Below the pieces are notes generated by a model. That model saw only the letters and a list, made by a program, of their open reading frames with translations. It searched no databases and had not been told where the DNA came from. The translations under genes were made by a program, and so were the position numbers. Positions 1-41,091 of a stretch of DNA of 41,091 nucleotides are shown here, in pieces. The stretch is from Bacillus sp. ISL-55 (GTDB lineage: Bacteria; Bacillota; Bacilli; Bacillales; Cytobacillaceae), in contig NZ_JAGGQU010000018.1 of the NCBI RefSeq assembly GCF_018613155.1, forward strand, positions 183,695 to 224,785, read 5' to 3'. The first letter of the stretch is position 1. Each line of letters starts with the position of its first letter.

Positions 1-71
1 GCAAAAAGCGCTTCTTTGTCGGAGCCTCCAGTTTCTGCGTTTCTGGCCAGTCGGCTATACTTTTCGATTTC
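1..71 (-). repeat. Partial copy of modular palindromic repeat (internal module only)
   Basis: The reverse complement matches the internal module of the long repeat copies at 1781-2019 and 5684-5927, including the GAAGCGCTTTTTGC hairpin arm and the block ending in AGTATAGCC. Similarity stops near position 71, next to the yqgV stop codon. The outer arm that should follow (AAGCGCAAGCGCC type) is absent on this side. The copy is cut by the window edge, so its other end cannot be judged. Confidence 0.75.
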
Positions 72-78
72 CCTTTTC

Positions 79-393
79 CTATTGCTGCAGCAATTCGTTA
101 ACTCTGTTTACCTTATCCTGCATCTTCCTTTTTACATCACGCCTGTCGTCAATCCGGATATTTGTGGCTACCCGCTGGATGCCAGCATTGAACGGTGCTT
201 CGTGAATCGCCTGGATTACCTCAAACAGAACAGGAAGTTCACCTTCTATCAAGGTATTCATCGGTGTAAGTTGATACTGGATTTTGCCTTGTTCTTCATA
301 CTGCTTGAGGATTCTTTGGATATCTGCTACATAGGAACTGACACTTGGTGTCTGTGTTCCGATTGGAATCACTGTTACATCTACAATTGCCAT
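79..393 (-). CDS. yqgV: MTH1187-family thiamine-binding protein YqgV
   Basis: A 104-residue cytosolic protein of the MTH1187/YkoF (former DUF77) family, whose members form ferredoxin-like oligomers that bind thiamine-type ligands. The family pattern is visible: an N-terminal beta strand (AIVDVTVIPIGT), the PSVSSYVADI helix and a second strand ending in NTLIEGELP. The ATG at 393 is chosen over the TTG one codon upstream because AAGGAG lies 8 nt before it. It follows yqgU by 22 bp on the same strand, so the two probably share a transcript. Binding to thiamine is family knowledge and is not shown here. No transporter gene is adjacent. Confidence 0.9.
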   Translation of the reverse strand: MAIVDVTVIPIGTQTPSVSSYVADIQRILKQYEEQGKIQYQLTPMNTLIEGELPVLFEVIQAIHEAPFNAGIQRVATNIRIDDRRDVKRKMQDKVNRVNELLQQ

Positions 394-415
394 CAAAATC
401 TCTCCTTGAAAATTA

Positions 416-1576
416 TTAGTGAACGAGATTAATGATCTCGTTTGTCTCCATATTCAAGACCCTATCAAACTGGAAACCATACAGGCACATTTCTCCGGAG
501 GGAGAGCAGGAAAGGGGCTCGTTGGCCATTTCGGTGAAAATAACTTCCTCTTTACCTGTTTCTAAATGATAACGCATCAAGTCAAATCCACCATCGTAAA
601 GGTCCGCTTCACCCTGCTCTGTTGCCTTCAGATAAATAAAATTCTTTCCATTTTCCATTAAATCATAAAAAGGAACGACCCATCCAGAAAAAGAAGTTAA
701 TAACGGTGCCTCAATACTTCCGACCGACTTGTCACCATTCCTGAAGAAGGCATACTGTCCAGATTCTTGATTTTCTTCTTCATTCACTTTTACAGTCATT
801 AAGTATCGTCCTTGCGAATCAAATTGATAAACATCTTTGAGTAAAGTTTCAGTTTTGTTTTCCTTCACAGAAAAAGTGCGTAGCGGGGCATCTAATGAAA
901 TTCCGTCTTCATCCCACTCCTGATAAACGAGGACATCTTCAGAAATCCATCTTGCAAAAGGCTGTGGCAGTTTGATCTCTTTCAGATTATTATTCCTTAA
1001 ATCCAATAAATAACTACTGAAATCCCAGTCTTCTGTAAATGCAGAAACAACTAGCAAATTCTCATCGAAAGCATTCCATTCAAACGTTAATTCATATGAT
1101 TGAATGCTTGTAGAATACAGTTCTTTCCCTGTCAAATCGATAACAGTGAGATGGCCTTCCTCTGATGCCGCGCTATGAATCATCACCTTTGTCTTCTCCG
1201 GACTTGGTACCGCCGTTATGATTGGCTGCTCACTTCTATACAGCAATGATGCCTTCCCGGTTCCAAGATTATATGAATATAATAAAGAAGTGCTTTCCCC
1301 TTTATTTGAAATGTATAGAATTTTTGAATCACTTAGCCAGCCTGCAGATTTATAGAATTCTTCTTGTTCCCCTATCTCGATTGGAACAATTTCCGCTCCT
1401 AAAAACGAAGGCCCTGGAGATTCCTTTACACTATTTATGCCGTGACCAGCGCCCTCATGCAATGAAGCATCAAGCTTCTGGGAGCAGGCAGATAGGCCGA
1501 GTGCAGAAGTGACGATGATCAGCAACAACCAGCTAACATAAGGTATACGATATGTACTATCCTTAATTTGTCTCAC
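416..1576 (-). CDS. yqgU: YqgU-like lipoprotein of unknown function
   Basis: A 386-residue protein with a lipoprotein signal: a short basic N-terminus, a hydrophobic stretch at residues 13-29, and a lipobox ending in Leu-Ser-Ala-Cys with Cys31 as the lipidated residue. The mature part has repeated beta-strand motifs resembling a WD40/TolB-like propeller (for example SDSKILYISN and ILVVSAFTED-type strands), so an extracytoplasmic beta-propeller is a reasonable structural inference. The start is GTG, behind a G-rich segment. It lies upstream of yqgV in the same orientation, as in B. subtilis. No enzymatic residues were recognised and the function is unknown. Confidence 0.8.
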   Translation of the reverse strand: MRQIKDSTYRIPYVSWLLLIIVTSALGLSACSQKLDASLHEGAGHGINSVKESPGPSFLGAEIVPIEIGEQEEFYKSAGWLSDSKILYISNKGESTSLLYSYNLGTGKASLLYRSEQPIITAVPSPEKTKVMIHSAASEEGHLTVIDLTGKELYSTSIQSYELTFEWNAFDENLLVVSAFTEDWDFSSYLLDLRNNNLKEIKLPQPFARWISEDVLVYQEWDEDGISLDAPLRTFSVKENKTETLLKDVYQFDSQGRYLMTVKVNEEENQESGQYAFFRNGDKSVGSIEAPLLTSFSGWVVPFYDLMENGKNFIYLKATEQGEADLYDGGFDLMRYHLETGKEEVIFTEMANEPLSCSPSGEMCLYGFQFDRVLNMETNEIINLVH

Positions 1577-1780
1577 CTCTACCCCCCCATTTTAAACAAT
1601 GTATATATCTGTACGTTAGAAACTCGCAAATGTTTCAATGAATTCCGAAAAATTCGTATATATTTTTCAATACAGAATATTACTGACTTCCATCAATCAA
1701 AAGAGAAAATCCCTCTAAGTAATATCCCATGTATCCAGGCAAATTACCATCCTTATTTTTCTGAAAGAAATAATTTTCAT

Positions 1781-2019
1781 AAGAAAAGCGCAAGCGCCTT
1801 GGTCAGCCCCGACAAGCGCTGGAGGGCCGACCGGAAGTCGTTCTTTGACTTCATTGGGCGGACCGAAATTGGAAAGTATAGCCGACTGTCAAGAAACGCA
1901 GAAACTGGAGACTCCGACAAAGAAGCGCTTTTTGCTTCTGACGGCGGAGTTGAAGTTTCGGAGTTTCTAGGAGGCGACACTAGACAAGCGACTCGAGGGG
2001 CTAGGCGCTGGAGCTGGAC
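1781..2019 (+). repeat. Long copy of modular palindromic repeat
   Basis: A 239-bp non-coding element between yqgU and yqgS. It starts AAGAAAAGCGCAAGCGCC and ends TCGAGGGGCTAGGCGCTGG. The two ends are imperfect inverted repeats (AGCGCCT..AGCCCC against GGGGCTAGGCGCT). A central module of about 120 bp (from ATTGGAAAGTATAGCC to CTAGACAA) is missing from the short copies. Reading frames through it are not genes, because the same peptide appears in every copy. Confidence 0.85.
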
Positions 2020-2054
2020 AATTCTCGAAGAAATATATACATTCTTATGTTTGA

Positions 2055-2103
2055 ACAAAAAGCGCAAGTGCCTCGTTCAGCTCCGACAAGCGCTGGAGGG
2101 ACG
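2055..2103 (+). repeat. Left-end fragment of the modular palindromic repeat
   Basis: Contains only the first 49 bp of the element (GAACAAAAAGCGCAAGTGCC through GCGCTGGAGG), 35 bp after the long copy. It is either a truncated second insertion or the remnant of a tandem arrangement. Confidence 0.7.
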
Positions 2104-2124
2104 CAATTTCCTTAATAATTATAA

Positions 2125-2151
2125 AAACCTGCACCATTAAGGCACAGGTTT
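2125..2151 (-). terminator. Rho-independent terminator of yqgS
   Basis: An AAACCTG/CAGGTTT stem with an additional inner ACC/GG pairing. On the minus strand it is followed by a T run (AAAA on the plus strand). It lies 10 bp beyond the yqgS stop codon. Confidence 0.75.
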
Positions 2152-2160
2152 CTCAAAAAT

Positions 2161-4050
2161 TTACTCATTTGATTCCGGGTAACTCTTTTCTTTACTGGCG
2201 TTTTTCTCGTCATAAAATCTCAGCAAGTCACCGTAAATAATTTTATCGGAAAACTCGAGCTCGTTCTTTGCTTGATCAAAGAAAGGCTCACAAGCTGTTT
2301 TGTCAGTCGGCTCACCAGTTGATTTATCATAGCAAGTTTCTCTTGTGAATACATAATCCTTCGTGATGAAGCTGCCATCGCGCAGAACCGTAAAGTCAAG
2401 CCGGTCCTTTGAGAATAGGTCTGATCCGAAGTCAATATTATTCTTTGTATCGATTCCCAACAGGTGGAGAATAGTCGGCTTGAGGTCAATCTGTCCGCCT
2501 ACAGTTGGAATTGTCTTGCCTTCCTGACCAGGGATATGAACAATCAATGGCACCTGCTGCAGCTGCGTGCTTTCAAAAGGTGTAATTTCCTTGCCAAGAT
2601 ACTCACCCATCGCCTTATTATGGTTCTCGGAGATTCCATAATGATCACCGTATAAAATGATGATTGAGTCCTCATAGAGACCTTCATCTTTTAGTTTTTG
2701 TATAAAGAGTTTCAAAGCTTCATCCTGATAACGGACAGTCGGGAAATAATTGTTGACTGTCTTGTCATTCGAAGTATAAGGATCAACATAATGATCTTCT
2801 TCATTCAATTCGAATGGAAAGTGATTCGTCAATGTAATGAACTTTGAATAGAATGGTTTTGGCATAGCCTTCAAATGATCAACAGACTGTTGGAAGAACT
2901 CAATATCTTTCATTCCCCAGCCTACTGAATTTTCTTCTTTCACATCATAATCCGGCAACGAATAGAAGCGCTCGTATCCAAGTGATTGATACATGATGTC
3001 ACGGTTCCAGAAGCTCTTGTTATTCGCATGCAGAGAAGCGGTGAAATAGCCGTTCTCATTCAAAATTTCAGGTGTTGCTGTATATTCATTGCCAGAGTGC
3101 GTAAAGAAAACTGCACCTCGGCTTAATGGATACAATGAGTTATCAACAAGGAATTCAGAGTCTGACGTTTTACCCTGGCCGGTCTGATGATAAAAATTAT
3201 TAAAGTAATAGCTTTCCTTAATGAAATCGTTCAGGAAAGGTGTAATTTCCTGACCATTCACAGTTTGATTTATGACAAAGTTCTGAGTGGATTCCATTGA
3301 AACCATGATCACGTTCTGGCCTTTAGCAATACCAAACATGTCCTCGTTCGGCGGCAAATAGTTAGCACGCACATAGTTGTCAATATCAGCCAGTTCACTG
3401 CCATCAGCCATAGCTCTCTGTGCCGAAGACTTTGACTGTAAGAAAGCATCATAAAGATGATAATTGTATGTCCCAATATTCTTGACCAGCATTTCTCTAT
3501 CGAATGTTCTGGTCAGCAGCTGCGGACGCTCCGTTTCAGCCATTCCCAGGTTGAAAAATGAGATCGCGATCGCCACAAGAAAATATGCTCTGCGGTCCAC
3601 CTTGGTATATTCCCGGTATCCAATTAGATTTGGTTTGACTTTTAACAGAAGTGCCAATACGAGGATATCAGCGAAATATAACAAGTCACTGAAGTTGATC
3701 AATTCTGTAACACTGCTTCCCAAGTCGCTCATATTGCTCGTTTGGAAAAGTACAGGTATCGTCAGGAAGTCATTGAAAAAACGGTAAAACACTACATTCG
3801 CGAAAAGAATCGCTGAAACTATGAAACTTGTTATGAAAATATAGCGTTTCTGAGCCTTTTCCTTCATGAACATGCTGACTCCAAAAATGACCATCAAGAA
3901 ACTTAATGGATTCATGAACAGGATGATCTCCTGTCTCCAGTTCTCAATCTTTATATCAAAGCTAGTTTTATAGGCAATATAAGTCTTCAGCCAAAGCAGG
4001 ATTGTCGCAATCGCAACAATGGATGCTTTAGTCCATTTATTATTCTTCAT
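2161..4050 (-). CDS. yqgS: LtaS-type lipoteichoic acid synthase YqgS
   Basis: A 629-residue membrane-anchored sulfatase-fold enzyme that should transfer glycerol phosphate from phosphatidylglycerol onto a lipoteichoic acid chain or primer outside the cell. About five N-terminal membrane helices (within residues 10-170) are followed by a linker and the extracellular catalytic domain from about residue 240. Visible active-site features are Glu253 in SMESTQ (metal ligand), the nucleophile Thr295 in GQGKTSDSE, and the YGDHYG metal motif near residue 470. GGAGGT lies 9 nt before the ATG. A small CTGTTA-TTTT-TAACAG hairpin sits just upstream of that site. B. subtilis has several LtaS paralogues. 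Synteny with glcK points to YqgS rather than LtaS or YfnI. The gene is monocistronic, with its own terminator. Confidence 0.95.
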
Positions 4051-4065
4051 TTGTTTGTTACCTCC

Positions 4066-4081
4066 CTGTTAAAAATAACAG
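4066..4081 (-). other. Small perfect hairpin next to the yqgS ribosome binding site
   Basis: CTGTTA-TTTT-TAACAG, with the Shine-Dalgarno GGGAGG directly following on the minus strand. It may modulate translation, but it is short and AT-rich and could be chance. Confidence 0.35.
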
Positions 4082-4280
4082 ATATGGGAATTTTAAGGTG
4101 ATTTTTTCCACTTGCTCAAGAATCAAAGATAATCTTAATACTTTTTTTTCTAAAAAGCAAACAAAATTAAAGCTAAAAAATCATAGACCAATTACTGTTA
4201 TTTTCCTCTATTTTAGACGAATCAAACCTAAAAAAGTTTCAGGAATGTCCAAATTCCGAAAATTGAAACTTTTTCCATAC

Positions 4281-4313
4281 AAAAAACAGGGAGTTTTTCC
4301 CTAAAACTCCCTG
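4281..4313 (-). terminator. Rho-independent terminator of glcK
   Basis: A perfect 11-bp stem, CAGGGAGTTTT/AAAACTCCCTG, with a 5-nt loop. It is followed on the minus strand by six T residues and begins 14 bp after the glcK stop. Confidence 0.9.
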
Positions 4314-4326
4314 CTGCCGATTATCC

Positions 4327-5298
4327 TTATCCAATTTTGTTCTTAACCAGCCACGCAGCACCAATCACACCTGCATCATTTCCCAATGTTGCGATGCTGA
4401 TTTCAGTTGACTGCGCTACTCGTGGGAAAGAATTACGTAAAAATTGTTCTTTTATAGGATCGAGCAAAACATTTCCTGCTTTTGAAACTCCGCCGCCAAG
4501 GACGATTTTTTCAGGATTTAGAGTATTGGCGATATTCGCAAGAGCAATTCCAAGATGCAAAGCAACTGAATCAATGACTTTCAGCGCTAATTGGTCATTT
4601 CTTTTGGCAGAATCGAAAACATCTTTTGCTGTCACATGGCCAGTTTCCTTATACACAGCTGCCAGTTCTCCTGCTTGGGTCCCTTCATTCAATGCTTCAG
4701 TGGCAATTCGGACAATTCCAGTTGCCGATGCAATGGTTTCCAGGCAGCCAGTCTTGCCACAGTTACATGGAGCTCCACCTTCAGCCATAGAAGTAATATG
4801 CCCTATCTCACCAGCAGCACCGCTGACACCATGGACAATGTCTCCATTCGTGATAACGCCGCCGCCTACACCTGTTCCCAGAGTGACACATACAAGATCT
4901 TTTGCACCATTACCTGCACCTTTCCACATCTCACCAAGTGCTGCGCAGTTAGCGTCATTATCGATTACAGCCTGAAGCGAGGTTTCGACTTCGAGCAAGT
5001 CTTTTAATGGGTAAGGTTCTCTCCACCCAAGGTTGACCGCTTCATAAATTACGCCCGTGGCAAGGTCAACCGGACCAGGTGCCCCCATGCCAATCCCGAT
5101 GATTTCACTTTTTGTGTGTCCTAACTCTTCAAGCTTCGCATCAATCGTCTTTGCGATATTGACCGTTATATTTTTCCCCTCGTCTGAAACATCTGTTGGG
5201 ATCTCCCATTTATGCAGGATTTCTCCATATAAACTTATAAAAGCAAGTTTGGTTGTTGTTCCACCTAAATCTACACCTACAAGCCATTTTTCAGCCAT
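4327..5298 (-). CDS. glcK: Glucokinase GlcK (ROK family)
   Basis: A 323-residue cytosolic ROK-family kinase that phosphorylates glucose with ATP to glucose 6-phosphate. The N-terminal phosphate-binding loop is DLGGTTTK (about residues 10-17). The sugar-binding and catalytic [11 protein letters not shown] segment and the GTGVGGG loop are present, as is the ROK zinc motif [10 protein letters not shown]. Length matches the B. subtilis enzyme (321 residues). AAGGTG lies 7 nt before the ATG. It follows yqgQ by 6 bp in the same orientation, the conserved yqgQ-glcK pairing, and ends in a strong terminator. Confidence 0.97.
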
Positions 5299-5304
5299 AA
5301 TAAA

Positions 5305-5520
5305 TCACCTTTTCTCATTTGCGTTTTTTTCTTTTTCCATCCGGATTTCTTGTCTTAAAAGCAAAATCGCAGTCTGGTAATCTTTTGTCTCAATCAATTG
5401 TGAATTATACAGTTCCTTCATTTCGGCTCCCATGAGCTCTAGATCCGCGACTCTGTCACCTATGTAAATAAATGTCCCGAATTTTTTCAGGAACTGCTGG
5501 ATATCGTAAATTGTCTTCAA
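5305..5520 (-). CDS. yqgQ: YqgQ family small protein (DUF910)
   Basis: A 71-residue acidic/basic helical protein of the YqgQ (DUF910) family, the same length as the B. subtilis protein. The family signature is the N-terminal DIQQFLKKFGTFIYIGDR stretch. Translation starts at TTG with AGGGG about 6 nt upstream. It is the promoter-proximal gene of the yqgQ-glcK pair. The molecular function is unknown. The family has a three-helix fold that has been suggested to bind nucleic acid. Confidence 0.93.
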   Translation of the reverse strand: MKTIYDIQQFLKKFGTFIYIGDRVADLELMGAEMKELYNSQLIETKDYQTAILLLRQEIRMEKEKNANEKR

Positions 5521-5683
5521 CGTAATCCCCTCAATGTTTGTGAAAATAAGAGCATGTTTCCATTATCTAAGTATAAAGGATACTGAATGCCTCCTCAAGT
5601 ATGCAGGAGAAGATTTTATGACAAAAACCAAAGTCTTTCCTCTCTCAATTAGCTTGATCATCAAGATGACATTAAGTCTTACC

Positions 5684-5962
5684 AAGAACAAAAAGCGCAA
5701 GCGCCTCGTTCAGCCCCGACAAGCGCTGGAGAGCCGCCCAATGAAGTCGTTCTTTTACTTCAATGGGCGGATCGAAATCGGAAAGTATAGCCGACTGTCC
5801 AGAAACGCAGAAACTGGAGACTCCGACAAAGAAGCGCTTTTTGCTTCTGCCGGCGGAGTTGAAGTTTCGGAGTTTCTAGGAGGCGGCACTAGACAAGCGA
5901 CTCGAGGGGCTAGGCGCTGAAGCTGGATTAAGAAAACTACATGCAGTTATCCACACCTAAAT
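5684..5962 (+). repeat. Long copy of modular palindromic repeat with subfamily-A right flank
   Basis: The core at 5684-5927 (244 bp) contains both outer arms and the roughly 120-bp internal module. The following 35 bp (TTAAGAAAACTACATGCAG, then TTATCCACACCTAAAT) are identical to those after the copy at 40932. The repeat unit therefore extends past its inverted-repeat core. It lies in the 499-bp gap between yqgQ and the spoVAF-like gene. No gene was found in that gap. Confidence 0.85.
5947..5955 (+). other. Perfect DnaA box carried by the repeat flank
   Basis: TTATCCACA matches the DnaA-box consensus exactly. It is conserved at the same place in the copy at 41076-41084. A single box does not imply an origin. 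Confidence 0.5.
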
Positions 5963-5986
5963 AATTTTATAATTTCCTTAACTATA

Positions 5987-6014
5987 AAAAAAAAAGCAGC
6001 AAGCGCTGCTTTTT
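5987..6014 (-). terminator. Rho-independent terminator of the spoVAF-like gene
   Basis: AAAAAGCAGC-AAGC-GCTGCTTTTT lies directly after the stop codon at 6020. A long A run on the plus strand supplies the T tract on the minus strand. Confidence 0.9.
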
Positions 6015-6019
6015 AATTC

Positions 6020-7480
6020 TTATCGATCTGGATCCTGCGGTTTCAAAATCCGCGGCCTTCTGTTCTTTAATGGGATTGGAGACCGAACGAGCACGTCACG
6101 GAATGCCCGCGGGTTGAACGGTATGAATGGCCACAGGTAAGGTACTCCAAAGGAATTCATTCTTGCAAGCAAGATGATGAACAGGACGACCCCAATCAGG
6201 AATCCGTATAGCTGGAATGCTGCAGTCAGTACTAACAGGAAGATCCTTATAAGCCGGTTTGCCAGGCTCATTTCATAACTTGGTGTTGCGAAAGTTCCAA
6301 TTGCCGCAATCGCAAGGTAAAGGATGACTTCATTTGTCAGCAGTCCCACTTCGACTGCCACTTGCCCAATCATCAAGGCGGCGACAAGTCCAAGCGCGGT
6401 TGCCAGGGAGGTCGGCGTATGGATTGCAGCCATTCTGAGCACATCGATTCCTATTTCAATCAGGAAGAATTGAAGAAATAACGGAATTTGACCTGGATCA
6501 TTCGGACCGATAAATGCCAGCTTCTCCGGGAGCAGTTCTGGTTTGACCGCGAATAAATACCATAAAGGAAGCATGAACAAGGATGACCATACAGCCATGA
6601 AACGCACCATTCTCAGATAAGCCCCGACAACCGGTTTATTTCGGTACTCCTCTGCATGCTGCAAATGATGCCAAAAGGTTGTCGGCGTTATAAGGACACT
6701 TGGCGATCCGTCAACGATGATGCATACATGCCCTTCATATAAATGTGTGGCAGCGGTATCCGGGCGCTCTGTGTATCTTACAGTGGGAAATGGGTTCCAA
6801 TGCTGGCCTGAGATAAATTCCTCGATCGTTTTCTCGCCCATCGGCAGTCCGTCCGTATCAATTTTACTGATTGAATCCTTTACTTTCTTGACCATCTCAG
6901 GATCGGCAATATCTTCTATATAACTGACGACCACATCCGTTTGCGACCTTCTCCCGACCTGCATGTACTCCATTCTTAATGTGCGGTCACGGATTCTCCT
7001 TCTTGTAAGCGCAGTATTGAAGACCAATGTTTCCACGAAACCATCTCTCGAACCTCTTACCACCCTTTCAGTATCTGGTTCCTGCGGACCGCGCACTGGA
7101 TAGGTTCTTGCATCTATCAGGATGATTTCGGCCACTCCATCTACCGCTAGCGCCGTAGGGCCGGCCAGAACCATATCTGCTACCTTATCAAGGTCGTCAG
7201 TCGTTTCTACCTCAACATAAGGGATGTATGTCTTGACCAGTTTCTTGAGTGTATCAATGTCCAGGGCGCCAGGCTCAAGTTTCGCAAGCAACTGCATGAT
7301 ATAGAGAAGAATATCGTCCTTTACGAATCCATCTACAAGAAACAAAGCCATTTCCCTGCCGGCGTACTCAACATCCAGCTGGATGACATCAAAACTCTTG
7401 CCAATTCCAAGTTCTTCTCTTAAATACTCAATATTATTTTTCAGATTTTCCTGTACGGGATGCTTCGTTTTTTCTGCCAT
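6020..7480 (-). CDS. GerA-family spore germination protein, SpoVAF-like
   Basis: A 486-residue GerA/SpoVAF-family membrane protein of spores. The N-terminal 300 residues are soluble and contain conserved family blocks: the VDARTYPVRGP-EPDTE-VVRG segment, the NTALTRRRIRD segment, and the PFPTVRYTERPD and SPSVLITPTTFWHHLQHAEEYR blocks. About five membrane helices follow (from about residue 295), then a proline-rich basic tail. By recall these blocks match SpoVAF more closely than GerAA. SpoVAF is normally the last gene of the spoVA operon and works with the SpoVA channel or 5AF germinosome-associated complex. Here it stands alone, between yqgQ and an unknown gene, so it may be a second SpoVAF paralogue. 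AGGAT precedes the ATG. No clear sigma-G promoter was identified by eye. Confidence 0.88.
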   Translation of the reverse strand: MAEKTKHPVQENLKNNIEYLREELGIGKSFDVIQLDVEYAGREMALFLVDGFVKDDILLYIMQLLAKLEPGALDIDTLKKLVKTYIPYVEVETTDDLDKVADMVLAGPTALAVDGVAEIILIDARTYPVRGPQEPDTERVVRGSRDGFVETLVFNTALTRRRIRDRTLRMEYMQVGRRSQTDVVVSYIEDIADPEMVKKVKDSISKIDTDGLPMGEKTIEEFISGQHWNPFPTVRYTERPDTAATHLYEGHVCIIVDGSPSVLITPTTFWHHLQHAEEYRNKPVVGAYLRMVRFMAVWSSLFMLPLWYLFAVKPELLPEKLAFIGPNDPGQIPLFLQFFLIEIGIDVLRMAAIHTPTSLATALGLVAALMIGQVAVEVGLLTNEVILYLAIAAIGTFATPSYEMSLANRLIRIFLLVLTAAFQLYGFLIGVVLFIILLARMNSFGVPYLWPFIPFNPRAFRDVLVRSPIPLKNRRPRILKPQDPDR

Positions 7481-7548
7481 ATTCTATCCTAACACCTTTC
7501 ATTAAGGCTCTTTTATAGACTTTGTTGATGCGGCTATGAATCTTACCG

Positions 7549-7561
7549 TGGTCTTAGACCA
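7549..7561. promoter_or_regulatory. 13-bp perfect palindrome, possible GntR/FadR-type operator
   Basis: TGGTCT-T-AGACCA, extended imperfectly by ACC/GGT on either side. It lies in the divergent promoter region between the spoVAF-like gene and the unknown gene at 7758. The shape resembles FadR-subfamily operators (TGGTC/GACCA half-sites), but no GntR regulator is encoded in this window. Confidence 0.35.
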
Positions 7562-7757
7562 GGTTAAAATTGAAAGAGCACTTACCATGTATTACAGGAA
7601 CAGCTATTAAGCAATAAGCTGACCAATATTTTCCTGTCCGCTTCTTTCACCATCTTAGACAAAAAAACGCAAATACATACTTAATTGCATGTGTTCCGGA
7701 CAAGTATCATATAGTGGTTATACCGACCTACCAGACAATCTGAAAAGGGTGAGCTTA

Positions 7758-8639
7758 ATGAAAAAGTATGTATTTTTGGGAATTAGCGCTTTAGCCATTG
7801 CAGTCTCTGCGTTGATGATTCAACTTCAGAACATTAACAGTTCGGAGGAGACGATCACTTTTTTTCCATTGAATGATTCTGTGCAGTACAAGAGCGCGAG
7901 TACTTCATTGACGCTGCAAAAAGATAAGAAGAATGATAAGCACACGATTGATTGGAAGATGCAATCCAAGTTGGACCAGGAGGCATACTTAAGACAGGAT
8001 ATGGGGCTATTATTCGTCAACGGCCTTTTAAAAGGAAAAGCTGCCAAATGGGAGCAGGATACAGCAGATGTATACCAGGAAGACTTCATTTCAAACGGGG
8101 AAAGCGCAAGGTATGACGCCATCACTTTTCATTATTCCGAACTGCATGGTGACGGCGACAGAATCACAAGCGCTCAAAGGATGTCTGATGACATGTTATA
8201 TGTGATTGATTCTCCTTTCAGCCCACTTCAATCCTTCTCTATCGCCAAAAGTAAACAGGAGAAGGAATGGAAGAATGTCCTGGATCAGAGTGTAAGTAAC
8301 ACACTGAATAAAAGCTTGAACAAGGCTGAAAAGACTTATGGGTTTAAAGCTTCGAATTATATTGCTGTACCTCTCGATACAATTAGACAATACGAAGACC
8401 AGCCTATAAAAGGTTTTACCCAAAATGAGACTGCCAATATTGTTGGGAAGCTATGGGAGGGGTTATATAAAAATTATTACCTTGGCATAAAAAAAAGCGA
8501 TGGCACTGTCGTTGATCCGATTGACAGTACCATGCCTTTGATTTTGGTTTCTAATGATAAGAGCCATCTGCTGGTTGTAACACAAACTGACTCAGGTGAG
8601 AGCATCGTACTCAAGCAGCTTCTTCAAGGTAGTAATTAA
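7758..8639 (+). CDS. Unknown protein with N-terminal membrane anchor
   Basis: A 293-residue protein that I do not recognise. An N-terminal KK pair and a hydrophobic segment (residues 5-22) without a lipobox cysteine suggest a signal anchor or an uncleaved signal peptide. The rest is soluble, mixed alpha/beta and lysine-rich (for example KDKKNDKHT near residue 60). It should face outward. The ATG at 7758 is chosen because it has a G-rich ribosome site (AAAGGGTGAG) and is directly followed by the anchor. In-frame sequence upstream to 7689 has neither. It is divergent from the spoVAF-like gene, and its 3' end overlaps the convergent gluP end by 29 bp. Confidence 0.75.
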   Translation: MKKYVFLGISALAIAVSALMIQLQNINSSEETITFFPLNDSVQYKSASTSLTLQKDKKNDKHTIDWKMQSKLDQEAYLRQDMGLLFVNGLLKGKAAKWEQDTADVYQEDFISNGESARYDAITFHYSELHGDGDRITSAQRMSDDMLYVIDSPFSPLQSFSIAKSKQEKEWKNVLDQSVSNTLNKSLNKAEKTYGFKASNYIAVPLDTIRQYEDQPIKGFTQNETANIVGKLWEGLYKNYYLGIKKSDGTVVDPIDSTMPLILVSNDKSHLLVVTQTDSGESIVLKQLLQGSN

Positions 8640-10161
8640 TCTGCTCAAGTGTTTTTCGGTAACTATCCTGCCCAGGATTTAACTCTACCGCTTTTTCAGC
8701 ATAAGTTTGAGCTTTCTTGAGTTCCTTTTCATCGAAATAAATCAATGCGAGATTGTAATATGCTTCATGGAAATCAGGAGCCATATCAATAACCTTAAGA
8801 AGATTACCTTTGGCTTCCTCAAGCTGACCCAACTTGATTTCGGTAAATGAAAGCATGAATAATGATTCCGCTGAAAGTGTCTCCAACTGGCGATAATCCG
8901 TAAGCAGCTCATTTGCCTGTTCATACTCTTCCGCTTTTATATGCTGTTGCGCAAGCACCAATATTGAGCTTTCATCTACTAAATTTGCTTTGCCGCTAAA
9001 ACCATACTGCAAGGTTAAAAAAACTGCAGCAACTGAAACAGCCAGGAATGCTCCTTGAAGGAGTGGACGTTTCTTTTTAGGAAGGTGGAAAATACCGGCT
9101 GATGCAAATCCTCCGACAAGGCCTCCTATATGTCCAGCATTATCGATTCCAGGTATGGTAAAGCCAAAAGCAAGGTTGATTCCTAGCACAATAAGAATAT
9201 TCAGTCCTAATGTCCGCCAAAAAAGTCTTGGTTTGGCGACACCAAAATAAAGTAACGCTCCAAAACAGCCAAATATCGCGCCGCTCGCTCCTGCTGAAAG
9301 ATTTGGACTAAAAATGAAGCTGGCCAATACTCCGATGAAACCTGAGAAAACATAAATAAACAAAAAACGCAAATTGCCGTAAAGTCGTTCAACCATCGTG
9401 CCTAAGTAGTATAAAGCGAGAGTATTCATGAATAAGTGGAGCAGCCCAATATGGATGATAACTGGTGTGAAAAACCGCCACCATTCTCCCTCAAGTATAA
9501 GCGGGTTGAATTTTGCACCGAATTTTATCAGCGTTGATGTATCCGTACTCCCCCCCGCTGCCTCAAGAACCAGAAACATCAGCACCTGTACCGCAATGAA
9601 TAGGTAGGTGAAAAAAGGTTTCCCATAATTAAAAATCGATTGTTCTTCCTTAGCGCGACTAACCGCGCTGGAAAGAGCATTCTTCTTTATAGACTCTATA
9701 TCATCGACAGAGATTTCTTCTGCAAAATCAATCTCGATGTTACCATTAATCCTATTTTCTATTTTTCCTAATGCTTCAGACGCATTTGCCCGATCCAATA
9801 AAATGGACTCAACAGTTACCTTTCCATTTTCAGAAAGGTTCGGTTCAGCGATTTTAAACTCATAATCGTCTACTGGGGGATATGCACTAAAATAAAGATT
9901 AAGAATCTTCAACTCTCCTTTAGAAAGTTTCCTGCGAATTCTGTCTCCATTCTCCGCAGTCATCCCGATATCCCTTTGCAGCCAGTTGCTCCAATCAAGA
10001 TTATAATGAAGCAGGCGAACAATCTGTGTATTCTTGTCTTCTGTCTTTTCCAGCCATAGCTCTCCGTGATCCTGCGATAACTGTAGGATACGATACTCCT
10101 TCTTCACAATCAGGAATTCCGTGACCTTCCAAAACATATACTCTTCCAAAAAAGCCAACAT
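8611..10161 (-). CDS. gluP: Rhomboid intramembrane serine protease GluP (YqgP)
   Basis: A 516-residue rhomboid protease. A cytosolic N-terminal domain of about 180 residues is followed by a seven-helix rhomboid core and a C-terminal block of tetratricopeptide repeats (about residues 395-510). The catalytic dyad is visible as Ser293 in GASGAIFG and His344 in AGHIGG. The HLFMN motif of the core is present near residue 242. In B. subtilis this protein (507 residues) cleaves transmembrane substrates, including the magnesium transporter MgtE, and presents them to FtsH. The 3' end overlaps the unknown plus-strand gene by 29 bp, so convergent transcription may interfere. Confidence 0.95.
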   Translation of the reverse strand: MLAFLEEYMFWKVTEFLIVKKEYRILQLSQDHGELWLEKTEDKNTQIVRLLHYNLDWSNWLQRDIGMTAENGDRIRRKLSKGELKILNLYFSAYPPVDDYEFKIAEPNLSENGKVTVESILLDRANASEALGKIENRINGNIEIDFAEEISVDDIESIKKNALSSAVSRAKEEQSIFNYGKPFFTYLFIAVQVLMFLVLEAAGGSTDTSTLIKFGAKFNPLILEGEWWRFFTPVIIHIGLLHLFMNTLALYYLGTMVERLYGNLRFLFIYVFSGFIGVLASFIFSPNLSAGASGAIFGCFGALLYFGVAKPRLFWRTLGLNILIVLGINLAFGFTIPGIDNAGHIGGLVGGFASAGIFHLPKKKRPLLQGAFLAVSVAAVFLTLQYGFSGKANLVDESSILVLAQQHIKAEEYEQANELLTDYRQLETLSAESLFMLSFTEIKLGQLEEAKGNLLKVIDMAPDFHEAYYNLALIYFDEKELKKAQTYAEKAVELNPGQDSYRKTLEQINYYLEEAA

Positions 10162-10274
10162 CTCCCCTACTTTCCTGCTCCGGCCCCAACCGTTATTATG
10201 TATTTATTTTTTCCTCTATAAAATTATTATAAACTAAAGAACCATCAGCAAGATAACATGAGCTCTTTAAACAG

Positions 10275-10298
10275 AAAAAGACCCGACAAGGTCTTTTT
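10275..10298. terminator. Bidirectional terminator-like hairpin
   Basis: A perfect stem, AAAAAGACC-CGACAA-GGTCTTTTT, with A and T runs that give a T tract on either strand. It lies between gluP and the yqgO-like gene and would stop read-through from yqgO. Confidence 0.75.
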
Positions 10299-10301
10299 AC
10301 T

Positions 10302-10413
10302 GAGGCTCTTTTCGTAAACTTTGTAGCTTTCTCAACAAGAGTAAAAACCGGCACCTGGGTTTTTACGAGTATGATCGTAAATCCTCTTTAGAATTCTCCT
10401 CGAAAAGAGCCCC
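10302..10413. repeat. Inverted-repeat-bounded element of about 112 bp
   Basis: Bounded by GAGGCTCTTTTCG on the left and CGAAAAGAGCCCC on the right, an imperfect 13-bp terminal inverted repeat. Inside are further self-complementary stretches (GTAAAAACC/GGTTTTTAC). It has no coding capacity. The stretch at about 7505-7525 begins with a related sequence (AAGGCTCTTTTATAGACTTTG), suggesting a second, decayed copy. It resembles a MITE. The 316-bp gap 10162-10477 holds this element and the hairpin before it. Confidence 0.6.
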
Positions 10414-10477
10414 GATACCTTGATTAATGTGGATACCAGTATAGGTTCGCAAACAATAATCAATACGAAAACAGCCT

Positions 10478-10675
10478 TTACTGAAACTCTGAAGGTCCTG
10501 AAAATACTGAATCCATCATTTTGCTTCTAATACCAGGCAGACCCATGATTGATCCCACAGCCACCCGGCGTAAAAACCTGTTGCCAAGAAGCATATTCAT
10601 GACCCTGTACCTGTTCTCAAAAACAAAATAGCCTGCCAGACCAAGCATGAAAATCGAAATTATTTTCCTTGCCAT
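10478..10675 (-). CDS. Small membrane protein, YqgO-like by position
   Basis: A 65-residue protein with a hydrophobic N-terminal segment (residues 5-19, IISIFMLGLAGYFVF) followed by a basic, amphipathic tail (RVMNMLLGNRFLRRVAVGS). AGGGAGG lies 7 nt before the ATG, so it is a well-supported small gene. It lies between gluP and the yqgN region, which is where B. subtilis has the similarly small yqgO. I assign it on position and size only. The function is unknown. Confidence 0.75.
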   Translation of the reverse strand: MARKIISIFMLGLAGYFVFENRYRVMNMLLGNRFLRRVAVGSIMGLPGIRSKMMDSVFSGPSEFQ

Positions 10676-10797
10676 ATAAATCCCTCCCTTTTTATTTTGG
10701 TAATAAAACCAATTTTTTATCCACCCATCTTATAAGTCATTAAAAAGGAGTATATACAATAGAAGAAAACGGTTACAAAAAATTAAAAATTTTAAAA

Positions 10798-10821
10798 TGG
10801 GCTGCATTGATCAGCAGCCCA
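10798..10821 (-). terminator. Rho-independent terminator of ldh
   Basis: TGGGCTGC-ATTGATCA-GCAGCCCA, with AAAA on the plus-strand side giving a T run on the minus strand. It starts 7 bp after the ldh stop. Confidence 0.9.
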
Positions 10822-10827
10822 CTTTTC

Positions 10828-11802
<975 letters not shown>

Positions 11803-11852
11803 TCATTTAGATTGTACTGTTTTTATTGGAATTAATGTATCGCTTTTAATTT

Positions 11853-11868
11853 AAGTAAACGTTATCAT
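11853..11868 (-). promoter_or_regulatory. Candidate CcpA cre site upstream of ldh
   Basis: On the minus strand ATGATAACGTTTACTT matches the cre consensus WTGNAANCGNWNNCWW with one mismatch. A TATAAT hexamer lies just upstream (overlapping TTTATAATGA), so the site falls near the transcription start. It could give CcpA-dependent control. One mismatch in AT-rich DNA leaves some doubt. Confidence 0.5.
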
Positions 11869-11951
11869 TATAAACATTTTGTTACATCTCGATTCCTGTA
11901 GTTCTAATTGATTGCTGCCAAGCCTGGTTACATGGGATATCCAATTCAAGT

Positions 11952-12740
11952 TTAAAGGATGTTATATAAAGCCATTCCCACAATAGCCGCTGTGAAACAT
12001 GAAATAAAGTTTACGACGTCGTTGTTGACCCGATTAAATCCTGACACCTGTTTGGTTGGCAGAGTGCAATGGGTTAATTTTTCAGTAAGAAGATTGCAGC
12101 GAACGCATTTAAATTCTGCCTGAACATAGGCTCCAAACAATGTATCCAGCAACGCCCCGGTAACACCAAAGAGGAACACTGACAATATCCAGCCAGTTCC
12201 TTCACCGAATAGAAAACCACCGGTTAAAGCAATTAATAAGGAGCCTGCTGCTGAGGCGGCTGTTCCAAATCCAGATATGGCTCCTGAGGTTCCCCGTGGT
12301 ACCCTTTTGAAGGATTTGATCGATAACGGCTGCTGTCTGCTTAGCACGCCAAGTTCTGATGCCCAGGTATCTGCATTGGCACTGGCAATGGAAATACCAA
12401 GTACAATGATCCAAACTGGATCCGGAGAAAGAAAATGTGCAAGACCCGCAATTGCTGCAGTACCCCCATTTGCAGCTACCTGGGCCCAATCCCTTGCTGA
12501 TCCTTTTTCATGTAACTCGCCCAGGTGTTCCTTCACCTTGCTTTTATACCTGGACAGAAGGCTGGAAGTGAGAAAGAAAACGCCCATTAAAAAAAGGCCC
12601 TTTAAACCAAAACCTGCCCATATGGACATCCCGGTCAAAAAAGCAGCTAAAGCTCCCGATGGTTTCAAAAGCTGAAAATATCCTGCAGCAGCTGAAAATA
12701 AGGCAATAAATCCAATTACCAAGAGCGGGTCAATCTCCAA
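11952..12740 (-). CDS. DUF92 family integral membrane protein
   Basis: A 262-residue polytopic membrane protein of the DUF92/TIGR00297 family, with six or seven hydrophobic helices. The family block ANADTWASELGVLS (about residue 120) and the following PRGTSGAISGFGT block are visible. Plant relatives (VTE6) are phytyl-phosphate kinases, and the family belongs to the polyprenol/phytol kinase-like group. A CTP-dependent prenyl or isoprenoid phosphate kinase role is therefore possible but unproven. Translation starts at TTG, inside the last codons of yqgN (11-bp overlap), with GAAGGAG 9 nt upstream. It is thus translationally coupled to the folate gene. It contains a cytosolic or loop C-x2-C pair (FKCVRCN). 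Confidence 0.88.
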   Translation of the reverse strand: MEIDPLLVIGFIALFSAAAGYFQLLKPSGALAAFLTGMSIWAGFGLKGLFLMGVFFLTSSLLSRYKSKVKEHLGELHEKGSARDWAQVAANGGTAAIAGLAHFLSPDPVWIIVLGISIASANADTWASELGVLSRQQPLSIKSFKRVPRGTSGAISGFGTAASAAGSLLIALTGGFLFGEGTGWILSVFLFGVTGALLDTLFGAYVQAEFKCVRCNLLTEKLTHCTLPTKQVSGFNRVNNDVVNFISCFTAAIVGMALYNIL

Positions 12741-13299
12741 TGACGATAACTCCTTCGCTGGTGATTATTTTTCGAACCGGGATATCATGACCTTCAATCG
12801 GAATGTCTGAAACGATCTGGTCTTGAAATGCCAAAGAAATCGTTTTTCCATGATAGTTTGCCAGAAAACGATCATAGTATCCTCCTCCGAATCCCAGCCT
12901 GTATCCGTTTTTATCAAAAGCGAGTCCAGGAACGACGACTAAATCTATCTCTCCAGCGCTTACAGTATTCGTTTCGGAAACGATTGGCTCTAGTAAACCA
13001 TAAAAGACGGATTCAAGTTCAGAAAATCGCTTCAGTTCCCTGAAGTCCAGTCTCCGTGTCTTAGGCTCGCATTTTGGGACGACCACTCTTTTTCCCTGCT
13101 CCCATCCCTTCCTGATAATTTGGAAAGTATCGACCTCTGGAGCTTTTGATACAGTGACCGCGACTGTTGAAGCTTCCATCCATTCTTCACTTTGAAATAG
13201 CTGCTGTGCGACCCTGTATGATTTGTCTTCGTATTGCGGCAGGCTAAGCTCTGATAGTTTTGCTTTAATAGTCTTTCTAAGCTTTTTTTTGGCATCCAT
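12730..13299 (-). CDS. yqgN: 5-formyltetrahydrofolate cyclo-ligase
   Basis: A 189-residue cytosolic ATP-dependent enzyme that converts 5-formyltetrahydrofolate to 5,10-methenyltetrahydrofolate, recycling a dead-end folate. The MTHFS signature GFGGGYYDRFL (about residue 138) and the preceding DLVVVPGLAFDKNGYRLG block are present. A lysine-rich N-terminus (KKKLRKTIK) is typical. The ATG at 13299 is preferred over the TTG at 13314 because GGGGGAAAG sits 4-5 nt upstream. The length then matches B. subtilis YqgN (187 residues). The downstream DUF92 gene overlaps its end. Confidence 0.95.
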   Translation of the reverse strand: MDAKKKLRKTIKAKLSELSLPQYEDKSYRVAQQLFQSEEWMEASTVAVTVSKAPEVDTFQIIRKGWEQGKRVVVPKCEPKTRRLDFRELKRFSELESVFYGLLEPIVSETNTVSAGEIDLVVVPGLAFDKNGYRLGFGGGYYDRFLANYHGKTISLAFQDQIVSDIPIEGHDIPVRKIITSEGVIVIGD

Positions 13300-13429
13300 C
13301 CGTCTTTCCCCCAAACGTCCTGAGTTTTATATGTATTTTTTACCAACGCCATTCAATAACTCCCTATGTATAAAACAATACCATTTCTTCCAGCAGACGA
13401 GAAATGAATTATATAGTTTTTAGACAAAC

Positions 13430-13460
13430 AAAAAAGCAGCTGGGAAAAATCCCGCTGCTT
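13430..13460 (-). terminator. Rho-independent terminator of rpmG
   Basis: The AAGCAGC/GCTGCTT stem continues into GGGA-AAAA-TCCC with one bulged T. The A run on the plus strand supplies the T tract. The stem overlaps the first base of the rpmG stop region. Confidence 0.85.
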
Positions 13461-13608
13461 ATTTTGTTTCACGATGTAAAGTTGCACGCTTTTCTCTTGA
13501 GCAGTATTTCTTAAGCTCAAGACGATCTGGGTTGTTACGCTTATTTTTTTTAGAAATATAGTTGCGCTCTCCGCATTCTGTGCAAGCTAATGTAATATTT
13601 ACACGCAT
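13459..13608 (-). CDS. rpmG: 50S ribosomal protein L33
   Basis: A 49-residue basic protein of the large ribosomal subunit, starting [17 protein letters not shown] and ending TLHRETK, the expected length and sequence for a Bacillus RpmGA-type L33. Cys9, Cys12 and Cys36 are present. The fourth position of the second CxxC pair (residue 39) is Glu. This is therefore the cysteine-containing, presumably zinc-binding type with three cysteines. It lies next to yqgN, as rpmGA does in B. subtilis. GGAGGG precedes the ATG. No Zur box was noticed upstream, consistent with the constitutive zinc-type paralogue. Confidence 0.97.
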
Positions 13609-13664
13609 GTAATTTCCCTCCAAACTATTCTAGCTAGGTTCGTGCATACGACTTTTCTATAATA

Positions 13665-14297
13665 TCACTTTTTGTCGGGAATTGCTAGTGTGTTTTTTAA
13701 AAGCATTTCATTCAGATGAACAACCATATTTTTTTCATTTCCTTCGATCATCCAGCAGCTGCTTTTTTGTGTTTCACGAGGACCCATTTGTAAATCGAGC
13801 GAGAAAAGGCTGGCCGCAGATCCCTTTGCCATTGGCTGATAATTAAGCTTTCCTGATTCCCGGCAATTCCAGAGTCGTTCAGTGCTCACATTCCATAACG
13901 GCTGGACTGTACACTGTTTCATCCTGCCATTGCTGTTCAAACCATTTACAAGGTAAATTCTTTTATCTGCAAAGTGAAAGATGACATCTTCATTCGGAGA
14001 TACAAAACTGAATTGTTCATTAACAGTATCAGCATGACGCTGCATCAGGATTAATTTCGCTTCTTTGCCAACTTTGGAATGGTTCGTCACATAGAGATTG
14101 AAAAACTCTATCCTTGAATGTACATTTGCCTGTTTGATTTTTATCGATAAATCTTCCTGCGGCAAAAGTTTCTCAGTCACATTCCCAAGCCAATACACTT
14201 TTCCATTGACCCATATGCCAGGACTAAAAATCAATGGTTTCCTGCTGTATTCAAAGTTCTCTTCATTGTCAATTTTGAGATAAGCATTCGTCTTCAT
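13665..14297 (-). CDS. Unknown protein, third gene of the glycosyltransferase operon
   Basis: A 210-residue soluble protein that I do not recognise. There is no signal peptide or membrane segment. Beta-rich composition and alternating hydrophobics suggest a beta-sandwich or carbohydrate-binding-like fold, but this is only an impression. AAGGAGG lies 6 nt before the ATG. The start codon lies 29 bp inside the end of the glycosyltransferase gene, so translation is probably coupled. It may act with the glycosyltransferase and DUF4912 proteins. Confidence 0.8.
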   Translation of the reverse strand: MKTNAYLKIDNEENFEYSRKPLIFSPGIWVNGKVYWLGNVTEKLLPQEDLSIKIKQANVHSRIEFFNLYVTNHSKVGKEAKLILMQRHADTVNEQFSFVSPNEDVIFHFADKRIYLVNGLNSNGRMKQCTVQPLWNVSTERLWNCRESGKLNYQPMAKGSAASLFSLDLQMGPRETQKSSCWMIEGNEKNMVVHLNEMLLKNTLAIPDKK

Positions 14298-15507
14298 TAA
14301 TACCCTCCTTATGGCAATAGTTTGATATCGCTCTTATATATAGTGTATCTGTTGACTTTGCATTTCGTTCCCAGCTGAATTTGTCATGAACTGAAATCAT
14401 ACCGTTTCGTCCGATTTCCTTAGCGGTGGCTTCATTTTCAAGAATCCAATTAATAATATGGACAAGGCTTTGTTCATTTCCTGGCTGCATATAAAAGCCG
14501 GTTATAAAATCTTCAATTAATGTTTGCAATCCTCCGGTTTTTGCGACGACTGTCGGGACGCCAGCGGAAATGGCCTCAGCTGCGGCAAGTCCAAAGGGTT
14601 CATAGCTGCTGGCAAAAACAGCCACATCGGACCTTTTCATTAAACTGGAACGGATTTCTTCATTAACAAAACCAATAAAATTGACGAACCCATCCATTCC
14701 CATCTCCACAACCTTATCCCTATACTCTTCTAATAATGGACCATTTCCCGCTACTACAAAGCACAGTTCCGGAGCTTTATGTTTCAGATGTTCTGCAGCT
14801 TCAATCAAAGTTTGAAATCCTTTTTCCTTAACGATTCTTCCTATTGAGAAAACCAGTTTCTTGCCGGAAATGAACGGATATAGCTCTTCAATATCGAAAT
14901 CATGTTCATCTGATTTTTCTAATAAGGCCCCATTAGGGATCACTGTGATCTTGTTGTTGGGGACTTTAAATAAGGAAATGACCTCAGCTTTCATAAAATC
15001 GCTGACTACGATAATTTCATCTGCAGAATGGAAAAGCTCATTCTCTTTCCTTGAAATAAATTGCTGAAGCTCGGTATAAATGCCTTTATTACGGCCGAAT
15101 TCCGTGCCATGAACCGTTGCAATCAATGGGATATCCAATGTCCGGCTAATAAAATCAGCAGCTGGTCCTGTCATCCAGTCATGGGTATGAACAACATCAA
15201 ATCCAATATGTTTTGCAGTTCTCAAAGCTTCTTCAATGACGGCAAGATTCAATCCGCCCATCCAGGAAAGGAAATCGGGATCCAGGTCATTAATGGGATT
15301 GACCCGGTGTACATGGACAGATCCATGATTTTCATAATCTTGACTATTATAGGGTTTACTCGTTATAACATGGATTTGCTGATTACCTTTGGCAAGTTCA
15401 GTTGATAGTGCATGTACATGTCTCGCAAGCCCGCCTATTATATGAGGTGGGTATTCCCATGAGAGCATCAGGATTGTTTTTTCTTTTTGACTCTGGCTGC
15501 CTATCAC
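14269..15507 (-). CDS. yqgM: Family-4 glycosyltransferase (YqgM-like)
   Basis: A 412-residue GT-B fold enzyme, most likely a retaining GT4 transferase using a nucleotide sugar. The N-terminal acceptor domain carries the glycine-rich GGLARHVHALS motif near residue 24 and the VHTHDWMTG segment near residue 108, both shared with glycogen-synthase-like GT4 and GT5 enzymes. The C-terminal donor domain has GRIVKEKG and the EX7E motif in SSYEPFGLAAAEAISAG. The start is GTG, sharing 4 bp (GTGA) with the upstream DUF4912 stop. The acceptor is unknown. In B. subtilis the positional equivalent is yqgM. A role in surface or storage polysaccharide is inference. Confidence 0.88.
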   Translation of the reverse strand: MIGSQSQKEKTILMLSWEYPPHIIGGLARHVHALSTELAKGNQQIHVITSKPYNSQDYENHGSVHVHRVNPINDLDPDFLSWMGGLNLAVIEEALRTAKHIGFDVVHTHDWMTGPAADFISRTLDIPLIATVHGTEFGRNKGIYTELQQFISRKENELFHSADEIIVVSDFMKAEVISLFKVPNNKITVIPNGALLEKSDEHDFDIEELYPFISGKKLVFSIGRIVKEKGFQTLIEAAEHLKHKAPELCFVVAGNGPLLEEYRDKVVEMGMDGFVNFIGFVNEEIRSSLMKRSDVAVFASSYEPFGLAAAEAISAGVPTVVAKTGGLQTLIEDFITGFYMQPGNEQSLVHIINWILENEATAKEIGRNGMISVHDKFSWERNAKSTDTLYIRAISNYCHKEGINEDECLSQN

Positions 15508-15947
15508 TTGAGGATGCTCCCTTCAAGATTCTCATAATATGTGTAGGTGCTCACCTTTGGGGCCCACCCAGGTGAAAGTGGTTTGTCCGCTTTTAGCTGG
15601 TTATCGTTATGCTGAATAACCGAATTCGACTTTAACAATGGAAAAAATGTCTCTGTGCTTCGTTTAATCCCCAGTTCAACGTAGTAATTACCGGTTGGTT
15701 TAATCCCCTTGAACAGCCAGCTTGACACATCATGACGAAGAACAACTTCATGGATGACTTTCCTGGAGTCATGATCATATAAGCGCAGGGTTTTAGTGAG
15801 CTGTTTTTCCGGTATGTAAAAATATCCGCAAATGAACCGCAGCTTTTCATCCTGGAGCTGCCAGTAAACAAATAGCTTGCCAGGTGTAATGATTCTCGCA
15901 ACTAAATGATCCTGGAGCTTGTTAATATAATGCGTCCTCTCCGCCAC
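15504..15947 (-). CDS. DUF4912 family protein
   Basis: A 147-residue soluble protein of the DUF4912 family, whose typical opening is visible here: a positively charged start and the block ITPGKLFVYWQLQDEKL, followed by LRLYDHDSR. It is the first gene of a three-gene operon with the glycosyltransferase (4-bp GTGA overlap) and the 210-residue unknown. Translation starts at GTG after GGGGGT. DUF4912 proteins are often encoded next to glycan-metabolism enzymes, so an accessory or carbohydrate-recognition role is plausible but unproven. It may be the positional equivalent of B. subtilis yqgL. Confidence 0.82.
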   Translation of the reverse strand: MAERTHYINKLQDHLVARIITPGKLFVYWQLQDEKLRFICGYFYIPEKQLTKTLRLYDHDSRKVIHEVVLRHDVSSWLFKGIKPTGNYYVELGIKRSTETFFPLLKSNSVIQHNDNQLKADKPLSPGWAPKVSTYTYYENLEGSILK

Positions 15948-16039
15948 GATGCACCCCCAAATTAATCATTATATTAATGGAACTGAAAATATATTCGTTA
16001 AATTTATGTTAGCATGTTCGTCTGCGAGCCACAATGAAC

Positions 16040-16058
16040 GCAAATTGTCGTAATTTGC
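16040..16058. promoter_or_regulatory. Perfect 7-5-7 palindrome in a divergent promoter region
   Basis: GCAAATT-GTCGT-AATTTGC in the 329-bp gap 15948-16276, between the DUF4912 operon and the yqzD-like gene. A second self-complementary block, AAAAACGTTTTT, follows at about 16081. Both are operator candidates without an assigned protein. Nothing else was recognised in this gap and no gene fits it. Confidence 0.4.
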
Positions 16059-16276
16059 AGCTTGCTGGATACTCTATGCAAAAACGTTTTTTTATTTTTC
16101 AATAGTCTTTTAGGATTACAAATATGGCGGGGATTCGACAGCCTTTACAGCGACTGGAAATCATAATAAGACAAAACTATCATTTTTTTTCAGGAAAAAA
16201 ATATAAATCGAATTTTCCTACCTTGAATGGTAAACTAATTCTATGTGTTCTAATAACAGCTCGGGAGGAATAACAG

Positions 16277-16651
16277 ATGGGCTACATAATCATCAGTCTT
16301 TTTGTCCTGGCCGCGCTTCTTTTCGCAATTTCTTTCTTTTTAAAAGATCCATATAAAGAATTGCGTGAAGAAATCGACCAGCTGACAATCCAGCAAATCC
16401 AGGATCTATACCAGATCAAGAAAAAGCTTAAGGTACTGGAGGAAGAATTGCTCGTAAATGATACAACACTTGAAAAGCAATCATCATTCAATACCGGCAA
16501 AAACCAGATTCACGATATCATTAAAAATCAGGTATGGTCGCTTGCCCAGCAAGGGATGGATATAAACCAAATTGCAAAGCAATCATCACTTACGAACCAG
16601 GAAGTCCAGGAGATTATTAATGAATTTGTTGATAAAGGACAGATCATATGA
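16277..16651 (+). CDS. Membrane-anchored protein, YqzD-like
   Basis: A 124-residue protein with an N-terminal membrane helix (residues 3-21), a charged coiled-coil-like middle (KELREEIDQLTIQQIQDL to VLEEELL) and a C-terminal segment resembling a small helix-turn-helix (GMDINQIAKQSSLTNQEVQEII). GGGAGG lies 8 nt before the ATG. It overlaps the next gene by 4 bp (ATGA). The position, next to the pst operon, is that of B. subtilis yqzD. The function is unknown. The HTH-like tail on a membrane anchor is unusual. Confidence 0.8.
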   Translation: MGYIIISLFVLAALLFAISFFLKDPYKELREEIDQLTIQQIQDLYQIKKKLKVLEEELLVNDTTLEKQSSFNTGKNQIHDIIKNQVWSLAQQGMDINQIAKQSSLTNQEVQEIINEFVDKGQII

Positions 16652-17124
16652 ATAAACGAACAGCGCAAGCATTCGCATTAGGACTTATTTTTGCAGCGAT
16701 TTTCCTCTGGGCAGGCAGCAACGTCATCGCTGATAAAGAACCAGAGAAGAAAGTTGCCGTTTCAGATGCCAAGAAGATTCTTGAAGAAGAAGGCTATAAG
16801 GTGTTGAGCAGCGGCGAGTTTGCAAAAATTAACGAGAAAAAAGCTGAAGTTGTGAAAGAGGAAAAACCAAAAGAAGAAGCTCCTGCAGAAAAAGCAGAAG
16901 AAGTAAAAGAGGAAAAGAAGTTCACGCTCATAATCGCCAGCGGCATGTCACCTGGTGATGTCGCGACAATGCTGGAAAGTCAGGGAATCATCGACGATGA
17001 AACCAAATTCGAGCGATTCCTGATTGATCAGGGTTACCATACGAAGGTACAAATCGGCAAGTACGAACTGAAAAGCGGGCTTGATTATCACCAAATCGCG
17101 AAAATCATTACGAAGAATAGATAA
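16648..17124 (+). CDS. Membrane-anchored MltG/YceG-like domain protein, YqzC-like
   Basis: A 158-residue protein with a signal anchor (residues 8-27), then a linker very rich in Lys and Glu (about residues 60-92, KEEKPKEEAPAEKAEE type). The C-terminal domain IIASGMSPGDVATMLESQGIID...GKYELKSGLDYHQIAKIIT resembles the LysM-like N-terminal part of endolytic transglycosylase MltG. The catalytic transglycosylase domain of MltG is absent, so it probably binds rather than cuts glycan. It is translationally coupled to the preceding gene through ATGA. Position suggests B. subtilis yqzC. A repeat element starts 2 bp after the stop. Confidence 0.8.
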   Translation: MNKRTAQAFALGLIFAAIFLWAGSNVIADKEPEKKVAVSDAKKILEEEGYKVLSSGEFAKINEKKAEVVKEEKPKEEAPAEKAEEVKEEKKFTLIIASGMSPGDVATMLESQGIIDDETKFERFLIDQGYHTKVQIGKYELKSGLDYHQIAKIITKNR

Positions 17125-17125
17125 C

Positions 17126-17286
17126 TAAGAAAAGCGCAAGCGCCTTGGTCAGCCCCGACAAGCGTTGGAGGGCCGACTGGTGAAGTCGCTCTTTGACTTC
17201 ATCGGGCGGACCGAAACATCTCGAGGGGCTAGGCGCTGGAGCTAGACACTTATCTAAGGGGATAAATTTCACTTTCTTATCCAGGA
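17126..17286 (+). repeat. Short copy of modular palindromic repeat with subfamily-B right flank
   Basis: The core at 17126-17247 (122 bp) has both outer arms joined directly, without the 120-bp internal module. The following segment of about 39 bp (ACTTATCTAAG..ACTTTCTTATCCAG) resembles that after the copy at 28029 and differs from subfamily A. Confidence 0.85.
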
Positions 17287-17289
17287 ACT

Positions 17290-17313
17290 AAGACCCTCTT
17301 GCTGGAGGGTCTT
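17290..17313 (+). terminator. Terminator downstream of yqzD-yqzC
   Basis: AAGACCCTC-TTGCTG-GAGGGTCTT followed by a T/C-rich tract. It lies after the repeat element on the plus strand and faces the phoU terminator. Confidence 0.8.
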
Positions 17314-17340
17314 TCTCTTCGTCTTTTTTATGAATCTTAG

Positions 17341-17369
17341 AAAAAGGAGCAGGAATCTCCCTGCTCCTT
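17341..17369 (-). terminator. Rho-independent terminator of the pst-phoU operon
   Basis: AAGGAGCAGG/CCTGCTCCTT stem. The five A residues on the plus strand give the minus-strand T run. It lies 6 bp after the phoU stop. Confidence 0.88.
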
Positions 17370-17375
17370 AATTGC

Positions 17376-18035
17376 TTATTGATTTAAATCGTATCTCTTC
17401 CCTTTTACAAGGTAAAAGACGTTTTCGGCAATATTGGTCACGTGGTCAGCAGCACGTTCAAGATAACGGCTGATAAATGACAACTGAGTGATTTGGGCCA
17501 ACTGCTCTGGCTTCGATTGCGCAAGGCTTAACAGCTCCTTAATCGTCTGTCCGTACAGGTCATCAACCTGGTCGTCCATCTGGGCAACCTGTCTTGCTTT
17601 TCCCAAATCCTCTTCGTTATAGGCTTCCAGCGATAGTTTCAGCATTTCAACAGATAATTGATGCATCTGTTTAATGTGCTCAATTGGCTTAACAAGCGGT
17701 TCTTTACCAATCCTGATTGTTGACTTGGCAATATTGACGGCAAAATCCGCCATTCTCTCAATGTCAGTCGCAATCTTGATCGCAACAATCAGCCTTCGTA
17801 AATCCACAGCTACAGGCTGCTGCTTCGCTATCAATAATATCGCAAAATCATTAATTTCTTCTTCGAGAAGGTTAGCGGTCGCGTCATCTTCAAGAATTTT
17901 TAAAGCAAGTTCAATATCCTTTTTTTCAAGGGCTTCTAGAGACTGGTTAAGTGCATTGACCGCAAAATTCCCGAGTTCCAGCAACTTTTCATGCAATGTC
18001 TTCAGATCTTCTTCAAACTTCCCTCTAACTACCAT
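17376..18035 (-). CDS. phoU: Phosphate transport regulator PhoU
   Basis: A 219-residue all-helical cytosolic protein with two PhoU repeats. Each carries the metal-binding E/D-rich helix: DIERMADFAVNIAKS near residue 92 and YLERAADHVTNIAENV near residue 190. PhoU dampens Pst transport and signals phosphate sufficiency to the sensor kinase. It is the last gene of pstSCAB-phoU, 38 bp after pstB. By recall, B. subtilis 168 has no phoU and two pstB genes in this operon, so this arrangement is the more common bacterial one and differs from that model. Confidence 0.96.
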   Translation of the reverse strand: MVVRGKFEEDLKTLHEKLLELGNFAVNALNQSLEALEKKDIELALKILEDDATANLLEEEINDFAILLIAKQQPVAVDLRRLIVAIKIATDIERMADFAVNIAKSTIRIGKEPLVKPIEHIKQMHQLSVEMLKLSLEAYNEEDLGKARQVAQMDDQVDDLYGQTIKELLSLAQSKPEQLAQITQLSFISRYLERAADHVTNIAENVFYLVKGKRYDLNQ

Positions 18036-18073
18036 GCATCCTCATCCTTCCAATGAAATTTCAAGATAAAAAA

Positions 18074-18898
18074 TCAACCGAAACGTCCAGTAATATAATC
18101 TTCTGTTCTTTTGTCTGATGGATTGGAGAAGATCTTATCCGTCTCAGCAAATTCAATGACTTCTCCATTCAGGAAAAATGCAGTCTTGTCAGAAATACGG
18201 GCAGCCTGCTGCATGTTGTGGGTCACAATGATGATACTGTAATCTTTCTTTAATTCCTGGACCAGTTCCTCTACCTTCAGTGTTGAAATAGGGTCAAGTG
18301 CTGATGTTGGTTCGTCCATCAGGATGACATCCGGTTCAATGGCGAGGGCACGGGCGATACAGATACGCTGCTGCTGACCACCAGACAAGCCGTACGCATT
18401 CTGGTTCAGTCGATCTTTCACATCATCCCAGATGGCAGCGCCTCTCAAGCTCTTTTCGACAATTTCATCAAGGATCTTTTTATCGCGGATACCATGAATC
18501 TTAGGGCCATAAGCGATATTGTCGTATATAGATTTAGGGAATGGATTCGGCTTTTGGAACACCATCCCGACACTTGTTCTTAGATCTTCAACCTGGTACG
18601 ATTTTTCAAGGATGTTTCTTCCTCTGTATAAAATTTCACCAGAAATCTTCACAGTCGGGACAAGTTCTACCATTCGATTCAACGTTTTGATATAAGTAGA
18701 CTTACCACAGCCGGATGGCCCAATGATCGCTGTAACCTCATTTTCATTGATCGCAAGGTTGATATTTTTCAGCGCATGTCCTTCACCATACCAAAGGTTC
18801 AGGTCCTTTGTTTCATATACAACCTTTTTGGCATCTTCTTTTGCTGATTTTTGTGTATCTCTTACAGAAACATTCGACTTATCTGTAACTACTGACAT
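18074..18898 (-). CDS. pstB: Phosphate ABC transporter ATP-binding protein PstB
   Basis: A 274-residue ABC ATPase that energises phosphate import. Walker A is GPSGCGKST (residues 60-68), the signature [15 protein letters not shown] and Walker [14 protein letters not shown]. The N-terminal extension of about 25 residues before [13 protein letters not shown] is polar and not part of the fold. GGGAGGGG precedes the ATG. Gaps are 17 bp to pstA and 38 bp to phoU. Only one pstB copy is present here. Confidence 0.97.
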
Positions 18899-18915
18899 AA
18901 GTTACCCCTCCCAGA

Positions 18916-19800
18916 CTAATATCTTTTTTGGAATTTATTACGAATCAAGATGGCAATTGAGTTCATCACAAACAAAACGAGTAGCAAAATGACGATTGTT
19001 GCAGCTGCCAGATTGGCATATTCAGCTACAAGAGCAGAGTCAATTGTCCAGTAATAAATTTGCACTGGCAAAATCGTGAACTTATCAAAAATTCCGTCTG
19101 GAATAGGTATTAACAATGCCGGAATACCAATTACAACAAGGGGTGCTGTTTCCCCAATCGCACGTGATAGCGCAAGGATGACACCAGTCAGGATCCCTGG
19201 CAATGCAGCAGGCAAGACAACATTCTTGATTGTCTGCCATTTAGTAGCGCCCATCCCATAGGAAGCCTCCCTCAAAAATTGAGGTACCGCACGAATCGCT
19301 TCCTGACTTGCCACAACGACAACAGGAAGTACAAGCAATGCCATCGTCAAACCGCCGGCCAGAACAACTGATCCTAAATCAAGTGTCCTTGCAAATACAG
19401 TCAAACCAAGGATTCCGAATACGACAGATGGAACCCCGGCCAGGTTTGAAATATTCATTTTAATAAAAGAAGAAATGCGGCCTTTAGTTGCATATTCTTC
19501 GAGATAAATTGCTGTACCGATACCAAGGACCATTGTTACTGGTGCCACTACGACCATCAGCCATAAAGTCCCGGTGATTGCGCCCCATATACCTGCTTTT
19601 TCTGGGTCAGTGGATAGTCTGTTCATCAAAAAATCAATGTTTATCCATGGTAATCCATCTTTTAAAACTCGGTAAATTAAAACAACTAGGACTAACAGCC
19701 CAAAAAGTGTTGACAGGAAGAATAATGTTTTTGCCAGGTTGTTCGCCATTAAACGAGAACCCATCTTTTTTTGAACTTGAGTGGAATCTACATATTTCAT
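18916..19800 (-). CDS. pstA: Phosphate ABC transporter permease PstA
   Basis: A 294-residue inner-membrane permease with six predicted helices and the BPD-transporter EAA loop (REASYGMGATKWQTIKNVVLPAALPGI), which contacts PstB. The ATG lies 1 bp after the pstC stop codon, with GGGAGG located inside pstC, so translation of the two is coupled. It forms the channel with PstC. Confidence 0.97.
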   Translation of the reverse strand: MKYVDSTQVQKKMGSRLMANNLAKTLFFLSTLFGLLVLVVLIYRVLKDGLPWINIDFLMNRLSTDPEKAGIWGAITGTLWLMVVVAPVTMVLGIGTAIYLEEYATKGRISSFIKMNISNLAGVPSVVFGILGLTVFARTLDLGSVVLAGGLTMALLVLPVVVVASQEAIRAVPQFLREASYGMGATKWQTIKNVVLPAALPGILTGVILALSRAIGETAPLVVIGIPALLIPIPDGIFDKFTILPVQIYYWTIDSALVAEYANLAAATIVILLLVLFVMNSIAILIRNKFQKRY

Positions 19801-19801
19801 C

Positions 19802-20758
19802 TTAATATTCCTCCCTGAACTTGCGAGAGATATATTGTGCGACCATATTCATAATCAGTGTGAAAACAAATAAAGTCATCGCAACTGCATAAAGGCTGTA
19901 ATACAATGTAGTTCCCGCAGCAGCTTCCCCTCCGGTAACTTCTACAATATAAGCTGTCATTGTCTGCATAGATTGAGTGACATCAAAAGTGAAATTTTTG
20001 GAACTTCCGCTGGCAATCGTCACAATCATGGTTTCGCCTATTGCTCTGGAAATCCCGAGAACAAAAGATGCGATAATACCAGAGATTGCAGCTGGAATGA
20101 CAACTTTCCAGGTTACTTCAAGCTTGGTTGCTCCCAAAGCCAATGCCCCTTCTCTCATCGAATTTGGCACTGAACTCATCGCGTCTTCCGAAAGCGATGC
20201 AACCATTGGGATAATCATAATCCCCATAACAATCCCTGGACTCAATATATTGGTTGGTTCCAGACCTGGAATAAATGATCTTAATAGTGGTGTTACAAAT
20301 GTAAATGCAAAGAAACCATACACGATCGTTGGGATGCCTGCAAGAATTTCAAGAATTGGCTTTAATAGCCTTCGTGTTTTTTCAGAAGCATATTCACTCA
20401 GGAATACCGCTGTCATCAACCCGACCGGAATGGCGACGAGCATGGCAATTGCAGTGGAAATAAGTGTGCCAGTAAGCAGGGGCAATACTCCGAATACAGC
20501 ATTTTCACCCAATGGCTTCAACTTAGTGCCTGTAAAAAAATCTATGATAGGAACGTCCTTAAAAAAGGCGATTGTTTCAGTAAGTAAAGTAAGTACAATT
20601 CCAATTGTCGTAAAAACTGAGATCGCTGCAATACCAAATAATATCTTTGGTATTAATTTTTCAGTTGTATTTGTGATACTTTTGGCTTTTTTCTTTTCCT
20701 GTATGATTTCACGAACATTCAACTCCTGCCCGTGATTTCGGACAACACTTTTTGCCAC
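19802..20758 (-). CDS. pstC: Phosphate ABC transporter permease PstC
   Basis: A 318-residue permease with six transmembrane helices and an EAA loop (REGALALGATKLEVTWKVVIPAAISGI). It pairs with PstA. The GTG at 20758 is preferred over ATG codons at 20785 and 20776 because AAAGGGG lies 8 nt before it and neither ATG has a well-placed ribosome site. The length then agrees with B. subtilis PstC (309 residues). It follows pstS after a gap of about 130 bp with no obvious promoter. Confidence 0.95.
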   Translation of the reverse strand: MAKSVVRNHGQELNVREIIQEKKKAKSITNTTEKLIPKILFGIAAISVFTTIGIVLTLLTETIAFFKDVPIIDFFTGTKLKPLGENAVFGVLPLLTGTLISTAIAMLVAIPVGLMTAVFLSEYASEKTRRLLKPILEILAGIPTIVYGFFAFTFVTPLLRSFIPGLEPTNILSPGIVMGIMIIPMVASLSEDAMSSVPNSMREGALALGATKLEVTWKVVIPAAISGIIASFVLGISRAIGETMIVTIASGSSKNFTFDVTQSMQTMTAYIVEVTGGEAAAGTTLYYSLYAVAMTLFVFTLIMNMVAQYISRKFREEY

Positions 20759-20887
20759 GCGAATAACCCCTTTCATCCTTCTCATCCAAGGAAGAACTTT
20801 TCCTTATAGTACCCAAGGGAAAATTAAATAATATTCATACGCAAGAAGATGAGAAGTCTAGACCTCTCATCTCCTCATGTGTCTGGT

Positions 20888-21841
20888 TTACTTCTTCATG
20901 CCATTTAAGGTATCAAGAACTGCTTTTACATCTTCGTCCGCTAATGGTGCGAAGCCAGTCTCTCTCGCAACATCCTGTGCATTGTTCATTGTGTAAATAG
21001 CATAGTCCAATACTTGCGGCTTTTCTTTTGCATTATTCACGTTCAAATATGTGAATACTGGACGAGTGAAGGGAGCATAGTCTCCATCTTCTTTTATTGT
21101 GTCTAGTGATGGCTCTACTGGACCATTGCCGAAGTCTACTTTTACTGCAGAAAGCTTGTCTTTGTTGCTTTCATAATAACCGTAACCGAAGAAACCAATT
21201 GCATTCTTATCTTTAGACACAAGATCCACTAAAGTTGAGTAATCCTGCTGCAAATTAATGTTTTCAGGCAGGTCCTGTTCTTCAAGGATCGTTTCAAACA
21301 TGAACTCATAAGTTCCGTGGTTTTCATTAGGTCCGTAAGTTTTGATTTCTTCGTTCGGGAAATCAGCGCGGACATCAGACCATTTTTTCTTTCCTGCGCT
21401 AGCAAGGAAGATATCTTTAACTTCTTGTTCAGTAAGCTCAGCAGCCCAGTCGTTATCTTTATTAATGACGATTGTAATACCGTCAAGTGCAACCTTCATT
21501 TCTTGTACTTCTATTCCAAGTTCCTCAGCTTTTGCTTTTTCCTCATCCTTAATCTGGCGGGAAGCATCATTGTAGTCAGTTCCGTCTTCAGCGAGGAATT
21601 TCTTGAAACCTGCTGATGTTCCGGAGCGACTTACTTCAACAGAAACATTTTCTTGTTCACCCATATAGTTTTCAGCCATTTGTGCCATGAATGGATATAC
21701 TGTGCCAGAACCGTCAATGACGACGCTGCCTTCCAGTTCTTCTCCATTTCCACCTTCATTATCTCCGCCACCACAAGCCGCAGCGAATACCATGACAGCT
21801 GCCAGCATAGAAAACAGGCCCATCTTTTTAAGACTCTTCAT
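20888..21841 (-). CDS. pstS: Phosphate-binding lipoprotein PstS
   Basis: A 317-residue extracytoplasmic lipoprotein that captures phosphate for PstCAB. The lipobox ends AAAC, with Cys23 lipidated, and is followed by a Gly/Asn/Glu linker. Phosphate-binding loops are DGSGTVYPF, RSGTSAGFKKF and DASRQIK. It is the first and probably most expressed gene of the operon. Four PhoP half-sites lie 62-100 bp upstream, which argues for induction on phosphate starvation. Confidence 0.97.
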   Translation of the reverse strand: MKSLKKMGLFSMLAAVMVFAAACGGGDNEGGNGEELEGSVVIDGSGTVYPFMAQMAENYMGEQENVSVEVSRSGTSAGFKKFLAEDGTDYNDASRQIKDEEKAKAEELGIEVQEMKVALDGITIVINKDNDWAAELTEQEVKDIFLASAGKKKWSDVRADFPNEEIKTYGPNENHGTYEFMFETILEEQDLPENINLQQDYSTLVDLVSKDKNAIGFFGYGYYESNKDKLSAVKVDFGNGPVEPSLDTIKEDGDYAPFTRPVFTYLNVNNAKEKPQVLDYAIYTMNNAQDVARETGFAPLADEDVKAVLDTLNGMKK

Positions 21842-21903
21842 TCCTTAATTCCCCCTACGAGATGTGGTTGTTATGTCCTACAAGACCAAGAATACAGTTC
21901 TTC

Positions 21904-21942
21904 TTTTAAGACTGTTTTAACTTAATGTAAAGGTTTTGTAAA
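21904..21942 (-). promoter_or_regulatory. PhoP box array of the pst operon
   Basis: Read on the minus strand: TTTACA-N5-TTTACA-N5-TTAAAA-N5-TTAAAA, four direct repeats in exact 11-bp phase. The two upstream half-sites match the Bacillus PhoP consensus TT(A/T/C)A(C/T)A and the two downstream ones differ at one base. A weak -10 (TATTCT) lies 9 nt further on and no good -35 is present, as expected of a PhoP-activated promoter. Confidence 0.85.
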
Positions 21943-22025
21943 TTCGTTGATTCTTGTGTATTCTTGTCGAAAAAAGGCAATACATTAAGTTTGTCCGGTT
22001 GGCGTTAGTATACCCATATAAATAG

Positions 22026-22053
22026 AAAAAAAACTGCCTCATAGAGACAGTTT
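22026..22053 (-). terminator. Rho-independent terminator of pbpA
   Basis: AAACTG-CTC/GAG-CAGTTT stem with one internal mismatch. A run of eight A residues on the plus strand gives the minus-strand T tract. It lies 9 bp after the pbpA stop. Confidence 0.8.
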
Positions 22054-22061
22054 CATCAGGT

Positions 22062-24242
22062 TTATTGTTCAATATCTTCAGCAATTTCTTCAAGAAGCTC
22101 AGTTCCTTCTTCTTTCTCTTCAATCTCCTGGATTGGCTGTACGGGATTCATATTTCCTTCGAGGCGTTTCTTTTTCAGTTCGAAATACGTATCAAGTACT
22201 CTCCGCCCAATGTCATTATTTGCATGGTGCCCCTGATTCCCCTCATATGCCCAAGGAACCATGACAGCCATCGCAATTTCCGGATTTTCGTATGGAGCAT
22301 AAGCAACTAGGCTCAAGTTCATCACTTCAGGAGGCTTATCATAATTCTTTCTTTTCGGGCCATCATAAAAAGCTTGTGCAGTACCTGTTTTGCCAGCCGG
22401 TTTATAATCAGCGGTATAAAATGTTCCATACGCCGTACCGCCTCTCTCCTGCATAACCCTCCTAAAACCTTCCTGGATTCTGTCAAACCATTCAGGTTTG
22501 CCGTCAACCTTATTAAGGATGACGGGTTCCAATTCATTCAGCACCGGACCAACCTCATTATTTTTCATGACTGGTTCTCTGATTTCTTTGACAATCCTTG
22601 GCTGAAGCCTGTTGCCTCCATTTGCAATTGTTGAAACATATTGTGCCAATTGAAGTGTCGTGTACGTATCATACTGGCCAATGGCGAAGTCAAGCAAGAG
22701 TCCAGGCCTTTTTTCTGTTCCCTTGAATCCGACCATCTCGTTTGGCAAGTCGATGCCTGTCCTTGTGCCAAGACCAAACTGACTGAAATAGTTTCTCATC
22801 GTATCAAAAGCCTGTGGCTCAAGATACAATGGCTGATCATACTTATAATTACCTTTTCCTATATTTATTGCAGTCCTGAACATGTAAACGTTAGATGACA
22901 CCTTTAGGGCATTGCGGTCATCGAGAGTACCTAATCCTGCTTTCCAAGATTTTTTCGGATTCGTCCCTTTTATCTTGATCGGTGTATCGTAAAACTGAGT
23001 ACCAGGACTGATTGCACCGGTGTTGAATCCTGTTAGAATTGTTGCTCCTTTAACAGCAGACCCGACATTATAAGAAGTTGTAAAGTTCCCGCTCGCAAAA
23101 TCCTGCATGACCGTTTTTCCTGTTTCTTCATCCTTAACGATCTGCTTCCCGGCTAGCGACAACACTTCTCCGGTGTTTGGGTCCATCAACACAACAAATG
23201 CCCTGTCCAAAAGTCCCGTTCTTGGCGTCTGTTTCGCCTTCATCAATTCTTCTTCAATAATTTTTTCTACAGCGATCTGAAGATCCATGTCGATTGTCAG
23301 CACAAGGTCCTTGCCACGCTGTCCATCAGTAATCACCTTTGTGTCCAGAACGTTTCCGCCCTTATCGGTAATGTTTTTTACTTTTGCCTTCTGGCCGTGA
23401 AGTACATCTTCATATTGCTGTTCAATGTAACTTAAGCCGACTCTGTCGTTCCGGCTGTATCCGTGAGCAAGAAAATACTCAAGCTTTTCTTTCGGAAGAC
23501 CCTTTTCGGAATCACTTACTTTCCCTAGAATCGACCTAAGCGTTTTGTCATATGAATATTTTCGCTCCCAGTCAGTCGTTGTATCGACACCTGGCAGCAT
23601 TTCAAGGTTCTCACTGACAATTGCAAATTCCTCAGGTGTTACCTCTTTTTTAACGATTTGAGGCGATAATGCGTATCCGCTCATCATATCACGTAAAATA
23701 GCCAGTATTTCGAGGTCCTCGTCAGTTAGTTCACTGAGCTCATTTTCAGTAATGCGATCCAGCTGGAGATTATAAAGGGCCTTATCATCCAGCTTTTTTT
23801 CATCATACTGTGACCATTCTTTTTCTGAAATTTTTTCTCTAGCCCGCTCTTCATTTGTTAAGATCCAATAATCCTTTTTGTCTCGTTCTCTGACTTTCTT
23901 TAAATCCTCTTCAGAATCCTTTGATATCAATTTTGCGAGTCGTTCAGCGACCATGAGCATCTCTTTCGTCTCAGTGCTCTGGCTCTTTGTATATGTTATA
24001 GCCTTGCTGGGCGTATTATCGACAATCGTTTTCATGTTCCGGTCGTACATTTTCCCTCTCGGAACAGGATTGTTCACTGTAACGTCTTCCGTTCGTTCTA
24101 TTTCCCTTTTAAAATCCTCACCGTAAACAATTTGTACAATGCCAAGTCTTAAAATTAGCATTGAAAACAAAACAAAAACCGCAAAAAACAACATATTCAG
24201 CCTGAATGGCACATGCGTCTTCTTCTTTTTCTTCTTGTTCAA
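22062..24242 (-). CDS. pbpA: Class B penicillin-binding protein PBP2A
   Basis: A 726-residue class B transpeptidase that cross-links peptidoglycan during side-wall elongation with the Rod complex. Layout: a cytosolic Lys-rich tip, one membrane helix (about residues 14-39), a dimerisation/pedestal domain to about residue 330, the transpeptidase domain, and an acidic Glu-rich tail (about 700-726). Active-site motifs are SAVK with Ser395, SSN at 449-451 and KTG at 618-620. Length compares with 716 residues in B. subtilis PbpA. It begins at TTG behind GGGAGAGG. Its position between pst and yqgE is as in B. subtilis (yqgF). Confidence 0.95.
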   Translation of the reverse strand: MNKKKKKKTHVPFRLNMLFFAVFVLFSMLILRLGIVQIVYGEDFKREIERTEDVTVNNPVPRGKMYDRNMKTIVDNTPSKAITYTKSQSTETKEMLMVAERLAKLISKDSEEDLKKVRERDKKDYWILTNEERAREKISEKEWSQYDEKKLDDKALYNLQLDRITENELSELTDEDLEILAILRDMMSGYALSPQIVKKEVTPEEFAIVSENLEMLPGVDTTTDWERKYSYDKTLRSILGKVSDSEKGLPKEKLEYFLAHGYSRNDRVGLSYIEQQYEDVLHGQKAKVKNITDKGGNVLDTKVITDGQRGKDLVLTIDMDLQIAVEKIIEEELMKAKQTPRTGLLDRAFVVLMDPNTGEVLSLAGKQIVKDEETGKTVMQDFASGNFTTSYNVGSAVKGATILTGFNTGAISPGTQFYDTPIKIKGTNPKKSWKAGLGTLDDRNALKVSSNVYMFRTAINIGKGNYKYDQPLYLEPQAFDTMRNYFSQFGLGTRTGIDLPNEMVGFKGTEKRPGLLLDFAIGQYDTYTTLQLAQYVSTIANGGNRLQPRIVKEIREPVMKNNEVGPVLNELEPVILNKVDGKPEWFDRIQEGFRRVMQERGGTAYGTFYTADYKPAGKTGTAQAFYDGPKRKNYDKPPEVMNLSLVAYAPYENPEIAMAVMVPWAYEGNQGHHANNDIGRRVLDTYFELKKKRLEGNMNPVQPIQEIEEKEEGTELLEEIAEDIEQ

Positions 24243-24367
24243 GCCTCTCCCACCTCTTCAGTCTGTATGTCCATGATTATGCACTATCTTTTATTTTATC
24301 GAAAGTAGCCGTTTTTTTCTATCAATAAACTAACCCAGAAATATTTTCCTATTATATCGAATTATTG

Positions 24368-24394
24368 AAAAAAGACCGGGGGATCATCCCGGTC
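24368..24394 (-). terminator. Rho-independent terminator of yqgE
   Basis: GACCGGG/CCCGGTC stem with a 7-nt loop. Six A residues on the plus strand give the T run. The stem overlaps the last bases of the yqgE stop codon. Confidence 0.85.
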
Positions 24395-25613
24395 ATGCTG
24401 GGGCTTTCAAATGAATTTTCCTGATAAAAAAGTAAATCAATGTATGCCCGCTACCAAGGATGACAAGCAGGATGGGGATTGCCTGTTCTTCATTGAACAT
24501 ATGGGTCGAAACCAGAAATAATAAAATCGAAGCAATACGGCCTAGATTCAAAAATAATTCACGGACTACTATATATTCGATTCTCATTTCAGCAGCTTTC
24601 CAGCCACGTCCAATTACATCATAGGTCATTGATACATACGGAACGAGAAGCAATGGATAAGCGACTGCAATCAGAGCCGCATACAACAACAGCCTGAAAT
24701 ATGTGACTTGGAAAACGAGCAGAAATATGGCAAGGAAAAGAATGATTCCTCCCACAAGGATTGCTTTTTTTCTGTATTCTTTTTTAAGCATTCTAGACAC
24801 AAGATAATAGGCAAGAAACGAAATCCCCGAATTAATCAGGCCATAAGTACCCAACGCCATCTCACTGTCTGTAGCAATGAATACGAAAACAGATACTATG
24901 AAAATAAATACGCCCTCTCTCAGACCCTGGAAAAAATGGGCATTTGTAACCATACGCCAATTTTTATCATGCTTCCTTTCGGCGATAATGCGCTGAAACC
25001 AGTACTTCCCATGGGCAGGCCTCCGTTTCAGGAAAAAACTTAGCAACACTGCGATTGAAAAAAGACCCAATGAAAGTCCAAATACTACCGTATAGCCCGT
25101 CAATTTTTCAAGACGGGAAATGATGAACCCTGCAGCTACAGGACCTATCATTCCGCCGACTGAACCAAGGATGCCCAGAAAACCATTAAAGAAATCACGT
25201 GTTTCCGGTTCAGTAATTTCAAAAGTAAGAACATTGTAGGCAAGCCAATAAAAACCATAACCTATTCCTAAAAGCACTCCTAATAACAGTAAAAAATCTG
25301 AAGCTTTCGTTCCCACAAGCAAAACTGTCACATAAAACAAAGCCAGAAAGATTACGCCGATTCGGAGGACAATAACCCTGTCGACTTTTTTTGCCCATCT
25401 CCCCGCAAGAATGAAAGTAAGCGGCTGTGCAACGACAATCGATAAATTATACATTGCCAGATCGGCAAGTTCACCAGATTGCTTCCATAAATAAATGTTA
25501 ACAAAGGTATTCGAAAGGGCAATGCTCAATGAGTACAATCCCCCAATAATCAATAGGAGCGCTAAATCCTTTGTCAATTCAATGTCTCCTAATAATTTGT
25601 TTACTTTGCTCAT
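24393..25613 (-). CDS. yqgE: MFS transporter YqgE
   Basis: A 406-residue major facilitator superfamily protein with about twelve hydrophobic helices and a basic central loop (KRRPAHGKYWFQRIIAERKHDKNW). The MFS cytoplasmic motif is reduced to GRWAKKVDR between helices 2 and 3. AGGGGAG precedes the ATG. The substrate cannot be told from sequence. It lies between sodA and pbpA as in B. subtilis. Confidence 0.88.
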   Translation of the reverse strand: MSKVNKLLGDIELTKDLALLLIIGGLYSLSIALSNTFVNIYLWKQSGELADLAMYNLSIVVAQPLTFILAGRWAKKVDRVIVLRIGVIFLALFYVTVLLVGTKASDFLLLLGVLLGIGYGFYWLAYNVLTFEITEPETRDFFNGFLGILGSVGGMIGPVAAGFIISRLEKLTGYTVVFGLSLGLFSIAVLLSFFLKRRPAHGKYWFQRIIAERKHDKNWRMVTNAHFFQGLREGVFIFIVSVFVFIATDSEMALGTYGLINSGISFLAYYLVSRMLKKEYRKKAILVGGIILFLAIFLLVFQVTYFRLLLYAALIAVAYPLLLVPYVSMTYDVIGRGWKAAEMRIEYIVVRELFLNLGRIASILLFLVSTHMFNEEQAIPILLVILGSGHTLIYFFIRKIHLKAPA

Positions 25614-25705
25614 GATCGACTCCCCTTTTCTCTAGGGTAGTTTCTAACAAAGTAGAGGGGGTTATTCAGTTTTTCCGGGCTGTCTTTTAAGGATAAAAAA
25701 GTAAG

Positions 25706-25738
25706 ACAAAAAAGAGAGACTGCAATTGCAGTCCCTCA
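25706..25738 (-). terminator. Rho-independent terminator of sodA
   Basis: GAGAGACTGCA/TGCAGTCCCTC stem with one mismatch near its base. The A run on the plus strand yields the T tract. It lies 13 bp after the sodA stop. Confidence 0.88.
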
Positions 25739-25750
25739 GGTTATCTTCAA

Positions 25751-26359
25751 TTATTTTGCAGAAGTGTAACGCTTGCTAACTTCTTCCCAGTTAACAACGT
25801 TCCAAAATGCACCAATGTATTCTGGTCTTCTGTTTTGATAGTTCAGGTAGTATGCATGCTCCCAAACATCAAGTCCAAGAATTGGAGTCTTGCCTTCCAT
25901 TAATGGAGAGTCCTGGTTTGGAGTGCTAGTAACTTCAAGCTCACCATTGTTAACAACAAGCCAAGCCCAGCCTGAGCCGAAACGAGTAGTTGCTGCCTTA
26001 GAGAACTCTTCTTTGAAGCCTTCGAAGCCGCCAAACTTAGAGTTAATTGCTTCTGCTAGTTCACCAGCAGGCTCGCCGCCTCCGTTTGGAGAGATCACTT
26101 GCCAGAATAAAGAGTGGTTTGCATGTCCGCCGCCATTGTTGCGAACTGCAGTGCGTGCAGCTTCTGGAACTGCATCCAGGTTAGCAACTACTTCTTCAAC
26201 AGTTTTAGAAAGAAGCTCTTCGTTTCCTTCCAAAGCATTGTTAAGGTTTGTTACATAAGTGTTGTGGTGCTTTGTGTGGTGGATATTCATTGTTTCTTTG
26301 TCGATGTGTGGCTCAAGTGCATCATATGCGTAAGGTAATTGTGGTAATTCAAATGCCAT
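25751..26359 (-). CDS. sodA: Manganese superoxide dismutase
   Basis: A 202-residue Mn/Fe superoxide dismutase that converts superoxide to oxygen and hydrogen peroxide in the cytosol. Metal ligands are visible: His27 in the NIHHTKHH block, His in [11 protein letters not shown], and Asp and His in the DVWEHAYYL signature. Gly residues in NNGGGHANH are typical of the Mn form. The ATG at 26359 is used because AGGAGG lies 9 nt upstream. The ATG at 26368 directly abuts that site. B. subtilis has sodA at the equivalent place (yqgD). Confidence 0.98.
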
Positions 26360-26423
26360 TTTTAACATCCTCCTATGTATCGTGTTTCACTCCCAGAACA
26401 AAACCTTTTCCATAATTCTGTAA

Positions 26424-26438
26424 TTAGAATTGTTCTAA
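26424..26438. promoter_or_regulatory. 15-bp perfect palindrome upstream of sodA (PerR/Fur-like)
   Basis: TTAGAA-TTG-TTCTAA, overlapping a second inverted repeat AATTCT-GTAATT-AGAATT (26414-26431). On the minus strand it matches 11 of 14 defined positions of the PerR box (TTATAATNATTATAA). It lies 65-80 bp upstream of the sodA start codon, where the promoter should be. Confidence 0.45.
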
Positions 26439-26543
26439 AAGTGCTTCTTGTTTAGATTACCAAAGAACGGTAATCGTTTCAAATAAAATGCTTTCATATA
26501 ACGAGTTTAAAATCCCCTATTATTCGACGTTATATACATTTTA

Positions 26544-26571
26544 TTTTCATTGACTGTATCATCAATGAAAA
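26544..26571. promoter_or_regulatory. Perfect 10-8-10 inverted repeat between sodA and the fnr-like gene
   Basis: TTTTCATTGA-CTGTATCA-TCAATGAAAA in the 435-bp divergent gap 26360-26794. It is too GC-poor for a terminator and has no T tract. It could be an operator for a dimeric regulator, possibly the adjacent Fnr-like protein, although it is not a canonical Fnr box. Confidence 0.45.
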
Positions 26572-26728
26572 AGGTTACGAAAATCCAGGTGGTAATCAGG
26601 TTTCATTAAAAGAACATGGAGCCGCTTAAGAAAGTTTCAGAAAATCGTCAATATTGCTCAAATGCAGTCCTGTCAACGATATATGTCGCATCAATAATAT
26701 AACCGTTCCATTTATTACCAATACACCG

Positions 26729-26757
26729 TTGACACAGTAACAACAATTCTTTTAAAT
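26729..26757 (+). promoter_or_regulatory. Candidate sigma-A promoter of the fnr-like gene
   Basis: A perfect -35 TTGACA, a 17-bp spacer and a -10 TTAAAT (4 of 6). Transcription would start near 26764, about 30 nt before the start codon. Confidence 0.6.
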
Positions 26758-26794
26758 CAAAAGTATAGAAAGGCTAAATAAGGAGACGACCTCG

Positions 26795-27487
26795 ATGGAC
26801 AAAAATATATCATTATATAGCTTAATTTTGCAAAACTTCATTGATCGGGAAACAATTCAAAAAATCAAGCCGGATACATTGCTATTTCAGGAAGATGAAA
26901 ATGTTGAGAATGTTTATGTGATCCTCAGTGGAAGTGTATCTGTTGGCCGTGTCCATATGAAAGGAAAGGAATTTATCCTAAAAATCTTGAATGGCGAAGA
27001 AATGATTATTGAATATGAACTGTTCAAGCATAATCCGCGTTATCACTTTTCAGCTAAGACTCTTACAGAATGTGAAATTCTCATGATCAAAAGAGAGCAG
27101 TTCGAGGAATTCATTCTGAACGATAAAACTGCCATGAACGCAATGGTTAACTGGCTCAGTACCAGATACCTGAAAGCACAGATGAAATGTCAGGATCTTA
27201 TCATGAACGGGAAGAAAGGCGGCTTGTACTCCATTTTGATAAGGCTTTGCAATAGTTATGGGGTGATGACAGATGAAGGCATCCTGATTGATCTGCCCCT
27301 CACCCACCAGGAGTTGGCCAACCTAACATACGGAACACGAGAAGTTATCCAAAGAATGCTGAAGGAATTACGCGAGAAAGACGTCATCTTTTATGATCAG
27401 CTTAAGTTCACGGTAAAGAATCTGGCATATTTAAAGAAAGAAGTCGATTGCCAGAATTGTTCATTTGAGATTTGCGGATTGAATTAA
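26795..27487 (+). CDS. Crp/Fnr-family regulator with C-terminal Fe-S ligands (Fnr-like)
   Basis: A 230-residue transcription factor. It has an N-terminal cyclic-nucleotide-binding-like beta-roll (to about 115), a dimerisation helix and a C-terminal winged helix with LTHQELANLTYGTREVIQRML (about 169-189) as the DNA-reading HTH. The C-terminus ends C219-x2-C222-x4-C227, and Asp134 lies in the CQDLIMNGKKGG block. This is the ligand set described for B. subtilis Fnr (three C-terminal Cys plus one Asp binding a 4Fe-4S cluster), including the adjacent NGKKG-LYS-LIRL-NSYG segment. It is therefore an oxygen-sensing Fnr orthologue or close paralogue. AAGGAG lies 9 nt before the ATG. It is divergent from sodA. 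No nitrate respiration genes are nearby. Confidence 0.88.
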   Translation: MDKNISLYSLILQNFIDRETIQKIKPDTLLFQEDENVENVYVILSGSVSVGRVHMKGKEFILKILNGEEMIIEYELFKHNPRYHFSAKTLTECEILMIKREQFEEFILNDKTAMNAMVNWLSTRYLKAQMKCQDLIMNGKKGGLYSILIRLCNSYGVMTDEGILIDLPLTHQELANLTYGTREVIQRMLKELREKDVIFYDQLKFTVKNLAYLKKEVDCQNCSFEICGLN

Positions 27488-27490
27488 ACG

Positions 27491-27524
27491 AAAAAAATCG
27501 TGCTGATTGAAGCACGATTTTTTT
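27491..27524. terminator. Bidirectional terminator between the fnr-like gene and yqgC
   Basis: AAAAAATCGTGCT-GATTGA-AGCACGATTTTTT, with A and T runs usable from both strands. It separates two convergent genes. Confidence 0.9.
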
Positions 27525-28002
27525 ATATTAAAATGAAGAAATAAACGAGCATGATGGTCATGATGATTCCTTTTGTCACCACACTGCTGACAAAACCAAC
27601 CACAGAACCAAAGCCAACCTTAATCGCATCATTCAAATTCTTTTTATTAACCAGCAGTTCAGCCAGTGCCGCTCCTAAAAATGGTCCGATCAGGATACCA
27701 ACGATCGGAATGACAAAAGGCCCGATCAACAAACCGATTGTACTTCCCCACATCCCCGCCTTGCTCCCGCCATATTTTTTGACACCAATGATGTTGGCAA
27801 TATAATCAGCTCCAAACAGCAAAGCCACAAAGAGTCCCTGAATTGACCAAAACAACCAGTTGAAAGGCTCGAAAGAAAAAAACAAACCGTAAAGAATAAA
27901 ACCGCCAAGCAGTAAAAGTACACCAGGCAAGATTGGCACTACCAAACTTGCAAAAGCTCCAACGAATAACACTCCAATGATGATCCAATAAACTAATTCC
28001 AT
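27523..28002 (-). CDS. yqgC: DUF456 membrane protein YqgC
   Basis: A 159-residue hydrophobic protein of the DUF456 family, with about four or five membrane helices and glycine/proline-rich turns (VVPILPGVLLLLGG; IVGILIGPFLGAALAELLVNKK). AAAGGATGG precedes the ATG. The function is unknown. It matches the B. subtilis yqgC position near sodA, but with the fnr-like gene interposed. Confidence 0.9.
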   Translation of the reverse strand: MELVYWIIIGVLFVGAFASLVVPILPGVLLLLGGFILYGLFFSFEPFNWLFWSIQGLFVALLFGADYIANIIGVKKYGGSKAGMWGSTIGLLIGPFVIPIVGILIGPFLGAALAELLVNKKNLNDAIKVGFGSVVGFVSSVVTKGIIMTIMLVYFFILI

Positions 28003-28028
28003 TCATTCCATCCTTTTTGATTGTGAAA

Positions 28029-28187
28029 TAAGAAAAGCGCAAGCGCCTTGTTCAGCCCCGACAAGCGTTGGAGGGCCTGACAGTGAAGTCGCTCTATGAC
28101 TTCATTGGCAGGGCCGAAACGTCTCGAGGGGCTAGGCGCTGGAGCTAGACACTAATCTAAGTGAAAAATTTATACTTTCTTATACAG
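28029..28187 (+). repeat. Short copy of modular palindromic repeat with subfamily-B right flank
   Basis: The core at 28029-28150 (122 bp) lacks the internal module. The inner arms covary: GGCCTGACAGTGAAGTC on the left still pairs with GACTTCATTGGCAGGGCC on the right, although both differ from other copies. The right flank (ACTAATCTAAG..ACTTTCTTATACAG) is similar to that of the 17126 copy. It lies between yqgC and the Na/Pi transporter gene. Confidence 0.85.
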
Positions 28188-28221
28188 TAAAAAAATAAGC
28201 AAAGGTTTCCCTTTGCTTATT
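28188..28221 (-). terminator. Rho-independent terminator of the Na/Pi cotransporter gene
   Basis: AATAAGCAAAGG-TTTC-CCTTTGCTTATT, a 12-bp perfect stem, with six A residues on the plus strand giving the T tract. Confidence 0.9.
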
Positions 28222-28227
28222 TTACCA

Positions 28228-29859
28228 CTATTTCTGTTCGCCTAAAACGTACTCAGCGATGTTTACCGCATGGTCGCCGATTCGCTCCAGGTTACTGATG
28301 ATGTCAACGAACACGATTCCCGCCTGTCCAGTACACTGTCCTTCATTCATGCGAAGGATATGCTGCTTTCTAAGCGTTCGTTCCATTCTGTCAATCTCAT
28401 CTTCTTTTGTGACTACCGCTCTTGCAGCATCAAGATTCTTCTGATCTAATGCCTGAAGCGCCTCTTCTACTGTTCTAACTGTTAGGTTAAACATTACTTC
28501 CAGATCTTCCATAGCCGTATTAGTCATCTTCACTTTATTCGCCTGCTGGTACTCGATTAGTTCAACAATATTTTCGAAGTGGTCCCCGATTCTTTCAATA
28601 TCCCTGACTGTATCGATCAGCATGCTGTGCTCTTCTGATTCATGTCCTGATAGAGAGCTTTGTGACAAGTCTACTAGATAGTCTGTAATTTTACGGTCAA
28701 GATTATTGATTGCTTCCTCTAGCTGATATGCATTAGAAGAATGCTTTGTATTCTTTGTCTTTAAAAACTCATTCGTTTCTTCAAGTCCCTTTAACGCAAA
28801 CTTACCCATGCGCAGGACTTCTTCCTTTGCCTGGCCAAGCGCGATTGATGGTGACTGCTCGATGAATACTGGATCAAGATGCTGAGCCTTATAATCAACG
28901 ATAGAATCTTCACCAGGAATCAATTTCGTCACGATCAATGCCAGTACCGCAATGAAAGGCAGTTGAATAAGAGTATTGGTAGTGTTAAATATTCCGTGAG
29001 CGAAAGCGATTGTCATCTCAGGATTAAGGCTTAAATTATCTCTAAGAATCTCAATTAATTTTGTGAATGGTCCCAATAAAATGACGAATAACGTTGTTCC
29101 AATTAGATTGAAAAGAACATGTGTAGCCGCAGCTCTCTTTGCAGCCACCGAAGTACCAATTGCAGCCAAAACAGCTGTGATTGTTGTACCAATATTGTCA
29201 CCGAACAGGATTGGCAATGCTCCCTGTATATTAATCATTGATTCAGCATGTAAGCTTTGTAAAATACCAATCGTGGCGCTGGAACTCTGAACAATCACTG
29301 TAAACACAGTACCAACTACTACACCAAGAATTGGATTAGAACTCATTTCCACTGTGAGATCATGGAATGATTCAAGGCTTCTCAGTGGTTTCATACCACC
29401 ACTCATTAGTTCAAGACCATAGAACAATGCCCCGAAACCAAATACGATTTGTCCAAAATTGTGAACTTTTTTGCTCTTGAAGAAAAATAACATGATGGAT
29501 CCAACAGCTATAATCGGCAAAGCATACTCCCCAATGTCGATGCCAATGATAAAGGCTGTGACTGTTGTACCGATATTTGCCCCCATGATTACACCAATTG
29601 CCTGCCTCAACGTCATGAAACCGGCACTTACTAGTCCCACGGTAATAACAGTTGTCCCGCTACTCGTTTGTAAAAGGACTGTAACAAAAATACCTGCCAG
29701 TACACCCATCAGTGGATTAGTGGTAAAGCGGTCGAGAATATCGCGAAGTCGATCACCTGCTGACTTCTGCAAACCATCACCCATGAATTTAATGCCGTAT
29801 AAGAAGATACCAAGTCCCCCAAAGAACTCAAACAGCATTTCTTGTAAATTCAATTCCAT
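28228..29859 (-). CDS. Na+/phosphate cotransporter with C-terminal PhoU domain
   Basis: A 543-residue inner-membrane protein. Two Na/Pi-cotransporter repeats in inverted topology carry the QTSSGTT motif (about residue 56) and the QSSSATIG motif (about residue 196). A cytosolic PhoU-like helical domain follows (about 340-543, with SIERIGDHFENI-type and NLERIGDHAVNIAEY helices). It should import phosphate with sodium and may be self-regulated by its PhoU domain. The ATG at 29859 is used because AGGGG lies 8 nt upstream, not the GTG/ATG further out at 29892. PhoP-type half-sites lie upstream. It is divergent from yqgB. The B. subtilis homologue (YqeW) is encoded elsewhere. Confidence 0.92.
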   Translation of the reverse strand: MELNLQEMLFEFFGGLGIFLYGIKFMGDGLQKSAGDRLRDILDRFTTNPLMGVLAGIFVTVLLQTSSGTTVITVGLVSAGFMTLRQAIGVIMGANIGTTVTAFIIGIDIGEYALPIIAVGSIMLFFFKSKKVHNFGQIVFGFGALFYGLELMSGGMKPLRSLESFHDLTVEMSSNPILGVVVGTVFTVIVQSSSATIGILQSLHAESMINIQGALPILFGDNIGTTITAVLAAIGTSVAAKRAAATHVLFNLIGTTLFVILLGPFTKLIEILRDNLSLNPEMTIAFAHGIFNTTNTLIQLPFIAVLALIVTKLIPGEDSIVDYKAQHLDPVFIEQSPSIALGQAKEEVLRMGKFALKGLEETNEFLKTKNTKHSSNAYQLEEAINNLDRKITDYLVDLSQSSLSGHESEEHSMLIDTVRDIERIGDHFENIVELIEYQQANKVKMTNTAMEDLEVMFNLTVRTVEEALQALDQKNLDAARAVVTKEDEIDRMERTLRKQHILRMNEGQCTGQAGIVFVDIISNLERIGDHAVNIAEYVLGEQK

Positions 29860-29909
29860 TTTTTCAACCCCTAGATTTATTTCGACAAACATCTACAAAC
29901 ACAGCTTAT

Positions 29910-29937
29910 TATGAAGGAAATATTAATGAAAAGTAAA
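29910..29937 (-). promoter_or_regulatory. Candidate PhoP box of the Na/Pi cotransporter gene
   Basis: On the minus strand: TTTACT-N5-TTAATA-N5-TTCATA, in exact 11-bp phase. Two half-sites match TT(A/T/C)A(C/T)A fully and one has a single mismatch. The array ends 51 nt before the start codon, similar to the pstS arrangement (62 nt). Confidence 0.65.
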
Positions 29938-29953
29938 CTATTTATGCCCCAAA

Positions 29954-30000
29954 TTTACAATAGCTTAACATTTCCTCGTTATGTTACAAATATGTTACAA
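29954..30000 (+). promoter_or_regulatory. Phased TTTACA/TTAACA pair and ATGTTACAAAT direct repeats
   Basis: TTTACA-N5-TTAACA (29954-29970) and two tandem copies of ATGTTACAAA in 11-bp phase (29982-30000), read toward yqgB. They resemble PhoP half-sites, but only the first pair fits the consensus and the region is AT-rich. Confidence 0.4.
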
Positions 30001-30016
30001 AGCAGAAGTAAAAAGG

Positions 30017-30046
30017 TTGTTATTCTACTATGTGAAAAGCTAAAAT
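30017..30046 (+). promoter_or_regulatory. Candidate sigma-A promoter of yqgB
   Basis: TTGTTA, an 18-bp spacer, then TAAAAT (5 of 6 to TATAAT). It lies 34 bp before the yqgB start. Confidence 0.45.
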
Positions 30047-30079
30047 AGTGAGAGTAATTCTTTTAAAGGACGTGTATCC

Positions 30080-30856
30080 ATGAGTATTTTCACACAATTA
30101 GCAAAAAGCATTTATTCTCCAAAGGTTATTGCTGACACGCGATTTCAGGGAATAGGCAAAACTATCTTATTCGTCTTCATGCTGACCCTAATATCCATCT
30201 TGCCAATAGTCTATTATATGTTTGTTGGGATCTCAGATGCTGTTGGCTCGGTCAAGCAATCCATCAAAACTGATTTACCTTCTTTTACGATCCAAGAGGG
30301 AGTACTGCAGTCAGAAGTTAAAGCACCGTTAACAATCAATAATGGGAGTTTCACGTTAATCTTTGACCCTACTGGTGCTATCGATGAAAGTGAACTGACT
30401 GGCATGGATGCAAACGTTGCAATGCTTAAAAAAGAGATCGTTTTGGCTGCCGGCGGTGGAACCAATGCTGTGCCCTACTCCCTATTTACAAGTGAAACTA
30501 TGACGAAGGATGATATTATTTCTCTCATCAATACGACTGAATCCTCGCTCCCTGTATTGCTCGGAATACTGTTTATTGTCATCTATGTTTTTTCCAGCGG
30601 TATGAAATTTATCGAGGTTTCTCTATTAGCACTCTTTGGCCTTCTATTGAAAAATCTCGCTGGAAGAAAGCTTCAATACAGAAATTTATGGAGAATGGCA
30701 GCATATAGCACAACACTTCCTACTATATTTTTCACGATCATGGCTTTATTAAAAACAACTGTGCCTTACAGTTTTTCGATCAACTGGTTTGTTGCTTCGA
30801 CGATGCTTTTATTAGCCATTAAAGAACTGCCAACCAAGAAATCTGTAGAAAGTTAA
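30080..30856 (+). CDS. yqgB: DUF1189 membrane protein YqgB
   Basis: A 258-residue protein of the DUF1189 family. One membrane helix (about 27-49) is followed by an extracellular domain of roughly 110 residues, and then by four closely spaced helices (about 158-250). The N-terminus SIFTQLAKSIYSPKVIADTRFQGIGKT is the family hallmark. AAAGGA precedes the ATG. The function is unknown. It is divergent from the Na/Pi transporter, sharing a 220-bp promoter region with PhoP-like sequences. Confidence 0.9.
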   Translation: MSIFTQLAKSIYSPKVIADTRFQGIGKTILFVFMLTLISILPIVYYMFVGISDAVGSVKQSIKTDLPSFTIQEGVLQSEVKAPLTINNGSFTLIFDPTGAIDESELTGMDANVAMLKKEIVLAAGGGTNAVPYSLFTSETMTKDDIISLINTTESSLPVLLGILFIVIYVFSSGMKFIEVSLLALFGLLLKNLAGRKLQYRNLWRMAAYSTTLPTIFFTIMALLKTTVPYSFSINWFVASTMLLLAIKELPTKKSVES

Positions 30857-30880
30857 AAAATGCGCCTTTGGCGTATTTTT
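30855..30880 (+). terminator. Rho-independent terminator of yqgB
   Basis: AAAATGCGCC-TTT-GGCGTATTTT followed by further T residues, overlapping the stop codon. Confidence 0.8.
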
Positions 30881-31048
30881 TTCTTTCTGCAGGTTTCTCT
30901 CTCCCCCGCTATGTATCCTCTTAAACAATTGACAGACAGATTATTTTATTTTCTATACATAAACTTTCATTTTTTATCTATTAAATTGGTTCTTAACTCT
31001 ATTTCTCCTGCATAAATAATGATATAAGCATTTAAGGAGGAAGGTCCT

Positions 31049-31405
31049 ATGCAAAAACTAGCGGGATTATTGGTTTTCTTGATAGTAGCTTACGCAGTCT
31101 ACAATGATTTGAGCATAGGAACACTTCCAGCAGCGAAAATGCAGGGACCTGAAACATCAAAAGTGGAAATGGTAGAGATGGAAAAGACAGACACACAGAC
31201 CACTCAAGATATTCCTTTTTTTGAACACGAAGTACTGCCTGGTGATACTGTGCTATCAGTAATTGACAGTTATATGGACAAACCATTGAGCGTGCCTGTC
31301 TCTCAAGCAGTGGAAGACTTTAAAAAGTTGAACGACGGGACAGATCCCCAAAAAATCAAATTCGGGAACGTTTATAAATTCCCGGACTACAGCAGCCAAA
31401 ATTAG
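31049..31405 (+). CDS. Membrane-anchored LysM-like protein, YqfZ-like by position
   Basis: A 118-residue protein with a signal anchor (residues 4-19), a short acidic linker and a C-terminal LysM-like domain (about 56-114: HEVLPGDTVLSVID ... FKKLNDGTDPQKIKFGNVYKFPDY). LysM domains bind peptidoglycan N-acetylglucosamine, so it probably faces the wall. AAGGAGG lies 8 nt before the ATG. It lies directly before ispG, the position of B. subtilis yqfZ. Confidence 0.8.
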   Translation: MQKLAGLLVFLIVAYAVYNDLSIGTLPAAKMQGPETSKVEMVEMEKTDTQTTQDIPFFEHEVLPGDTVLSVIDSYMDKPLSVPVSQAVEDFKKLNDGTDPQKIKFGNVYKFPDYSSQN

Positions 31406-31431
31406 CAAAGGCTAACAATTGAAGTCTTTCC

Positions 31432-31461
31432 TTGTCAATTTGAGCAAAAGATTGATAAAAT
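31432..31461 (+). promoter_or_regulatory. Candidate sigma-A promoter of ispG
   Basis: TTGTCA (5 of 6), an 18-bp spacer and TAAAAT (5 of 6). Transcription from about 31468 gives a leader of about 55 nt before the TTG start. It also shows that the in-frame ATG at 31460 lies upstream of the transcript. Confidence 0.6.
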
Positions 31462-31522
31462 GGGGTTGTGCAACTTAAGGAACATTTTCATGAATTCCAT
31501 TTTTCAAAGGAGCGAATCACTG

Positions 31523-32620
31523 TTGAGTGAAATCATACATCGTACCAAAACCCGCCCGATCAAGGTTGGTAATTTAACTATTGGAGGCAACAATGAAGTT
31601 GTCATCCAGAGTATGACAACAACGAAGACGCATGATGTCGAAGCGACTGTCGCTGAAATCATGCGCCTTGAAGAAGCAGGCTGCCAGGTTGTCCGTGTTG
31701 CTTGTCCGGATGAAAGAGCGGCAAATGCCATTTCTGAAATCAAAAAAAGAATAAACATACCGCTTGTTGTTGATATCCATTTCGATTACCGCTTAGCGCT
31801 TAAAGCGATTGAAGGCGGAGCCGACAAAATCAGGATCAATCCAGGGAATATCGGCAAGCGTGAAAAGGTAGAGGCTGTTGTAAAAGCCGCTAAAGAAAAG
31901 GGTATCCCAATTAGAATTGGTGTAAATGCCGGATCCCTAGAAAGACGGATTCTTGAAAAATACGGCTATCCAACAGCGGATGGAATGGTAGAGAGTGCTC
32001 TGCACCATATCAAAATCCTCGAGGACCTTGATTTTCATAATATCATCGTTTCGATGAAGGCTTCTGATGTTAACCTGGCGATTGAGGCTTACGAAAAAGC
32101 TGCAAAGGCTTTTGATTATCCACTTCATCTTGGTATCACCGAATCAGGAACTTTATTTGCAGGTACTGTCAAAAGTGCTGCTGGACTGGGTGCGATTCTC
32201 AGCAAGGGAATCGGCAACACTGTCAGGGTATCATTAAGTGCAGACCCAGTAGAGGAAGTTAAGGTAGCAAGAGAACTGTTAAAGTCATTTGGCCTAGCAG
32301 CTAATGCAGCAACATTAATCTCTTGCCCAACATGTGGACGAATCGAAATCGATTTGATCAGCATTGCCAATGAGGTGGAAGAGTACATCTCTAAGATAAA
32401 GGCACCAATAAAGGTGGCTGTGCTTGGATGCGCTGTTAACGGCCCTGGCGAAGCACGTGAAGCTGATATCGGTATTGCAGGGGCAAGGGGAGAAGGTCTT
32501 CTTTTCAGAAAAGGAGAGATTGTCCGCAAAGTGCCTGAAGAAACAATGGTAGAAGAACTTAAGAAAGAAATCGATAAAATCGCTGAAGAAAAGATCCGAG
32601 AAGCTGCCATTCAGAAATAA
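31523..32620 (+). CDS. ispG: 4-hydroxy-3-methylbut-2-enyl diphosphate synthase (flavodoxin), IspG
   Basis: A 365-residue 4Fe-4S enzyme of the MEP isoprenoid pathway that converts MEcPP to HMBPP. An N-terminal TIM barrel is followed by a C-terminal ferredoxin-like domain. Cluster ligands are Cys268 and Cys271 in SCPTCGR, Cys303 in [10 protein letters not shown] and Glu310. The TTG at 31523 is chosen because AAGGAG lies about 10 nt upstream and the product then starts [12 protein letters not shown], as in Bacillus IspG. ATG codons at 31460 and 31490 lack ribosome sites, and the former is within the promoter. IspH, the next enzyme of the pathway, is encoded at 39981. Confidence 0.96.
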
Positions 32621-32629
32621 ACGATTAAA

Positions 32630-32660
32630 ATGCCCGGGAAACAGTTCCCGGGCATTTTTT
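32630..32660. terminator. Terminator between ispG and yqfX
   Basis: ATGCCCGGGAA-ACAG-TTCCCGGGCAT followed by five T residues. AAAA on the opposite side may let it also serve the convergent yqfX. Confidence 0.92.
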
Positions 32661-32684
32661 ATTGGCATTAATTTAATAGTACCG

Positions 32685-33242
32685 TTAGAAGAACGGCAAT
32701 ATAAAGATGCCGACTAGAATGGAGATTGTCCCTATCCCAATTGCCCAGCTTCCGATAGCGGATCCTCTTCTGCGAGCCATGAAGCCAAGGACAATCCCCG
32801 CAGCTCCGAAAAGAACAGGTAAAATAAACAGCGACAAGATCGATAGGGCAAGAGCTGATAGAGCTAGCCCTCGTCCTCCAGTTGTACTTTCTTCTTCTGA
32901 CCTTCTTGTAAGTGCAGGTGGTGCAGGAGCAGCAATCTCCGCCGCAGTTTCTTCCTGGTACTGTTTTTCCTTACGTACAGGTCGGGCGATTGCAGTCATC
33001 TCCTGGTAGTGTTCATCACGCCCAGGTCCCGCGATTGCAGTCATTTCCTGATAGTGATCCTCACCTTCAGGTCCCGCGATTGCAGTCATTTCCTGGTAGT
33101 GCTCATCACGTGCCGGAGAGTACAGTTCAGTTGCTGTTTCTTCCTGGTATATTTCATCACGTGCATCCCTGATCGTAATGACATCCTGCTTAGGTTCAGT
33201 GATATATTCGGTACCTCTCTGTTTTCGCTCTTGGTCTGCCAC
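32685..33242 (-). CDS. yqfX: YqfX-like membrane protein with tandem peptide repeats
   Basis: A 185-residue protein. The first 115 residues are polar and contain five tandem repeats with core YQE(M/E)TA, spaced 15-17 residues apart. The C-terminus (about 125-185) has two membrane helices separated by a basic loop (GFMARRRGSAIGSWAIG), resembling DUF4190-type domains. The GTG at 33242 follows GAGGG by about 6 nt and gives MADQERK. The ATG at 33272 has no ribosome site. It is at the yqfX position next to ispG. The function is unknown. The repeats are described separately. Confidence 0.8.
   Translation of the reverse strand: MADQERKQRGTEYITEPKQDVITIRDARDEIYQEETATELYSPARDEHYQEMTAIAGPEGEDHYQEMTAIAGPGRDEHYQEMTAIARPVRKEKQYQEETAAEIAAPAPPALTRRSEEESTTGGRGLALSALALSILSLFILPVLFGAAGIVLGFMARRRGSAIGSWAIGIGTISILVGIFILPFF
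32953..33150 (-). repeat. Tandem roughly 45-bp coding repeats in yqfX
   Basis: The minus-strand codons for Tyr-Gln-Glu recur at plus-strand positions 32953, 33001, 33046, 33091 and 33142, that is, spacings of 48, 45, 45 and 51 bp. The three central copies are nearly identical (encoding YQEMTAIAGP or YQEMTAIARP). The outer two have diverged to YQEETA. Confidence 0.9.
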
Positions 33243-33400
33243 TTTAATCCCTCGCTTTCTTAAGTGGAGCATTTATTATTGTTTACGAGTAGTGAGGTTT
33301 TCATCATGGCAATGTTTGACTAACTTGAGAAAGTAAATCTTTTGCGAGCCTTCCATATTTGGTAAGATTAAAGAAAGATCAATGTTTAAGGAGCAGATTG

Positions 33401-33970
33401 ATGAAAAAACGTTTTGGCATAGACATCGATGGTACAGTCACTTGTCCGACTACATTTGTACCTTATTTAAATGAAGGATTCGATTTAAACATTACTCTTG
33501 ATGATATAAAGCAATATGATTTTATGCCGCTTGTATCTGTATCTGAAAGAGAGTTCGCTGCCTGGTTCAAAAAAATGGAACCTGAAATTTATGCTAATTC
33601 TCCTTTAGCAAAAGGCGCTAAGGATATTTTAAAGAGCTGGGAGAATGAGCACGAATTATATTTTATCAGTGCCAGAGGAACACATTTACTTGATCTGACC
33701 AAAGAATGGTTTTCTGCCAACGAACTTAGGTATCATGACATCCATCTGATCGGCTCACATGATAAAATTGAAGCTGCACGTAAATATGAAGTGGATATAT
33801 TTTTCGAGGATAAACACGATAATGCAGTCAACCTGCATGAAGAGCTAGGGATTCCGGTTATCCTCTTCAATACTCCTTACAATCAGGAACATATTCCTGA
33901 AGGAGTCATCCGGGTGAATAACTGGCAGGAAGCAAATGAATGGGTGAAAAACTGGTTTGGAAATAGTTAA
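33401..33970 (+). CDS. yqfW: HAD-family 5'(3')-deoxyribonucleotidase-like phosphatase YqfW
   Basis: A 189-residue cytosolic HAD-superfamily hydrolase of the 5' nucleotidase (deoxy) type. Motif I is GIDIDGTVT, with nucleophile Asp8 and acid/base Asp10. Motif II is FISARG near residue 88, and motif III/IV is VDIFFEDKHDNA with its metal-binding acidic residues. The ATG at 33401 has AAGGAG 8 nt upstream. In-frame codons upstream have no ribosome site. Its size matches B. subtilis YqfW. The physiological substrate is uncertain. Confidence 0.92.
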   Translation: MKKRFGIDIDGTVTCPTTFVPYLNEGFDLNITLDDIKQYDFMPLVSVSEREFAAWFKKMEPEIYANSPLAKGAKDILKSWENEHELYFISARGTHLLDLTKEWFSANELRYHDIHLIGSHDKIEAARKYEVDIFFEDKHDNAVNLHEELGIPVILFNTPYNQEHIPEGVIRVNNWQEANEWVKNWFGNS

Positions 33971-33996
33971 AAACGGCCACTTGCGATGGCCGTTTT
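33970..33996. terminator. Bidirectional terminator between yqfW and zur
   Basis: AAAACGGCCA-CTTGCGA-TGGCCGTTTT. The stem starts at the yqfW stop codon. Confidence 0.9.
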
Positions 33997-34031
33997 CTTC
34001 GTTTTTATCGGTATTATTTTATACCTTTTAC

Positions 34032-34445
34032 TTATTGAACACAGTCAGGGCAGCGACCGTATATTTCGAATTTATGCCCGGAAATATCATAGCCTTTGAA
34101 GCTTGCTTCAATATTCCTCATTGGACAGGTATCAATTTCCTTCGTTTTGCCACAGTCAAGGCAGATGAAATGATGATGGTGCTCTTTATGTGAGCAGGTG
34201 AATCGGAAATGCTTTTCACCTGATAACTCTGTCATTTCCAGGATACCTAGATCAGCAAACACGCTCAAATTCCTGTAGATGGTATCAAAGCTCAAGCTAG
34301 GATAATTACCCTTCATTTGTTCCAGGACATCGCGAGCAGTCAAATATTTGTCATTATCGGAAAACAACTGGAGCATATCTTCCCTTTTACCAGTATGCTT
34401 AAAACCCTGTTCCTTCAACAGGTCCATTGCTTCGTTCACATTCAT
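34032..34445 (-). CDS. zur: Zinc uptake regulator Zur
   Basis: A 137-residue Fur-family repressor. The winged-helix domain has the DNA-reading SFDTIYRNLSVFADLGI segment (about 52-68). The dimer domain carries a His-rich loop, HKEHHHHFIC, and two structural-zinc CxxC pairs, Cys95/Cys98 and Cys132/Cys135. The KEIDTCPM and GHKFEIYG-CPDC segments closely resemble B. subtilis Zur (145 residues). It starts 12 bp after znuB, with GGGGTG upstream, and ends the znuCB-zur operon. A Zur operator precedes the operon, so it should repress itself. Confidence 0.95.
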   Translation of the reverse strand: MNVNEAMDLLKEQGFKHTGKREDMLQLFSDNDKYLTARDVLEQMKGNYPSLSFDTIYRNLSVFADLGILEMTELSGEKHFRFTCSHKEHHHHFICLDCGKTKEIDTCPMRNIEASFKGYDISGHKFEIYGRCPDCVQ

Positions 34446-34457
34446 GAAATCACCCCG

Positions 34458-35300
34458 TTAGATGGATCTTGTAGCTGCACGTTTTTTTAGCCAAATGGAC
34501 AGCACAAGGATGAACACGGCAATCATCACAATCGTTCCGCCTGGTGCAAGGTTAAGGTAATAGGACAGGAACAAACCACCCAATACCGATACCTCACCGA
34601 ACAGGATTGAAAAGAAAATGGTTTGCTTGAACCCCTTTGCGAAGCGAATGCTTGCTGCAACTGGAAGGGTCATCAGGGATGAGACAAGCAGGATGCCAAC
34701 GATCCTCATCGATGCTGCAATCACCAGTGCCACCATAACGATGAAAATAAAATGGAGCGTCTTAGCGGCAATCCCAGTCGCCCTGGCATATTCTTCATCA
34801 AAAGATAAAAGGAAAAGTTCTTTATATAACAATACAACAAGTGCTATCACCATAATGCTGATGATCAGGATCGTCCATAGATCAGCCCTGCTTACCGCAC
34901 TCACGCTGCCGAATAAATAGCTGAACAAATCAGTATTGAAGCCGTCGGCAAGCGAAATGAAAATTACTCCGAGTCCGATTCCGCCTGAAAGGATAATCGG
35001 AATCGCCAATTCCTGGTAATGTTTATAAACAGTACGCAGCTTTTCAATGAACAATGAGCCGCCAACCGAGAAAGCCATTCCCATATAAAGTGGATTCAGA
35101 CCGCTGAAAATCATAAACTTTTTCTCAAGCAGGAGGCTTGCGGCAATTCCCGCCAATGTGACATGGCTGAGGGCATCAGCTATAAGCGATAGTCGTCTGA
35201 CGACTATAAAAACTCCAAGAAGCGGAGCAATCACCCCGATGATCATTCCAGTCAAGAAAGCATTCTGCAAAAATTCATATTGCATCAGTCCGCTAATCAT
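34458..35300 (-). CDS. znuB: Zinc ABC transporter permease ZnuB
   Basis: A 280-residue ABC-3 family metal permease with eight or nine helices and the family opening FLQNAFLTGMIIGVIAPLLGVFIVVRRLSLIADALSHVTLAG-type region (residues 8-50). The start ATG lies within the last 8 bp of znuC. The Zur operator and the downstream zur argue for zinc rather than manganese. No substrate-binding lipoprotein gene (znuA/adcA) is present in this window, so one must be encoded elsewhere. Confidence 0.93.
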   Translation of the reverse strand: MISGLMQYEFLQNAFLTGMIIGVIAPLLGVFIVVRRLSLIADALSHVTLAGIAASLLLEKKFMIFSGLNPLYMGMAFSVGGSLFIEKLRTVYKHYQELAIPIILSGGIGLGVIFISLADGFNTDLFSYLFGSVSAVSRADLWTILIISIMVIALVVLLYKELFLLSFDEEYARATGIAAKTLHFIFIVMVALVIAASMRIVGILLVSSLMTLPVAASIRFAKGFKQTIFFSILFGEVSVLGGLFLSYYLNLAPGGTIVMIAVFILVLSIWLKKRAATRSI

Positions 35301-36084
35301 GAAGGTGTCCCCCTCCGTGATGATGATGATCGTGCGTCAAAACGTGGACATCATGACCATAAATCTCCGATACATCATTTAGCTTCAATTGTTCAAATTC
35401 CTCGGCACTTCCATGGAAATGCATGTTTTTGTTCAAGCAGGCCACATTCGTCACTTTTTCTGAAATCGTCCCTATATCATGTGTGACCAATAGGAGAGTG
35501 ATGCCTTTCTCCTTATTGAGTGTTTCGAGCATCCCATAAAAGGAATTGACGTTTTGAACATCTACACCTACCGTAGGTTCATCCAAAATCAACAATTCAG
35601 GATCGCTGACCAGCGCCCTCGCGATGAATACCCTCTGCTGCTGCCCGCCGGAAAGTTCCCCTATATTCCGGTCGATGAACTTCCCCATTCCGACGGACTC
35701 GATCGCTTGCTTTATTTTAACTTGGTCAGTCTTCTTCAAAAAATGAAAGAGCCCGAGCTTCTTCGTCAGACCACTCGCTACTACCTCAAAAACGGTAGCA
35801 GGAAAACCTGTGTTGAAAGAGTTGGCCTTCTGGGATACAAAGCCAATTTTGTGCTGTTCCTTAAACTTGTTAATATCTTGACCAAACAGGCGGATTAAGC
35901 CTTGTTGCGGCTTGATCAGGCCAAGCATAAGCTTGAGCAGTGTTGACTTGCCGGAACCGTTCGGGCCGACGATTGCTAAAAAGCTACCCTTCTGGATAGA
36001 CAAATTTATATTTTCAAGAACATTTTCTTTATCATATCGATAATTAAGGTCCTGTACCTGGACGATGTAATCATTATTGTCCAT
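35293..36084 (-). CDS. znuC: Zinc ABC transporter ATP-binding protein ZnuC
   Basis: A 263-residue ABC ATPase. Walker A is GPNGSGKST, the signature [15 protein letters not shown] and Walker B LLILDEPTVGVD. The last 20 residues contain nine His (HVLTHDHHHHGGGHLHD type), a potential intracellular zinc-binding tail. The ATG at 36084 is used, with GGGTG upstream. The TTG five codons earlier has no ribosome site. It overlaps znuB by 8 bp. It is the first gene of the operon, behind a good promoter and Zur box. Confidence 0.94.
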   Translation of the reverse strand: MDNNDYIVQVQDLNYRYDKENVLENINLSIQKGSFLAIVGPNGSGKSTLLKLMLGLIKPQQGLIRLFGQDINKFKEQHKIGFVSQKANSFNTGFPATVFEVVASGLTKKLGLFHFLKKTDQVKIKQAIESVGMGKFIDRNIGELSGGQQQRVFIARALVSDPELLILDEPTVGVDVQNVNSFYGMLETLNKEKGITLLLVTHDIGTISEKVTNVACLNKNMHFHGSAEEFEQLKLNDVSEIYGHDVHVLTHDHHHHGGGHLHD

Positions 36085-36099
36085 TTTTATCACCCGCAA

Positions 36100-36120
36100 A
36101 AATAAGAATCATTCCGATTT
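36100..36120 (-). promoter_or_regulatory. Zur operator of znuCB-zur
   Basis: A 21-bp site matching 17 of the 20 defined positions of the B. subtilis Zur box (AAATCGTAAT-N-ATTACGATTT). On the plus strand it reads AAATAAGAAT-C-ATTCCGATTT. It lies just downstream of the predicted transcription start, 16 bp before the znuC start codon. Confidence 0.85.
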
Positions 36121-36129
36121 ACTTTAAGT

Positions 36130-36158
36130 AGTATATCTCTTACAGACGATAATGTAAA
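36130..36158 (-). promoter_or_regulatory. Sigma-A promoter of znuCB-zur
   Basis: On the minus strand TTTACA, 17 bp, TATACT: each hexamer has one mismatch and the spacing is ideal. Transcription would start near 36123, next to the Zur box. Confidence 0.75.
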
Positions 36159-36236
36159 TAAAAGAACTCGTAATCCAAGAAAATTGTCACGAATCCATTA
36201 CTGGGCACATACCCTACTATGAAGGAGTGATGATCT

Positions 36237-36491
36237 TTGGCTATTTTTGAAAACATCATTAACCATAAAATAGGCAACATCTCGACAGACGAACTGCTGA
36301 AATACGCCTCTCAATTTAACATTTCCATTACAAAGGGGCAGGCAGAGAAAATCGCCGGATACTTACGCGGTAAAAAAGTGAACATCTTTATTGATTCAGA
36401 GAGAACGGCACTGATTAAGCAAATCGCCAGAATCACCAGCCCGGAAACAGCAAAAGAAGTTAATAAGTTATTCGTTCAATTCACTAAATAA
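36237..36491 (+). CDS. yqfT: DUF2624 family protein YqfT
   Basis: An 84-residue mainly helical cytosolic protein of the DUF2624 family, the same length as B. subtilis YqfT. Its sequence NISTDELLKYASQFNISITKGQAEKIAGYLRG suggests a small helix-loop-helix fold. The start is TTG, with GAAGGAG about 9 nt upstream. It is divergent from znuC. The function is unknown. Confidence 0.9.
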   Translation: MAIFENIINHKIGNISTDELLKYASQFNISITKGQAEKIAGYLRGKKVNIFIDSERTALIKQIARITSPETAKEVNKLFVQFTK

Positions 36492-36496
36492 GAGAT

Positions 36497-36664
36497 GTGT
36501 CCGTCATGACCTTTATGACGGACACTTTTTCCTCGTTTCCGGCCTTTTCTGTCCGTCATGGCTCTTATGAAGGACACTTTTTTCTTTTTCCCAGCCATTT
36601 TTGTCCGTCATGACCCTTATGACGGACATTTTTTCCTCGTTTCCGGCCATTTCTGTCCGTCATG
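36497..36664 (+). repeat. Tandem 52-bp hairpin repeat array
   Basis: Units start at 36498, 36550, 36602 and 36654, with an exact 52-bp period. There are three full units and an 11-bp partial fourth. Each full unit has a stem TGTCCGTCAT/ATGACGGACA around a 7-nt loop, then a T run and a TTTCC(G/C)GCC spacer. Unit 1 extends the stem to GTGTCCGTCAT/ATGACGGACAC. Unit 2 has one stem mismatch (ATGAAGGACA). The T runs after each stem make them look like three serial terminators for yqfT. Confidence 0.92.
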
Positions 36665-36721
36665 TATATAACTATCATTCCACCTGGGGGTAACTCATAA
36701 CCGGTCCCCTATTTTTACCGC

Positions 36722-36752
36722 AAAAAAAGCTGTGGAATGTTCCACAGCTTCT
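36722..36752 (-). terminator. Rho-independent terminator of nfo
   Basis: AAGCTGTGGAA-TG-TTCCACAGCTT, an 11-bp perfect stem. The A run on the plus strand supplies the T tract on the minus strand. It lies 10 bp after the nfo stop. Confidence 0.9.
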
Positions 36753-36761
36753 GCTTTGTGA

Positions 36762-37658
36762 TTAAATTTCGCCATTCCTGATGATATCAAGCAAATTCTC
36801 TTCGAATTGTTTGCTTTTCAGCATTTCGATTTCATGTTTGTAAGGCGCCTTTTTATTATTCTTGTCTTCACCGACAAATGGTGTTTCAAGAATTTTAGGA
36901 ACATGTGTCAATTGCGGGTGGTGGACAATGTAGCTTAATGCGTCAAAGCCGATATGTCCGAATCCTATATTCTCATGACGGTCCTTCCTCATCCCGACCT
37001 CATTTTTGCTGTCGTTGATGTGAAGTACCTTCAGTCTGTCAAGACCGATGATTTTGTCGAATTCATTCAGAACACCATCAAAATCTTCAACTATTGGGTA
37101 TCCTGCATCATGAGTATGGCAAGTATCGAAGCAGATGGAAAGCTTATCATTATGGGTTACGCCATCGATGATCATTGCGAGTTCTTCGAAGGATTTTCCA
37201 CACTCCGACCCTTTTCCAGCCATCGTTTCAAGAGCGATTTGGACTTTGTCTTCGCTGCTAAGAACCTCGTTCAGTCCCTCAATGATTTTTTCAATCCCTT
37301 TTTCTGTCCCTGCACCTACATGTGCACCCGGATGCAGCACGATTTGCCTGGAACCAATTGCTTCAGTCCGATCAATTTCACTCCGTAAAAACCTTACTCC
37401 TAAATCAAAGGTATCCGGATTTTGCGTGTTCCCGATATTGATGATATAAGGAGCATGAACGACGATTTCACTGATACCGTTCTGCTCCATATGCAAGCGT
37501 CCTGCTTCAATGTTAAGGTCCTCGATTTTTTTCCTTCTTGTATTCTGAGGTGCCCCCGTATAGATCATAAAAGTATTTGCACCATATGAGACAGCTTCTT
37601 CACTAGCAGAAAGCAGCATTTTTTTTCCGCTCATGGAAACATGTGATCCAATTAACAT
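36762..37658 (-). CDS. nfo: Endonuclease IV (AP endonuclease)
   Basis: A 298-residue zinc-dependent TIM-barrel AP endonuclease that cuts 5' of abasic sites in base-excision repair. Motifs include [10 protein letters not shown] at the N-terminus, LHPGAHVG near residue 110, [11 protein letters not shown] near residue 142, [12 protein letters not shown] near residue 176 (metal Asp/His) and the [12 protein letters not shown] block near residue 227. AGGAGA lies 6 nt before the ATG. It lies 30 bp after cshB on the same strand, the conserved cshB-nfo pair. Confidence 0.97.
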
Positions 37659-37688
37659 CTTGATCTCTCCTAAACATTTACAATTTGA

Positions 37689-39002
37689 TTATTTTTTCTT
37701 ATTCAAACGATTTTCACGTTTTTTAATTTTGTCCATTTCCCACTGCATCTTTTTCTTATATCCTGGTTTTACCTTTTTAGGCTTGGAAACGAGCGACTTT
37801 GCCTTCACCTCGCCAGAAGTTTCTTTTTTCTTTCTGTTCTGGCGTCTGTTCCGCTCTTCGATTTCGCTGAATTCACCTTTTTTCAAATCAATGTTTTTGA
37901 AAGTGATGCCCATCTTTTCAAGACGGATCAATGCATCTTCATCACTCTGCTCATAAACCGTCAAGGCAATACCTGAAGATCCAGCACGTGCCGTCCTTCC
38001 TACCCTGTGGATATAAAAATCAAGATCCGTAGGCAGCTCATAGTTGATGACATGACTGATTCCCTGAATATCAATACCTCTTGCAGCCAGGTCTGTAGCT
38101 ACAAGATACTGGAACTCAAGATCCTTGATCTGCTTCATGACACGCTTACGTTCGCGCGGGCTCAGGTCTCCATGGATCCGGCCAACCTTCAATCCTTTTT
38201 GGATTAATCCATCGGCTATTTCGTCAACTTTCTTCTTCGTGTTAGCAAATACGATCCCCAAATATGGGTTGAATGCAACAAGTGCCGAATAAACAAGCCC
38301 GATTTTATCACGATGCCTTGCAGGCAAAAGAATATGTTCAATCTTCTCTGCTGTAGCCTGTTTTGGATCGATTTGTACATATTTTGGGTTTTCCATATAT
38401 TTTTTCAAGAATGGTTTTAATTTTTCAGGAATTGTTGCTGAAAATACAAGCATTTGCAGCTTTTCTGGCATACGGGACGCAAACTGGTCAATATCCTCGA
38501 TAAAGCCCATATCCAGCATCAAGTCTGCCTCATCGATCACGAGCATGTTCGCTGTATGCACAAATAACGCGTTTTCCTTAACCAGGTCGTTAATCCTCCC
38601 TGGGGTGCCAATGACGATTTGCGGCTGTGTCTTAAGCTTCTCGATCGTTCTTTGCTTGTCCGTCCCGCCAATATAGCAGCGAGCTGCGATCTGCTCTCCA
38701 TGCAGAGCGTGTTCAGCAATTTTAAGGACTTCATGGTAAATCTGATTGGCAAGCTCACGTGTCGGTGCGGCGATTACTGCCTGCACCTCATTGCGTGATG
38801 AATCAATCTTATTCATAATTGGCAGTACATAGGCATGCGTCTTTCCTGTACCGGTCTGGGATTGCCCGATGGCACTCTCACCCTTCTGGATTGTAGGAAT
38901 AAGACGTTCCTGGATCTCAGTCGGCTCATAAAACCCTAGTTTATTGATCGCATCTATAATGAACGGTTTCAATTCATAACGATTAAATTTTGTTTCACTC
39001 AT
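37689..39002 (-). CDS. cshB: DEAD-box RNA helicase CshB
   Basis: A 437-residue ATP-dependent RNA helicase. Visible motifs are the Q motif (FYEPTEIQ), Walker A SQTGTGKT at 48-55, PTRELANQ at 80-87, TPGR at 133-136, DEAD at 157-160, SAT, and the C-terminal ATDLAARGID and HRVGRTARAG motifs. The Lys/Arg-rich tail (about 390-437) probably binds RNA. In B. subtilis CshB acts in cold adaptation and RNA/ribosome metabolism. AAGGAG lies 7 nt before the ATG. It is upstream of nfo in one probable operon. Confidence 0.96.
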   Translation of the reverse strand: MSETKFNRYELKPFIIDAINKLGFYEPTEIQERLIPTIQKGESAIGQSQTGTGKTHAYVLPIMNKIDSSRNEVQAVIAAPTRELANQIYHEVLKIAEHALHGEQIAARCYIGGTDKQRTIEKLKTQPQIVIGTPGRINDLVKENALFVHTANMLVIDEADLMLDMGFIEDIDQFASRMPEKLQMLVFSATIPEKLKPFLKKYMENPKYVQIDPKQATAEKIEHILLPARHRDKIGLVYSALVAFNPYLGIVFANTKKKVDEIADGLIQKGLKVGRIHGDLSPRERKRVMKQIKDLEFQYLVATDLAARGIDIQGISHVINYELPTDLDFYIHRVGRTARAGSSGIALTVYEQSDEDALIRLEKMGITFKNIDLKKGEFSEIEERNRRQNRKKKETSGEVKAKSLVSKPKKVKPGYKKKMQWEMDKIKKRENRLNKKK

Positions 39003-39248
39003 TGAAAATCTCCTTCTTTCGCCCTGTTCCCTGGATAATTGGGGGAATACAGCTCGTTCCGTAAGCTGATCTCTTCAGGTTCATCCTGTAATTATAATAA
39101 AGATTGCAGAAAATCTCCAATCAGTACTATCTTAACCTTTCCTTATAAAAAAACAAACCTGTTTCGCAAACATACTTTTTTCTTAAACCAATCCTGATTA
39201 TATGCATACTCTAGTAGGAGATGAAATATTGGGAAAGGAGGGGTCACA

Positions 39249-39872
39249 ATGCTACAAGGACCCCGTATGAACTCACGCGGGATGCAGAACCGGTTTTATG
39301 GTCCTGGCATGATGGGTGGGCCCGGCATGGGACAGCGCCAGATGTATTCAAACCCATTCGGTCCTGGATCCAGAATGCCACGTGGCCAAATGCCAAGGAT
39401 GATGGGGAGAAATCCGCAATCAAGACAGGGAGGCGGATTGCTATCAAAGATTCTTGGAAAAGGCAGCAGGGGCCAGGGAAATGGTATCTCTGGATTATTA
39501 GGAGGCGGAAGTGGACCGGCACGTGGAGCTTCAGGTGGAGGTATCCTGAAAACGCTCGCCGATCCATCTGCGCTTAATGGATTTCTCACCAACACCCAAA
39601 AAGTTCTCAACACCGCACAGCAATTCGGACCAATGATTCAGCAATATGGTCCTCTCGTCCGTAATTTGCCTTCAATGTGGAAACTGTACAGAGGACTGAA
39701 AGACCTCCCAGATGCAGATGAGTCAAAATCTGAACAAGAAACGAATGAATCAGCCGAGAAAAAGAAGAAACCGAAAAAAAACAAAAAAACTGGTTCCAGT
39801 TCTCCAACTCAAAAACCGCCAATCAAAAAGCAAAGCAATAATTCAGCTTCTACTCCTAAATTGTTCATCTAA
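39249..39872 (+). CDS. yqfQ: YqfQ/VrrA-family low-complexity protein
   Basis: A 207-residue protein of the YqfQ (VrrA-like) family. The N-terminal 60 residues are rich in Met, Gly, Pro, Arg and Gln (FYGPGMMGGPGMGQRQ). A glycine-rich stretch and a hydrophobic/aromatic conserved block follow (LADPSALNGFLTNTQKVLNTAQQFGPMIQQYGPLVRNLPSMWKLYRGL, about 100-150). A Lys/Ser-rich tail ends it. There is no signal peptide. AAAGGAGGGG precedes the ATG. The B. anthracis equivalent, vrrA, is a known variable-number repeat locus. The function is unknown and a spore-coat or surface role is only a guess. Confidence 0.88.
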   Translation: MLQGPRMNSRGMQNRFYGPGMMGGPGMGQRQMYSNPFGPGSRMPRGQMPRMMGRNPQSRQGGGLLSKILGKGSRGQGNGISGLLGGGSGPARGASGGGILKTLADPSALNGFLTNTQKVLNTAQQFGPMIQQYGPLVRNLPSMWKLYRGLKDLPDADESKSEQETNESAEKKKKPKKNKKTGSSSPTQKPPIKKQSNNSASTPKLFI

Positions 39873-39980
39873 CTTAACCAACAGTTAATTCATTCCTTCT
39901 GGAAAGTCGCTTTTGTATTCTTTCTATAAGTCTTATATAATAAAAGAAAGAATCAGAGGTATTCTTAGGAGGTTGACTCA

Positions 39981-40934
39981 ATGAATGTAATTAAAATTTC
40001 ACCGCGCGGTTATTGCTATGGTGTTGTCGATGCCATGGTTATTGCACGCAATGCTGCACTGGATAAAAGCTTGCCGCGTCCTATATATATACTTGGTATG
40101 ATTGTCCATAATAAGCATGTCACGGATGCATTTGAAGAGGAAGGCATCATTACTTTGGACGGAAACAACCGCAAGGAAATCCTTGAAAAGGTTGAAGGCG
40201 GTACAGTTATTTTCACAGCACATGGCATTTCCCCCGAAGTCAGGGAGCTTGCCAAGCAAAAAGGTCTAGTTTCGATTGACGCGACATGTCCGGATGTGAC
40301 AAACACCCATAACCTGATCAGGGAAAAAGAAAAAGAAGGTTTTGAGGTTATTTACATCGGCAAAAAAGGGCATCCCGAACCTGAGGGAGCGGTAGGTGTC
40401 GCCCCAGGAATTGTTCACCTAGTTGAAACAGCAGTGGATGTAGAGGCTTTGAATCTGCAAGCTGAAAAATTAATCGTAACCAACCAGACAACGATGAGCC
40501 AGTGGGACGTTGCCGACATCATGAAAAACGTCAAGGAAAAGTACCCCCACGCAGAAGTTCATAGAGAAATTTGCATGGCTACACAAGTCCGTCAAGAGGC
40601 TGTAGCGGAGCAGGCTAAGGAAGCAGATGTGCTAATTGTAGTTGGTGACCCTAAGAGCAATAACTCAAACCGACTAGCACAGGTATCCGAAGAAATAGCC
40701 GGAACAAAAGCATATCGAATTGCCGATATTACCGAACTTGATATTGATTGGATAAAAGATGCGGACACAGTGGCAGTCACATCTGGAGCATCGACTCCAA
40801 CACCAATCACAAAAGAGGTCATTACCTTCCTCGAACAGTTTGACAAGGAAAACGAGGACACATGGGCAAAAGAGAAAAAAGTACCTCTTCATAAAATCCT
40901 GCCAAAGGTTAAGAAGACTGAGGCAAACGTATAA
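39981..40934 (+). CDS. ispH: 4-hydroxy-3-methylbut-2-enyl diphosphate reductase, IspH
   Basis: A 317-residue iron-sulfur enzyme, the last step of the MEP pathway, reducing HMBPP to IPP and DMAPP. Cluster ligands are Cys12 in PRGYCYG, Cys103 in ATCPDVT and Cys198 in EICMATQ. The catalytic HPEPEG segment contains Glu133, and substrate-binding SNNSNRL and SGASTP motifs follow. TAGGAGG precedes the ATG by 7 nt. It is monocistronic. A repeat element begins at its stop codon. With IspG at 31523, both cluster-dependent MEP enzymes are in this window. Confidence 0.97.
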
Positions 40935-41091
40935 GAACAAAAAGCGCAAGCGCCTCGTTCAGCCCCGACAAGCGCTGGAGAGCCGCCCAATGAAGTCGTT
41001 CTTTGACTTCAATGGGCGGCTCGAAGCGACTCGAGGGGCTAGGCGCTGGAGCTGGATTAAGAAAACTACATGCAGTTATCCACACCTAAAT
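40932..41091 (+). repeat. Short copy of modular palindromic repeat with subfamily-A right flank
   Basis: The core at 40932-41056 (125 bp) has no internal module and begins at the ispH TAA stop. The inner arms GCCGCCCAATGAAGTC and GACTTCAATGGGCGGC pair perfectly. The right flank to the window end is identical to that at 5928-5962, including the DnaA box at 41076-41084. Confidence 0.88.
41076..41084 (+). other. Perfect DnaA box carried by the repeat flank
   Basis: TTATCCACA in the subfamily-A flank, the same as at 5947-5955. Confidence 0.5.

Follow-up and report, generated by a model that had tools for sequence, protein, structure and literature searches.

BOX and REP are examples of small modular repeats already known from bacteria. 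The BOX element of Streptococcus pneumoniae (boxA-boxB-boxC) appears, in the available part of its description, as an intergenic, gene-less and modular repeat in which a fixed frame holds optional inner modules and RNA folding is predicted to be strong; target duplications are reported there, and the element is nearly confined to pneumococcus and its close relatives (PMC3049150). REP hairpins, in the accessible portion of the source, are short, carry a GT[AG]G foot and have an adjoining transposase gene (PMC6006769). Two structured families are described in part of a further source, namely Bcr1, with a length of 167 nt and 31 copies, and Bhal-1 of B. halodurans, with a length of 74 nt and 36 copies (PMC2267715).

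The locus studied here is a 41,091-nucleotide stretch of Bacillus sp. ISL-55 (the window), which forms the end of contig C10 (224785 bases) of a 4.5-Mb Mesobacillus draft genome of 69 contigs. Like BOX, the hairpin repeat found in this window has modules at fixed places in one frame (lengths 112 to 355–359 nt). Unlike BOX, it spans many genera, nests its own frame, follows the direction of replication and lacks a consistent duplication (11 sites, with poly-A blurring some junctions). Its intergenic hairpins, occurring in many copies either alone or clustered, resemble those of REP, BIME and REPIN sequences, but it differs from REP with RAYT (TnpA-REP) in that the unit is 112 to 120 nt long, is repeated in tandem in one direction, has no GT[AG]G foot at its 5′ end and does not flank Y1 genes (one match in 30 loci and none in 20 longer stretches). 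With the stem-loop families bcr1 (Bacillus cereus group) and Bhal-1 it shares, by description only, the character of a structured intergenic Bacillus repeat. Group IIC introns insert beside terminator hairpins, and the repeat is like them in its proposed terminator-side insertion, whereas it gave no Rfam intron match (window at gathering scores; the element at position 5684 at E values up to 5). In its working, the family is most like BOX (modular frame) and REP (clustered intergenic hairpins), while failing a tested feature of each. What is unusual here is the joint occurrence of covariation, one-sided terminators and replication-linked orientation.

Element forms and distribution

In the draft genome, the 5′ arm of the unit has 170 matches and the 3′ arm 129, and reversed control patterns have none, in each case with three mismatches allowed. 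The repeat family is real and larger than was seen in the first-pass annotation, which had described short copies, long copies holding an insert, a reversed copy (1–71) and a 5′ fragment (2055), all of them present. The short copies are confirmed at 17126, 28029 and 40932 and have covariance-model E values of 6e-36 to 7e-34, obtained with a model that includes no window copy among its rows but does include close rows from other loci of the same genome. The long copies at 1781 and 5684 have the outer arms of the short copies and, at one fixed position, an additional module of about 120 bp. All five elements lie on the plus strand, and their boundaries are listed in Table 1.

Table 1. Repeat elements and derivatives located in the window
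Feature	Positions	Strand	Remarks
Deletion derivative: module B lacking the 5′ arm and hairpin A	1..80	-	Continues left of the window; read with the left neighbour in L369
Composite element: GAA start at 1783, shell including module B 1786–2015, tail 2016 to ~2052	1783..2052	+	L113 and L114 have an empty orthologous site
Second element, immediately following the 1783 element and internally deleted to 5′ arm and tail end	2053..2121	+	Missing, like the 1783 element, at the site that is empty in L113 and L114
Composite element: GAACAAA start 5686–5692, shell with module B 5693–5924, type-a tail 5925–5982	5686..5982	+	Site empty in L114
Module B, read as a much-changed nested shell	5775..5895	+	Alignment to nested shell C, z 8.6; to plain shell, z 4.3, under best shuffle
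Short element (shell 17132–17243) and tail, directly behind same-strand ORF ending 17124	17129..17284	+	Site empty in L233 and L242
Short element (shell 28035–28146) and tail, then A-run and terminator-like hairpin	28032..28187	+	Site empty in L244, L245 and L247
Short element (shell 40942–41053) and type-a tail, cut by window/contig end; directly behind same-strand ORF ending 40934	40935..41091	+	

From 81 sources (the window and 80 fetched loci, picked from listed places and hence biased to good matches), we cut 79 elements with both arms and 24 unpaired arms (18 from the 5′ side and 6 from the 3′ side, some at contig ends). Element lengths cluster at 112 (n = 38), 166–167 (n = 4), 230–232 (n = 10), 287–289 (n = 7) and 355–359 nt (n = 2); several other lengths include assembly gaps. 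The shell reads AAGCGCAAGCGCCT..CAGCCCCGACAAGCGCT, hairpin A, CGAAGCGACTCGAGGGGCTAGGCGCTGGAGCT, and it has fixed insertion places, with a 55-nt module behind GACAAGCGCT and the 121-nt module B behind hairpin A. Module C, a second shell that has diverged, stands in place of module B or after it. Module C aligns to the shell with a score of 107 (shuffled mean 15.1) and reads plainly as a shell. Module B has both ends in common with module C (score 34, shuffled mean 14.9) and scores 24 against the plain shell, where the best shuffle reaches 26, and we read it with moderate confidence as a much-changed nested shell. Although the unit was initially taken to be about 122 bp in all, the mobile unit is longer, with a 3′ tail of about 40–58 nt that comes in two main kinds, each tending to pair with a different 5′ start. 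The type-a tails at 5925–5982 and 41054–41091 contain TTATCCACA, which equals the DnaA-box consensus; it is exact in 21 of 35 type-a-like tails of the draft genome, and the adjoining bases vary.

The unit occurs singly, in tandem arrays, or carrying the 55-nt module, module B or a nested shell copy. Tandem units are common in other genera, where a locus holds up to seven, mostly at a spacing of 124–127 bp (one at 115 and one at 121), and the tandem period in Mesobacillus is about 122. Arrays of other kinds were also seen. An intergenic hairpin array of a different kind, at positions 36498–36664, consists of three 52-bp units in tandem whose inner palindrome reads TGTCCGTCATGAC..GACGGACA; GTACCCTTAT-type hairpins form arrays at two further loci, L115 and L244. 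A 45-bp repeat present three times at 32968–33110 lies inside a minus-strand ORF (32685–33272) and is likely a protein repeat.

The initial reading also held that shell and insert were separable and that the insert existed alone. Module-core matches instead lie nearly always inside a shell. Among the 30 that were fetched out of 36 in the genome, the 3′ shell arm follows at +65 (or at +154/+158 with a second nested unit between) in 28, and the other two run into a contig end. The 5′ arm lies upstream in 23 (21 at 136–138 or 193–195, one at 31 and one at 124); in the remaining seven, six are cut by a contig end and one (L353) has no 5′ arm. Module B as an independent mobile insert was ruled out by these flanking arms. 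From the left-edge copy, both the 5′ arm and hairpin A have been lost; locus L369, where it was read together with its left neighbour, has an assembly gap inside the module. In Bacillus sp. ISL-37 (L113), a full composite with a trailing half-unit occupies this site. The fragment at 2055 is present, and is corrected to an internally deleted second unit. The insert-alone and 49-bp copies are deletion derivatives. Of the proposed modularity, growth by nesting and by optional hairpins in one shell stands, and separate movement of shell and insert does not.

Matches to the DNA query were found in 75 of 101 genomes, own genome included. With the covariance model, 218 of 299 genomes and 83 of 116 genera of the order sample have matches, as do 39 of 299 genomes of the class sample, divided into 19 in the order, 19 in one other family and a single weak match elsewhere; both samples include the own genus. 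Neither the 50,697 phage records nor the 72,556 plasmid records searched with one query gave a match, after which phage or plasmid carriage was set aside, and viral contigs gave one exact 24-mer match. No Pfam family matches the three ORFs overlapping long elements, by which an encoded protein was ruled out; this agrees with the earlier expectation that movement would need a factor acting in trans. Rfam has no match over the whole window at gathering scores, and its best sub-threshold match at the 5684 element reaches E 0.09 (25.4 of 49 bits). A literature search, mostly without subscription journals, found no name for the repeat family, and the exact arm strings led only to unrelated papers.

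A folded shape under selection

The covariation of base-pairs indicates what is maintained among the copies. In a first alignment (A1, 18 rows), 29 of the 37 consensus pairs have a kept change on both sides. In a second set (A2), comprising 53 distinct copies (55 matches in other genomes, at 27 loci, whose cores are found in none of the A1 model rows), 33 of the 37 pairs have double changes, 93.4% of cells pair as compared with at most 43.5% when the alignment is slid, and the covariation score is 0.685 versus 0.191 shuffled and at most 0.134 slid. The A2 alignment was fitted to the model, which favours structure; the controls are nonetheless far off. The folded shape is under selection, as the first-pass annotation had suspected from inner-stem differences between the copies at 40932 and 28029. 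Those differences were quoted correctly, and the helix concerned has many double changes. The search of the whole genome and of relatives likewise yielded copies that covary strongly and do not come from one recent duplication.

Imperfect pairs read on the element strand are G-U in 149 cases and A-C in 10 (64 copies), and in A2 the counts are 145 versus 17, or 97 versus 17 without the loop-closing pair. This asymmetry points to the element (plus) strand as the one that probably folds. The assignment rests on the G-U counts and not on fold z-scores, which for the short window copies are −3.57, −5.57 and −7.17, with −3.33, −5.35 and −8.76 for the opposite strands. That the opposite strand also folds well speaks against a one-strand argument. 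G-T pairs are tolerated in single-stranded DNA too, and the RNA nature of the folded strand is putative. The loops contain conserved unpaired segments, GACAAG and CUCGA, and the conserved 5′ end of the unit is GAAAAGCG, where neither GTAG nor GTGG is present.

Insertion sites, terminators and orientation

By glucokinase, the nearest named relatives are Bacillus sp. ISL-37, Mesobacillus selenatarsenatis SF-1 and M. boroniphilus JCM 21738 (98%). Two records labelled Chryseobacterium sp. ISL-80 (L117) and Pseudomonas sp. ISL-84 (L133) have 93% and 78% identity to the window glucokinase and look mislabelled. At 11 sites, an element present in one genome is missing from relatives. These include the window elements 1781, 5684, 17126 and 28029, and site 32621, which is occupied in two relatives (L250 and L228) and empty in the window and in L232. 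The further six correspond to flanks 0, 1, 2, 12, 15 and 18 of the draft genome, with the junction of flank 0 ambiguous. Because of these empty sites in near relatives, the conclusion that the family has moved recently is supported, in agreement with the mobility suggested at the outset.

The flanks came from a search of 20 full joined flanks (0–19) against three relatives (number 20 had one letter in the query) and a local check of 21 flanks against only the 30 loci returned. Ten flanks gave a pairing, comprising the six empty sites, two collapsed half-units in relatives (10 and 13) and two less clean cases (9 and 11); for the 11 of 21 without a pairing, occupancy in relatives does not follow. 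Two pairs of genomes (G349 and G006; G351 and G004) gave identical places and were each counted as one genome. The 2055 fragment and the left-edge copy are of a like kind to the two collapsed half-units. In relatives, two sites that hold a hairpin element in the window, those of the 5684 element (L113, 5094–5591) and of the 17126 element (L230), carry a second interspersed repeat with CCGCGGAAAGCGAAGCGCCTGGA, which matches 14 of 389 sources with up to three mismatches.

Target-site duplications, whose presence had been raised in the initial reading, were looked for at the empty sites and not consistently found; poly-A blurs some of the 11 junctions, one is ambiguous, and that of 28029 is readable with a 3-bp duplication. 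The right junction shifts by a few nucleotides between sites. At the polymorphic sites, most left flanks have AA as their last two bases. The preference is weaker over all copies, where position −1 is A in 54% for one type (24 copies) and in 78% for the other (37 copies).

Terminator-like hairpins lie on the right of the elements. An A-run with a perfect hairpin follows 23 of 70 elements of the draft genome, the mirror form precedes none of the 70, and shuffles give 0.15 (nine of 79 elements were dropped for short flanks). Under a looser rule, applied without a left control, the right-hand count is 32 of 79. Outside Mesobacillus, four of 28 arrays in other genera pass the strict test on the right and one on the left (one dropped). 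The terminator asymmetry is well shown only for Mesobacillus and is weak outside it. With ORFs called by a simple rule, the right-hand gene opposes the element in 51 of 66 determined cases of the draft genome, and 14 of 26 same-strand upstream ORFs end at most 14 nt from the shell.

Orientation follows replication. In the two complete genomes that were tallied, copies run along the replication direction in 129 of 144 cases (90/100 in G018 and 39/44 in G009), with the origin placed by dnaA (base 4461496 in G018 and base 16 in G009) and the terminus taken as the opposite point. For G009 and G018, respectively, the bias has p values of 1e-7 and 3e-17 against one half, and of 0.04 and 3e-4 against three quarters, an assumed value for gene orientation. 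In a third genome (G139), all 11 copies agree among the matches listed, if the origin is at the contig start, as was assumed. The bias could also arise via selective loss rather than insertion.

Possible modes of spread

The combination of no consistent duplication, terminators and replication-linked orientation suggests single-strand insertion at replication forks. The family consists of non-autonomous mobile repeats built around the 112–120-nt hairpin unit, with a fold that is selected, probably on one strand. In a tentative reading, somewhat less likely than not, a plus-strand molecule is copied in beside terminators during replication. At forks, the lagging-strand template would receive the insertion immediately behind the hairpin and T-run of a terminator, where an enzyme acting in trans would copy a folded plus-strand molecule, probably RNA, into the target, starting at a 3′ end close to the T-run. 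Recombination or slippage would afterwards lengthen and shorten the arrays, and short repeats inside the unit, such as GCGCTGGAG, could collapse it to half-units. Target-primed reverse transcription usually truncates 5′ ends, and the unpaired arms, 18 with only the 5′ side and six with only the 3′ side (fetched loci, some at contig ends), count against plus-strand copying.

A rather unlikely account, parallel to one proposed for REP elements, is that an IS200/IS605- or RAYT-like Y1 (HUH) transposase moves the hairpins as single-stranded DNA. It fits several of the same observations, namely the hairpin shape, the AA-ending left flanks, the replication-linked orientation and the lack of a consistent duplication. 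A non-autonomous element of the IS200/IS605 type would insert without duplication behind a fixed short target, with its top strand in the lagging-strand template; here no consistent duplication is seen, and the left flanks are AA-rich, not a fixed word. IS608 and ISDra2 use the lagging-strand template, according to the available portion of the source (PMC6006769). Y1_Tnp matches occur in 32 of 41 genomes, but not in G006, G014 or G015, of which G015 nonetheless has 222 3′-arm matches and the other two many first-look candidates. Around the best Y1 match per genome, only one of 30 loci has a model match (about 0.3 kb from an IS200-like gene in L262), and 20 stretches around longer Y1 genes have none; beyond that one locus, no link to Y1 genes was found. 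The flanks of one longer Y1 gene of the draft genome gave no repeat match in 182,840 fetched bases. Furthermore, Y1 action would want the other strand to fold best, whereas the better-pairing strand is the complement of that in the lagging-strand template. This strand relationship, together with Y1 genes that mostly do not lie near elements and are missing from three copy-rich genomes, favours the plus-strand copying model.

It is decidedly improbable that the repeat serves the host as a regulatory or structural element, with copies retained for an action of the folded RNA or DNA at the ends of genes and their spread a by-product of recombination. The conserved unpaired loops, the short distances to upstream ORF ends (14 of 26 at most 14 nt from the shell) and the wide distribution across genomes of the order and class would suit such a role, but sites differ among close relatives, the half-unit collapse, nesting and arrays resemble a replicating sequence, and purifying selection alone may explain the intergenic position. 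Highly doubtful is a classical MITE moved by the DDE transposase of some insertion sequence. The repeat is small, gene-less and multi-copy, and short imperfect inverted ends (TAAGAA..TTCTTA) are readable in one tail type; against this, the 11 sites share no consistent target duplication (28029 is readable with 3 bp, and poly-A blurs some), and a search covering the Y1 family only found no insertion sequence with matching ends.

If plus-strand copying is correct, a further and unlikely extension is that the family would be a bacterial counterpart of SINEs, in which a protein-less structured plus-strand RNA, copied beside terminator T-runs on the lagging-strand template by a trans enzyme, persists and diversifies across many families of Bacilli and nests itself. 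The repeats also have practical weight, in that many contig ends of the draft genome fall in them and gaps lie inside several. The contigs ending in these repeats are C25, C45, C47, C48, C49 and C65, as well as the right end of C10, and several copies have assembly gaps (NN) inside module B, such that these copies may be chimeric. The combination of strong covariation across many genera, no consistent target duplication, one-sided terminators and replication-linked orientation is unusual, and it provides a testable system for the spread of gene-less repeats in Bacilli.
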